Positions 1-64,000 of a DNA stretch of 64,000 nt are shown piece by piece; position 1 is the stretch's first letter; each line of letters starts with the position of its first letter. The notes beneath the pieces are model-generated. The model did not search any database and was not told the origin of the DNA. It saw nothing but the letters and a program-made list of their open reading frames with translations. Made by a program: the position numbers and the translations under genes. Source of the stretch: Terramyces sp. JEL0728 (Eukaryota > Chytridiomycota > Chytridiomycetes > Rhizophydiales > Terramycetaceae); NCBI GenBank assembly GCA_027603945.1, contig JADIIU010000020.1, positions 93,151 through 157,150 of the forward strand, read 5' to 3'.

Positions 1-960
1 TAAGTTTTACTTCCTCGCGAGCATGTTTATCTGCAATAAACAGCGCTTGAGAAAACTTTGCAAAGTTTTCATTAACAGTGATATCTTGCAATCCACGACC
101 ATCGTTTGCCAAACGCTTATCAAGGGGAATGGTGTAACCTTTTGCATTCTTCCAATTTGAAATACATGGGGGGATTACCCAATTCTTTTGTTCTTCCACA
201 GATACTTTTCTTGGCGGAGATCTTAATACTGGCGGAGGTGGCGATCCTGTACTTCTTGGTATCTTGCGATGCTTGAACTTTGGCGGCTCCATTGGATCTA
301 CTGGTGCTTCAACCAACTTGACGATTCTGGATTTTGCCACGGCTGAAGACGATGTATGTTGTTCAGCAGGTACATATTTTACATATTGAGGTGCATTTCG
401 TTCTTCTTGGAAGGTTTTTGGCTTCCCAGATTTGATCTTTCCTGGTATAAGATCAAATGAAATGAATAAATTGCACAATACAATGTTATCCGTGAAGGAT
501 ACTTACCATCTATGATCTTTTCCAATGCCAATCTAGTATTTTCTGTGGATTCGTGAACAACTTCTTCGTCTGGCTGTGGGACAACATCTCCGATATCCTG
601 TTGCGTCATATCATTGTGAGAAGAGTGAATTATCTTTTTGCCGGCATGGCTCCCTTCTCGCAATACCAAATCAAACCTAATATTTCCGTCTTTGTCTGTT
701 TGCAAGGGAAGCGCTTCAGTAGATTCTTTTCCCATATCTTTTATTTTCCCCATTCCTAGTGGGTATTGGATAATGTGAATTTCAGGGAATGCTCCTCCGT
801 CTCCAAAGTCTTTCAAATCCTGCGGCAGGAAATCCTGTCTTTTCAAATATGGAGGTGGTCCGGATTTCTTTGGTTTAACTGGCTGTTCAGGTTCTACTGC
901 CCATTTCGATGTCTTTAAACTTTGTTTTGGCTTTGGTAAAACGGAAGCAAGAGTTGTCAT
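1..960 (-). CDS. SNW1: SNW domain splicing/transcription cofactor (SKIP/Prp45), 3' end cut by window edge
   Basis: SNW/SKIP proteins are core components of the activated spliceosome and also act as transcription coregulators in the nucleus. The start is the ATG at 960 (MTTLASVLPKP), matching the usual short hydrophobic N terminus of the family. The segment PPPYLKRQDFLPQDLKDFGD and later IQYPLGMGK are typical of the N-terminal SKIP region. After one intron of about 65 nt (442-506, GTAAGT...CAG), one of the longest here, the frame continues through proline-rich sequence to the signature CISNWKNAKGYTIPLDKR, which contains the name-giving SNWKN motif. The gene runs off the left edge, so the C-terminal charged tail is missing. 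Identification is secure from the signature motif. Confidence 0.95.
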
Positions 961-1246
961 TTGTTTGATCAAAAGTTTTTTCAACTCAATGTTTGCAGTT
1001 TGTCAACTCGAAACATGGCTATTAAAATGCATTGGCTTGCAAACAATGTATTCCTCTTTGGAGATCATTCAACCCAGCGATATTCCACCATAAATGAGAT
1101 TTGAATCTGAACCAAGCGGTGATAAATGAGGGTGAGACGCTTCAATCAATAACGAAATATTTTTATCATTAAGCAGTAGATGGCGGAATTTACATTCTGG
1201 CCAAATTAATCAATTCACAAGTTGCAAATTTTTTTCAATCAACAAA

Positions 1247-1783
1247 ATGAAGGGAGGATTTACAAAAATAATATCCAGGGATATCAATTCGTTGATCAAA
1301 AAGTCCACACCGTCTTTGACTCCAAAGGAATTGGTTTTGGATTCAGTGCTGGAAGCAAAGTTTTTCTCTCAGCATAGACCACTTGCACTGGGATTAATTC
1401 AACCAACAAAGAAACTGTCTATCATTGCTGAACCGCAACAAAACCAAGAAATAATGCAGGAGTGGTATTTGGATGAATATGCCAAATTATTCGGTGGATT
1501 CATACCTTTCTCACCGCCAGGATCTCAAATAGTCTCTGATGCTGCAATTGATTTAGAAGAACACCTTTCGAGCCTCTTGTCGAAAATCAAAATCAAGGAG
1601 CCAACTGCTGGACCAAGGAGAAGCGGGTTCTTCTTGATAAGCATAATGAAGCGAAGAAGAATGAAGATGAACAAACACAAGTGGAAAAAGTATCGCAGGG
1701 AAGTCCGCAATTCGTCTCGTTATAATACCGTTAGAAATAAGGATAAGGGCAAGATTAGGAGAAGCGATGAAGAAAAGATTTAA
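1247..1783 (+). CDS. Mitochondrial small ribosomal subunit protein mS38 (AURKAIP1/COX24 type)
   Basis: A single-exon ORF of 178 residues. Only the C-terminal 45 residues are conserved: SIMKRRRMKMNKHKWKKYRR is the hallmark of the mS38/AURKAIP1/COX24 (DUF1713) family, a basic peptide that binds small-subunit mitochondrial rRNA. The N-terminal two thirds is divergent, as usual in this family, and starts with a basic, hydroxylated stretch compatible with a mitochondrial targeting sequence. It is head-to-head with SNW1 across about 290 bp. Function is inferred from the family; the C-terminal motif is seen directly. Confidence 0.85.
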   Translation: MKGGFTKIISRDINSLIKKSTPSLTPKELVLDSVLEAKFFSQHRPLALGLIQPTKKLSIIAEPQQNQEIMQEWYLDEYAKLFGGFIPFSPPGSQIVSDAAIDLEEHLSSLLSKIKIKEPTAGPRRSGFFLISIMKRRRMKMNKHKWKKYRREVRNSSRYNTVRNKDKGKIRRSDEEKI

Positions 1784-1918
1784 TAATAAACTGTCAGGAT
1801 TGCATTTAAAAAGGGAGATTCATTAGTACCAATTATATCGCTTGCTGGTTACTCCAAATGATGAATGTCAAATAACTCGAAAACGGCATGGTTTCGCAGC
1901 ATCTATTGGGATTCACTG

Positions 1919-2560
1919 TCATACTTTACAGTAAGGCATCATGACTCCATTGCCACCATAGTAGTGGGACACCAATGATTGGCCTAATGGTTCCAATATT
2001 ACTAATCGATACCCTGGCAAATGCCAATTACCGATTGCCACATGGTTTGCGAATTGGACCAGTAGGCCATAGAAAGGCGATCTATAATTGCGCAAGCTGG
2101 CGGTGACGGCTACCACAAATTAAGCCATGTCCAATTCCACATTGCACTTATCAAATCGATTGTTTTTCCATCTACATTGATTTGTGCCGCTGAAAATTTC
2201 AAATATCAAAATTAGCAACTCAAAAGATACAATGGAATCAAGATGGATATTGTTGGTATGAGTATCCAGTTTCACAATCCATTTGTTAATTTACAAACGA
2301 ATGGCAAAACGCGGTGGCGTCTCTACAATCGCGGCAAGCCAGTCCATCGTGCCTAATTCACGTAAAATATCGTATCTCTGCATCGAGCCTGCTAATTTCA
2401 ATGAGGATTCTGGACTAATCTCTAGTTTGAATACAGGGTTATCAGTAATTCTCGCAAACAATACATGTGGCGCTCACAATCAACGGCCAATCATTTGCGA
2501 GGCTTCAATACTACACACCCTCGACGTCATTTTCTTCACTCCAAAAGCTTCCTCCTATTT
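1919..2560 (-). CDS. Unresolved minus-strand gene or pseudogene, exon structure uncertain
   Basis: No single long frame exists, but the minus strand carries several stretches with protein-like composition that switch frame at possible short introns. One (about 2290-2460) contains FKLEISPESSLKLAG and MDWLAAIVETPPRF. A second (about 2200-2280) reads WIVKLDTHTNNIHLDS. A third (1919-2110) reads FYGLLVQFANHVAIGNWHL and runs to a TGA at 1919. I could not join them into one model with canonical GT-AG sites and a clear ATG, and I recognise no family. It may be a real intron-rich gene or a decaying one. The plus strand here shows only weak ORFs. Confidence 0.3.
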
Positions 2561-2614
2561 TCTAAATTAAAACAGTAAGCAATTCGAATTCGCTAACAGA
2601 AAGATTTAATCAAA

Positions 2615-3782
2615 ATGGGCTGTGGAATGAGCGCTGAAGATAAGGAGAAGAAACAGAAAAACGACGAAATCGAAAAGAACATCAAGAATGAAAAGATTGC
2701 GTTGGCAAAGGAAATTAAGATGTTGTTGCTTGGTATGCGTACACTAATCAATAGGTGCCGGTGAATCTGGAAAAAGTACGATTTTAAAACAAATGACCCT
2801 TATTCACGGTCCTGGTTATTCACAAGCGGAAAAGGACGCATTCAAAGAAATCATTTTCTCAAACGTTGTTCAATCCATGCGTGTAATATTAGAAGCAATG
2901 CAAAACATGGGGATTCCGTTAGCACGCGCCGAAAATGAAGCTCACAAGAATGTCATTATGGAATTGCCATCTCAAATCGAAGCTGAAGATTTACCAACCG
3001 AAGTAACAGCAGCCATCAAGAGTTTGTGGCAAGACGAAGGTGTTTTGGCTTGTTTTGACAGGTACTTTATTTGCTGACATAGATCGCGTGAATACCAATT
3101 GAATGACTCTGCTAAATAGTAATTCCAAATTTAACGACAGTTACTTTGAAGCCATAGACCGAATCGGTGTTCCGGGATATTCTCCTACCGAACAGGATGT
3201 TTTGAGATCTCGTGTAAAGACAACCGGTATCACTGAAACTACTTTCCGTGTCGGAGAATTGACATACAGAATGTTTGATGTGGGTGGCCAACGTTCTGAA
3301 CGTAAAAAGTGGATCCACTGTTTCGAAAACGTCACATCTATCGTGTTCTTGGTTGCTATTTCAGAATACGATCAAGTACTAGTAGAAGACGAAACAGTCG
3401 TAAGAAAATCATTAATGTAGAACCGTATGCAAGAAGCTCTCACATTGTTTGATTCTATTTGTAATTCAAGATGGTTCGTTCAGACCTCTATTATTTTGTT
3501 CTTAAACAAAGTCGATTTATTCAAGATTAAACTACCAAAATCCTCTGTTAGTAAATATTTCCCAGAGTACACTGGTAATTGTTTTTAATATCAGGTCCAG
3601 ATGAATTCGAGCCTGCTTCCCAGTTTATGGTCACTAAATTCACATCGCTAAACCAAAGTGAAGAGAAACAAGTCTATTCCCATTTCACATGTGCTACAGA
3701 TACTAACCAAATCAAGTTTGTCATGGCTGCAGTAAACGATATTATTGTCCGTAACAACTTGAGAGATGTCGGTTTGATTTAG
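2615..3782 (+). CDS. Heterotrimeric G protein alpha subunit, fungal group I type
   Basis: Spliced length is 353 residues, the normal size. It starts [11 protein letters not shown], the myristoylation/palmitoylation N terminus of fungal group I G-alpha. GTPase motifs are all present: P loop GAGESGKST, switch [10 protein letters not shown], switch [18 protein letters not shown] and the TCAT box. Five introns of 20-22 nt (2733-2754, 3062-3082, 3119-3140, 3400-3420, 3575-3594) restore one frame. The C terminus is NNLRDVGLI: the position of the pertussis-toxin-modified Cys is Val. It would couple 7TM receptors at the plasma membrane to effectors; a candidate 7TM protein lies at 48.6-50.0 kb, but the link is inference. 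Confidence 0.97.
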
Positions 3783-3840
3783 ATGATGTTCCTTTCTTTA
3801 CCAATAAAACGAAATGTGTTTTAGATCTGTTTGTTTCCCG

Positions 3841-4170
3841 TCTGATTTGCGCTAGTGAAGCCAAACAGCTTACCAAATGGTAATTATAACGTATTGCCTG
3901 GCAACATAAGGTTGAGGTATCTACAGGAGATCACCGATGCTTGGGAATTCAAAGTAGAAAATGCATGTTTGAGCACCACTCCAGGTCCATGGATCATTCT
4001 TAGCGGGCACGGATATCATATTCAGACACCAATCAAAGTGAAGCTTAATTTGAGAGTTGCGGATGTTACACGAAGGTACAAAGCCAAATAACATGTGAAG
4101 ACGAGATTATCTCAAGTGCCTCTCTCAAGTCAGCTCAAGTGGATGTCTGTGGTACATGGAGGGAAAATAA
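3841..4170 (+). CDS. Coding-looking segment, unrecognised, start not found
   Basis: An open frame without a usable ATG reads VKPNSLPNGNYNVLPGN, then TTPGPWIILSGHGYHIQTP. It ends in TAA at 4089-4091, or continues after a possible 25-nt intron beginning at about 4076 to a stop near 4170 with a Cys-containing tail. Composition is protein-like, and a 5' exon joined by a tiny intron would explain the missing start codon. No family was recognised. It could be an exon remnant downstream of the G-alpha gene. Confidence 0.25.
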
Positions 4171-4260
4171 TTCGTTTTTAATATCGCCCGAGTGTGTCAG
4201 AACTAAGCGACTAATTTCGCCTTATTTGTCTGAACGAAACTGAAAGTCCCTTTTTTTTTA

Positions 4261-4473
4261 TCAAACGATGGGATGCAATTGAGATTTTTCTGAAACGTCT
4301 TTGGTGCAAACGATATCCAAAGGTTGCGCATTCAAAGCCGGATAGTGCCATAATTTGATTCCTGTAACATAGCAGCATATTTGACTGGATCCAGCCCAAC
4401 CTTGGCAATTGCGGGGAATTAATATCGAATTTATCGTGGTACGAATTCCCTTTTTAGTCAACAAAAGGGGCAC
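4261..4473 (-). CDS. Coding-looking segment, Cys-containing, unrecognised
   Basis: The minus strand has an open frame reading NCQGWAGSSQICCYVTGIK and then LWHYPALNAQPLDIVCTKDV before a TGA near 4265. The biased, Cys-containing composition suggests coding or formerly coding sequence. The upstream part is poorly defined and may include a short intron. No family could be assigned and expression is unknown. The rest of 3783-4526 shows nothing else convincing. Confidence 0.22.
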   Translation of the reverse strand: MPLLLTKKGIRTTINSILIPRNCQGWAGSSQICCYVTGIKLWHYPALNAQPLDIVCTKDVSEKSQLHPIV

Positions 4474-4526
4474 AGGCGTGTGCCAAATGCTTTAAATACA
4501 AAAATAATCCTCAGAAAATCATCCTA

Positions 4527-6053
4527 ATGGCCTCCTCTGAAATAACGGAAAAATTATCGTCCGAATTAGATAGCGCATTGGAAGGAAATAGACTTTCACT
4601 TTCATTGCAAATGTCCCAGTCAAGCGATGCAGTTTTAGACCAACACAGCTTTGTCTTGACATCCTATTCAAAGCCAACTTATTGCGACCTCTGTTCCAAA
4701 TTCATCTGGGGTTTAGCAAAGCAAGGCTGCAAGTGCACTGGTAATTTTAATTAACGCATAGGCTGCGGTTACAACACTCACAAGAAATGCAAAGATTTAG
4801 TAATGACTCCGTGCCATCCTATCGAAAGATCAAGACCCTCATCTCCTACTAGCTCCAGAAGCTCAATCGACCGCAGGTCCAGCGTTTCTGAAAAGATTGA
4901 AATGAAGAGAAGCAACTCGATTCCTGCTCGACCCCAATCTCCAGTAAAGAAGGAAAACAGTTTATTAACTGAATTATTTGCAGAGTCACAAGTGCAAGCA
5001 AGAAAGCTTGGAAAAGCGTTTGAAGAAGCAAATCCATCACTCAGCATTGGGCAATTCCTCAAAAACAACAACCGTTTCGTTGCTCGCCAAGGCCCTTTGA
5101 TCTGGGTCAACCATGCTGTTGTTAATCTTTTAACTTGGAAAAGCGTACCTCATACTCTCATTTTTATTTTGTGCTACACAATCGTCTGTTTGCATCCAAT
5201 TCTTATCCCAATCCTCCCTCAACTCGCTTTAATATACCTCATGGTAAAATTCTATCACTACAGAGCAGACAACATCATGAATGGACATCCTCTTCCTAAA
5301 CCTCATATTACTGGAACTGCACCAAAACTTTCACCCAACGCACAAGAATTAAAGGATGCCCTACAGAACATTCAAAACACTATGGCTCACGTTTCTGATG
5401 CTTATGACGCTGGATACAATCTGTACCGTGCTATCGATTGGTCTAACCCTGACCAAACGCAAGAAGTTTTGAAAATTACCGTTGCTTCAGCTGTCGGTAC
5501 TATTGTAGTGGTATCAATTATCCCGCTCAATATCATTGCATTATTTGCCGGTCTCGGAATTTTCGTTGCCAATACTGCAATCTTCAAAGCAGCTTCGTCT
5601 ACTTTAGCGCCTGTGATTGTAGAAAAGTTGGGCCGCAGACTCGACCACGCCAAAAAATTAATCATGGAAGCAAAAGCCAAAGGTGAAGACCCAATTATTG
5701 ACATCTCCATCTTTGAAAACCAAAGATGGTGGGCAGGTGTTGGCTGGGTATCTGCTTTGCTTCAAAATGAAAGAAAAGCATGGTCGGACGGAACTGGCAC
5801 AATCACACTGCCATCAAAAGACAACTATGAACTCCCAGCTGTTGAAGATTTTACAGATTTGGCAAGTGTCAAATCCGGTAAATTTGAATGGATTGATGAA
5901 GATTGGGAGCTTGATACTAAATGGTCTGAAACTGATGAACAAGGATGGGTATATACCAACCAAAGTTGGGGGAATCCAAAGCCAAATAGAATATTAGGAT
6001 CGTTTACCAGAAGAAGAAAGTGGGTTCGTCATATGAGACTTGTCTCTGCTTAA
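4527..6053 (+). CDS. C1 domain plus Pex24p/DysF integral membrane protein
   Basis: Spliced length is 501 residues with one 21-nt intron (4741-4761) inside the C1 domain. Residues about 45-92 form a diacylglycerol/phorbol-type C1 zinc domain: HSFVLTSYSKPTYCDLCSKF, then CKCTGCGYNTHKKC and a final Cys. A Ser/Pro-rich linker follows. Then come a hydrophobic membrane module (about 205-245, beginning around LLTWKSVPHTL) and a second hydrophobic stretch at about 320-350. The C terminus is a dysferlin/Pex24 domain (FENQRWWAGVGW, GKFEWIDEDWE, GSFTRRRKWVRH). Proteins with the membrane plus DysF layout (Pex30/Pex24) organise ER-peroxisome contact regions. The C1 domain suggests recruitment by or sensing of diacylglycerol, which is inference. 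Confidence 0.85.
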
Positions 6054-6130
6054 TATTATACAGTGTGCTATAATATAATTATTTACAATTTAAAATCAGT
6101 TACATTAATTAACAATTCATTCTCAAAAAA

Positions 6131-8607
<2,477 letters not shown>

Positions 8608-8686
8608 TAGGCAAAGACGCGTCGTGAAACAAAAAATATAAATAATTTGAAACTATATTTGCAAATCTGGCAATTCAAATTCGTAT

Positions 8687-9397
8687 TCACAAAATTAAGC
8701 ATTTTGCGGATTTCTTCTTTGTGGCCTTTACTTTCCCTTCAGAAGTTTTTGTTAGCCTTCTACATTCTCTAATTAAATCTTGGAAAGATTCTGCGACATT
8801 TATGTTTTCCTGCATTAACAGCGTGCATACCTTTGCTGATGTTTCTAAAACTGGGATTTTGAATTCTTGGAAAAACGATTTTGCCGCAGCCAAGTCTACT
8901 TCGATCATTTCCGGAGGAAGATCCTGTGGTGAGATATTCACTTACGCATTTATTAGCGCAGATTACAAATGGTACTTTTCTAGTTTCTTTCAATTTCATT
9001 ATTTGCTCTCTAAGTTGTTTTACTTCCTCCAATGAACTTTTATCATTCATTGCGAATACCAATAGAAATCCTTTTCCGTCTTTCAAATGTTGATCGCGCA
9101 ACGCTTTGTATTCATGCTACCCTGTCAACCCATTTATACCTGTCCAGCTGTATCGATAATATATGCTGTACATTGCGAGCTATCCACAGTTACATTTTTT
9201 CTGTAATTTTCCTCTTATTATAAGCTATAACTCCATACCTATTGTTGGATCATATTCGTTTGTGAATTCGTCTTTTAAAAACCTGACAGTCAAACAGGAT
9301 TTTCCGACACCACCAGATCCCACTACTACCTGTAACAATTAATATGGATGATTACCAGCTCATGTATTTCTCCCATAACCGCATCTACCTTGGCCAT
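8687..9397 (-). CDS. Ras-family small GTPase with CaaX box
   Basis: Spliced length is 197 residues over six exons (introns 21-26 nt). Motifs: P loop GSGGVGKS, effector region [24 protein letters not shown] (Gln61 kept, next residue His), NKCDL and ETSAK. The C terminus is a basic stretch ending CLIL, a CaaX box whose final Leu predicts geranylgeranylation. It is closest to the Ras/Rap branch by the effector loop and lacks Rho or Rab signatures. It would act at the plasma membrane or endomembranes as a GTP-switch. It is divergently placed relative to nothing; the eIF2-alpha gene lies upstream on the same strand. Confidence 0.93.
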
Positions 9398-9558
9398 TTT
9401 TAATTCGCGATTATAATTTTAGTTAAGAATGACGTGTGGATTTAAACAATGAGACTCAGCTCAGTATCTCACAATTATAAATCGCGGACGGATACCAGAT
9501 AGTATCGATATCTAGAACCGAACAATCGACGTATTTCAAACAAAATCAAATGAAAGGT

Positions 9559-10715
9559 TTATTCCAAATCTTCGTCATCATCTTCGTCTCCAGACACTTC
9601 CTTATTCTCCAATTCTTTCTCTTCCATTAGTTTTTGCAAATCGGCATCATCGTTTTCTGAAACTGCACGGGGCTATCATTAGTAAAAGGCTACCATCATC
9701 TTGACAGTCACACTTCCTGTAAATGATTTCACAACTTCTTCGATTTTGGCGATTGCTTGATTCATTACTTCGATCCCCAAGTTTTTGTCCACACAGTTTG
9801 AAATCATGACATACTGTGGTGGTGCGACTAGGCGAATCTAATTTAGCAGTAGCGTACCTTGATTGGTATTTCTGAGGTAGAACAGTCTTCACCGGCTTTA
9901 AGCGCAGCTTTAACGGCATCTATTCCCTCGTAACCAAAGCATGAACATTCAATATCAGCACGGATCTTGATAGGCTGTGGAGTCAACCGACGCTTGATGT
10001 TCGATACTAATTCCTTCTGGATATGCTCTGGCATTCTCATTTCTTCAAAGATTTTACCGTCGTCTACCAATGCAGTCTTGAAAGCATCGTATGCATGTCC
10101 GTATTTTTTGTACAGTGGCCATCCGTAAAGAGTATATAATTCTTCAAGCTCCATGTTTAACTTATCCGCAACGTGTCTCATAATGGAATGCACCGCTTTG
10201 GATTTAGAGTATCTCTCTTCGCATTGAGCGATATCTTCTGCGGTAGCTCTTCTTTTGGATAAATCGATATAGCCTAGAATGAATATTAAAGTACCCTTTT
10301 CCTTGTCAACACGCATCACAACAGCGACCTCGTTCTTTCCTATTCTAACCAATTTCTGGATGGATCTGATTCTTCTTCTAGTCAATTCTGATAACAAGAT
10401 CATTCCTTCGATATTGTTGTATTCAAGCAAATGTACGTATGTTCCGACATCGGTAATTTGACGCACATTAACCATTACGCAAGTATCTTGTTCTGGCAAT
10501 TTGTTTTCATACATTCTGCACTGCAAACGAGCATCTTTTGCTGCAATTGCTTGCTGTGCTACAGGCGATAACGTTTGTGCTTGTGGGTCAATAAATTGCA
10601 CTCCAGCTTCCAATTGCTCCAACTGTTCGACTTGCTCTTCGTCGTCTGATACATCATCAACTGGTGTAGGATTTGTTGGTTTCGTTGGCTTTTGGCCTCG
10701 TAATGGGTGAATCAT
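9559..10715 (-). CDS. Translation initiation factor eIF2 alpha, Thr at the regulatory Ser51 site
   Basis: eIF2 alpha is the regulatory subunit of the factor that brings initiator tRNA to the 40S ribosome. The spliced protein has 364 residues (introns 10274-10294, 9838-9857, 9673-9693). The S1-type OB fold ([20 protein letters not shown]) and the alpha-helical and C-terminal domains ([15 protein letters not shown]) are intact. The kinase-target loop reads [12 protein letters not shown], so the residue equal to Ser51 is Thr (codon 10380-10382). The only in-frame upstream ATG (10715) gives an N-terminal extension of about 60 residues, acidic and proline-rich, absent from canonical eIF2 alpha. 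The tail is acidic. The 21-nt intron at 10274 is a multiple of three and would otherwise appear as a 7-residue insert. Confidence 0.95.
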
Positions 10716-10780
10716 TTCAGAAAGTAATTCGTTACAAAAAAAATTCAAGTAGAGGTCACGTGAAACGAGTCATATCAAGT

Positions 10781-13572
10781 TTATTTAAAAATGTGAGATT
10801 TTCTGATTATCAGCTCGCTGCCAAGAGATTCAGAGTTCCAAGGGGCTAAAATTGAATCGAGATGAGCTCTGAAGTTGCTATCTCCCACTTCTTGCTCGCA
10901 GTTTACGGTAATGGGAATTGAAAACTTTTGGGTTGCCTTGATCTTGAATGGTATTGCTATGCGGTCAACATGATTAAAGTTCTTTTTATACACGGTGAAC
11001 GGTATCGAGAGATCTATAGGCGACAGAGTAGCATTAACATATTCAATCCAAGTGCTGTTGTCGTCAAATTGAAAATCAACATAAGGTGGGATTTCACCAA
11101 GTTGTATCTTGCAAACTCTAGAACCCTTTGATCCAATAATTTGGCCGTGGATTTTCATATAAATGTCGTCCAAAGTCTTGCTCTCTGTAATTTCAATAAG
11201 GTCCTTATCTTGGAGTGGAGGGAGAACATCACTTTTAAATGAAATGGTGTTTTTGTAGAATTCCGCTTCTTTTGGAACTGCTGGTACTGCAGAAGCCCAG
11301 TCTTGTGGTGTAATCGTAGACCCAAGTGTTAAAACTATTGTCGAGTTTGCCTTGCTAGTTGAATTAGTAACATCCCAAACTTCTCTTAAACCGTACTTGA
11401 ACGGTCTATCTGGCGAATACGGAAACCGTAAACACTGGTATAGCAGGAGGGCGGCATAAATAGAAAAGAAGAATGCAAACGAGTATTTGCGACAAGTTTT
11501 TGAAACGACTGGCATGAAATTGACGGCTGAAATCCAGACTAAAATAGAAAACAGGAAATCAATAGAGGTATCGGAAAGTCCTTCCATAACAAGAGATGGC
11601 AGACTAATAATTACTTGCCGAATGGTTTCTGTAAATAAAAGCAATGGTATTGTGGTTGAAACCAATAATTGGATAAACCAGAAATAATTTTGATAAATAT
11701 TGACATACCCTACTTGCCACGGTTCATGGACAGCTGGCTGGCGGACTAGTTTGTGGTAGACTGTTTCAACAAAGAAAGTAAGACCCGTAGCCAAAGTTGA
11801 AAAGAATGCCCAGTAAAACATAATGTAGAAGAAGCCAGGACTATAGAGCGCTAAACATAAGTTGATTGTCCAAAACAACAAAAGGCCGTACTGAAGCGAC
11901 TTGCTTTGAGAATCAATTTTTCTAGAATGAGATTGTTCTTGGATATTGTTAGATAGTTCATCTTCCATTCCAGAAACTAGATGCTCTTCCACGTGCGGCT
12001 CAATATCTACCACTTGGTCATTAACTTCTAAATTTGGAGTTTCTGGCAGTGCTCCCAACGTAGGCTCGGTAGGGTGTGAATCATCATTTTGCGCATCTGC
12101 CTCCAAAGGTTCATGGGTGGGCAATGATTGATAAAAATGGTCGTCGTTTGATTCAGATACTAGTCCAAACCTTTGGGATAATTTTGGCCATGCAGATTCC
12201 ATAAAGCTAATAACAGCAAAGCAAAGCACTACAATAGAGAAAAACGACACTTCGGGGTTGGCATATGTAAACCCAGGATTTATACATGATCGGATGAACG
12301 AGAAAACTAGGTTTATCAGCACAAAGGAAACAAACGTCAGGATAATTAACAGAAAAGTTCCAATGACAGGCAGTACAACTTGACGCTTCACCCCTGGCAC
12401 CCCTAGCCAGACTAAATACGTAGCAGACTTGAGGAAAAGCACACCAGCGACGGCGACAAATACACCAGTGAGTAATCCAACAAACTGACTTTTGGTAAAA
12501 ACGACACCCAGTACCCCAAGCTGATCAAAATACAAATAATTTGGCACTGGAATTGGCCCAAAAGGGTCGTCAGCGGGAGGATCCAGAGTTAGGTTCTTAA
12601 TAAGCGTTTTATCATTGGATAAAGTGGTAATTGATGAATACAGATTATCGGCCATGTGCTGTAAACTTTCAAGAGAAGTGTGGTCGATATCATCTTTTGG
12701 AGCATGATACAAGTAGCGATAGCTGTAAAAGGCAACATCGACTCCTTGTAATCCACCAACTGCAACATACGGTCTGAAATCGGTATCACTGCGGATGCTT
12801 TCCATCAGCTTGTTTACAGATATCGAGGCGTGTGGATATGGATTTGTTTTTACTAGTTTTGATACTATTGGAAAACTATTGGTTCTAAATAATAAACTTT
12901 TGAAATTTCGCGATACCCCAGTTCCTTCCAGGTTAATAAATGCCTTGATGCTCTTGAACAGAGGGTGATAGATAAATGCCGATGCTCCGAGCATCCCCAG
13001 CTCTTCGCCATTGTTTAGAAAGAATAAAAGAGAATATTCCGGCCTGTTATCACAAACTGATTTGCTGAGTGTTTTTAGAACGGTCATAATTGACGCAACT
13101 GCAATTCCATCATCAGTAGCACCATGAGAGTTTTCAGTAGAATCAAAGTGTGCCGAGATCAACAAGGTTTCTGGTCTATTGCCATTGATCTTGACGAATA
13201 TATTGTTTGATTCATAGTACATTTTATACCTCCTGTGATATAATTTGACATCATCTACATCCGATACCTGTTGTTAATTCCATTTACTTGAAACAAGCTG
13301 TTACATGGTGAATTGGTGACGGTCTGATTTATTTGGTCAAGCAGCAATTTTCTCACTTGAAGATTCGCAATAGAATTGTACGGATGTTTCTCCAGAGTGA
13401 TATTTCGCAACAAGTCAAATCCATACACTCCAGATACTTTTCCATTGCTGGAAGAGCTGATATTCGGTCTCCCAAACTGAGTTTCAATTCCAATGCTCAA
13501 TCCAAGCACAAAACAAATGTAAACTAGCATTATCCATAAATATCTTGCAGTCTTTTGTAATTTCTGATTCAT
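10781..13572 (-). CDS. M28 family vacuolar/ER membrane metalloprotease (PFF1/ERMP1-like)
   Basis: The N-terminal transmembrane helix (LWIMLVYICFVLGLSIGI) is followed by an M28 peptidase domain with zinc-ligand motifs AHFDST, ATDDGIA, NNGEELGMLGA and YLYHAPKDD. A long C-terminal part has about eight hydrophobic segments and an acidic loop. This layout matches fungal vacuolar membrane protease PFF1 and animal ERMP1/FXNA. One 35-nt intron follows residue about 104, giving 918 residues. Upstream minus-strand exons (13629-13763, starting MSAMQNTLRSKRSIK) could splice in-frame through a 22-nt intron (13607-13628) and a second short intron, adding a basic cytosolic N terminus; the internal ATG at 13572 is the conservative start. 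Confidence 0.88.
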
Positions 13573-13628
13573 TTTGTTTTTTTGAGATTACAAAACTGGA
13601 AAATGTCTGTGTAGTCATTGTAGCTCAC

Positions 13629-13763
13629 CTTGACTAATCTCTCTTTTATCTGTGTCACACCATGAATTACGGAGGGAAATTTGACTGAATTAAAGAGATT
13701 TTTCGATTTCCGAGTGGTTTTGATTGATCGTTTTGAACGCAGCGTATTTTGCATTGCAGACAT
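13629..13763 (-). CDS. Possible 5' coding exon of the M28 protease gene
   Basis: A 45-codon open frame starts with ATG at 13763 and reads MSAMQNTLRSKRSIKTTRK, then VKFPSVIHGVTQIKERLVK. It ends at a perfect local-style donor of a 22-nt intron (13607-13628, branch-like TGAC just before CACAG). Splicing through a 15-nt exon and a second short intron would lead in frame into KLQKTARYLW of the protease. It could instead be a separate short peptide gene. Only transcript data would decide. Confidence 0.4.
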
Positions 13764-13862
13764 GATGCTATCACATTATCGCCAAGTGGTCGCACCATTT
13801 CATTAAACCACACGTGGGAGCCGATCCGCATAATGAATGGCTTTCATAAATAGCCTCTTCAA

Positions 13863-14297
13863 ATGAAATTGAAAATCTCAATGTACAACTCGACAGTGCT
13901 GTGGAGCACCTCAACTGAGCTATCGCTCAACATGAAGCCAAGCAACTTTGGAAAGTCTACCATCCTCCCCATTCATCATCATCAAGGCACAATCGAAATC
14001 AGCAATGACCAGTCAATTTTGTTGATTGGAGAATACAAAAGAACAAAGTATAGAGTCAGTATACCACAAGAAAGAATCACCGGGATTGAAATTGGCTCCG
14101 AATCCGTCTTTGACTTGGAACTGGATGCCAGCGATGCATACTTTGATCAGCGAATGGAACTGGAAAAATATACCCCAATAGTTCTTCATTATTTGGATGA
14201 TGATAAAGACACGACTGTATATATGTGCGTTGGGTACGAAACCGACAGCAAAACGAATAAGAATGAGGAATTCTTAAAATTGGTCAATGTACTGTAA
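13863..14297 (+). CDS. Hypothetical 144-residue protein
   Basis: A single-exon ORF of 144 residues with no signal peptide or membrane segment. The sequence is rich in beta-forming stretches (QSILLIGEYKRTKYRVS, YTPIVLHYLDDDKDTTVYM) and acidic toward the C terminus. A TATA-like CATAAATAG lies just upstream (about 13846-13854), and the gene is divergent from the M28 protease. The beta-rich pattern could suit a PH-like or other small beta fold, but that is speculation; no family was recognised. Confidence 0.6.
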   Translation: MKLKISMYNSTVLWSTSTELSLNMKPSNFGKSTILPIHHHQGTIEISNDQSILLIGEYKRTKYRVSIPQERITGIEIGSESVFDLELDASDAYFDQRMELEKYTPIVLHYLDDDKDTTVYMCVGYETDSKTNKNEEFLKLVNVL

Positions 14298-14484
14298 TAT
14301 ATCTGAATAAACTCTTTTTGAATTTAATAAGCCCACTTTGGAGGTTGGCTAAATCAGTCCTAGCGACGGATAGTGCATGCAGTATACGGCCAGAATAAAC
14401 ATTACAAACTTGTGACTTGAAATCTACGGAGGCCCCAGGAAGTGCCGTTTAAAAGCCGCACTTTCCCCCGCTTTTTTTATCAGA

Positions 14485-15963
14485 ATGAATTGCAGCCTGT
14501 TAGTAGTTGGAGCAGTATGGCACTCAATTTCCATTACGGATTTGCAATATATCCCACTCAATGCAATGGGGATCAGTAAGTCAGGATCTATAGTTTTTAC
14601 CAAGCCAATTGCCAACTCGAATGATAGAGACAATGCGATCCAAGCACAAATAGAACAATTGAAAAAGGAAGGCTACACTTTTGATGAGGTAATATATGAT
14701 AACCCAGATATTGGTCTTGTCTGAATCTCAATTCTTAATCCCAGGACTAGTCGACACTCATATACATGGGCCGCAATATGTTTTTACAGGAACTGGATAC
14801 GATTTGACTTTGTTGAAATGGCTGGAAACTTATACTTTTCCTAAAGAAGCTGAATTCAGATCTGTAGATCATGCTTCAAGTGTGTATTCCAGAGTTGTTG
14901 GGAAATCATTAAGGAGGTAACAAATATCTGATTTAGTGGTACAACTGCTGCCTGTTACTACGCTACAATTCACAAGGAGGGTAGTATCGCGCTTGCAGAA
15001 ACTTGTGCAAAGTACGGGCAGAGAGCATTTATTGGCAAAGTTAATATGGATAGAAATTCACCTGAATATTATATAGAAAGTACTGCGGAAAGCATCCACG
15101 AAACCGAAAAGTAAATCACTTTAATGTAGATTCGTGAAGCACATTGTCGAAAATATTGCCTCACCACTCATTACCCCATGTATCACACCAAGATTTGTAC
15201 CATCATGCTCCTCTGAGCTGATGAATTCATTGGGGGAGATTGCCAAAAAATACAGCTTGCCTATTCAGTCTCATATCAGCGAAAACGTTGGTGAAATCGC
15301 ATGGGTAAAAGAGTTACACCCTGACTGCACATCCTACTCCCATGTTTACGATAAATACAACTTGATGACATCAAAAACAGTAATGGCTCATTGCGTCCAT
15401 TTGACTGCTGAAGAACGGAGGCTGTTTAAAGAAAAAGGAGTTGGCATTTCGCACTGTCCAAACTCCAACTTTTGCCTGCATTCAGGAGTGTTGAATGTCC
15501 GCAGATTAATTCAAGAAGGATTCGAAAAAATTGGTAAGGAATAACTGATGTAGGTTTGGGAACTGATGTTGCAGGAGGATATTCGCCTTCCATAATGGAT
15601 GCCATGCGCCAAGCTCTCATTTCAAGTAAGGTGGTGCATATCGACTCTCATGCTGGAGAAGATACAAAATACGAAGCCCTCAATTTCGCCAATGTATTTT
15701 ATCTCGCAACGCTAGGCGGCGCAAAGGTAATGAATTTGGATGCAAAGATTGGAAATTTCCTCGTTGGTAAGGATTTCGATGCCCTTGTAGTTGATATCAA
15801 CAGCTCCATGGGCAAGCCGTTTTTCAACAGGGAAAATGTCCATAGTACTTTGGTTGATCAATTTGATCATGATGACCACCTTTCACTATTTGAAAAGTTT
15901 ATCTACTTGGGCGATGATCGTAGTTTTTCTAGAATGTATATCGCAGGAAAGAGAATATTTTAA
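14485..15963 (+). CDS. Guanine deaminase
   Basis: Guanine deaminase hydrolyses guanine to xanthine and ammonia in purine salvage. The spliced protein has 466 residues; introns are 14689-14707 (19 nt), 14917-14936, 15111-15129 (19 nt) and 15534-15553. The amidohydrolase zinc site is complete: PGLVDTHIHGPQYVF, SHISE, MAHCVHL and LGTDVAGGYS. The family-typical LLKWLETYTFPKEAEF and SGTTAACYYATIH are also present. N-terminal beta strands precede the barrel as usual. Every exon junction restores a conserved motif, so the model is secure. Confidence 0.95.
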
Positions 15964-15979
15964 TATAATTAATTTATAT

Positions 15980-17164
15980 TTATTCATGGTGTGAAGACTT
16001 GCTTTTTATACTGATAGCCTTTTCAGCTTCGATGATTTCTTCCAGCATCTCGTCAAATGTCAAGCTTGGTCCGTCAGTTGATAATTTTCTCGTCAAAGAG
16101 TTCATGAAATTTGTACTTGACGGTGGTTTTGGACTTGCTGTGAATCCGTCCATATGCGGAATATAAGATAGGATGGACTCTTCATCGTCATCCTTGATGG
16201 ATGGCGACAAGTCAATCTTCTTTTTTGGGTTTGTATAGCTGAGGATTGGTTTTTTACTGTCAAATTGGTTGATTGAGTATCGCCTGATGCGAGATTTTGG
16301 GCTATCTAGAGAATGCGATGAGGTGGTGCTCATATCGCTGATGCTTGTCATTCTTTTGATACTGTCTTTTGGAGCTGGAAAGTCGGTTGAAATTCTGGCT
16401 GGAGGAACAGCTGGAGGGGCTAAAGCACTGATTAAAGCATTTACTGCTTCTCTGGATGCTTTGTTGGCATCGTTCAAGATAAATCCGCTCTCTTTCGACA
16501 CTGCTTTTCTGGTAATTGTTTTATCATTGACAGGTTCATTCTTGATAGTCACAATTTCCACACCTGTCACTTCTATCGGTTCTGTGCATTTGCCTGATGA
16601 ATCATGCGAATCTGCTTCGACAGTCAAGTTTGCATTATCTTCATCTTTGGAAACGTTAGTAGTAGTGGCGGAAGATGCTTCATAGCCGTCTAGTATATTA
16701 GAAATAGCATCCCGCTTTTCAGGAACGTAAATGGTAGATTTGCTAGCATTGGGGTCGGCAGAGTCCAAGTCTTTTTGTGTATTTTTAAAGTTTCTAACCA
16801 CCGTTTCCATGTACTGGTTCGGATCCACTGGTTTCGCAATCTGTATTTCATCAACCATTGTAGGTGGTTTCTCACTTCCTTTGTCATCTGGCTGCCTTTC
16901 GTTTCCTGTCGCATTCACGGCAACAATTAATGGTGCACTCTTTAGTTCAAGCTCAGCTTCTTTGGTTTCTTCAAGCTTCTTTTTCCGGAATTTAGCAACG
17001 TAATAATAAGCGACAAGTCCCATTAGTATAAGAAATCCACCAGTGAATACCAATGCAATTAGTGTGTTGGATGAGCTGTCGCCGGACCGTTTAAACAGCC
17101 CTTGCTTCAGTTCGGCGGTTGGATTTGCGGTATCTCTATTTTTAACACCGTATGGTATAATCAT
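15980..17164 (-). CDS. Hypothetical single-pass membrane protein with long disordered tail
   Basis: A single-exon ORF of 394 residues. A short N terminus (34 residues) without a signal peptide leads to one transmembrane helix (about 35-56, LIALVFTGGFLILMGLVAYY) and a stop-transfer cluster FRKKK. The remaining 330 residues are low-complexity, rich in Ser, Lys, Glu and Pro, with several RRYS/RKLS-type basophilic phosphosite-like motifs. The layout suggests a plasma- or endomembrane scaffold with a cytosolic tail. It is convergent with guanine deaminase, whose stop is 17 bp away. No family was recognised. Confidence 0.7.
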   Translation of the reverse strand: MIIPYGVKNRDTANPTAELKQGLFKRSGDSSSNTLIALVFTGGFLILMGLVAYYYVAKFRKKKLEETKEAELELKSAPLIVAVNATGNERQPDDKGSEKPPTMVDEIQIAKPVDPNQYMETVVRNFKNTQKDLDSADPNASKSTIYVPEKRDAISNILDGYEASSATTTNVSKDEDNANLTVEADSHDSSGKCTEPIEVTGVEIVTIKNEPVNDKTITRKAVSKESGFILNDANKASREAVNALISALAPPAVPPARISTDFPAPKDSIKRMTSISDMSTTSSHSLDSPKSRIRRYSINQFDSKKPILSYTNPKKKIDLSPSIKDDDEESILSYIPHMDGFTASPKPPSSTNFMNSLTRKLSTDGPSLTFDEMLEEIIEAEKAISIKSKSSHHE

Positions 17165-17715
17165 CGAATCGCGGAGAAAAAGTTGAATTTTTGAAAAATT
17201 ATCGTCCCATTTTGACGTTTGGTTTGATTGGGGTTATTGACCCGTCATCTTTTTGTGCCAAATCAAAAAATTCAAAAGGTTAATCAAAATGTTAATTTCT
17301 GGCCCTACCACCACAGATTAGCGTAGCGGTAGTTATTAGATGGTCAAGGTAGGATCATCGGTACCAAGTTTCCGAGTGTGCCCTTTTAAATCTATAGCTT
17401 TTGGCTGTACAGTGAGATAAGAATATTGCTGGTGGTTTGAATCGACTAGAAAAGTAATTTGGAGGCACAGCCATCTTTTTAGTCTTTGAAAGTTCAGCCT
17501 AGGCTGAAGAGACGAGATGAAAAAACGTAGAGTATTCCATAAACAACAAGAGTAGGTATTAATTAGGACCGTCGCAGGTGGAACCCTAACCTGCAAAATT
17601 GCGCAAACACTCTGATCCAACTTTGAGATGATTTCTTGAATTTTCCCCCTTCCACCACCACTGCCCATCTGTGCAAATTTCATACATAAAAGAACAAAAA
17701 AAGCTGTGGGTTATC
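17165..17715. other. Intergenic stretch with one weak ORF
   Basis: This spacer separates two divergently transcribed genes (membrane protein and chitinase). The minus strand has a 115-codon ORF (17336-17683) beginning MKFAQMGSGGGRGKIQEI. Its later half is compositionally unconvincing and I could not decide whether it is coding or promoter sequence. No repeat or RNA gene was recognised. Confidence 0.5.
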
Positions 17716-19005
17716 ATGTTCATACCTTATATTTTATCTGGCATTGCTATTGCTTCTCGGGTGCAAGTAGATTACGCAGCATATCTACCCGACCACCAAT
17801 CGCAAAAACACTATTCATCACACCAAGCAAGCTTCATTTATGACTCTGAAAACAGCTACTATCAGGAAAATGGTGATCTGGCCTACTCAAATTATCACAA
17901 TGAAGATGTAAATGACAAGAATTATCTCGGAACAGCAAAATACCAATCCAAATATGGCAGCTCATCTACAAGACGCTATCCAACGAGCAAACTCTTTATT
18001 CCATATGCAGGTCTAGGTGCGATTGACAATTCAACTACATTTGTTGCTGATGCAATCAAGAACAGCACTGTAAAGCATGTTATCCTGGCTTTTGTCAATA
18101 TGGATCCGCAAGGTAATATTAATCTCGGAACTACTCCAATGGCCAATACTGCCGGGTTTGTTCAGGGAATTCGCGACGCTGGCGGCGATGTTGTAGTTTC
18201 ATTTGGCGGGGTAGCGCAAGGGACACACATGGAGATTGCAAGTGTGGTTCAAAACGTAGACGATCTCGTTAAAGCTTATCAAAGTGTTATTGACTTTTAC
18301 CAACCAGTTGGCATTGATTTCGATCTTGAAGCCGGTGATTTGTCTGATGGGACAGTTTCCAAGAGATACAACGCTATTATTCAGCTAAAAAAGAACAATC
18401 CGAATCTCAGGCTAATATTAACTCTACAGGTAGCCCTTGAAGGGTTGGTTGGCGATGGATTGCGTTTGATGTCGACTGCCGCGTCAATGAAAGTGCCATT
18501 CGATGTAGTCAACTTGATGACAATGTAAGTAATCGTTTATCATAGGGACTTTGGAAGCAGCGTACCTAATGGCGAGACTGACATGGGCAAATACTGCATT
18601 TCGGCTACAAAGGCAGCGGCAGAAATGATCAACAAAATGGGAGTCCAGGTATCGTTGGGTATTACCCCAATGATTGGTGCTAATGACTCGCCAAACCTGG
18701 TATTTTCCCTGGATAATGCCAAGGAATTGTTGGATTTTGCCAATGGAGTATCATACGTCTCTCAAATTTCATATTGGGGATTACAAAGAGATCAGAATCT
18801 TCCAGGAGGCGACCTTACTACCTCAACTGGTGTTGATCAGAAACATCTTCAATTCTTGCAGATTATGGGCAAATTCACAATATCCAAAGCACCTACAACA
18901 TCCACTAGTGTCCCATCTGCAACTGCCTCCCCAACCAAAAGCAATGCAGACAAATCAGTTGCTTCATGCTATGTGATATTAGCAATAGTTTCATTTTTAA
19001 TATAA
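17716..19005 (+). CDS. GPI-anchored GH18 chitinase-like protein
   Basis: Spliced length is 422 residues, with one 21-nt intron (18525-18545). A hydrophobic N-terminal signal (MFIPYILSGIAIAS) precedes a Tyr/Ser/His-rich linker of about 80 residues. The GH18 barrel then begins at FIPYAGLGAIDN. The catalytic strand reads VGIDFDLEAG: the acid Glu and the two nearest Asp of DxxDxDxE are kept, while the first Asp position is Val, as in some fungal and bacterial GH18 branches. A Thr/Ser-rich stretch and a hydrophobic C terminus (CYVILAIVSFLI) predict a GPI anchor. It would hydrolyse or bind chitin at the cell surface, in wall remodelling or host interaction; the role is inferred. Confidence 0.88.
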
Positions 19006-19237
19006 ATACAAGAGTTTAATCTTATATTGGCCTCCTATGAAAGCCGGATTTTCTCACCGAACCTAGGACTGCATTCTACTCTTAATCAGCCAGCTAGGTT
19101 TGATATAGTACAACTCTACTGTAGTGTTGCTACGTCACATTCATTGTCTATCATCAAGCTTCAAAACGCCAAAGTAACCTGACGTATTACTAAGAATTTT
19201 CCGACAATTCACACACCAATTTGAATAATTCATTAAT

Positions 19238-21035
<1,798 letters not shown>

Positions 21036-21116
21036 TAAATGATAGAATTAAACGCGGTTTTGAAAGTCCGGGAACCTTGGGGTTTCCTGTACATCTTTAC
21101 TGGAAATTAGACTTTA

Positions 21117-21833
21117 GCGTGGTGCCAGCACATCTTGGCACTGGCAATATCGAACGTATCTCGTCGCTTGTCATCGTTCTGTATTGTCAGGTACGAAGAC
21201 GATAAAAAGATATGAGCGATACGACTTTGATAAACTGAATAGAAATATTATCGCCATTGCAGCAAACTGGACTGTCAGCTGAAGATGGAGCGTACAGTCA
21301 GAGTCAGTCTCCTTATAATACCTTGGATTCAAAAAGTCGGAATAATGTCAATGTACAGATTAATGATATTCTATTTAGGGTATTAAGGCTAAAGAATCCG
21401 CCTGGCCCAACACTCGAATAATTACTGAATTCCCTGCATATGAATTGACAAACGGCAGCGAACTGGCAACAATCTTTTCCGCACTAGTTTAATAGGAAAA
21501 TACTCTTTGTTTGCCCTTAAATAGAATAAATCGTCTTCAAAATGCAGCAAATCAATCGTCTGAGCAGCTCCGTGAGTTCCATGATTTGCTTTGACTGCAA
21601 TTACTATAATATTCTTTAGTTGCGCTTCATCTAGTTCTACGTTCGTCTGGCTAGAGTTAGGAATGGGAAAACATTTTGCACTTGAAGTAAATATACTCGC
21701 TCGGGATTGTAATCATTTTTTTTGGTTGGAACAACTTTACTCCTCAAATCGGGGTTGATCGTATCTACAACTTTTTGGATATCACGTCTTACTGTATGAC
21801 TCGAATGATGTTTACAAATTTCTTTTCTTTCAT
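21117..21833 (-). CDS. Unannotated intron-rich minus-strand gene, family unknown
   Basis: No ORF longer than about 60 codons exists here, yet the minus strand shows a chain of protein-like exons. They include KVVDTINPDLRSKVVPTKKN, ELDEAQLKNIIVIAVKANHG, QTIDLLHFEDDLFYLRANK, EKIVASSLPFVNSYAGNS and a last exon ending DTFDIASAKMCWHHAKV before a TAA at 21117. The join at GTATTTTCCTATTAAACTAG (20 nt, about 21489-21508) is canonical and restores frame; others remain ambiguous, as does the 5' end, which abuts or overlaps the sirtuin start. I recognise no family. The exon chain makes a genuine gene likely. Confidence 0.5.
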
Positions 21834-21840
21834 TTTTAAA

Positions 21841-23127
21841 ATGTCTGGACGGAAACCACCAACAGAACGGTTGTTCAAGACCCCATTGGATGAAAAGGCT
21901 GAAGATGCCTCATTAAATATCATCAAGGATCCGTCGCTCCGTTCATTTGCAGATTATATTTTAAAAAACAATTGCAGAAATATTATAGTTATGACTGGGG
22001 CAGGTATCTCAACTTCAGCAGGTGCTTGTTATTTGATCCAGGTATACCGGATTTCCGCACTCCAGGGACTGGGTTGTATGACAATCTGCAAAAGTATATT
22101 ATTTTAACATAGGTACCAGCTGCCCTTTCCAGAGGCAATATTTGATATCCGCTATTTTAAAGCAAAACCAGAACCATTCTTTGAACTCTCCAGAGAATTA
22201 TTCCCAGGCACATTTCAACCCACTGAATGCCACAAGTTTATAAAGCTGCTGGCCGACAAAGACATGTTGCTTCGTAATTATACACAGAACATTGACATGC
22301 TTGAAAGACTTGCAGGAATTCCAGGTGACTTAATTGTTGAAGCTCACGGCTCATTTCATCAAGCTACTTGCGTTGGGCGATCTGTGCCTCCTTTTGATCA
22401 ACCAAACGAAACAGATCCAGGAAAAGATGAACAGGGAGTTCAAAAAGAAACTGACGCAGATCCTAATGATGACTCATCAGAGGATGATCCTGAAGCCATT
22501 GCAGAATATGAACGGCTAGCTAGTTACACATCCATTCCAGGTTGCGGCAAACGGTACACCATCAATGAGTTTAAACAGCAAGTGTTTGATAGCAAGAACC
22601 CTACATGTGACTGCGAAGGACTGATAAAACCGGATATAGTATTCTTTGGAGAAAAATTGCCAGATAAATTCTACAATTTGCAATCAGTTGATTTTGACAG
22701 ATGCGATGCCTTGATCGTAATGGGAACCAGTCTCAAAGTAGCGCCATTTTGCGACCTAATCAATTTTGTAGGCAGAAAAGTCCCAAGGTTGCTGATCAAT
22801 ATGGAAGAATGCGGCGACAGGAGGATGCAATCTCAGGGATTTGATTTTATTGGAGATGTTCAAAAGTATCGAAGAGATGCGTTTTATAGAGGAAGTTGTG
22901 ATGATGGGTGTCGCGAACTAGCAAAGACACTCGGATTAATAGAAGATGGTGTTGATCAGCTTTCCAAAGTTGTCGAGACTGTGCATATTACTTCTCCCAT
23001 AGCTTTGGACGAATCAACCAGGACTAATAATATCAATCTTGTTGATCCATCCAGGTCAGATGCCTCAAAAATTACTGTAAATGAGGTTGATCAGCTTGCC
23101 TCTGTGTTTGACGCGGTTAAATTGTAA
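21841..23127 (+). CDS. SIR2-family NAD-dependent deacetylase (SIRT2/Hst2-like) with acidic insert
   Basis: Spliced length is 415 residues; introns are 22022-22041 (20 nt) and 22094-22112 (19 nt). NAD-binding and catalytic motifs are intact: TGAGISTSAG, GIPDFRTPGTGLYDN, TQNIDMLERLAG, the catalytic His in EAHGSFHQATC, PDIVFFGE and MGTSLKVAPF. In class I sirtuins the zinc module reads C-x2-C; here the first Cys (ATCVG) and the second (PGCGKRYT) are separated by about 55 mostly acidic residues, and the second pair is CDC rather than C-x2-C. It probably deacetylates lysines in nucleus or cytosol. The acidic tail is unremarkable. Confidence 0.93.
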
Positions 23128-23325
23128 ACTCTGGTCGGAGATTTTTGAATTAAAAATTTTTTTAAAATTAAATTAGAGTCGATTAAATGAAGGATTGCTC
23201 ATCCGGAACAATCTTCTTGATGTGCAGTCCTTTACTCTGCAGGCTCAAGTAACTTTACGATGATGATTAATTCCATGCTAATTCCGAATCGAATGAGGAA
23301 AAAGTATTAGATATCTGAGTATTGT

Positions 23326-23752
23326 TTATTGGATGAATTTGTCGAGTTTTGCTTGATCATGGCAGTCAGAATCTTCGAGTTTCTTTCCAGCAATCGCTCT
23401 CCCCTGTGGTTAATTGAAAACATACATTTCCATATTCAAACAAAGTTGGAACATATTTTAATTGCAGTTCTGAATCTGTTTTGTACGGGTGGTTTTCCAT
23501 TGTCCTATAGGTGGGACGATCTCCCGCTGCTACTTCTAATAAAACTGCATTTGGGAGTTTAGTCTCCAGGGTTTGGCGAATCAAAGGCATAGCCTTAACA
23601 CACTACGTTAAACGTTGCAGTACATCTGGGCACCATGATACCCCATGTTCGTTCTCTGATGCATAAAATAGTACAAACAATCGCTTTGCCGACTTGTGTT
23701 TGTCAAGTCCCTGTTTGAAGGCGAATTCGGGAATGCGAACAATTTCCACCAT
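23326..23752 (-). CDS. TXNDC17/TRP14-like thioredoxin-domain protein
   Basis: Spliced length is 127 residues, with introns 23603-23623 (21 nt) and 23404-23425 (22 nt). The active site is SWCPDCVKAMP, the diagnostic WCPDC of the TXNDC17 (DUF953) family, formed across the first intron. The family's VAAGDRPTYR and LKYVPTLFEYGN with the cis-Pro loop follow. The start MVEIVRIPEFAFKQG is the first ATG; an upstream in-frame GTG is ignored. TRP14 proteins reduce small disulfides and cystine in the cytosol. Size and motif order match the family. Confidence 0.92.
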
Positions 23753-24129
23753 TGATTTATTGTTTAAAAGATGGCGGAAATGGGTTTCCCCGAATGTTAA
23801 AGCCACCTAGCAAGATCAGCGCTCATCATACGCGGTGCATAAAAGCCAGTGATCGCGAGATCGCATGATTGTATATATTAATTTCATGTAAAAAATAGCC
23901 CTTTAACACAAAAAATACGTGCGTATCTAGAGTACTAGTGCCAACTAGGACTGATCCCAGCCGCTTTTCCATTTTGTAAAATTTTGATTTTTTTCCCTGT
24001 TTTGCTCCCTTTGGAACATCCAAACAACAACTGGGTGAACGTGTGATTTTAGCGTGACACTAACGCGAAATTGTCCAAGCGCCTTTGAAATATAAATTCC
24101 AAACACTGCACACCCAGCCAGATCAGGCA
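23753..24129. other. Intergenic spacer between divergent genes
   Basis: This 377-bp region lies between TXNDC17 (minus) and the PAS-kinase-like gene (plus). It is AT-rich around 23870-23900, and an AATATAAAT run about 35 bp before the kinase ATG may serve as a TATA-like element. I see no further coding or RNA feature. Confidence 0.5.
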
Positions 24130-25146
24130 ATGTCCAGACCAATTCCAATCAGAACAACGAATATCAGGGTTGAACAGGCTTATCCTAGTCCTGTCAGTCC
24201 AACAAATACAACTGGTCTAGTATTCAACCCAACAAGATATCTATCGCAGTACATCTTGCCTGCAAAATTCGCCGATAATTATGTTCTCGGAGAAGAGCTC
24301 GGTTACGGCGGATTTGGATTCGTCTTTTCTGCTATGAGGTTAGCGGATGGACTACAAGTTGCTTGCAAATTCATCTTCAAAAGCAAAGTACCAGCTACTA
24401 GTTGGATAAACGATCGAGATCTAGGCAGATGTCCAATTGAGGTTGCAGTCATCAAGAACGTAACCATAAATTAATCATAGATAAAGCATGAAAACATTAT
24501 CGAATTTGTTGATTATTTTGAAGACACACTCTTGTGCTATTGCATAACAGAGATACATGGAACCTCGTGGTCCGAAGATTTATCAGATATGGAAATTGCA
24601 GAATTCGGACACAATAGAAGAAGATCGGCAATGGATCTATTCGAATGTATAGAGAAATACGAATCGTTCACCGAGCCTGCTGCAAGATACATCTTTAAAC
24701 AGATACTCAAAGCAATTGCACATCTGCATCATGCCGGTCTAGTGCATAGAGATATCAAAGATGAAAATATTTTGATTGACGATCAATTCCGAGTTAAGTT
24801 AATCGACTTTGGTTCAGCTCAATTTTTTGACAGAACTGGAAGAAGAAAATTCAATACCTTCTTGGGAACAAAACAGTATGCCTCGCCCGAAATTCTAATG
24901 CAAAGAGAGTACGTTGGTCCTGAAGCAGAAATCTGGGCTCTGGGTTGCTGTCTGTATATTATTCTGTCTGGAGCTGTTCCCTTCTCCTCTGCCGAGCAAG
25001 CGTTGTCGAAACCATTCTCCAAATCAAGCAAAACAATGTCAGATCAATGTCTGTCACTCCTGGAGCGAATGCTGGAGAAAGATCCAAAGAAAAGAGCGAC
25101 ACTGCAAGAAGTCCTAACACATAACTGGGTAACAATGAACTATTAA
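24130..25146 (+). CDS. PAS-kinase-like Ser/Thr kinase lacking a PAS region
   Basis: Spliced length is 331 residues with one 21-nt intron (24460-24480). After a 60-residue disordered leader, the kinase domain has LGEELGYGGFGFVFSAM, the Lys in VACKFIFKSK, SWINDRDLGRCPIEVAVIK, VHRDIKDENILI and DFGSAQFFD. The WI-D-LG-P-E-A-I pattern in the N lobe and HRDIKDEN are shared with PASK/Psk1. In PASK the catalytic domain follows PAS sensor domains; none is present here, and the upstream 377 bp show no coding frame that could supply one. It may regulate glycogen or translation as Psk1 does, which is inference. UGP1, a known Psk target class in yeast, is in the same window but not adjacent. Confidence 0.85.
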
Positions 25147-25223
25147 ATGCTACTGTATACACTCTGTAAATATTCTAGTAAATAAATCATTTATTTGTTT
25201 ATGACTTTACATTCCAATAATAA

Positions 25224-27511
25224 ATGGATCAGTACGAAGTTCTTCGGAGGAAATTATTATTGGAACTGCAGAGCGAGTTACAGGAGATACGCACCATTCG
25301 AACAAAACTGGATATCCAATCGCTTTGTGACAAAAAAATATTGCAGAAAAGTAGACTAAATGCCTGTTTAAACACCCATGCAGACATTCCAAGCCGAAAT
25401 TTGTTTGGCACTGCATATCGCGATCACCAGCATTTCAGTACTGGAGGATACAAGGCCAGTCAAAGAGTGCACACATGTGTGAAATTAAGGCAACACACAT
25501 TGGCCCCAAATTTGACGAGAAAAGATAAATCGATTGCTATTCAGACAAACGCGGTATTGCTCGAGCAAGTTTCAAAATCAATAAACGACATACTGCTCGA
25601 AAATACGGATAAACAAATCAACGTGAAATTTAAAAACATTCCTGTTAAGCCAAAGCTGCTGGCCAAATCATCCAATGTGTCGACCGCAACTGATTCAGCG
25701 AAAATGGACAGCAAAATCATGCTTCATAAATACGTTCAAACACTCCCTATTAACGTAAAGGAGCTGCCCAAGGTTCCATTTTTCTAATTACAGACCAAAG
25801 ACATTGAGCTGCAAGATACAGGTATGTTGCGTCATTGACAAGTAGGTTGTCAGACACTTCCTGAAAAAACAATGGCCAATGTGCAGATATCACCACAATC
25901 AAGACCTGCAACAGAGGAGAGTACAAACAGTGTAGCAAAGGAAGAATTTTCAAATTTTTTTACACGGTTAGGATTAAATTCCCCAGTAGCTGAAGAAGAT
26001 ACGTTACAGAGCCTAAAGAAACAATCTAAAAGTGGAGAAAAGAAAGAATTACAAACAAATGAGGAATCACCATCGTCTATCGCTGAAGAGTTTCAAAAAG
26101 TGGAAATACCAAAACCTGAAGGAGATTTGGCAAGTAGTTCTCCATTGAAGCAAATCGAGCACATCCCAACTACCCCAAAAGTATACGCAACAAAGCGAAA
26201 AGCAGCATCTGCAAGAGAGCGCAGTGTGAAAATAGCTGATATTCCACCATCGAGAGAAGTCGCGGTCCATTATGTCAAAACAGATCCTATTTCAGTTGCA
26301 AAAGTAGAGGAGCCGTCAATAGTTAAAAATATACCCAAGGAAGAACAGGTTGACAAACAAACAAAATTTACGCGATTAAAATCCGCTAGAATCAGAAAAC
26401 CTGTAGAAAATATTTCTGAAATATCAAAAAGTTTAGAAGTGATAGAGGAGAGCAAATTGGAAAGTATAGTAATTTCACATTTCAAAAAAATTGAACAAGA
26501 TATTTTAGATATCAAAAAGTACCAAACTCTTGGAATGAAAAAGCTGGAAACAATAAATGGACCTGTACGACAAGATAGTTTTAGTAGTAAAGCTTCGGAT
26601 CTTGCATCGTAATTATCAATTGACTTTAGGATCCCTGAAGACTTTGTTGTTCACGAGAGACCTAAAACTGCACCGTCAAACGTTTCTGGCAGCCTAAAAT
26701 CAATTCTAAAAAAGAAGGATACACCTGCAAGGGAAATTGTGTCACGCCCTTGCAGCGCAGCTTCAGTATCGTCTACTTCCAACATTTCTGGATACGGCCA
26801 GGCGTTCAGCCAGTCCAGAACCTTTCACATTGATCCAAGTCTATTTAAAAAGTTTGACAAACTCAAGAAAAACATCGACAAGGTACTTTGGTCGTGACAT
26901 AGGATCAAATTAGACCAAAGAGTGGACAAACCATCAGATTCGCTCCAGAAACCAAAAACTCAGACGACAGCTCTAAAAACTCAACCCTCACCTCAAAATC
27001 CACACAGATCGCAGAGCCTGCTATCTACGACGCAAATAACTTTTGGCCCCAACAGTGGATCGCACCTTCCATGGCACCAATCCCAATGCAGTATTACCAG
27101 CCAATAGAATATTCATATCCCTATTATGTTTCATATCCAGAATACGAATATTTCAATTATCCAAAGCACGATAGTTACTATGCGGATCAAAATGCCAATG
27201 CAGAACTAGATACTAAAAAAGAGAATACAAAGCCCAAACTCACTAAAAAGCCCTCAGAGTTTGTATTAATGGCTGGTAATACTAAGCAGACAGTAGCTAA
27301 ACCAACTGCTAGCAAAAAAACTCGTAATATTCTGCCCGCTAAAGCTTCTATAGCACAGCCTCGTAGCAATCCATACACTAATAACTCAAAGATAAAGAGA
27401 CACGCAAAGGATTTCCTCTCCTCGAATCCAAAAGGAAAGCTCAGACAGCTCTATTCTGAAACCAATAATTTTGGCGGGATGGAAAAGTTGCAAGACGACC
27501 GATGGACATAA
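25224..27511 (+). CDS. Large disordered protein, N-terminal coiled coil, unrecognised
   Basis: Five exons join to 733 residues; introns are 25773-25793, 25822-25845, 26609-26629 and 26883-26902. The first 40 residues (MDQYEVLRRKLLLELQSELQ) predict a coiled coil. Most of the rest is low complexity, with Lys/Glu/Ser-rich blocks. A short amphipathic segment follows at about 395-425 (LESIVISHFKKIEQDILDIK). A Tyr/Pro-rich patch lies in exon 5 (IEYSYPYYVSYPEYEYFNYP), and the C terminus is basic. No signal peptide or TM. The composition recalls centrosomal, basal-body or RNA-granule scaffolds, but no domain supports this. Frame continuity across all junctions supports the model. Confidence 0.7.
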
Positions 27512-27624
27512 CCTGTAGGATAATTTAATTATATATAATAGTCTATTTCTATTATTTTTCGTTTTGATGATTTCTTCATTGTTAACTTTTGCAAAGACGT
27601 CATTTGCAAAAGTTTAATCAGAAC

Positions 27625-30600
27625 ATGACATTTGGCAGCTTGGATAGTATTGCCCAAGGAGATTCGAGTATATTTCAGGAAGAACATTCAACGGAAATTC
27701 AAAATTTGGAAAACAATGAAAATATTCCTAGAACTGTCAACCTTCTGGACACGTTAGAAGCAGGTCTGGAGATATCAACCCCTCAGGACGGCAATTCCAA
27801 CAGCAATATTAATATCGGGGGTTTAAATAATACGAATTTTGATGATTATTTCTCTGAACAGACTCCAAAAAAGCTGCTTGATCAAAAAGTGTATCAATAT
27901 GGCAGCCAAAAGGAAGAAACGTCGACTCCAAGATTGGGAGGCAGAAATAACGAACATTTTGGAGTAAAGGTGAATCAAATTGACGGCTTAAAATCAATTG
28001 ACTCTAGCAATCCATCGAAATCAACGCCAATGGACAAAGATGTTGAAAACAAACAAGAGATGCAAAGAAAAGAAATAAATCTGGCAGATATCCCACAGTT
28101 AATAACGGAAGCTGTACCAGCAAAGAAGGGTTTGCGGGGACCAGCCAATTACAAGGAAGGCGAGGGACAATCATTTGTTCCAAAGCACAGAGTGAATATT
28201 CGAGAGAGTAGAGATGATAATCACGTAGAAAAAGTTGAAAAGAAAAAATCAAGAAACAGGGGCAAGAGTGAAGCGGATCGTCTTACAGACTTTTATAGAC
28301 CGGCAGACCATGATTTTCTTAAACAGAGCGATCAATCTCTCCACGAAGCAGAAAAGGCAAGGCATCGGGTAGCACCGTACACACTTACTCCTCCAAAGTC
28401 AAGAGCCAGGACAAAACGAGAAGATAGCGACGAAGATTTTATTGAACAGCAACCATCATCATCCAAAGGAGACTACGGCCAAGTAAACAGTGTTAATTTA
28501 GGAGTCTAAAAGAGCAAAATCTGGAGCTGCAGCTCAACAGGTTATTTATGGATATCGTGCTCCACAAGACTATATGTATCAAAATTCAAACTATATGCCT
28601 ACTCAGCCGCAATATTTGCAAGATTTTATGATCCAGCCTACAAGACAGTGGATGCCAATGCAGCAGTTGATTGGGACTCAGCCACTATTACAAGGCCAGC
28701 CAATTATGAATGCCCCTTATGGGTATGCATACTATAATCCTGTTGATTATGATCAAAAGCCAGTCAAGGAGATTGAGACTGCATTGCCGCCATTTGCTCC
28801 TGGTCCTCCCAAACAAGGAAAGGCAAACAAGGCTAAAAAGCCTATTGAGTTTGAGGAGGGATCTTCATTGGAAGAAAGATCACCAAAGCTTGGAGAAAGA
28901 GCGGAAGAATACCCTGACAGAGTTTCTCAGAAAATTGTTATTCCTCAACAGAGTGGAGCACAATTAGAGAGCTTTCCCACCTCTCCTCCTCAAAGCAATC
29001 AGCTAAATTCACCTCCAACACCCCAAGGGGCTCCAATTCAAAATTTAAGCAATCCTACTCAAACAATCAACGTCCAACCACCAATAGTAGCATCTCCGAC
29101 TATTTCACAATTGCCGACATCAAATATGCCGGATAGTAAAAGTCAACTAAACTATAACCAACCGGGTTTGAATGCAGGCGCAATGGGATCCTCAACTGCC
29201 ACAGGGAGCCAAGTATCCCAACAGGTTTCTCCAGTACAGCCAAGTTTACCTCCAAGCTACCCATCACCACCCATTGCAGGCCAAACGACTGCGCAGCAAA
29301 CTCAAGCCCAGCCCGTCCCAATTCAATTACCTCAGCTGCAGCAAATCACAGTGCAGCAAACTAATCCTATACTTCCAGCTCAACAACAAAGTAATACTCC
29401 ACAATTCACCCAACAAATTGCACAAGCTGTGCCAGCCATTCCTCCCCAAATTTTTCAAGCATATCCAATTCCGTCCCATACAGCAGAGAGTAGTGGAATA
29501 ACTGCCAGCGAAACTGAACAATCTAGGTTGTCTGCTCTGTATGCATTGGGAATTCTTGATGCATCTGATAGTAAGGCAAATTAACATTAGATCCCCGTTT
29601 AAACAAGATCACCCAGATGACTGCAAAACTATTGGGAAGAACGTGTTGTGTACTTAGCTTGGTAGATACAGATAAAGTAATTTGGAAATCGGCATCTTAC
29701 ACAAGCCCTATTGCAAGTCCAATTAAAGAAGAGGCTAGATACGAGTCTTTCTGTTCGTGGGTTGTGCAAGATGAGTCGGGTAGAGGTATAACCATATTGG
29801 ATGCAAAATCTGATCCAAGATGCCGGCATATGAGAGTAAAGCCTGGTTTAGAGTTTTATGCAGGGGTACCAATCGTTATTAGGTACGCAATAACTAATTA
29901 AGCGGAAAATATAGAATTGGCGCATTGAGCATACAGGGACCACCAAGCAGCCATATCAGTGTGATTGATATGAACATTTTGCATGAAATGGCAGAATGGG
30001 CTTCATGCGAGCTGGATACAATTGCTCAGCAGAATCTACTACAATCAAAAGAGCAAAAGTTGGATTCTCTAAACAAATTAACAGATATTAAAAATATGAA
30101 TATTAAAAGTGAGAGAGAAATGGAAGTCAGGTATATAGAAAAAGTACTTCAATTTAACACAGTGCCTTGCAATAATCAAGAATGCATTAAAAGCTTCGTC
30201 TGTGCTTCTGCTCAAACTAGCGCCAGATTCCAAAGGGTTTGATTGTGTACTTCAAGCATATTGCAATGCAGGTTCGGTCAATGCTACCAATCTTCCAATA
30301 GGGGAACAAATGTTCCACGAATTGGCTGTATTGACATTGAAAAAGGATCCAATAAGTCAGCCGTTAGTGCTGGAACTCAAAGTTGGAGCAGTAACAAAGG
30401 ATGTGGATCACTATTTGACCAAAAAGATAAACCGTGTAGCAAGTGATGTAGTTTGGACCCAAGGCGGTCCTTCCGGAATCCTTGCAGTCTTTTTTGAAGG
30501 AGCATTTAGAGCCGTCGGCCAAGAAGTAGCTTGATTTAACATTTAGGATTTGAAATTTATCGAAAAAGCTATGCCAATCTTTTCAAATATTGCTGAATCT

Positions 30601-31708
30601 TTGGAAGTTCGAGATTCCCTTATTCAAGCAAGCGGTGTCCACAAAATTATGGGTGCTGCATTGAAAAAGTATGCGTTGCCATTTGGAAGCCATCACGGGT
30701 TGGCCCCAGTGGTGTTGGTTATCCAGCCGGTATTTTCTGCAATCAAAGGATATGAGCTGAATGGAAATGCCTTGTATCAAAAATCAGAAAGAGAAAATCA
30801 ACTGGCCAGTGATCTCTATAATAACTCGTCCACCAATATTGCACCAAAGGGGCAAGCTCACGCGCAACTATTAGCTAAACAGCTAGAAGTAGAATCATTG
30901 ATGGGTGCTTCTTCCAAGCAGAATATTGAGCCTGCACACATCACCAATCGCAAACCAGTCATTGATATTCTACCAATGGAGTGTTTTGATGTGCTCAATG
31001 ATTTTTCACAAATCCTGGACGTGCTTGCAGACAAATTTACGCTAAAGAAGCCAAAAAGGATTGCAAACCAGTATTGTAAATCCATATTCATTTAGATCTG
31101 TTGGCAAATTATGGGCTCGACACAGGAACCCCAAATGATGTCGCAACATTTGCTCACGAATTGTTCTTTTCATTAGATGTGTATAATCAAAATAAGCGAC
31201 GCAATATTAAAGTGAGGATTGACTAATTCCAGGCGCAAGTTGGTATTCATTGTGACTTTACCCCGGTTGAGCTAGCACAAGACTCGGCAGCGCTTAAGGA
31301 TCAATTCCAGTCAATGATAAATGCAGCCTACAAACTGCAAGTATCCTCCGATACTATTTTGGTATCAGATATATTCTATCATCAAACTAAACAGATTTGT
31401 TCGTATGAAGCTGGACCTGCAATTGTATTGAAAGGACAAGGTAACCAATCTTGACCCTAGGACTGTTTTCTACGTATAAACTAATAGGAAAATGTACAGA
31501 AGTCGTTGAAGCAGTAGAAACTACGATTAAAGAAAATGGAATTAACGATAAAGGGTCATTGATACTCTCTACAATGCCACAACAACAACCACCAGTCGCT
31601 GAACCACCTGAAGGTGCCGTAATAACTGGGAAAATATTTCCGGAAATTACAAGTGCGTTTGCTCCGTCTGATGCCAAGAAAGAGAAAAAGAGATGTACAA
31701 TATTGTAG
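27625..31708 (+). CDS. Tandem GAF protein with degenerate class III cyclase domain and CaaX box
   Basis: Nine exons join to 1307 residues (eight introns of 19-21 nt, including 28483-28501 and 30144-30162 of 19 nt). Residues 1-620 are disordered and rich in Pro, Gln and Ser. A GAF domain spans about 635-790 (LSALYALGILDAS, CCVLSLVDTDKVIWKS, GLEFYAGVPIVI). A second GAF-like domain spans about 820-965 (SSVLLLKLAPDSKG, SGILAVFFEGAFR). Residues about 1085-1235 align by eye to a nucleotide cyclase: MECFDVLNDFSQILDVLADK, then VGIHCD and VLKGQGLFSTYKLIGK. The metal-binding Asp and catalytic Asn/Arg positions are not conserved, so catalysis is doubtful. The protein ends KKRCTIL, a CaaX box predicting geranylgeranyl membrane anchoring. 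A ligand-sensing membrane regulator is inferred. Confidence 0.78.
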
Positions 31709-31759
31709 AATGTATTTATGAATTAATAAATCTATGTAGCAATTTAATTTATTAGTTGA

Positions 31760-34700
31760 TTATAAAGAATAATCAAAGGATAGCCCATCAAATTGGGCAA
31801 TATACTTTGTTCTTTCGTCAGGGTTAGTCTCGTCGGTTGGTTCATCGTTCCACATTTCAATCCAAACTTCTTCTATAATTTCTTTTTGGATTTTTTCTGT
31901 TTCTGGATCATCTTCACAGTCGCAGTATGGTATCTTCCCATGCAAGTCTATCTGCTCTTGTAAATAATTTACTGCGGTAAAAGAAGCACTCTTTTTCGCA
32001 TCTCTCTTATTTTCTGCGATTGCTTCGGCAATTATTGTGTCGTGCACCTTGAACTTACATTCACTGTTGCCATCAGACATGCTTGATAACCTGGCATTAA
32101 TATTAAATACTCCATAAACAACTTTGTGCACTTTAATCTAGCAATAATTTCCTGCAATTGACGAAGAGGGTGCTTGATTTGCAATCCACTTGCGTCTTCA
32201 ATAAGAACCTCAAAACGGTACCACCACCTTTTGAATATAGTAGCATCGACTACACTCGTTACTACTTCATATTTAAATCCAGAATCTACAAAAACTGCTC
32301 CCAGCAAACTTTCGTACAAATCTCCCAAAGCTTTTGGCGAAGTAGGCAACCGGTTCCAAAAGAGCATAGACTCCGCTGTGTTGCCAATTTCTTTGGAGTC
32401 TTCATGCACTTTTTGCTCGTCATGGAACAATTTGCACCATTGAGAGATTGCATTGGATAATTCGACATTCATATAATTCATATACTTTGGTAATTCCAGC
32501 ATGCATGAAATTACGCCTAAAAATTGGTTGTTTATCAATTCTGTTCGAAGATCTGATAAAGCACCTGGTTGCATTTTGTGGTCGAGTTTCATCAAAAAAT
32601 CTGTCACTGCAAATCCAAGAATGGAATCTCCTAAAAACTCCAATCGTTCATAGCTAGCTTGGCCAACAATCGCACTTGAATGGGTTAGAGCTTCAACAAG
32701 TATGGCTGGGTTTTTGAACGCATATCCAATTTTAGTTTCCACGGCGCGACAGGATTTTAACATTGAAGGATCGATCGTCGTTGAAGAAACTCCGTAGCTG
32801 TTCCACTTTAGCCAATACCCGGTCCAATTTCCATAGAAACTATTGCCCAAAAATGACTTGATGCATGTAGCTGCGGACGCAACACCAGAGTCCGTAAAAC
32901 AAGCGCCAATAGTAGCTTCAAATACATCCGCTACAGTCTTGTCACTCAGCATTTGATTAATATTTCCTTTCAATCTGGGAGGCACGAAATGCTGTCTTGA
33001 AAAAGGAAAAGATAATATAAATGTTTCAAGATTGTACAAGTTGGCAGTGGAGCGGAGTTTGTTGTTATTTTCAAGCTCTGCACGCGCTTGTGAAAGATAA
33101 CCTTCATGCCGATTTGGATTGAGCACAAACAAATGAAGAGTCAAATGAGCTTTCAAAAAAGAGTCGCCGAGAAACTCCAAGCGTTCGTAATTGTAGCTTA
33201 AATTTGCCGAGGGACAGGTAAACGCTTTTTGCAGCAAATCAATTGAAGTATTCAATAATAAGTTGGTGGCAGTGCCAACAGCGCCATGTTTGAGATCGTG
33301 CATCATCAAACGGTGATTGAGATATCGCAAGAATAATGGGTATCGAAGTGCCTCCTGAATGTGGGTAGCCTTGATTGGGCTAATTGCTCCAAATTGAGGC
33401 AGCAGGTGTGCTTCACAGAATTTTGGAGGACGCTTTTTGGATTGATAGGGATAACCGATGGGGACTCCAGTTACCAAAACCTGTTCACGGTTGATTTCTT
33501 CCAAACATTGAAAGTGGTTTCTGTATATGTGTGCAACGGATTGGATTTTGCCATTTTGCTGGTTTTGGATAACCGAGTCTGGAGTGAGTCCGGTTTTGAT
33601 ATCCGTCAAAATATAGTGTCTTTTGTAAAAATATTTATCAAATACTACTATTTCTCGAATATCTTCCAAGTTGGAATCTTTGTCAACTTTGATAAATTCG
33701 GTTTCGGATTCTTTTGACTTGAAGTATTCAATTGACTTTGAGTCGATTATTGTCATTGGATCGCACTTTACTACTTCACTAGAGATATTGTCGGGATTTA
33801 ATGGTATGCAGAGTGGTCCCCACTCCTCTGTTTCTGTGAACGTAGTACGCAACACTGACTTGAAGAATGTAAAGTGATATTTACGAAAACTAGAAATCTG
33901 CTCTCGGTTTAGTGTAACTGGCTCCTCCAAGGTATATACTTTGAAATTGGTATCGTATGAATTCATTTTCATTGGGAATTCGACGCATTCATCTGGAAGA
34001 GGGTGGAAAGTTAAGAATCCCACTGTTAAAAATCGATTTTCTTTGGGTTCCTCGACATCCATGTGGATAATATTTAAATAGAAGATTTCATTAGGGTCCC
34101 AAGTGCCTTTAAAGAACGAAGCAATCCCAGATTCAAAACTCCTAATCTTTCTTTTTGAGCCAATTCGTCTCTTTTCGGTATTGTGCTTAACTAGTCCAGT
34201 GTCAGCATTAATTTGGGTGAGTATGCTTGGTTGCAGGTTGTCATCAAGCTCGCCGACTGAATGCAATAGTTTAACCATTCTAAAACACACGTCCCGTTTG
34301 GCAAGCTTCCTGTTGCTGCATATTGCACCACGTAGCTTGGAACAATCCTTTCTAATGCTAATTGGCATACGCACTTCACAAGCAAATCCATTAGCACCCT
34401 CAGCGAACAAGAAATCTAAATTTAGTTTTCAGATACCTGGTTGCGGGGTGTAATACCTGTCTCTTGGGAGTATGTGGCAGTAGTGATTCAGCAATTGTAG
34501 AGAATTATACATTGTAATTGAAGCACCGGTGCTTGAAATTTTGAACACAACTTCATCCGCGATATCCTCAAATTTATCTACATTATCCGCTGGACTGATT
34601 TCAGACTTTAGGGCACTGCGCATTCCTTCTTCGTTCAATTTTAAATCTAATTAAATATCAATTACATTGCAATATAGATTCTACAGAGTCATCTCCTTCG

Positions 34701-36506
34701 TTGGACATAATAATAAATTGCGAGGTCTTTCTTCTCGCTCGACCTCTTGATTGAATGTAGTTTATCAAATTCATGTCCATCATATCGAATCTACAATTAA
34801 TTATCACTTGCCTTATTACACAGTTACATGGCTTAATATCTAGACCTTCTTCAGCAACCTAGCATAAGGCATCAATTACATTAGTAGAAATCAGCAGGTT
34901 TAGTAATCCATTTCGAAACTTGTTTACAATGTCTTTTTGTACAGGTACTGACATTGACGAGGAGCGTTTGTATAGTTTATTTGCCGCGCCGTGTCCTAGT
35001 AAATACGATGATCGAATAAAATTGAGTTTTGGATGGTTTTCAATTATTAATTGTAGGACTCTAGCCATCACTCTTTGCTGACAGAACACAATCCCGCAAA
35101 AATATTCTGCTTCAGCCTTGTACTCCATAAGCAGTTCAATCAATTTCAACACCTTCCCTCCAATTTCATCATCTCTTGGAGGGTCTGCTAGGATTCCCCA
35201 TTTGTCATCTTGTGCTAGCTGAATACAATAATTATGATATAATTCCAAGTGCTCAAGAGAAAGAGATTCGATGATGGAAACGTCCGGTTTGATTTCATAA
35301 AACTGTAAATCATTGTCGACGTCCATGGCGTCATCGTGGATTTCGCCTTCTTCAACATGTGGAATTTCGTTGTCGCTGTCATCATTCTTTACTGTTTCCT
35401 GATTTGAAACCTCTTCCGTTACTTTTTCAACCTCTAATTCCACATTGTTTAATTGAGCCTTTTTCAAAGTTATCTGCTTTTGCAAGGCATAAGTTAAATC
35501 AGCAATCGCAAATTCTAAAGCTCGATCTGCAGCCCACGGACCCAAAGTATCACTAAATGCAATACAATCTGCAATCTCTCTTTGTAATAGAATTAATAAA
35601 TCCCGGTATTTTTCATTCATCTTTAAATATAACTTTGGTGGATCGAAAAAGTCGCCTTCGCTGAAATACACAATCCTTTCCGTAGGTCTTGTTACATAAT
35701 TTGAAAGTTGAGAGAAGCAATTTGCCGATAACGCATTTGCATTCAAGTTAGCTTCTAATCGTTTGATTGCTTCAAGGGTATTATCTTTAGATGCGCATGG
35801 CGAAGCAGTCTAAATTAACGATAAATAACCATTCCAAATATTTTGGGTCGCAATTCTTTGTCGGTTGAACGATAGTGCAATTTCATTATCAAATTATACG
35901 GGTGTGAGGCTCTGGTATGATGACATTCGTCAAACACGATGAGATTTATCTGCGTGAGAATCGTGTTTACCTGCGCTAATCTAACATGAGCCTTATCCAG
36001 GGTAAATAGAAATATCGCTGGAGTAAGAACCAGAACATCATACTCTTGGATTTCATTCGCCCAGTATTTCTTGTCCCACGCTGCTGATGTTGTACCTCCG
36101 TGGTATTGCTTCACCTTTAGCGGTGAATTCGCCTCAATATAAGATGCTTGTTGACCAACAAGCGGTATAGTAGGCACTAGAAATATTGAACATTTTTTGG
36201 CTTGAGTTTCTGGTTCTAAGGATGCCATATGTCGCAATAAAAGCAATGCAATCAAAGTCTTGGTTAAAATAGACGTACTTTGCCGGATCCGGTATCCAAT
36301 ATCGCCAAAATATTAGACTCTTTTGCTTTTAGGAACAGTTCGGTCTGATATGGTCTTGGATTTTCGTGGTTGGACGGGTCAAATTTTGTATTTTTTGCGG
36401 TTCCTGAAACTGCTTTGTGTTTGGATATTTCGGTTAGAAATGAAGATTTTCGCCTGATTACGCCTACAGTTTCTGCATCCTGAGTATCTGCAAGTCCATC
36501 CTCCAT
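31760..36506 (-). CDS. Dicer-like ribonuclease III
   Basis: Eight exons join to 1530 residues. The start is the ATG at 36506. Domains in order: DEAD/DECH helicase (AILDTGSGKT across an intron, FLVPTIPLVGQQ, VFDECHHTRASHPY), helicase C with YIQSRGRARRK, Dicer dimerisation region (about 590-680), a long divergent middle that should hold PAZ but shows no clear PAZ motif, RNase IIIa (YERLEFLGDSFLKAHL; VADVFEATIGACF), RNase IIIb (YERLEFLGDSILGFAV; LGDLYESLLGAVF) and a C-terminal dsRBD (DTIIAEAIAENKRDAKKSA). Catalytic acidic residues of both RNase III domains are visible. One 21-nt intron (34791-34811) uses a GC-AG pair (GCAAGT donor). It would process dsRNA for RNA interference. Confidence 0.95.
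34791..34811 (-). other. GC-AG intron in the Dicer gene
   Basis: On the minus strand this 21-nt intron starts GCAAGT and ends TTGTAG. Splicing joins CNCVIR to FDMMDMNLINYIQSRGRAR, exactly as in the helicase C domain of Dicer proteins. A GT-AG alternative at this place would be 17 nt and would break the frame. All other introns modelled here use GT-AG. Confidence 0.8.
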
Positions 36507-36545
36507 ATGTGTTGAAAAAATTGTCAAAAAAATATTTTATTAAGC

Positions 36546-37355
36546 TCAACAAGCTGCATACCTATTAAATGTGCCTTTGGTAAGGTAGTTGCCTCCTTTT
36601 GCTTCTTCTTTTCCATCGCTGAATAACTTGACATTTTTATTCAACTTTTTGGCAGCTTCATGCGCTTCGGTTAAATCTGGCATATTCATGTTAATTTTGC
36701 TATCTGATTTTTGTTTCTTTTTGTCTTCATCAGATCCGGATCCAGCCAATAACTCTGGGTTCTTTCTCTTTCTCTTTTTAGTTGGACGAGCTGCTAAACG
36801 GTCCTGGGCAGTTTTTACATCAGCTTCACTACTTGGGTTGATTGTAATTGCATCTTCCGGTTTGAATTCCTCATTGCACACCAAGCAAGTTGTGGAATTA
36901 ATAGTCTTTAATGCTGATTCTGAAAATACACAACCACAAGTCCAAAGGAAAACAAATTTTGATCTTCCATTCATTTCCTTCTTGGTTATTGGACAAATAA
37001 ATTGAGAGTGATCTGCAGTGTCCGACACATTGGTAACTAGCGATGAAGACTGTCTTCCTTTTTCTGGATTCAAGGTCAAGTTCAACTGTTTGAAATCCTT
37101 TGGTTTTGTAATATGTGGGATAATGATATCTGCATCTCCATATTCTCCTTTCTTTGTAAGTGTTTCCAAAATTGGGATTTTGTTGTACAATTTGCCTAGT
37201 ATGCACCCAACTATTGGCTGCAGCAGTGGTTGTTTGGAAAGAGCACATAGCTCCCAGGCAGCTCTCATTACTGATGTTTGATTCGGCTTTTCTGCTTCCT
37301 GTTTAGTCTTTACTAGTTCTTCTCTCTTTGGTATTGAGCCTCCATCGCATCCCAT
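36546..37355 (-). CDS. RTF2: Replication termination factor 2 homologue
   Basis: A single-exon ORF of 269 residues beginning MGCDGGSIPKREELVKTK, the diagnostic N terminus of RTF2. Two atypical C2HC2/RING-like modules follow (AAWELCALSKQPLLQPIV; FICPITKKEMNGRSKF, LWTCGCVFSESAL, CLVCNEEFK). Basic low-complexity sequence follows. In yeast Rtf2 acts at replication barriers and in splicing; in humans it is removed from stalled forks. It lies 40 bp upstream of Dicer on the same strand. Length and motif order match the family. Confidence 0.95.
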   Translation of the reverse strand: MGCDGGSIPKREELVKTKQEAEKPNQTSVMRAAWELCALSKQPLLQPIVGCILGKLYNKIPILETLTKKGEYGDADIIIPHITKPKDFKQLNLTLNPEKGRQSSSLVTNVSDTADHSQFICPITKKEMNGRSKFVFLWTCGCVFSESALKTINSTTCLVCNEEFKPEDAITINPSSEADVKTAQDRLAARPTKKRKRKNPELLAGSGSDEDKKKQKSDSKINMNMPDLTEAHEAAKKLNKNVKLFSDGKEEAKGGNYLTKGTFNRYAAC

Positions 37356-37541
37356 TTTATTGGTTTTGGAAAGTTTTGAATGATCGAGTCACGAACATGT
37401 CACGGCAGTCACGTGATATATTAGACTCTTCTGGACTGTTAATCTGCCTGCCAGCTCATTCCATCCATGTGATACACAATGAATTCATGTCAAGGATCAC
37501 TTGATGTCGCTTGAGTTAGTGGCAAACGAAAACGCGAACAA

Positions 37542-38302
37542 TCATTGAAACTTTTTATTTACCTGTTCAAACAGCTTTTCTACAGGATTCTCGTTCAATA
37601 AATGCTTGTACTGAATCCCAATCGACACGATGAAGAACACCAGGAATCCAGCGTTCACTGCATGTCTACATTAAGATCAAATACCTCGCAGTAACGTACA
37701 CTACCGGCAGATGCGAGCTAAAAATATAATCTAGTCGGTTAAACCCGCTATCAACAAACATATCGATTGACGTGAAAAATGCAAATGTGCCAAACAAGCT
37801 TGTGGAAACAATCTTCAAATACTCCAGAGGAATAAACTTCAATCCGAACGATAATGCTGAGCATATGATTAGTATTGACAGTCTTAATGAATCTGGAAGC
37901 GAAGCACTGAAATTCCACTGTAAAAAGTAACACACTGTGAAAAACCCTTGGTTAATTATACTTACCAATTGAAGTTGAGAGTATGATCACTTCACCAATA
38001 AATGTAGCTGCAATTAATCCCAGCACCATAGATACCGCATTTACAGGCACTTGATAATCCTGGTATTTCAAAGACGATCCCTCCAAATATACAATGACTC
38101 CGAACGATAGGTATCCAAATATAAATGCATTGATCAAGTACTTTATCGTGCTTGTCCTTTTTGACCCAAACAACGAAATTAGTGGTGCACATAAGATGAA
38201 GAACGAGCAATAGATGGCGAATGGAATGCCTTTGGTTGATCGATACTGCGACTCTGATTGCTGCGTTGAATAATAAGCTACTGTGGAATGTTGGCTGTTC
38301 AT
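37542..38302 (-). CDS. Polytopic membrane protein, possible TMEM198/DUF4203 relative
   Basis: Spliced length is 240 residues through two introns of exactly 19 nt (37947-37965, 37666-37684). About seven hydrophobic helices follow a short polar N terminus: IPFAIYCSFFILCAPLISLF, YLINAFIFGYLSFGVIVYL, VNAVSMVLGLIAATFIGEVI, VCYFLQ..., LRLSILIICSALSFGLKF, LFGTFAFFTS and a C-terminal AGFLVFFIVSIGI. The glycine-containing helices and overall layout recall TMEM198/TM7SF3-type DUF4203 proteins, but I cannot confirm this. No signal peptide cleavage site is evident. Function unknown. Confidence 0.75.
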
Positions 38303-38463
38303 TCTGAAAAAGTTGAAAAATCAGCCCTCAATTAAGAGCATATTATCCAAGTAAATCCCTCGCTATCTGGTATTTAAAAAGGTGTACAGGATAGGCAACT
38401 GCCTAATCTTGAACCAATTAGCAGTGTGTAAAACCCTGTTCATTCGTTTGGAATAAACGTATG

Positions 38464-39253
38464 TTACTTTTTTTTATTCTTTGATTCTAAAGCCTTTGGT
38501 TTCCGCTTGTACTTTTGTTCAATTTGCTCTTTCTGCTTATTACCAACATCATAGCACCAAATAGCGCGTTCAAGTTCTCTTGGTGTAATGCCGATATTCC
38601 TAGCTTCATCCACAATCGTATCGTACAGTAATTTGTACTCTTGCATCGTGTACTGATATTTCTGTTTTGCGACGGTTGCAAACAGTGCTTGATCGGACAT
38701 GAAGGGAATAAAACTATAGATACAAGACAAGATGGCTAGGTTAGCGTATTTTACCAGTGGCAGTCGCAACCCCGATTCCATGCAGCTTGGTAAATTGGTT
38801 TATCGACTGTTTTAGCATATCAAAGTCTAATTTCTCCTCAGATGCTGGATCGCTTAGTTCTTTAATCTCTGGCTCATCAAACAATGTTGGGTTTCTATCC
38901 GCATCCTCTGCACATGTTTCCTTGTCTTTTACTTTGGTAGAATCAATCCAGTTTTCAATAATTTGAAATGCAGCTTTGGATGCTGCGTTGATTTGATCTT
39001 CCGTATTCTGTTCAACTCTCTTTATAAATCCAGGTCTAAACGTTCCATTGAGAAGCTTCCAATGGACAATTGAAACCAAGTCTTCTTTACTCAAAGATAA
39101 CTCTTCCTGCTGGCGAAGCTTTTTTGGAAATGCATCGAACCATTTGGTGTAGTGGTCGAGATTCTGTTTCTGCCTCTTCCTTATCACTGTGTCTGCGGTG
39201 GCAAGGATATCTAGTAATTCTTTTTTTCCCTTGGTAAATATATCGTTTTTCAT
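38464..39253 (-). CDS. Helix-hairpin-helix (HhH)-containing conserved protein of unknown function
   Basis: Spliced length is 256 residues, with one 19-nt intron (38736-38754). The N-terminal region is helical and ends in an acidic loop. The key segment, formed across the intron, is KLHGIGVATATAILSCIYSF followed by IPFMSDQALFA: a helix-hairpin-helix with the G-h-G-x-A-T pattern seen in DNA-glycosylase-like and other HhH proteins. A similar KL-GVGPATAS-IPF-SDE pattern occurs in an uncharacterised eukaryotic family. No glycosylase Lys/Asp pair can be assigned with confidence. DNA binding is an inference. Confidence 0.75.
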
Positions 39254-39478
39254 TCTTGGAAAGAATTTACACCAGTGCTTTCATGCCAAATATAACCATG
39301 TCAGATGATCATACTTGAATAATACTATTTTTCCAAACAATTCTAAAAATCCTTATCGCGGGTAGAATCTGAGGATTTCAGTATAATAAAATGCAGCTAA
39401 AACCATTCATGTAAAACAGGCAGAGTCAGCTTCTATAAAGTGACTGTAGCGAGTGTAAAATTTTTTGCAATCAGAAAA

Positions 39479-40504
39479 ATGTTCAAGTTGCTGCAAATTT
39501 CAAGTAATTAATTTCTAACAATTGAACTGCATACTAGCACTGCATTATATGCGAGATTTCCTGCCCTTCCAACCAGAATTTCCCGTTCAGCATACAGGAA
39601 AACCCAGAGAAAGATTGCTCAACTGAAAGAAAAGTTGGGTGATAAATATAGAATTATTGGAAGAGATAAGAGGCAGTCGCCAATTACAGAAAAATATGCA
39701 CCATCGAGGCAGTCGCAACCACCAAAACCAATTGCCCCAGTCCCGCAATTAAAAGGATTATTGATTGAGAATGGATTGTACAAACCACATCCAATTGTTC
39801 CTGGGAAACTAAAAGAATCCATTCACGAATTAAAAAAGGTTGAAGGATCACAGGTTGAAGAAAAGGTTACAACAAAAAAGTCAATCAGGGAAGCAGTTCA
39901 AATACTGGAAAATAAAAAGGAAGAAACCACATTCTCCACTATTATGGATTTACCAAAAGGAGCTGTTCCATCACCAGTTACAACAAAGGTTGGAGATTCA
40001 GAAATTGAACTAAAGACAGTTCAAGGTCCATTTTACAATTATGGATTAGCTCCAACTGAAGCCGATTTCTTGTTGAATGAAGCTCCAAAAGCCTTATATT
40101 CTGCATCTTTGACTGGACATATACAAGAGAGATCTGAAATGCTGCGTCGTATTTTGGCTATTGAAAATGCGGATTCCAAGTCAGTCAGAAAATTCAACAA
40201 ACTTCGCTCAATTGAATTATTCCAAAGAAAAGCTAATGATACAGGATCAAGCGAGGTCCAAGGTATTCCATGTTAATTTAGCGGCTGTAATGAATGTTAA
40301 AATCGCAGCAATGAGAATGCACATGGAAAAGCACAAGAAAGATACCAGCAGCAAGAGAAAACTTGAAGCTTGGGTTTCAAAACAACGTGGTATCTTGAAA
40401 TATCTCAAAAGAAAAGTAAAATTCATTAACAACAGGATTTGAAAAAGTATGTGGAGGTTTGTGAAGCGCTTGGAATTAATCCCAAAAACATTTCTCCATT
40501 CTAA
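39479..40504 (+). CDS. Mitochondrial ribosomal protein uS15m
   Basis: Spliced length is 311 residues; introns are about 39487-39537 (51 nt), 40263-40281 (19 nt) and 40416-40435 (20 nt). The N terminus (MFNTALYARFPALPTRISRS) is a basic, hydroxylated presequence typical of mitochondrial import. A long divergent extension precedes the conserved S15 core: RKANDTGSSEVQAAVMNVKI, MEKHKKDTSSKRKLEAWVSK and RGILKYLKRKDLKKYVEVC. S15 binds small-subunit rRNA near the central domain. The first intron's 5' site is chosen to give a usable start and presequence and is less certain than the others. Confidence 0.9.
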
Positions 40505-40515
40505 AATAAACTTTA

Positions 40516-41044
40516 TTAGTGACTTGAAATAGCTGTGCTATCTGTTATTGCAGTACTATTTGTTAACACAGTAATCGTTGGAAATAGTCCTGCTTTTTTA
40601 GTTGGAGTTGGGACTGGACCACAAGGAGTATTTGTAGTGCCATTGACATTATTCCAATACACTCCACCACCATTTGTCAATTCTAAGACCCCGTCATCTC
40701 TCAAAACCAAGTAATCCCCCACACAGTACTTTTTAACGCTCCAGAGCAAATAGTTGTTGCCCGCGTACAAGTCTAAGCTCCCATCAAGCGACATTGACAG
40801 GTAGCTGCGCGAGCATTTAAAAGCATTAAGGTCGTAGCCGTCCTTTTTTGTGCCTGTTGTCCATAATTGCGTGTCGCCTAGATTAACCGCCAATTGGCAG
40901 TCCTTTTGCAAAGTTAAAGAATAGGTGTTGTTTGTGGAATAAATTGATTTGCCTGCATTAGTGGTATTAACCTGTACGGAGGAAATGGCCTTTTTCCAAG
41001 ACTCCTGCTGAAACGAGTGTAATTAAGGCTGAATGGATTATCAT
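40516..41044 (-). CDS. Small secreted bulb-type (B-)lectin
   Basis: Spliced length is 169 residues. A 19-nt intron (40953-40971, GTTAATACCACTAATGCAG) joins a signal peptide (MIIHSALITLVSAG) to the lectin domain. Three B-lectin repeats are visible: TLQKDCQLAVNLGDTQLWTT, MSLDGSLDLYAGNNYLLW and LRDDGVLELTNGGGVYW, echoing the QxDxNxVxY mannose-site pattern, although the sites are only partly conserved. Six or so Cys suggest disulfides. The C terminus is Thr/Pro-rich. A secreted or wall-bound carbohydrate-binding role is likely; mannose specificity is not assured. It is convergent with uS15m, with only 11 bp between stops. Confidence 0.82.
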
Positions 41045-41596
41045 CGTGTAAAAGAATTACAGGCGTGTCGCTTATTCGTAAACATTGAGTAATTATATGC
41101 AATAATGAATTTTAAAGTATTTGCTTTTGAAAATAGCAGCTTATGGGTCTCTCAAACGGAAATCAACTGGTTGTTTGGCGTTCCGTTCAGTCGGGATCTT
41201 TCTCTTTGATCTTTGAAATCTCGATGCAAGAATGCGCCGTTGATAGGAAACAATTCGCCTTATCAGTCGCTTCTTTGCGCCATCGTATTATACAAATAAT
41301 GAGATGTTAGGAACACTTAATCTCCATTCGTTGAACCTTTTAAGCAACGATTTGGGTCATTAATTAAGCTCAAAAAGGAAGTAAAGGTCTGTGTGTAGCT
41401 TGGAATTTAGAGAAATTGCTTGCGTAGTTTTCAACCAAACAATCGCCATGACAAGTGCGATATTGCTGTGCGAAACCAGCCTTCTCCAGTAATGTTTAGT
41501 CAATTACAAGTATTTTTGTGTTTGCATTTGTACCACGCTGCGCCGCATTTCCAGCTGGTAAATTAATCCTCGATATTTTCGCTTTTAATTTCACAA
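41045..41596. other. Intergenic spacer, no supported gene
   Basis: This 550-bp spacer lies between the lectin gene (minus) and UGP1 (plus). Short protein-like frames occur on both strands near 41225-41310, but none has a start, a stop and consistent splicing. It probably holds the two promoters. Nothing else was recognised. Confidence 0.45.
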
Positions 41597-43281
41597 ATGT
41601 TCAACGATCCAGAATCTGCAGCTTCTCAAACCCCAATGGATATCCGCCAAGGACATCTCGAACACATGAGGTCATTCTCACTACTCGTATTTATATTTTA
41701 AATTTAGGGGTTCCAAGAATCTACTTCTGCTTCCACTGCTGCTGTAATTAGTTTGGCTAATAATAGACAATGCGAGCAGAGCTTAACAAGATGGTTTCGC
41801 ATATTGACGAACCAGCTTACCAAAAGGCATTTGCATCTGAAATGGGAAGATTCCACGAGTTGTTCTGTCGGTACATGGCAGAACGTAGTAAAAACCAGAA
41901 ATTGCAAGCTATTCCTAACTCTAGAAACTGGGACGAAGTCCAATCACCCTCAGCTGAAACAATCATTCCGTACACCAAGTTGGAGAAAATAAACAGCAAG
42001 GATGCTCTCTCAAAATTAGCTGTTTTAAAGCTAAATGGTGGTTTAGGAACTACCATGGGTTGCGTTGGACCTAAATCCGCCATTGAAGTAAGAGATGGGA
42101 TGACTTTCTTGGATATGACTGTTCGCCAGATCGAAGTAAACATTGTTAATTCCAGTATCTCAACAGCGAAAATGGCGTTGATGTACCGCTCATTCTCATG
42201 AACTCTTTCAATACCGATATTGAGACCAAGCGGTTGATCCAAAAGTATACTGCCCAAGAATTGAATATTATGACTTTTAATCAATCCAGATTTCCTAGAA
42301 TCCAAAAAGACACACACTTGCCAATGGCCAAGGATCATCTTGGCAGACCGAGCGATTGGTACCCACCAGGCACTTTATTTCTAACTTTAGGTCACGGTGA
42401 TTTGTTTGAATCTTTGGCAAACTCTGGCACTTTGGATGCGTTACTTGAACAAGGAAAAGAGTACTTGTTTGTCTCCAATATTGACAACTTGGGAGCTACT
42501 GTTGACGAAAACATTTTGAGCCACCTTGTTCAAAGTGGTGCCGAATTTATTATGGAAGTCACTGATAAAACCAAGGCTGATATCAAGGGTGGTACCTTGA
42601 TTGAATACGAAAACTCTGTCCGACTATTAGAAATCGCCCAAGTCCCTAACGAACACGTACCTGATATTAATTCTAGTTGGAAGACTTTAAATCTATCAAG
42701 AAATTCAAGATTTTCAATACCAACAACTTGTGGGTGAACTTGAAAGCCATCAAGCGAGTAGTAGAAAACCAAGAGTTATCTATGGAAATCATTGTAAACC
42801 ACAAGACTGATGAAAACGGTGAAAAGGTGGTACAGTTGGAAACTGCCGTTGGAGCAGCAATCAAGCACTTTAAGGGAAGTCACGGTATCAATGTGCCTCG
42901 TAGCCGTTTCTTACCAGTCAAGTCTACCTCGGATTTGTTCTTGATTACCTCCGATTTGTATAAATTAAACCACGGGGAATTGATTTTGAACCCAAAGCGG
43001 TTATTCGGGAGTGTGCCACTAGTCAAGCTTGGGGACCACTTTAAAAAGGTGCGATTCATTAACCAAAGGTCAACAATTTCCTCACTCGTTTCCAAGGCCC
43101 ACCACACATTCTTGAACTTGATCATTTAACAGTTACTGGTGATGTTACATTTGGACATGACGTAGTACTTAGTGGGACTGTCATTATCGTTGCCAATTTC
43201 GGAAACAGAATTGACATTCCTTCAGGGGCAATATTGCACGACAAAGTAGTTTCTGGAAACTTGCGTATTCTCGATCATTAA
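41597..43281 (+). CDS. UGP1: UTP-glucose-1-phosphate uridylyltransferase
   Basis: UGP1 makes UDP-glucose for glycogen, wall glucan and glycosylation. Six exons join to 526 residues (introns 41687-41707, 41744-41766, 42136-42155, 42657-42676, 43049-43068). The nucleotide-binding loop [63 protein letters not shown] and [18 protein letters not shown] match eukaryotic UGPs. A C-terminal left-handed beta-helix ([19 protein letters not shown]) follows and normally mediates octamerisation. All junctions restore conserved text. Full length, no oddities. Confidence 0.97.
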
Positions 43282-43349
43282 AAACCGCTTTTATTTAAAT
43301 CTTTTACATTTAAAATCATGACCAAACGTACTCTTGCGCGGTCTGTCAA

Positions 43350-43421
43350 AGTAACGTATGGTGAATTCAAAGAGATGTAGATATCTTGTCAGTGTGACGT
43401 ATGGTGAATTCAAAGGAGGAA
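43350..43421 (+). repeat. Direct repeat, about 18-bp core, two copies
   Basis: The core CGTATGGTGAATTCAAAG occurs at about 43354-43371 and again at about 43398-43415, some 44 bp apart, just downstream of UGP1. A short ORF starting ATGACCAAACG (43318) runs through copy one. A GT...CAG segment between the copies could be spliced so that only one copy remains, yielding a peptide of about 41 residues. Whether this is a gene, a gene remnant or a duplication scar is unclear. Confidence 0.5.
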
Positions 43422-43514
43422 TCACCAACTTTGAACTGCGTTATCGATACTTATTTTCTAGCAACAAACCCAATTCATAATTTGAACGATGAAACCACAT
43501 GTTTATTAACAAAT

Positions 43515-43670
43515 TCAAAGGAGAGCCAATACGACTGCAATTGCTAATCCAGGGGCAGCGTTGGAAATGGCAGAACTTGGGGTCTTGGTTGGAGTGGTTT
43601 CGCAATCTTCAGGAAGGGATGGGCTTGGGGCAGCAGCTACAAAGGCGAGTAATAATGCTAAGAATTTCAT
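43515..43670 (-). CDS. Tiny secreted GPI-type surface peptide (51 residues)
   Basis: This minus-strand ORF has an N-terminal signal peptide (MKFLALLLAFVAAAPS), a short Pro/Thr/Ser-rich middle with one Cys (PSLPEDCETTPTKTPSS), then a small-residue omega-site region (SNAAPG) and a hydrophobic tail (LAIAVVLALL) ending at TGA. This is the minimal design of a GPI-anchored surface peptide; the mature product would be only about 25 residues. A TATA-like CTATAAATAG lies 33 bp upstream of the ATG. It was recognised by reading the strand directly, not by homology. Confidence 0.6.
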   Translation of the reverse strand: MKFLALLLAFVAAAPSPSLPEDCETTPTKTPSSAISNAAPGLAIAVVLALL

Positions 43671-43702
43671 TGTTGTTTGATAATTCCTGATACCGTGCTG
43701 TT

Positions 43703-43712
43703 CTATTTATAG
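43703..43712 (-). promoter_or_regulatory. TATA-like box of the small GPI-type peptide gene
   Basis: Minus-strand CTATAAATAG lies 33 bp before the start codon. Similar elements lie about 20-42 bp before the start codons of the septin (50191-50200) and Ctr (57070-57083) genes, suggesting very short 5' leaders. Confidence 0.5.
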
Positions 43713-44026
43713 CCTTTTTTTAATTTTATCGGAGTCCACCTTGTATTAATTTTGGAAATATTAAAACTGTATATTAAAAATTAGTCTTTAGACAGCATAA
43801 AATTAGATTATTTCGGCTACAGATTAGTCATGTGCCATCTAGCCGATTCTTACAATATTGTCTCGTGTTCTCCTCGTAAGAACAGGTTCACTGCTTCTAA
43901 GGATTAGTAGTTGGATTGGGAAGATAAGCGCCGTCAAAATGCAGGTGCTTCTTACCCTGGCCCAATCTCCGGTAGTTTCACAAATGTCAGAATTAATTTT
44001 AATTTCCCCAATCTCAAAAAGCAAAA

Positions 44027-45832
44027 ATGCAAGTTTGGACTTTTGTTGCACTGATTTCATTTGTCCTTGCATCAACAAATGAAGCAGTAAAAATAGCATA
44101 CGAAGAGGCAGACCCGAAATTATTCAAATTATCTGCAGACAATTTCAAATCTTCAGTAGCAACCGGAAACTGGTTTGTGTTCTACGGAGCCAAATGGTGC
44201 GGGGTATTTAATATTTAATTAAGCATTGTCAAAAATTGACTCCTGAATGGCTTAAACTGCAGGAATATGTAAAGGAAAAAAAGTACAGCGTTAATGTTGC
44301 AAAAATCGAATGTACTATCGATGCCCAACTGTGTGAAAAAATCGACGGATGTAAGTTGTAGTTAACCAGATCCATATATTGAAAAGATTGAGAATGGGGA
44401 GTCAAAGGGAGAAATGGACCGTGAATTAAACAGCTTGATATCCATTGCAAAGTCGTACGAAGCTTCAATATCAAGATTCAACAAGCTGCAAGAGTACATT
44501 GATGAGCAAATCAAGCCAGATTCGTCAATTAACCCAAAGGGCGAATTAGTCTTTTTAACGGATGACTTGTTTACATCAATGACAAACAAGAAACCCTGGC
44601 TGTTGGTATTCTTTGCACCATGGGTAATTACTTTTTAACATAGTGTGGAGTAATTGATTATTAACGACAGCACTGTAAAGAATTGATGCCTGTATTGGAG
44701 CAGCTCGCACCACGATTGAAAAACAAAGTCAATGTTGGCAAAATTGATTGCACTCAACATGGAAGTATCGAAAATTTAACATAGGGATTTGTAAACAATA
44801 CGAAGTTGATGGTTATCCGACAATTTTTTATGCGCAGGAACCTGACACCAGAGTGAGATTCCGAGGAAGCCGACAAGGGCAAGCATTGGAAAACTTTGCG
44901 CTTACATTTGTCAACGAACCATCATTTTCTCCGGTCAAACCAAATGAAATTGGAGATAAAATTAAAAAGAACGAAGTTGCATTGTTTTACGTGTATGACG
45001 ACGAAGAAGATTTGGAAGCTGTCATCAGAGCCAGCAAGCAAGTAAAGACAAAGATTCCATTCTATATTTGTCCTGACAAGAAGGGATTCAAAGACCTTAA
45101 AGTCAAAGGGAATTCGTTGGTTATTGTAAAGGACGGCGGAATTAGCCAGGTAGAATATACAGGTAATAGAGTTTTTACTAGCAAGGTGATTTGAATGATA
45201 AAAACAAAGTCGTTGAATGGATCATGTCCAACAGATTCGCAATGGCTCCAGTTTTGGACGCAGACTCCCAAGAACACTTGATCATGAATGCAGAGTACCT
45301 TGTAATTACTGTTGTTGACCCTGATACTGCTCAAGGTAAAGAAACAATCTTGCACCTGAAGAAAGCTGCCACTGCATGGCATGAAGAAAATCCAACAAAG
45401 ACCAAAGTCCGCTTCACATACATTGATGGCATCAAATTTAGTCACTACACTAAACAAGTATATGGAATCTCTGCTGAAGAGCTACCAAGATTTGTAGTTA
45501 CCAAGCCTCACGACGATTTGTACTGGGATACACATGAATCTGGTGCCCTATACACCGTCAGCAAAGCATCTTACTTTGAAGCACTTGAAGAAGTCCAAAA
45601 TAACACAACTGATGTAAGTAGAGTTTAATCTTAGGCTAAATCCACCAAAGGATATCTTGGCAAATTCTTTTACAACATCAAAACATTCTTTGTTTACATT
45701 ACTTCCAGCTGGTTCAACATTATGATCTCCTGCGCGGTTGCTGCCGGCATGTTCTACTACTTCTGCTGGAGACCTGCAGGCTACCAAAAGCTATCGAGCC
45801 AATTAGACGCAAAGCAAAATAAAAAGGATTGA
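44027..45832 (+). CDS. Membrane-anchored protein disulfide isomerase with two thioredoxin active sites
   Basis: Eight exons join to 553 residues (seven introns of 19-23 nt). Signal peptide MQVWTFVALISFVLAST; first thioredoxin active site KWCGHC (residues about 56-61) split by a 20-nt intron (44204-44223); second active site PWCGHC, in which Cys-Gly is carried by a separate 6-nt exon (44644-44649). Redox-inactive thioredoxin-like domains follow (about 230-470). A C-terminal TM helix (MISCAVAAGMFYYFC) and a Lys-rich cytosolic tail follow, giving a type I ER membrane topology like TMX3. It would form and isomerise disulfides in secreted proteins such as the GH7, lectin and Ctr ectodomain encoded here. 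Confidence 0.93.
44644..44649 (+). other. 6-nt micro-exon of the PDI gene
   Basis: The hexanucleotide TGTGGA (Cys-Gly) is flanked by intron 44624-44643 (GTAATT...CATAG, 20 nt) and intron 44650-44670 (GTAATT...GACAG, 21 nt). Both are phase 0. Joining ...APW to CG to HCKELMP rebuilds the universal WCGHC active site. Any model without the micro-exon loses the nucleophilic Cys. Confidence 0.85.
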
Positions 45833-45848
45833 TAGATCCGTCATCAAT

Positions 45849-46212
45849 TTAGGCCTTTATTTTAATATTATACTTTTTTTGATGCTCGTTCATTTCATCC
45901 TCCTTTTTCTTGTAGTTTGTTCCCAAAGTCTTCATTAATGTAGCGATCCCTTCGTGGTTCTGCTCCAAAAATGGCAAAACTTCCTTTACATTCTTCTTTA
46001 CTAATATCCCACCAATAAGGCGATAACAAGTGCGATCTCCATCAAGTGGTTTGATTGTGTCAATTACCAATGTGTGCTCATCTTTTTCTTGTTCAAGTTC
46101 TCCGATTTTTTGAGCGATTGCTGACAACTCTTGTTTCATTGAATTAAACTAGGTTAGTGAATAGTACTTTTTGTATGATTTCCTGGTCGCTTGGTTTCTT
46201 TTCTGACATCAT
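45849..46212 (-). CDS. Prefoldin subunit 2
   Basis: Spliced length is 114 residues with one 19-nt intron (46149-46167, GTACTATTCACTAACCTAG). Beta-type prefoldin features are complete: N-terminal coiled coil (MKQELSAIAQKIGELEQEKD), HTLVIDTIKPLDGDRTCYRL, IGGILVKKNVKEVLPFLEQN and C-terminal coiled coil ending YNIKI. Prefoldin passes nascent actin and tubulin to CCT. It is convergent with PDI, with 16 bp between stops. Size is normal for the family. Confidence 0.95.
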
Positions 46213-46245
46213 CCCTTTACAGATCAAAAAGTTGGAAAATTGAAA

Positions 46246-47275
46246 ATGCAGCGAGTTCGATTTTATTCCCAACTTCCCACCATATTCAATTCAAAAATAA
46301 AACAGATGCAAAAGAATCGATCCGCACTTAATTCTCTTTCAAAGACTGTTGACTATTTAAAGGATAATGTTGCTGACAGGGTTGCTGATAGAATTTTGGA
46401 TATCAAAAGAGATTTCAACACGGTTCTGGATTTTGGATGTGGAGCTGGACATTTAATTAAATATCTGGATACAGACATGGTGCAAGAAAAGTTAATTCAA
46501 TATGACTCTTGTGAATTGTTGATGAACCGGGATTCAACAAAATATCCTGGTAAGTTTATATAGTGGAACTATGCGCTACTTGAACTGACTAATGGTAGTG
46601 GAGACTGATAAAGTAGTCGGAGATTTGGAGCAGCTGCCATTCGAGAATAATACATTTGATGCTGTTGTATCTTCTATGGCTCTGCATTGGGTGAATGGTA
46701 ACTTGTTACTAATAAGATTTACCAGGGACTCTAGTTCAAATCAACAATTCATTGAAACCGGACGGTGTATTTATTGGGGCAATGTTGGGTGGCGATACAT
46801 TATACGAATTAAGGTAGTTGCCATTAACGATAAGAACTAGTTTGCAATTGGCGGAAACAGAGAGATACGGCGGAATATCACCCCACATTTCTCCGATGGT
46901 TCAGCACCAAGATATTGGGTCGTTGTTGTCCAGGAGTGGATTTGAACTTACCACTGTTGATGTAGATGAAATAACAATCAAGTATCCATCAATGTTTGAG
47001 TTACTCACAGACTTACAGGCAATGGGAGAGTCCAACGCGATGAATTTAATCAACTACACAAGCAAGGATGTGTTTATGGCTGCAAGCGCAATCTATGATT
47101 CAGTTTATGGCGAGCAGGGACATGTTCCTGCTACATTCCAGATTATTTACATGATTGGATGGGTAATTTTGCTTTTATGTAGAAACCGCATTACAGCCAG
47201 CCTAAACCGAAAGAACGTGGATCACAGCAGCACTCTTTCAAGGATTTGGATAGCATCAAGGATATAAAGAAATAA
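46246..47275 (+). CDS. NDUFAF5-like complex I assembly factor (SAM-dependent fold)
   Basis: NDUFAF5 hydroxylates an Arg of NDUFS7 during early complex I assembly in the mitochondrial matrix. The spliced protein has 306 residues; introns are 46550-46598 (49 nt, unusually long), 46698-46716 (19 nt), 46814-46834 and 47163-47182. The N terminus ([14 protein letters not shown]) is a matrix presequence. SAM-fold motifs: [59 protein letters not shown], and the family C terminus [20 protein letters not shown]. Implies that this organism retains complex I, unlike most microsporidia-line parasites. Confidence 0.94.
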
Positions 47276-47324
47276 GCAATAAATCATTATTTAATATTCT
47301 GCATTTAGTTTTGCCAATCAACGG

Positions 47325-48355
47325 ATGAAGTGGCAGGATTTTTTGCAATCAGAAATGGATTTCCTTTCGCACCTGGACGGCACTTCAGCAGTTGGACAGG
47401 ATGATCCTTCAATCTTTGAAATAATAGCGAATGAGAAAATGAATGATTTACTGCTACCTTCTTTTGAATACATACTCACTCAACTTACGCATCAATATTA
47501 TTTTCTGTTCCCGCTACACAAAAGGAGAAAGCTGCTTTATTGTTTATTGATGGCGTGCATTGAATTCAGTTATCTAAAGAGATATGGAGGATCAGTCACA
47601 GAAAACTTTTACGGACTGAAGAGGGAGAGGAAAGGAAGTTTGGGAAACCGACTGATTATTTTCTCCTTGATACAGCTAATATTTGCGCCAGTATATAAGA
47701 CGTATTTAGATGAATATTACAACCAGCTGCTACTTCAGCGGCAATCAAAAACCAGGTTTCAAAAGCTATTTGTTTCCATTTACCCATACCTGCATTTAGC
47801 AACTAGCAGCTGGTCGCTAATCTTAAAGACAATGTACGTATATCAAGTATCCAAAATACACTCGCCTTGGCAGTTAGTTACTGGATTGCGCACTGCAAGG
47901 GTAAATTTGAATGACTATGTAATTATTATTAACATTAGCAAGAATTGGATCGTATGGATGCGGCAAAGAAACGAGAATTCCAGCAGAGTTTGTCCTCGAC
48001 TCGGGGATTTCAGCGATTTTACTTGATATTGAAATACCTTTCGCTAAAGCTGTTCAACTACTTTTCGTTCATTCTCCCTACTGGTATTTTCATGTTTAGA
48101 TTCCTGGAATGGTGGCAGACGAGCAATCCAAAGAAGAATGTACTGCCTATACCGCCTCCACCAACGATTACCAATGAAGATATGGAGATTGGAAAGTGTA
48201 GATTATGCAAAGGTAGTTTTGTTAATCCCGCCATGCTGAATTCGGTAGTTTATTGCTATATTTGCATTCATTCGTATGTCGAAGAAAATGGCAAGTGTCC
48301 GCTGACTAGTGGAAAAGCAATGTCAACTGATATTAGAAAAATATATGATGATTAG
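47325..48355 (+). CDS. PEX12: Peroxisomal RING E3 ligase PEX12
   Basis: Spliced length is 336 residues with one 20-nt intron (47919-47938). The N terminus carries the conserved PSIFEIIANEKMNDLLLPSF. Membrane helices of the PEX2/10/12 retrotranslocation channel follow, and the C terminus holds a degenerate RING (CRLCKGSFVNPAML, YCYICIHSYVEENGKCPLTS) with fewer zinc ligands, as in other PEX12 proteins. With PEX2 and PEX10 it ubiquitinates the import receptor PEX5. Together with the DysF protein it shows that peroxisome biogenesis is retained. Confidence 0.95.
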
Positions 48356-48383
48356 CTCTTTTATTATCCGATAAAAACTGTTT

Positions 48384-48596
48384 GTGTTTCGTCCAGCTGC
48401 GCACAAGACCAAAGACCTTCAAGTTGATGGGAATCCTCGGAAATTGAACGAGCGTATTGGGGATATCCGCAAGAGACCAAAAGTCTATTTCAAAAGAATC
48501 GGAGGCCACAACATGTTTGAGTCTACTGCTTTGCAACCTTTGATAGTTCCCGAGGTTGCACTAGCCGCCACATTGGAATCTGCGGGTACAAAATAG
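48384..48596 (+). CDS. Short coding-looking segment with unclear start
   Basis: An open frame directly after PEX12 reads KTKDLQVDGNPRKLNER, RKRPKVYFKRIGGHNMFEST and ALQPLIVPEVALAATLESAG to a TAG at 48596. Composition is protein-like, but only GTG or a late internal ATG could start it; a frame starting at an ATG overlapping the PEX12 stop is interrupted by one TAA. It may be a small gene with an unresolved first intron. No family was recognised. Confidence 0.35.
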   Translation: MFRPAAHKTKDLQVDGNPRKLNERIGDIRKRPKVYFKRIGGHNMFESTALQPLIVPEVALAATLESAGTK

Positions 48597-48616
48597 GGAA
48601 GAGGAATTCTTCTGTA

Positions 48617-49957
48617 ATGTCCTTCAACGGAAGAGAGTATATAGCATATACCACGCCGTCCGCAATCATAATAGGAATTGGAGTCCATTCGCTCTTCAGT
48701 GCAGCCATAATGCTGGGAAATGTGGAAAACAAAAAGACTCCAGTGTGGAGAGTGTCGCTATTATCACTAATTCTATTGGTCATATTCATGGGCCTTCAAT
48801 TTCATATAGTAGACTTTTTCACTTCGCCATATTTAACACTAGATGGATATTTCGACTATGTATTCTGCGCTGGATATATTACAAATATCTTGCTAACGAT
48901 TTCAATTTCTGCTTTGCTGCTGATGAGAGTAAAGATCTTTTATGCTGAAAGGAAGGCATTGTACTATGGAATGGTTGCATTCGGAATAATTGTTATTTTG
49001 TTGAAAGGATTCGGCGATTTCCTTGGGATTCTTGTTTCTTATCAAACTGGACTTGGACAATACGCAAGTCCTATGGACCATCCGTATTACAGAAGCATTG
49101 CATTGGTTATGGCTGCAGCAACCGCTTTTGAAGCAGTATACTCGGCTCTTGGGTCGTACCTATTCATTTCGTTCTTGTTGTCTGCCTCTCACAGCGATTC
49201 CGCAATAGATAAGGTCAGAATGGTAAAAGAAGAAGTCATTAGTTTGTCAGTGATTATGTTTGCGGAACTCGTTATGACAATACTCGCAATCTGGGTTAAA
49301 TTTGACGACAATTACATTAGCCATGTAGCGTTCTGTAATCCCTAGCTGACCATAGTTATGCCCTCATTCGTATACGCGTTGGAGTTGAAGACATTTCTGG
49401 CTCTATCCTATCATTCAGCAAAGAAGATTATCAGTGCTCAAAAGACTTCGACAAAAATTCCAGGAGTTTACTCTACCAATGATACTGGTGAAAAGCAGTT
49501 CCCAAGCGTCGTCAATCAGTCCCAATACTCTAATTATGCTTCCAAGCAGTACTCTGAATTTACTTCTCACAATGCTCCAAAGAGCGCAGAAGACAGGTGG
49601 GATCCAACAAAGGTCGAGCAAGTGGACTATCAAGACCAATTTGCCGTCAAGGATCCAGACTATCAAGAAAAGAAATCCTTGGAAACTCACAGAGAAGAAT
49701 ACGACGATAATAGCGCGGTTGATACTACATTTGACCAGTATCCAAGAGAAGTAAGACCGACTGCTCTCATGCTGGGGTTGAACGGTACAAGCTTTGGTTA
49801 TGGTCCTGGGTACATGGTTGGAGAACAAAAGGAAGCAGAGATTGAAAGAAAGTTGAGTGTTACCAGGCCATCTTTGCCAGCCAGAACCAATTCAACAAAA
49901 TCAAACAAATTCTTTCCTCCTAGACCAGAACGGCCAATGAGTCCTCTACTCGAATAA
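48617..49957 (+). CDS. Seven-helix membrane protein with long cytosolic tail, candidate receptor
   Basis: Spliced length is 439 residues, with one 21-nt intron (49335-49355). Seven hydrophobic helices lie in residues about 15-265 (for example AIIIGIGVHSLFSAAIML, VSLLSLILLVIFMGLQFHI, ITNILLTISISALLLM, MVAFGIIVILLKGFGDFLGI, VISLSVIMFAELVMTILAIW), followed by a hydrophilic tail of about 170 residues. The topology (short exposed N terminus, 7 TM, long tail) suits a GPCR-like receptor, and a group I G-alpha is encoded at 2.6 kb, but no family motif was recognised. A transporter or sensor is possible. Confidence 0.7.
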
Positions 49958-50190
49958 AATATTTTTATAGAAATCAAATATTTTTTGCAAGTACCCACAT
50001 CAGCCTCAACCAACAACGGCCATCCATACACCGTAGAAATATATTTCCGTGATGCGAGTGACAAGAGTAAACCGGCTGCTGAGAATCGTTCCAGCGTACC
50101 TGCTACGTCACAAAACGAGAACAAACTTGTTTCATAATGAAACATTCATGTCCAAAACCTTGCTTTTGCCACAGGAAAAATGCGGCGCTG

Positions 50191-50200
50191 CTATAAAAAG
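50191..50200 (+). promoter_or_regulatory. TATA-like box of the septin gene
   Basis: CTATAAAAAG starts 42 bp before the septin ATG at 50233, within a mildly GC-richer segment. Position and sequence fit a core promoter with a short 5' leader. Confidence 0.45.
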
Positions 50201-50232
50201 CCCAAATCCAACTGCCTTTTCAAACAGTCGGT

Positions 50233-51279
50233 ATGAGCAGAATCCTCAAGGGAAGAAAAAACAATAGCGTCCCTCTCAATCTCATGGTCGCTGGCCACTC
50301 CAGAACCGGGAAGACTGATTTTATATACACTTTATTTGAAACCCTCAGTGTACAGAAAGTAATTCCTGAAAACGAAAAAGAAGAAACAACTGCAATGTTT
50401 CCGCTTGATGTAACTGTCCCAACAGCGTCGCCTGTCAGAATAGAATTCAGTGATCCATACAATTCAACCAAAATTTTATTGCGATTTATCGATACTCCCG
50501 GACTGGATATTCCTAGTGGTATTCATAGAGCTCCGCCTTCCAGTATTCCTGGATTGGAGTACGCCGCACATCAGTATGCCGATCTGTTGGTTGGCTACAT
50601 TGAACAGCAATTTCAAGCAACTCTTGAACAGGAATCCAAGGTCCGTCGTAATCCAAAATCCCCAGATTACCAAGTGCATGCTTGTTTATATTTACTTAAT
50701 CCTGATGTCATTCTCGCATCCAAAGGGTTGACAATCATGGACAAAGTCGTACTTGAGCAATTGACCGAAAAAACGAATGTTATCCCTTGCTTGGCAAAAT
50801 CAGTAAGAAATTATTAACGCTAGGATTTAATTACCGTCAGAGATTTGGAATTAATTAAAGGGTATATTCGCAGTGATTTGGCAAATCTCCCTGTTTATTC
50901 GTTCCCAGAAGAGGATTTGGAGGAAGACGAGATTTACCTTCAATCCATGATTCCATTCTGCATGGTTAATTCTGAAGAACTGTACAGCGAGGTTGGATCA
51001 AAGAGAGCGATGGGGATCATTGTTGAAGGCAAAAAGGTATTGGGAAGAGAATATCTTTGGGGAACCATTGAAGTAGAAAATCCAAAGCACTGCGATTTCG
51101 ATGCCCTAAAATCTGCTCTCCTCGGAACACATTTAGAAGATTTGAGATTGTCAACCAGAGAAGAATTCTATGAAAAATGGAGAACTGAAAGCTTGACCAA
51201 ATCACGCAGCTCTCTTTTGCTACCAGCCGACTTGAAGACAAAAATGGATCTGGTAGCTATGGAACCTTTAGAAGAATAG
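50233..51279 (+). CDS. Septin, divergent
   Basis: Septins are GTP-binding filament proteins that mark cell poles and division sites in fungi. The spliced protein has 341 residues with one 21-nt intron (50803-50823) inside the AKSD motif. GTPase motifs: P loop GHSRTGKTDFI, G3 DTPGLDIP and G4 LAKSDLITVRD. The septin unique element contains LGREYLWGTIEVENPKHCDF. The usual C-terminal coiled coil is not seen before the TAG at 51277. A protein-like exon lies in frame beyond a strong donor right after that stop, so the C terminus may be longer (see findings). Confidence 0.92.
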
Positions 51280-51305
51280 GTTAGTAAATTGTCTAATATA
51301 CAAAG

Positions 51306-51491
51306 ATTATTTTTGAGTTTTTAGAATTATTGGCGGCTATCCAATCTACTGAAGAATGTGCGGCCCTGACCTTATATCTGTCCGCATCAGTTGATCAGAC
51401 ACAGAAAAGTATCATTCGTGGTCTGGACTATGGTCTCTCTTCTACTCGACTTGAATTAACATCCAGCAACCAGAAATTGGAGAGAGGTTGA
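51306..51491 (+). CDS. In-frame downstream exon-like segment of the septin gene
   Basis: The septin stop TAG is followed at once by GTTAGT, a strong donor, and a 26-nt GT...AAAG segment with TCTAATATAC near its end. The segment after it is open in the same phase: FEFLELLAAIQSTEECAALT, then SASVDQTQKSIIRGLDYGLS, to a TGA at 51491. It could be a 3' exon whose inclusion depends on stop readthrough or alternative splicing (a donor 27 nt earlier would skip the stop), or a decayed C terminus. No family was recognised. Confidence 0.35.
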   Translation: MIFEFLELLAAIQSTEECAALTLYLSASVDQTQKSIIRGLDYGLSSTRLELTSSNQKLERG

Positions 51492-51623
51492 GTAAATGGT
51501 AATGTTTGCCGTTCTGTAGCTGTCATTTACCTTGTGAGGAATCTTTAAGTCGCGTGATTGTGGTAAACTTACCATTGACATTACGAAAAATAAATAGAAG
51601 CTGATTTATGTGACCTCATCAAG

Positions 51624-52946
51624 ATGTATACAAAGCTTCTTTACGCTGCTCTAACCCATCAGGCTGCTTTGACTACTGGTGTTGCTGCCGATCCTTCTTT
51701 GCCTCCAACTGGAGAACCAATCGGCCCTGGATCTGCTACGCCAAACTACTTGCCTCCGTTCCCAATTACAGTTAACAACGAGAAACTCGCTACATCATTG
51801 ACGATTGATGCTAACTGGCGGTGGGTCCACACCAAAACTGGATACACCAACTGCTATAATAATGGATGGGATAAATCGCTTTGTCCTGATGCTGCTACTT
51901 GTGCAAAGAATTGTGTTCTTGAAGGAGTAAGCCAATCCCAATGGCAAGGAACGTATGGTGTAGCTGTCCAAGGAAATCAAGCTAAACTTGGACTAGTCAC
52001 CGGAAGCAACATTGGTTCAAGATTGTTCTTGTTGGATCCTACTAGCAACTCTTACCAAGGGTTCTATTTGAAAAACCGCGAATTTTCATTTACAGTCGAT
52101 ACTTCAACACTCGGATGCGGTATCAACGGTGCTTTGTACTTTGTTCAAATGCAGCTAAGTAACTCTAATTCAAATGCAGCAGGGCCGGCTTTCGGTACGG
52201 GCTATGGCGATGCTCAATGCCCTTCAGACATCAAATATGTCAACGGAATTCCAAATGTTGGACAGACACCGATTCAAGTTTGTTCGCCAGAGATGGATAT
52301 TTGGGAAGCTAACAGTATCTGCCATGCAATGACTCCTCACGCGTGCAAGTACTCTGGGGTGACAGTTTGCAATGGCGATGTTGATTGTGGCAATGGTGCA
52401 GATAGGCCAAATGGACAATGTGATAAAGATGGTGCTGATTATAATCCTTTCAGAGTTGGCGACACCAGCTACTATGGGGTTGGAAAGACTATTGACACTG
52501 CCAAGCCAATAACTGTCATTACTCAATTCGTTACTAGTGACGGTACAGATCACGGCGATCTGGTCCAAATTAACCGTATCTTTGAACAAAACGGTAGATA
52601 TATCAAGGGATACAATATCACCGATGCAAGTGCCAATGCGAGAAAGACTCTATTCGACGAACCAAACGTATTCAAAGCATTGGGCGGACTAAAGAGAGTG
52701 GGCGACTTGCTCGAAACTCCTATGGTTCTTGTAATGTCTGTTTGGGGCGATACTCAATTCAACATGGAATGGCTTGACTCTACTTATCCTGAAGGTTCGA
52801 CCAAACTAGGATCTGTTCGTGGGAGCTGTCCTCACGGAACCTATCAACAATCCGTCAACGCCAATTCCAATTCTTGGGTGCAATACAGTGACGTAAAGGT
52901 AGAAGTTTCGTTAACATAGATCGGCCCGATTGTAACTAAAGTCTAG
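51624..52946 (+). CDS. GH7 cellobiohydrolase/endoglucanase, secreted, no CBM
   Basis: Spliced length is 433 residues; a 21-nt intron (52899-52919) precedes the last exon ending KIGPIVTKV. GH7 features: LTIDANWRWVHTKTGYTNCY, NGALYFVQM, GYGDAQCPSDIKYVNG and the catalytic EMDIWEAN (nucleophile and acid Glu with the intervening Asp). Many paired Cys are present. A hydrophobic N terminus (MYTKLLYAALTHQAAL) is a probable signal peptide. There is no carbohydrate-binding module or Ser/Thr linker at the C terminus. GH7 enzymes release cellobiose from cellulose; in a zoosporic organism this suggests attack on algal or plant cell walls. Confidence 0.95.
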
Positions 52947-53260
52947 AATTCAATAAAGCACCAGTCAAAAGTTTCTTTTGTATTGTTGGATCAATATACC
53001 GAGTTTTGCGCAAATTAAAAACCACTGCCATTGGATTGCTGGATGGGGGATGTAAGAGGGGTTGATCGTGTGCACAAAAGAAAGTCATACCGCATGACTC
53101 AATGGTGCTACCACAGCAAAAGAAACAGGCAATTTCCCACAGACCCAACTGACCTTTTTAGGCAGATCATGCAAGATACCACATGAAAGTGAATAACGAT
53201 AAATCAATTAGAACTCCATATATTATGGTAAAAAAAGGAAATTAAAATACAGGTGACGAC
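52947..53260. other. Spacer between convergent genes
   Basis: About 310 bp lie between GH7 (plus) and the C2H2 gene (minus). A minus ORF (52936-53148) is present but overlaps the GH7 end and has no supporting feature. It probably holds the two 3' UTRs. Nothing else was recognised. Confidence 0.4.
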
Positions 53261-54697
53261 TTAATGATGACTATTGTCAAAAGCCTGGTTAAAGTGAGGT
53301 GGAGATACGTTTCCTTGTTGGAATGCAGATTGAGGTGGGGAGATTTGACCGTTTTGTTGCGTATACTGCACAGATTGAGGGCCAAACTTTGAGAAATCCA
53401 TTGTCAAGTTGCTCATAGATGGCTCGGCACTGCGCGGTGGATACAAAGGAGAGACCATTGAGGCGCTGAAACGTCTGTCGTCAGGCTTGGAGGAATAGTC
53501 CATAAAGTGAGGTTGGGCAGTGTGAGGTTGGATGTGGTAGACACTGAACTCGGTGTTGATTCTTGGTGGTTGTGGTCTGGTTCTAGTTGGCACTTTGGAA
53601 AAAGGTTCTGGATTATAGACACGATTGTAGGGTATATTCATATCATTTTGGCGTAGACTGCTAAGTTGAAAGTCGTTGGACATATTATTTGGAATGGAGT
53701 TGGACATTTGATAATTCTGGTTTTGATCTGGGCCAATTAAAAGGTGACTAAGATCGTTAATATTCAAATTTTCGTTCTCTGCGCGAGGAACATTTTCCTT
53801 TACGCTTGAAAGCAACATTTGATTGTGGTTTTCTTCGGGAGATCGAGAGTTGTTTCGGTAGTTGTGTTCAGGAAGTAATCCGGAATACAACCCGGTTGAA
53901 TCTTGAGAAAGCGCTCGGTGAGAAGTAATTGGATCGCCTTCTCTTCCTTCATAGATGGAGCCCAAGTTCATGGCAGGGTTAGAGTATTCTTGCTGCTTCA
54001 TTTCAAAGTTTTCAGATTCGACCTTTACAGGGAAATAGTTTTGGCGAGAGTTGTATTGGGTGTTGTATGGTGGAATGTAAGATCTGAAAGCGCCAGTCAA
54101 GTCTTGGGGCGGAGAGTGTCGAGGAGTGCTTTCAGGAGTAATTTGTGGAGTTGGAAGGTCGGCTCTTTTAAATTCCGAATATTCATTAGTTTGTACAGTA
54201 GTTACAGGTTTGAATCCTTGATTAGTTGATTGTGAGTTATGTACAGTCCTTTCGTGCTCGTTCAATAATTTACGAGTTGCAAAGTGTTCCTGGCAAGGGC
54301 GGAAAGAACAAGGGAAAGGGAAAGCAAAGTGGTGAGTTCGACGATGGCGGGCTAACGATGAAGTCTGGCTGTTAAGTAAATCTTACATCGTTGAAGGCTT
54401 TTGTACATCCCTCGAAAGGACAAAGGTTTGGTTTCTCCCCGGTGTGAGTACTAATGATTAATGTAGCAAGTACCGGTAATGAATCTTTACAGCAGATCTT
54501 TGCATGAAAGCCTTTCCACAGTCTGGCCAGACGCACTTGAAGGGCCGATCATTCAAGTGAATTCGAAGATGTCTCGTAACATCCGTTTTACGCATAAAAT
54601 GTTTTCCACAGCCAGACCAAGGACAGGGAAACTTGCGCTCTGGTCTACCATCGTTATGTATATCCTTATGCGACTGATCTATACTGTCTTGGTTCAT
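53261..54697 (-). CDS. C2H2 zinc finger transcription factor, four N-terminal fingers
   Basis: Spliced length is 463 residues; introns are 54451-54473 (23 nt) and 54365-54386 (22 nt). Four fingers occupy residues about 22-140: FPCPWSGCGKHFMRKTDVTR, FKCVWPDCGKAFMQRSAVK, LCPFEGCTKAFNDTSSLAR and FPCSFRPCQEHFATRKLL, with a classic HTGEKP linker between fingers 2 and 3. The C-x4-C spacing recalls Zic/GLI/TFIIIA-type fungal factors. The remaining 320 residues are disordered, rich in Asn, Gln, Pro and Ser, as in activation domains. A large upstream region without genes suggests complex regulation. Confidence 0.9.
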
Positions 54698-55998
54698 TGG
54701 AAAATGACTCGTAAAAGTTTCTTGTCTTTTTATCCGATTTGTTTGGGTGGCACTTTTTGGGGGGTTAAAGCAAATTTTTTCAAAGGACCTTGCATGGAAA
54801 AAGGACTATTTGGATATTTTAGGAAGCCAAATTAGTAAATTGAGTGGAATACAATGAAACCCGTGCTTGCACAGGGAGGGAGGAAGGGGAACAAAAGCCC
54901 TTCTACTCGCTGGAAGCTGCTGGGAGATGAATAGCGATAGCAGTTATCATCAGCCTCAGGATTTTTCACTCCTCCCATCAAAGTGAGGCTTGTATTTAGT
55001 GGCGTTCATTTCCTCACCTATGGTTACACAAGGGCAAACTTGAGAGAAAATTTAAATTAAATAAAATGAAAAGTGTCTGGCGTATATAGTCGTAAACCAA
55101 AGTTGGAGCGAATACAATTCCGCCGTTTGCAGCACGATTTTCTCGTCGAAAAAGCCTCATCTCCAGCTTGCATGAATGATTCAATCCACATGTTACACTC
55201 GCGCGCTGTTCAAGGGGTCTCTCACGTTGTATCGCGTACAAATGAAAAAAAATTATATATACCAATTAGCATAAACCTGCCGGGCGGAATAGAGAGGTTC
55301 TCCAGGAAGGTAGCAGTGTTTGAATTTTCATGCAGTTTGTCTGCACACTTTTGAAATTGTATCCAGCGCTGCTTTTCCTTTTTGAGCGGGTGGCTCACGC
55401 TTCCTCTCCTTCAGATCGTCCAATTGGAAAGGCAGCTGGGGTTGGAGATTACGGTAAACCAAATACGGCCGCAGATTAAGCTTTTCCGATAACGGCGCTG
55501 TGGAAACCCTGGTGCTCTGTTGATCATTTAAATTTGTTGTGGCCAATGCCAAGGTCTTTGATCACCATGACATAAGAGCACAGAACTACCTTTCAAAGGC
55601 TGTGAATTCAATGGATTCCAAAGAGGAACCAAAGCCCCAATTGCAAAAGGGAAAAATTACTATATTTAGATGGGGCTCATATTATTACTTTTGACGAAAA
55701 AGCATTAATTACATTTTAATCAGTGGAATCAGTGCTCACCTGGCCGCTTTGAGGTAGTACGCTATCAATGCATTTTTGCTTTCAAAATCATGAAATACAA
55801 AGCAGTCTATGCCGTAAAGCTTCATTGGCTCTGAGTGATTGCTTTATTGGAAACAAAGCCAAGGAATTACGAATTCCACAAGCTGGCTATTTGGTGAGAG
55901 GTCAAGATTATTTGGTGAGAGGTCAAGATTATTTGGTGAGAGGTCAAGATTATTTGTAGCGTCCAACTAATAGGAAATGAGTTTATTGGATAGTTAAA
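54698..55998. other. Longest gene-free region, regulatory or with unresolved small ORFs
   Basis: About 1.3 kb lies upstream of the C2H2 gene and downstream of the Ctr gene. It contains a 21-bp tandem repeat (55888-55956) and a 74-codon minus ORF (55328-55552, MALATTNLNDQQSTRVST...) of doubtful status. Long spacers are otherwise rare here. The C2H2 factor's regulatory region is the simplest explanation. Confidence 0.45.
55888..55956 (+). repeat. 21-bp tandem repeat, about 3.3 copies
   Basis: Three perfect copies of a 21-bp unit (TATTTGGTGAGAGGTCAAGA plus T) start at 55888, 55909 and 55930, followed by a partial TATTTG. Read in one frame it encodes a YLVRGQD heptad, but the ORF containing it has no other support. 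Perfect identity implies recent expansion. Confidence 0.9.
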
Positions 55999-57048
55999 TT
56001 AATGGCAGTCGACTTTGGTGATTTCTTCCGTGTCAAAATCTTCATTTAATCTGGTGACTGAGAGTTTGTAGATAGGGGCAAATGCAAACGTGCCAGCGCC
56101 ATAGCCAACGACTACTGCGAAAAACAAACCAGTGTTAAAAGACATTACAATTAACATCAACAAGTAACTGATTGAGATTGAGACTAATCTCATCACTCCG
56201 CGAACAAAAGCAACTTTGAATCCTTTAAACCCAGCAGAAGCACCAGCAATGTGAGACCAAATTGGTGCGGTAGATTTGGTAGCAACATCGTTTGCCCATA
56301 CCCGTTCCATTATTGCTAATCCAACATGTAGCGCTTCATGAAGCATCGCAGCAATAAAAGTAACAATCCAGGCGATTGCATACTGTCCATTGTCCTTTGG
56401 CACCCAGCCTTGGAATAGAATATAATCAGTAATACCTCCGTGGAAGAACATTTGCATTTGTGGCACCAAATTACCAGTTGATGGGGTTGCGCACCAAGAC
56501 AGAGTAGGCGCGGCCTTGCACATGGCATTGTACGTTGAACACTGGCTCATAGTAGGCATAGTTTGGCATAGTTGGGCATATGTAGACATTATATCACAAT
56601 TAACGTATCCATCGTTTTCAGATTTGATTTGACAATTTTGGCATCCATCCATATTCATCTGTTGGCAAATATCGTAAACTAATTTCACTGCATCGGCGGT
56701 GGATGGCAATCCTGCAAGCGGTGTAGATGACATGCACTGTTTGTTTACTGAAGTGGATGGAGATGTCCCACACTGACTTGCAAAGCCCTTGCATTCAGAC
56801 ATGCCTGGCATGTCCAAACATAACGAGGTGTAGACAGAGAACGGAGAGCAGTATGAAGCGGTATTTGCGGCAGCCTGGCAATTGGTAGAAAGTGAACAGC
56901 CAACCATTTTAGGCATTTCTGTGCACAGTTGAGAGGATAGTAAAGTAGCATTTGCGTCAGCAATCACATACGAAGCGCAGTTTGTGTCTGTAGCATTTGT
57001 GGGGCAGACAGAGACAGCTTGGCCAAAAAGAACGAGGAACAAAACCAT
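55999..57048 (-). CDS. Ctr-family copper transporter with Cys-rich ectodomain
   Basis: A single-exon ORF of 349 residues. Signal peptide MVLFLVLFGQAVSV precedes an ectodomain of about 180 residues with some 20 Cys and three spaced repeats of the form L-C-x2-MP-x-M-x2-C (LCTEMPKMVGC, LCLDMPGMSEC, LCQTMPTMSQC). A Ctr core follows: VPQMQMFFHGG Met motif, TM1 (AIAWIVTFIAAMLHEALHV), TM2 with MLIVM (MxxxM copper gate) and TM3 with GYGAG (GxxxG packing). Ctr trimers import Cu(I). The Met/Cys repeats probably capture or hand over copper, which is inference. A TATA-like CCTATAAATA lies about 22-35 bp upstream of the ATG. Confidence 0.88.
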   Translation of the reverse strand: MVLFLVLFGQAVSVCPTNATDTNCASYVIADANATLLSSQLCTEMPKMVGCSLSTNCQAAANTASYCSPFSVYTSLCLDMPGMSECKGFASQCGTSPSTSVNKQCMSSTPLAGLPSTADAVKLVYDICQQMNMDGCQNCQIKSENDGYVNCDIMSTYAQLCQTMPTMSQCSTYNAMCKAAPTLSWCATPSTGNLVPQMQMFFHGGITDYILFQGWVPKDNGQYAIAWIVTFIAAMLHEALHVGLAIMERVWANDVATKSTAPIWSHIAGASAGFKGFKVAFVRGVMRLVSISISYLLMLIVMSFNTGLFFAVVVGYGAGTFAFAPIYKLSVTRLNEDFDTEEITKVDCH

Positions 57049-57449
57049 TTTCTTGCGTCTTTTTCGCCCTAGTATTTATAGGAAAGTAAAAAACGCCACC
57101 CATTCTTGAAGTTGAGTCAATGTTTTGAAACTAATATTTACAGCGCCAGTCAAGTTCTGGTTGGTGCTGAAGTAGCAGTGCATATCTTTCCGCTAAACTT
57201 GGAATTTTGAAAGCGAGGCAAGTTTGAGAAAATCAAAATCAAATTGTGGTGCACCGACTTGAAGTGAGGGATTTTGGCTGTGACTGAATCATAAGGTAGG
57301 TCCTATTTATCCGCGCGATACATAATACATGGTCGATTTGTTAAGGTTGGCGGTTAGTAGCCACGTATTATTGTCTGAACTTGGCTAGATCCGCGATAAC
57401 GATCACAAAGACAATAGCAGAACACCTAAACCATATAAGTAATGCGGTG
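57049..57449. other. Divergent promoter region (Ctr and MOCS3-like genes)
   Basis: About 400 bp separates the two divergent start codons. A TATA-like element for the Ctr gene is at 57070-57083 (minus). Possible copper-response elements were looked for by eye but none was convincing. No gene was recognised. Confidence 0.4.
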
Positions 57450-58671
57450 ATGTTTCCTCTGGCAATTTTTCAAATGCAAAAAACAGAACTTACGAATGAA
57501 GAAATCTCCCGATATTCTCGCCAGCTACTTTTACCATGCATCGGAACAGCAGGACAGGAAAAGATAGTTAAAGCGGCTGTATTGGTTGTTGGAGCAGGAG
57601 GTCTTGGTTCACCAGTATTGTTGTATCTTGCAGCAGCCGGTGTGGGTAAATTAGGTATAGTGGACTACGACAATTTAGAAACAAGCAACTTGCAGAGACA
57701 AATAGCCCACTCTGAAAAGCATGTCGGAACACCAAAAGTTGAATCTGCAAAATCAACCGTACAAAATCTGAATTCCAACACCAAAGTCGAAACGTACAAT
57801 TTATTGATTGATAAATCAAACGCAATGGAGATTGTGAGAGATTTTGATGTTGTTGTGGATGCGACTGATAATGTTGCAACCAGATATCTCTTGAATGATG
57901 CATGCGTGTTTCTAAAGAAGCCACTCGTATCTGCAGGAGCTCTCCGTATGGATGGCCAGCTGACTGTATACAATCATAATGGAGGTCCATGTTACAGGTG
58001 TGTCTTTCCGACTCCTCCGCCGGCAGAAACAGTAACAAATTGCAATGACGGAGGAGTATTAGGCGTAATCACGGGTATAATGGGTTCAATTCAAGCTCTT
58101 GAGGTTTTGAAAATTATAACTGGAATGGAATCTTCGTATGTCCAAAAGATGCTTCTATTTGACGGCATTTCAGGATCTTTCAGACAAATCAAAATCAGAC
58201 CAAGAAATCCAAAGTGCCAAGCATGTGGAGATCAGCCAACCATCACCGAACTGATTGATTACGTACAGTTTTGTGGAGCTGGAGCTCACGACAAAACACA
58301 AAGTCTAAATATACTAGACGACAAGCATCGAATTACAGTTTACGATTACAAAAATATTAGAGAAAGCAAGCAGGAGCATATACTATTAGATGTAAGAGAA
58401 AGAGTGCAGTTTGATATTTGCTCACTTGAAAATGCTGTCCACATCCCTTTTGCCAATCTGAATAAAAATCTAGATAAATTGGATCAGGAAAATCCTAATC
58501 AATACCCAGGTACTTTAATTTAACCCAGTGTATGTTGTGTGCAGGAGAGGGAACGACTCACAGTTGGCAGTCAGTTTGCTGAGAGAAAATGGAATTGGCA
58601 ACTGCTTTGATATAGCTGGCGGGCTGGATGAATGGGCAGCAAAGATTGACCATACATTTCCAACTTATTAA
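57450..58671 (+). CDS. MOCS3/UBA4 sulfur-carrier activating enzyme (ThiF plus rhodanese)
   Basis: Spliced length is 400 residues with one 19-nt intron (58510-58528). The E1-like ThiF domain carries the VLVVGAGGLGSPVLLYLAAA nucleotide loop, DNLETSNLQRQ, VVDATDNVATRYLLND, CxxC zinc pairs (PCYRCVF, CQACG) and the adenylation/thioester region. The C-terminal rhodanese domain (LLDVRERVQFDIC) ends in the active loop VCRRGNDSQ and GGLDEWA. It activates Urm1 and MOCS2A for tRNA thiolation and molybdopterin synthesis. The start could also be the Met at 57474 (MQKTELTNEE). Confidence 0.95.
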
Positions 58672-58718
58672 TAAAAATTGATACAATGGTGGATGAACTT
58701 TGCAAATTTAGAGTTTAT

Positions 58719-60085
58719 TTAACGAAGGATTTCAGAGAGTGATTTTGGATCAGCGTCTTCTTGGATTCTTCCAGCTTTACCCAATCCATTACCGCTTTCA
58801 TCAAATCTATTCTTATGAGTACCTAGCATTACATGTAATTACCTGTGTAAAGAGTATGGTCAGTTAATCTTTGAATAATGTCAGTATTGACAGTGAAAGA
58901 AACGTTAGGATCAAGTTTAGGGATGGTGCCTGCTTCAACTATATCCTGATACAATTGCTCAAAGGCTCCATCGCCATATTCTTCGTACTTGATTCCAGCT
59001 AGGAGAATTAATCCTTCAATAAATTGTTTCTTGTCGATTTTACGAGCAGTTTTGGCTTTGACTCTGTTAAAGACAATGTCGACATCAATAGTGGTCAAGC
59101 TTTTGGAAACTATTCCGCAGTCCTTGCAGACTTTGGCAAATTTAGTCCCATCCATGGTAAAAGTGGCATTGGGATCAACCTTACCGCTTCCAAATTGACA
59201 GAAGGATTGGAACACTTGATAAAGAGTAGCAGTTTGTTCTTTTGAAGCTGCAGACAAATTTGCTTTAGGTGTGCCGGGAGAAGTGGATTGGCGAGCAACT
59301 GTTCGCTTTGGTGGAGTTTGCTTTACAGTAGTTCTTGGCAAAGTAGTTCTGTTTCCAGTTGGTGATAACGCTCTTTGCAATGAGCGGTAAACAGGGAATG
59401 ATTCTTCTACACTTGGAATTTTCTTTTCTTGTTGTACTATTAATTGGCCGATTAATTCAAAATTCAGCTCAGAAGCATTCTTTTTGATTGAATCGTATTC
59501 CCTTGGCAATGAAGCCAAGAGGTAAAGTGTACCTAAATCATCAACAGAAATAGTAGGCCCAGCTACTGATTTGATAGTATTGATAATTGCACTGAATTCA
59601 TTGAGAGATGCTTTCATTGATTGTCCTGGCTTAAATGCAGCCAAATTAGAGAATGCGCTCACACAAACAGGAATATTGTATTTTGGTACTGGAATTTCTT
59701 GTTGAGTAGCAACTGGTGACGCTTCAGGGGCAGAAACTGGAGTTGCAACAAAAGTAACTGGAGGCGAATTCAAAGCTGGAGGTTCAACAAAAGTAACTGG
59801 AGGCGAATTCAAAGTTGCAGTTCCTTCCTTGAAATAATCCGCCAAGAATAGCCAGATAAGAGGACCTTGTAATTCCTTTACCATGCCAACAAATCCATCG
59901 CTCAAATTCAACAGAATTGCTTCCTTTGCACCTGCATCATGAACAACAGTTGATTTGGCTTGATCCCATAAATCCTCTGCTTTTAGCATTGAAAGCATTC
60001 TGAATTTCCATAATGTCCAGTTGCTATCATCCAGTTTCAATCCAATGCTGTAACCAGATTTTAAGGAGGAGTCTGTGGGTTTCAT
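58719..60085 (-). CDS. Ty1/copia Gag-like domain fused to TPPP/p25-alpha domain
   Basis: Spliced length is 448 residues, with one 20-nt intron (58823-58842). Residues about 10-45 (GLKLDDSNWTLWKFRMLSM) and about 135-225 (MKASLNEFSAIINTIKS, YLLASLPREYDSIKK, ELIGQLIVQQEKKIP) match copia-type Gag (DUF4219/UBN2). A duplicated PPVTFV tract separates them. Residues about 285-448 form a complete p25-alpha domain: VFQSFCQFGSGK, DGTKFAKVCKDCGI, DIVFNRVKAKTARKIDKKQF, then YTGTHKNRFDESGNGLGKAG and RIQEDADPKSLSEILR. No protease, integrase or RT is encoded nearby. TPPP proteins bundle microtubules and correlate with flagella, so a domesticated Gag fused to a microtubule-binding module is inferred. Confidence 0.85.
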
Positions 60086-60350
60086 TTAAAGTTGGCTAGA
60101 GTTTTGCTTGGACAAAAATCGCCTTTTTCAATGCCACAGTTGTGAGAGTGAATTCCAATGGAAGGAGTGATTATATAATCTGTATGCAGACCAGACAAGA
60201 AGGATACTCTTTTTAAGAGATCTGCTTGAGATACGTAGAGCCATTTCTGTCCAACAGGCCAAACGACTGGAAACCATGGAAACAACTTATCATTGTTCCA
60301 ACCAAATTGATATGATTGCACTGGCACGAATTCTTTACCACCACATATTA
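60082..60350 (-). CDS. Short coding-looking segment upstream of the Gag-TPPP gene
   Basis: A minus-strand frame reads YQFGWNNDKLFPWFPVVWPV, KWLYVSQADLLKRVSFLSGL and HSHNCGIEKGDFCPSK to a TGA that overlaps the ATG of the Gag-TPPP ORF. An upstream hydrophobic stretch (KLYLLIGIICG) could be joined through an 18-nt GT-AG segment, resembling a signal peptide, but no ATG is available. It may be an unresolved small gene or a relic. No family was recognised. Confidence 0.3.
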
Positions 60351-60382
60351 TTCCAATCAGTAAATATAATTTTCGTTTTCAA

Positions 60383-61478
60383 ATGCGAATCAACAGGAGA
60401 TGCTTGGGACGACAGAAAGCGCCATTTCTGATATTAATCATTCTATTCATCACTCTACTAATATTTATACCAAATACAGTCAACCACTATTTTCACCATT
60501 TGACTTATGCTACAAGACCATTGTGGGAGGCAAAACCAGAGCCATTTAATATGATTACGCACTACTATGCACCTGGAATAGAATTGTGCGGACTGCATAA
60601 TTGGACGCAGCGCAAGACAGAGGCAAAGGTATTCGATGCGATCCTATTCAGTGTGGAATTGGATTTACTTGAAGTAAGTTGGATTAACATAGATTCGATT
60701 ACATGAACTGTATGACGTGGTGGAAAAGTTTATTATCATAGAATCAAATTCGACTTTTACTGGTAAAGAAAAACCATTGCACTTTGATTTGAACAAGGAG
60801 AGATTCAAATTCGCCAAAGACAAAATAATATACGAATCCATTAAAGTACCAACAAAGAAGAAAGGACAGGATGCGTTTGATTTGGAAGCTTTCCATAGGA
60901 TATCAATGAATAAAGTGATTGCCAGTGCTGGTGTAAAAAAAGACGACTGGGTTTTGATGATGGATGTGGATGAAATTCCTTCTTTGCACACAGTCGAATT
61001 ATTTAGGAAATGTGACGGAATACCCGATATTATTCACTTGCAGTTGCGCAATTACATTTATTCTTTTGAATTCTTGCTGGATATGAACAGTTGGAGGGGG
61101 AAAGCTGTCAAATACCCCTCAAGCTCTGGATATTCGCATTCCAGAAAGTCCGATTACATGCTAGCAGATGCAGGCTGGCATTGTTCGTTTTGTTTTAGCA
61201 CTATTGAAGATTTCGTTTTCAAGATGACGGGCTATTCTCATGCAGACAGGGTGCACTACGATTACATTAAAAATCCAGATCGAATACAAAAAGTAATATG
61301 TGAAGGATCGGATATATTCGACATGCTACCTGAAAGTAATACGTATAAAGATATGTTTCAAAAATTGGGAAAGTTGTCCAAGCAAACTTCTGCCATAGAG
61401 TTGCCAAAATACTTGCTGGAGCATCCTAAAAGGTTTTCCTACTTACTACCTGGAGGGTGTAAAAGAAATACTCAATAA
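60383..61478 (+). CDS. GT17 glycosyltransferase (MGAT3-like), type II membrane protein
   Basis: Spliced length is 358 residues with one 19-nt intron (60674-60692). A type II anchor (FLILIILFITLLIFI) follows a basic cytosolic N terminus. GT17 motifs: VFDAILFSVELDLLEIRLHE, VEKFIIIESNSTFTGKEKPL, the DxD in LMMDVDEIPS and GWHCSFCFSTIEDFVFKM. GT17 enzymes (MGAT3) add bisecting GlcNAc to N-glycans in the Golgi, but fungal members have no proven acceptor. Intron position and motif order support the model. Confidence 0.92.
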
Positions 61479-61504
61479 ATATCAAAACTTTTTTCAAATT
61501 TTGA

Positions 61505-62110
61505 ATGATTCCCAAAGGAACAAAAAACATAATATTTGACTTGGGCGGAGTATTTATAGACGTTGATTATTCAAAAACCAAGTCTGCATTTGAATCACTT
61601 GGCATCCACAATTTTGACAACATCTTCACCCAAAATTCTTCAACTTTACTTTTCAAGCAGCTTGAAATTGGCCAAATACAGCCGTTAGAGTTTTATTCAT
61701 TATTTCGAAAGGAAGCGCAATTGGATATAACAGACAAGCAAATACAAGATGCTTGGAACGGGATGCTTGGCGAATGGTTCATAGACCAATTGGGATTTGT
61801 GGAAACGTTACCTTACAGAATCTTTTTATTTTCAAATACCAATGAGATCCATCATGATTTCTTTATCGATTCATTAAATAATCGCAAGGATCTCGTAGTA
61901 GTATTTGAAAAAGTATATTATTCTCACACTTATGGGCAACGAAAGCCAGATTTGGTGTCTTTTAGTGGAATATTGAAAGAGAATGGTTTGGAACCAAGCG
62001 AGACTGTTTTTATCGATGATTCGCAAAAGAATGTTGAAGCTGCGCGCAAAGTTGGAATTCATGGTATATATTTGAAACCTCCGCAAAAGGTTTCCTCGTT
62101 ATTTCAATAA
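61505..62110 (+). CDS. HAD-superfamily hydrolase, bacterial (YihX-like) type
   Basis: A single-exon ORF of 201 residues. HAD motifs: motif I KNIIFDLGGVFIDVDYSKT (nucleophile Asp, although the +2 Asp is Gly as in several YihX-type HADs), motif II FLFSNTNE, motif III Lys in GQRKPD and motif IV FIDDSQKNVEAA. The cap pattern and phrases such as IIFDLGGV-DVDY and DAWNGMLGE recall intronless HAD phosphatases of Bacteroidota from memory. A phosphatase on small sugar or nucleotide phosphates is likely; substrate unknown. A bacterial origin is inference. Confidence 0.85.
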   Translation: MIPKGTKNIIFDLGGVFIDVDYSKTKSAFESLGIHNFDNIFTQNSSTLLFKQLEIGQIQPLEFYSLFRKEAQLDITDKQIQDAWNGMLGEWFIDQLGFVETLPYRIFLFSNTNEIHHDFFIDSLNNRKDLVVVFEKVYYSHTYGQRKPDLVSFSGILKENGLEPSETVFIDDSQKNVEAARKVGIHGIYLKPPQKVSSLFQ

Positions 62111-62163
62111 ATAATCAGTGTAGATTCAAGACAATACCTACGTCCACAACTTCTTTTTTTAAC

Positions 62164-63150
62164 ATGAATCTGTCCAAGAAACTTACTTCAAGAATAACAC
62201 AACTCACATCTCTGCCATTCGGACCATATTCAACTCAAGAATCGCATGCGTATCTAGTTGGAAACGGAAAGGAAAGAGTGCTCATTGATACAGGAACTGG
62301 GCATCAAATGTTTATTCCGCTACTGCAACAAACGCTAGCACAGGAAAAAGCAATAGTAAAGTCTGTATTGATAACCCATCAACATCAGGGCCATTTCAGT
62401 GGATTTGATTTGACGGAATACAATGTTTATGGATTCAAACCACATAAAAAATACCCTAAAATACAAATTTTAAAGGATGGACAGCTTCTCCGTGCTGATG
62501 GCATCACTATCAAAGTGGTCGCTACTCCTGGCCACTCTTCTGATCACGCATCCTTTTATCTGCAGGAAGAGGAGTGTTTATTTAGCGGAGATTCAATTGC
62601 TGCTCGAGTAACAAATAATGAGACGAAATATTTATACAACAACCTCATAGAATTCAAGAAATCACTTGCTAAACAGTCCCAGCTTGTTCCAAAGATATGT
62701 ATGCAAGGACATGGGGATATTTCAATCAAAGCTTATCAGATGTTGGAGAATGCACTGGCAGAGATTAACAACATCGATAGACTGATAACTGACTTGCTTC
62801 GAAACAATTCGTCAACCACCAAGCTGCTGATTGAAAAATATAGTGAGCACAAAGGAATTGCCAAGGGGAACGATCTGTTGGTTCTGTCCGGCTTGATACG
62901 CGTTCATTTGACTCTGCTGGAAAGAGACGGGATAATTTTCAAACGTAGTGTTGCTTATGACGCTCATGGAAATGCAGATGGTAAGATTAAAGGGCCAGGA
63001 GGATTAGAAATGAACAAGATTTTTTCGCTAATTCAAGAATCAAGAAAAAAAGACTTTGCCAGTCAAATCAATGTTAATCACAAGATTGATCTGCATTCTA
63101 TTCACTCTGATTACCAGATATCTCCAAACACAACTTGGGCACTAAAATAA
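62164..63150 (+). CDS. LACTB2-like metallo-beta-lactamase fold protein with altered metal motif
   Basis: A single-exon ORF of 328 residues. The N-terminal MBL domain has VLIDTGTGHQMFIP, the metal motif THQHQGHFSG, ATPGHSSDHASFYL, CLFSGDSIAA and MQGHGDIS; a C-terminal helical winged-helix-like tail follows (LTDLLRNNSS...). Layout matches LACTB2, a mitochondrial single-strand RNA endonuclease. In the canonical THxHxDH motif the Asp is Gly here (codon GGC at about 62390), while other ligands are kept, so the second metal site is probably impaired. Activity on RNA or other substrates is uncertain. Confidence 0.88.
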   Translation: MNLSKKLTSRITQLTSLPFGPYSTQESHAYLVGNGKERVLIDTGTGHQMFIPLLQQTLAQEKAIVKSVLITHQHQGHFSGFDLTEYNVYGFKPHKKYPKIQILKDGQLLRADGITIKVVATPGHSSDHASFYLQEEECLFSGDSIAARVTNNETKYLYNNLIEFKKSLAKQSQLVPKICMQGHGDISIKAYQMLENALAEINNIDRLITDLLRNNSSTTKLLIEKYSEHKGIAKGNDLLVLSGLIRVHLTLLERDGIIFKRSVAYDAHGNADGKIKGPGGLEMNKIFSLIQESRKKDFASQINVNHKIDLHSIHSDYQISPNTTWALK

Positions 63151-63313
63151 TTATAATCAATTAAAAGTTATTTTAACTTTCAATCTATATTCTCGTTAAA
63201 AGGTATACTAATAACTCTATACACCATTCTCTTCATATATTAGAAAGGCACATATGCAATTAACAATACCAGTATTTGAGTTAGTCTTTAAGAATGTGAC
63301 TTTTTTTTTCGAA

Positions 63314-63505
63314 ATGGAGATCGAAATTCGTGCTTATGACGATGATGAAGAAAGTATTCATAGCACACACACAGAAGATAGCTCGATTCAAATGGATGAT
63401 GATGAGACAGTTGAAAGTGATGATATAGCCTTGCGTTTTACCCAGAATAAACAATTCATGGAAGAAGCAATCGAGCAGTGGGAAAAGAAACTACTGCCAA
63501 TATAA
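63314..63505 (+). CDS. Small acidic protein, hypothetical
   Basis: From the ATG at 63314 the frame encodes 63 residues: MEIEIRAYDDDEESIHSTHT and a C-terminal helix FTQNKQFMEEAIEQWEKKLL. Very acidic in the middle, no signal or TM. An upstream in-frame ATG at 63254 would add 20 mostly hydrophobic residues. The helix could be a binding peptide. No family was recognised, and it sits about 50 bp before the next gene. Confidence 0.45.
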   Translation: MEIEIRAYDDDEESIHSTHTEDSSIQMDDDETVESDDIALRFTQNKQFMEEAIEQWEKKLLPI

Positions 63506-63552
63506 AAGCTGGACTGCCTATTATATTAATAGTTAAGCCAACCGCATCAAAA

Positions 63553-64000
63553 ATGTCGCATAGATTATTGAATCCCTACATTTACAGAAACATTAAAGAC
63601 ATTGGTGATTTAACTGGTTTGGCAACTATGCTGAATACACCATCTAACTGGGAGGAATTGTATGATCAAGTTGTGGCAAAAAGGTCTGTAATTCACTCAT
63701 TAAATATACTCCGTAATTTACCAACAGGAACTCATGAAAGTCATGTTCAAGCTCAGTTTGGTATCCTCGTAGTTATGATTGCAAATACTCTTGATATTGG
63801 ACTTGAAGGTCAAACAGAAACAAAAATAATTGTTGGTGGTATCTTTGCGAAAAATGAATATGATGTTAGGTCAAGGACAGATCCGCATTTTTTGGATGAG
63901 AATAGTCGTCATTTAATCGCTTCTGAGGCTAAAAGGGCTGAAACCTTTGGAGAAAGAGGAGTTTGGTATTACAAATCAAGAGGAATACAAACGTTGTGTG
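63553..64000 (+). CDS. PD-(D/E)XK nuclease-like (Crinkler-type) protein, 3' end cut by window edge
   Basis: The open frame starts at ATG 63553 (MSHRLLNPYIYRNIKDIGDL) and runs 149 codons to the right edge. It contains SRTDPHFLDENSRHLIASEA followed by KRAETFGERGVWYYKSRGIQ. The spacing of TDP, a hydrophobic strand with (I)ASEAK and the WYYKSRGIQ helix resembles the restriction-endonuclease fold seen in Crinkler-like and related nuclease modules of early fungi, with Asp and E-x-K as putative catalytic residues. Function is inferred; the C-terminal half is missing, and no N-terminal secretion signal is visible. Confidence 0.55.
   Translation, partial: MSHRLLNPYIYRNIKDIGDLTGLATMLNTPSNWEELYDQVVAKRSVIHSLNILRNLPTGTHESHVQAQFGILVVMIANTLDIGLEGQTETKIIVGGIFAKNEYDVRSRTDPHFLDENSRHLIASEAKRAETFGERGVWYYKSRGIQTLC

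Follow-up and report, generated by a model that had tools for sequence, protein, structure and literature searches.

The locus described here raises the question of whether a Ty1/copia-type Gag capsid and a p25-alpha (TPPP) domain, which lie in one reading frame of the chytrid Terramyces sp. JEL0728, form a genuine protein and, if so, what the capsid half contributes to it. The gene is almost certainly a real, conserved copia-Gag/TPPP fusion. The reading favored here, to which a probability of about one half is assigned, is that a domesticated Ty1/copia-type Gag capsid has been fused in frame to a complete p25-alpha domain, that the fusion is conserved in the Terramycetaceae, and that the capsid half serves microtubule-linked self-association.

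Gene structure and the p25-alpha half

The Gag-TPPP gene occupies positions 60085-58719 on the minus strand of the window (the whole 64,000-nucleotide stretch analyzed), with a start codon at 60083-60085 and a stop codon at 58719-58721, and encodes a product of 448 amino acids (Table 1). A sequence-only reading of the DNA had given exactly these coordinates and had placed a Gag core and a full p25-alpha domain in the same exon. The fusion was borne out, with a single open frame of 414 codons comprising the Gag-like part and most of p25-alpha, but a 20-nt intron separates the terminal THKNRFDESGNGLGKAGR from this frame and places it in exon 2. After splicing, the product matches the public protein P0004 (HDV01_003042, Terramyces sp. 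JEL0728) at every residue.

Table 1. Features of the Gag-TPPP gene in window coordinates
Feature	Coordinates	Strand	Remarks
Exon 1	58843..60085	-	Residues 1-414 and first base of codon 415; ATG after in-frame TAA
20-nt intron GTAATTACATGTAATGCTAG	58823..58842	-	GT..AG, splits codon 415; removal restores YTG/THKNRF
Exon 2	58719..58822	-	TPPP C-terminal motif THKNRFDESGNGLGKAGR, short tail and stop codon
Copia-type capsid NTD, residues ~14-88	59822..60046	-	DUF4219 match at residues 18-41
Pro/Thr/Ser-rich insert, residues 89-134, NTD to CTD	59684..59821	-	Partly two 39-nt tandem repeats, 59734-59811
Copia-type capsid CTD, residues ~135-222	59420..59683	-	Retrotran_gag_2 match at residues 150-203
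Basic Pro/Ser/Thr-rich linker, residues 223-284	59234..59419	-	Occupies nucleocapsid position of copia Gag
p25-alpha (TPPP) core, residues 285-414	58843..59233	-	PF05517

The intron matches a 19-21-nt intron class of the Terramyces genome. In 124 kb, comprising the window and other genome stretches, frame-joining GT..AG candidates of 15-70 nt, counted without de-duplication, are most frequent at 19-21 nt, where 84 of 600 fall; control pairs at these lengths number 20 of 486 for GT..AC, 22 of 503 for CT..AG, 18 of 660 for GA..AG, and 26 of 650 for GT..TG. Many of the candidates are shaped GTAA....TAAC/T..YAG, and examples are found at 58823-58842 and 60674-60692. Ultrashort introns thus appear to be the norm in this genome. 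Nothing among the literature matches listed corresponds to introns of this kind, which is no proof of novelty.

The same fusion was found in two species of Boothiomyces, a genus of the same family (Terramycetaceae, order Rhizophydiales). The orthologues from Boothiomyces macroporosus and Boothiomyces sp. JEL0866 (P0005 and P0006) share 77% identity with the Terramyces protein, and their frames are open across both Gag and p25-alpha. The public models of P0005 and P0006 end in TLYTGILI and TLYTGYFF and appear to be truncated at the short intron, with loss of the TPPP C-terminal motif; in both, translation probably ran on into a mini-intron at the corresponding position that the models missed. 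Upstream of the Terramyces gene, a 98-codon open frame on the minus strand (60082-60378) lies within the spacer to a divergent family 17 glycosyltransferase (GT17) gene, and its TGA overlaps the Gag-TPPP ATG (ATGA). This frame was considered as an extra exon and dropped, as it has no Pfam match.

Identification of the p25-alpha half is straightforward. PF05517 matches exon 1 alone at 5.6e-24 and the full protein at 6.3e-35 (121 bits, cut-off 22.6), and a PDB search returned TPPP chains, the best at 1.9e-24. The 448-residue product contains a single p25-alpha stretch and not the second partial domain of the fungal-type TPPP. By its p25-alpha domain, the protein belongs to the TPPP-like superfamily; it departs from TPPPs in the strict sense (long type), which are described as having no other domain (PMC3498115, in the part available).

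Relationship of the N-terminal half to copia capsids

The sequence-only reading had proposed Pfam profiles for both halves and a comparison of the predicted structure with capsid folds. Against a Pfam cut-off of 27 bits for the Gag families, the window protein scores below it with both Retrotran_gag_2 (21.4) and DUF4219 (20.1), and in the two Boothiomyces orthologues Retrotran_gag_2 rises above it (31.2 and 27.2), with DUF4219 just below (26.4 in both). Profiles were also compared in both directions: a fusion-Gag profile scores 27.5-37.3 bits on three of three copia Gags, these being the ones found by that same profile, with a best score of 10.9 among 3000 shuffles, and a copia-Gag profile scores 21.1-42.0 bits on all five fusion Gags, with a best of 8.1 among 5000 shuffles. 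The nearest copia Gags found are about 25% identical to the fusion capsid, and a homologue search with the fusion Gags reached a third copia Gag (P0013) at an E-value of only 0.78.

In the predicted structure, residues 21-80 of the capsid NTD have pLDDT values of 80-86, the insert (residues 89-133) is disordered with values <50, and the CTD is modeled as five helices with values of about 53-71. The predicted fold resembles that of the Copia capsid, a likeness that is supportive only and less independent than the sequence scores; Foldseek gave no match at E<=0.001. A PDB search with a fusion-only profile returned one irrelevant match (E 1.2), and a profile of an alignment including copia Gags matched Copia at 3.9e-25, a value that is owed to those copia Gags and so is not independent. 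Because Retrotran_gag_2 is matched in the orthologues, because the reciprocal profile scores lie far above the shuffles and, less independently, because of the structural similarity, the N-terminal half is judged to be homologous to a Ty1/copia-type Gag capsid and not a chance resemblance. An artefact, with neighboring genes run together or an N terminus that is helical by chance, is scarcely credible: the sub-threshold Gag scores of the window protein itself would fit such an artefact, but the same continuous frame in three species and at a second locus, together with the shuffle and profile controls, speaks against it.

Conservation, the second locus, and genomic surroundings

The second, diverged Gag-TPPP locus lies on contig C26 of the Terramyces genome and is open after removal of one 19-nt intron, giving a protein of 349 or 343 residues that has neither the insert nor the TPPP C-terminal motif. 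Compared as an unspliced frame, it is 27-32% identical to the window locus, and the Gag part is kept in both. Two copies of it lie within a 46-kb head-to-tail duplicate (44465-90640 and 90641-136751) that is 98.3% identical and reaches the contig end; the duplicate represents either a pair of haplotypes that the assembler joined or a single tandem duplication. Because both copies lie in one duplicate, independent transposition of the two is ruled out, and the Gag-TPPP loci are counted as two rather than three. Of 343 codons, 12 differ synonymously between the copies and 3 non-synonymously; 2 and 2 of these, respectively, fall in the Gag part, so few that the selection test is silent on Gag. 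Their linker contains a repeat of about six residues (GRQTPS/GRETPS type), and there the copies differ by six residues in length.

Identity between the window protein and its two orthologues varies along the chain. In the capsid it is 93% for residues 15-41, 63% for residues 42-90, and 75-77% for the CTD; it is 33-44% for the insert (residues 91-134), 80-83% for the linker, and 92-94% for p25-alpha. The protein could function as an ordinary TPPP paralogue, with a Gag part that is carried along passively or serves only as a dimerization spacer. This would be suggested by the stronger conservation of p25-alpha than of the Gag sequence, most of which is 63-77% identical (outside residues 1-41), and the capsid may fold imperfectly because of the insert and a gap. 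Such an inert extension is nevertheless unlikely, given that capsid residues 15-41 are conserved like p25-alpha itself and that the Gag part has been retained at both loci despite their divergence, as measured on the unspliced C26 frame.

A p25-alpha tree, unrooted and built from a small sampling of hand-cut rows, separates five fusion rows from five Gag-free ones with branch support of 100/100. A Gag-free fungal-type TPPP gene is present on contig C137 of the same genome, and its protein has a repeated RLTD..YTG.HK motif. Fusion proteins made up three of the four matches in one protein search and three of the seven in another (8000 candidates scored). Neither search returned the C26 protein, so genes of this kind are missing from public sets. 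Also among the matches were Gag-free TPPPs of Gorgonomyces, Entophlyctis, and Polyrhizophydium, and the fusion may still occur in those genera.

No LTRs were found at the gene, the longest direct repeat in 56500-62500 being the 39-nt tandem inside it. Five neighboring frames match a Ctr copper transporter, a ThiF/rhodanese protein (which we take to be Uba4/MOCS3-like), GT17, a HAD hydrolase, and a metallo-beta-lactamase fold in Pfam; the sixth, of 98 residues, is unmatched. The claim that no pol domains remain holds for the flanking frames searched. A retroelement that had captured a TPPP was rejected, as LTR-like repeats were not found near the gene. Because LTRs, pol, and a zinc knuckle were looked for at the gene and not found, and with intact orthologues in Boothiomyces, the Gag is read as domesticated, in agreement with the earlier proposal, and the gene appears to have been retained in working order.

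Searches for copia elements elsewhere in the Terramyces genome are at most suggestive of their absence. PF14223 gave no match and missed the known fusions as well, and is therefore insensitive. PF07727 (RVT_2), run without a positive control, returned nothing, and PF00665 (integrase core), with 0 matches in Terramyces, did match 6 of the 14 genomes used as controls. Matches to PF13961 were limited to the three fusion copies and fell short of the cut-off in every case; the window Gag and the copia Gag P0012, used as protein queries, likewise returned only these copies (E 0.005 to 0.18 for P0012). PF00078 gave two short matches, both on contig C42. These RVT_1 matches, at 56685 and 86416, have equal scores, lie about 30 kb apart, and are the only ones reported; the pair is perhaps another joined haplotype.

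These searches bear on a restriction function, in which the capsid part would join and poison invading copia particles, as yeast p22/p18 and Drt2 do, and TPPP would tether or sequester them on microtubules. Drt2 is described as a restriction factor that arose by domestication of a Ty1' CA-CTD (PMC10951436, abstract), and Copia Gag without its nucleocapsid (NC) co-assembles with wild-type Gag carrying RNA (PMC11835246, in the part available); the unmatched integrase-core and RVT_2 profiles would also accord with restriction. A restriction factor is nonetheless distinctly unlikely, as the high conservation of TPPP is left unexplained, even the closest copia Gags identified are distant from this capsid, and no target copia element was found, a weak objection where searches were insensitive or uncontrolled. 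Retrotransposon restriction tends to be subfamily-specific, which also counts against it.

Proposed function and comparison with known systems

By analogy with its family, the Gag-TPPP protein probably binds and bundles microtubules. TPPP/p25 has two microtubule-binding sites, located in its disordered N- and C-terminal regions, and a non-binding core; it was monomeric in solution in the study cited, with microtubule-triggered self-association proposed and dimers reported by others noted (PMC4542545, in the part available). The C26 protein, which has a linker and core and no C-terminal motif, resembles the TPPP delta-C construct, which still bundles microtubules at higher concentration (PMC4542545). 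The linker of the window protein has a computed pI of 11.4 (residues 227-284) and four [ST]P sites, that of the C26 protein a pI of 12.0 and five such sites, and residues 225-279 of the former have pLDDT values <50.

The sequence-only reading had suggested either a microtubule-associated lattice, which may prove correct, or RNA carriage along the axoneme or cytoskeleton. An Arc-like carrier, with RNA-packaging capsids moved along microtubules or the axoneme, would use the capsid NTD and CTD, both of which are retained, and a basic linker that could bind RNA, and Copia capsids are described as binding RNA and transferring between cells (PMC11835246). In Copia Gag, however, the capsid is followed by a flexible NC with a zinc finger, assembly occurs normally only with the NC region and RNA, and deletion of the zinc-finger region inhibits it (PMC11835246, in the part available). 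The CCHC spacing has 0 matches in the window protein and one C26 copy, and the zf-CCHC family has none in P0004-P0006 by Pfam. As Copia assembly needs a region that is lost here, RNA carriage becomes less likely; it is not supported so far and is considered very unlikely.

In the preferred reading, microtubule-linked self-association, which is also the simplest, the capsid NTD and CTD would self-associate, and the basic linker and the TPPP tail would bind microtubules, together standing in for the RNA-binding nucleocapsid. With self-association supplied by one half and microtubule binding by the other, the microtubule surface, a polyanion like RNA, could replace RNA as the template that brings capsid domains together. 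The protein would then act as a multivalent microtubule cross-linker or stabilizer, most plausibly at the flagellar base or in the cytoskeleton of the zoospore, alongside the separate Gag-free fungal-type TPPP; the flagellar location is suggested by the correlation between p25-alpha and the flagellum argued in the Orosz papers, in the parts available. A stronger version, in which the Gag lattice has been re-templated from RNA to the microtubule and the capsid domains polymerize on the microtubules of the zoospore into a sheath or a cross-linking lattice, is more doubtful.

As the sequence-only reading had supposed, no Gag-TPPP protein is named in the titles and abstract openings among the open-licence PMC literature matches listed, and no co-mention of TPPP, Gag, and fungi, or of DUF4219 and p25-alpha, was found in open-licence PMC literature. 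In term searches of the available text, Terramyces, Boothiomyces, retrotransposon, and gag have 0 occurrences in PMC9698843, PMC10057920, PMC10459994, and PMC12731214, as have retrotransposon and gag in PMC3498115. Gag domestication and Gag-host fusions are already known; in the literature searched, none was found that joins Gag to a microtubule protein. Among known domesticated Gags, Arc, PNMA2, PEG10, Drt2, and the SCAN proteins serve RNA transfer, restriction, or transcription. With a Gag attached to a protein that binds microtubules, the cytoskeleton would be added to the settings in which capsids have been domesticated, and a microtubule-templated Gag lattice, if true, would be to our knowledge the first domesticated capsid used as a cytoskeletal scaffold. 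Gag-TPPP is a clean test case of whether a host polymer can re-template capsid self-assembly.

SCAN-domain zinc finger proteins differ from Gag-TPPP in that they are Gypsy-type, retain the CTD only, and are transcription factors. With the Drosophila Copia Gag capsid (PDB 8vvw and 8s41; PMC11835246), the fusion shares two helical capsid domains and DUF4219/Retrotran_gag_2-type sequence, but it has no NC zinc finger, protease, or pol, carries an insert between NTD and CTD, and has the linker and TPPP where the NC stands. Yeast Drt2 is likewise a domesticated Ty1-family Gag in a fungus; it differs in consisting of the CA-CTD, in its restriction role, and in that its abstract mentions no fused host domain (PMC10951436). 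The fungal-type TPPP of chytrids, represented by the C137 gene, belongs to the same p25-alpha family and occurs in the same genome, but has a second partial p25-alpha repeat (Orosz papers, in the parts available), no Gag, and different intron positions. Similar to TPPP/p25 (PF05517; 9j4e and 2jrf), Gag-TPPP has a complete p25-alpha core, the THKNRFD..G.G.GKAGR C-terminal motif, and a basic disordered segment before the core, and it differs in its additional Gag domain.
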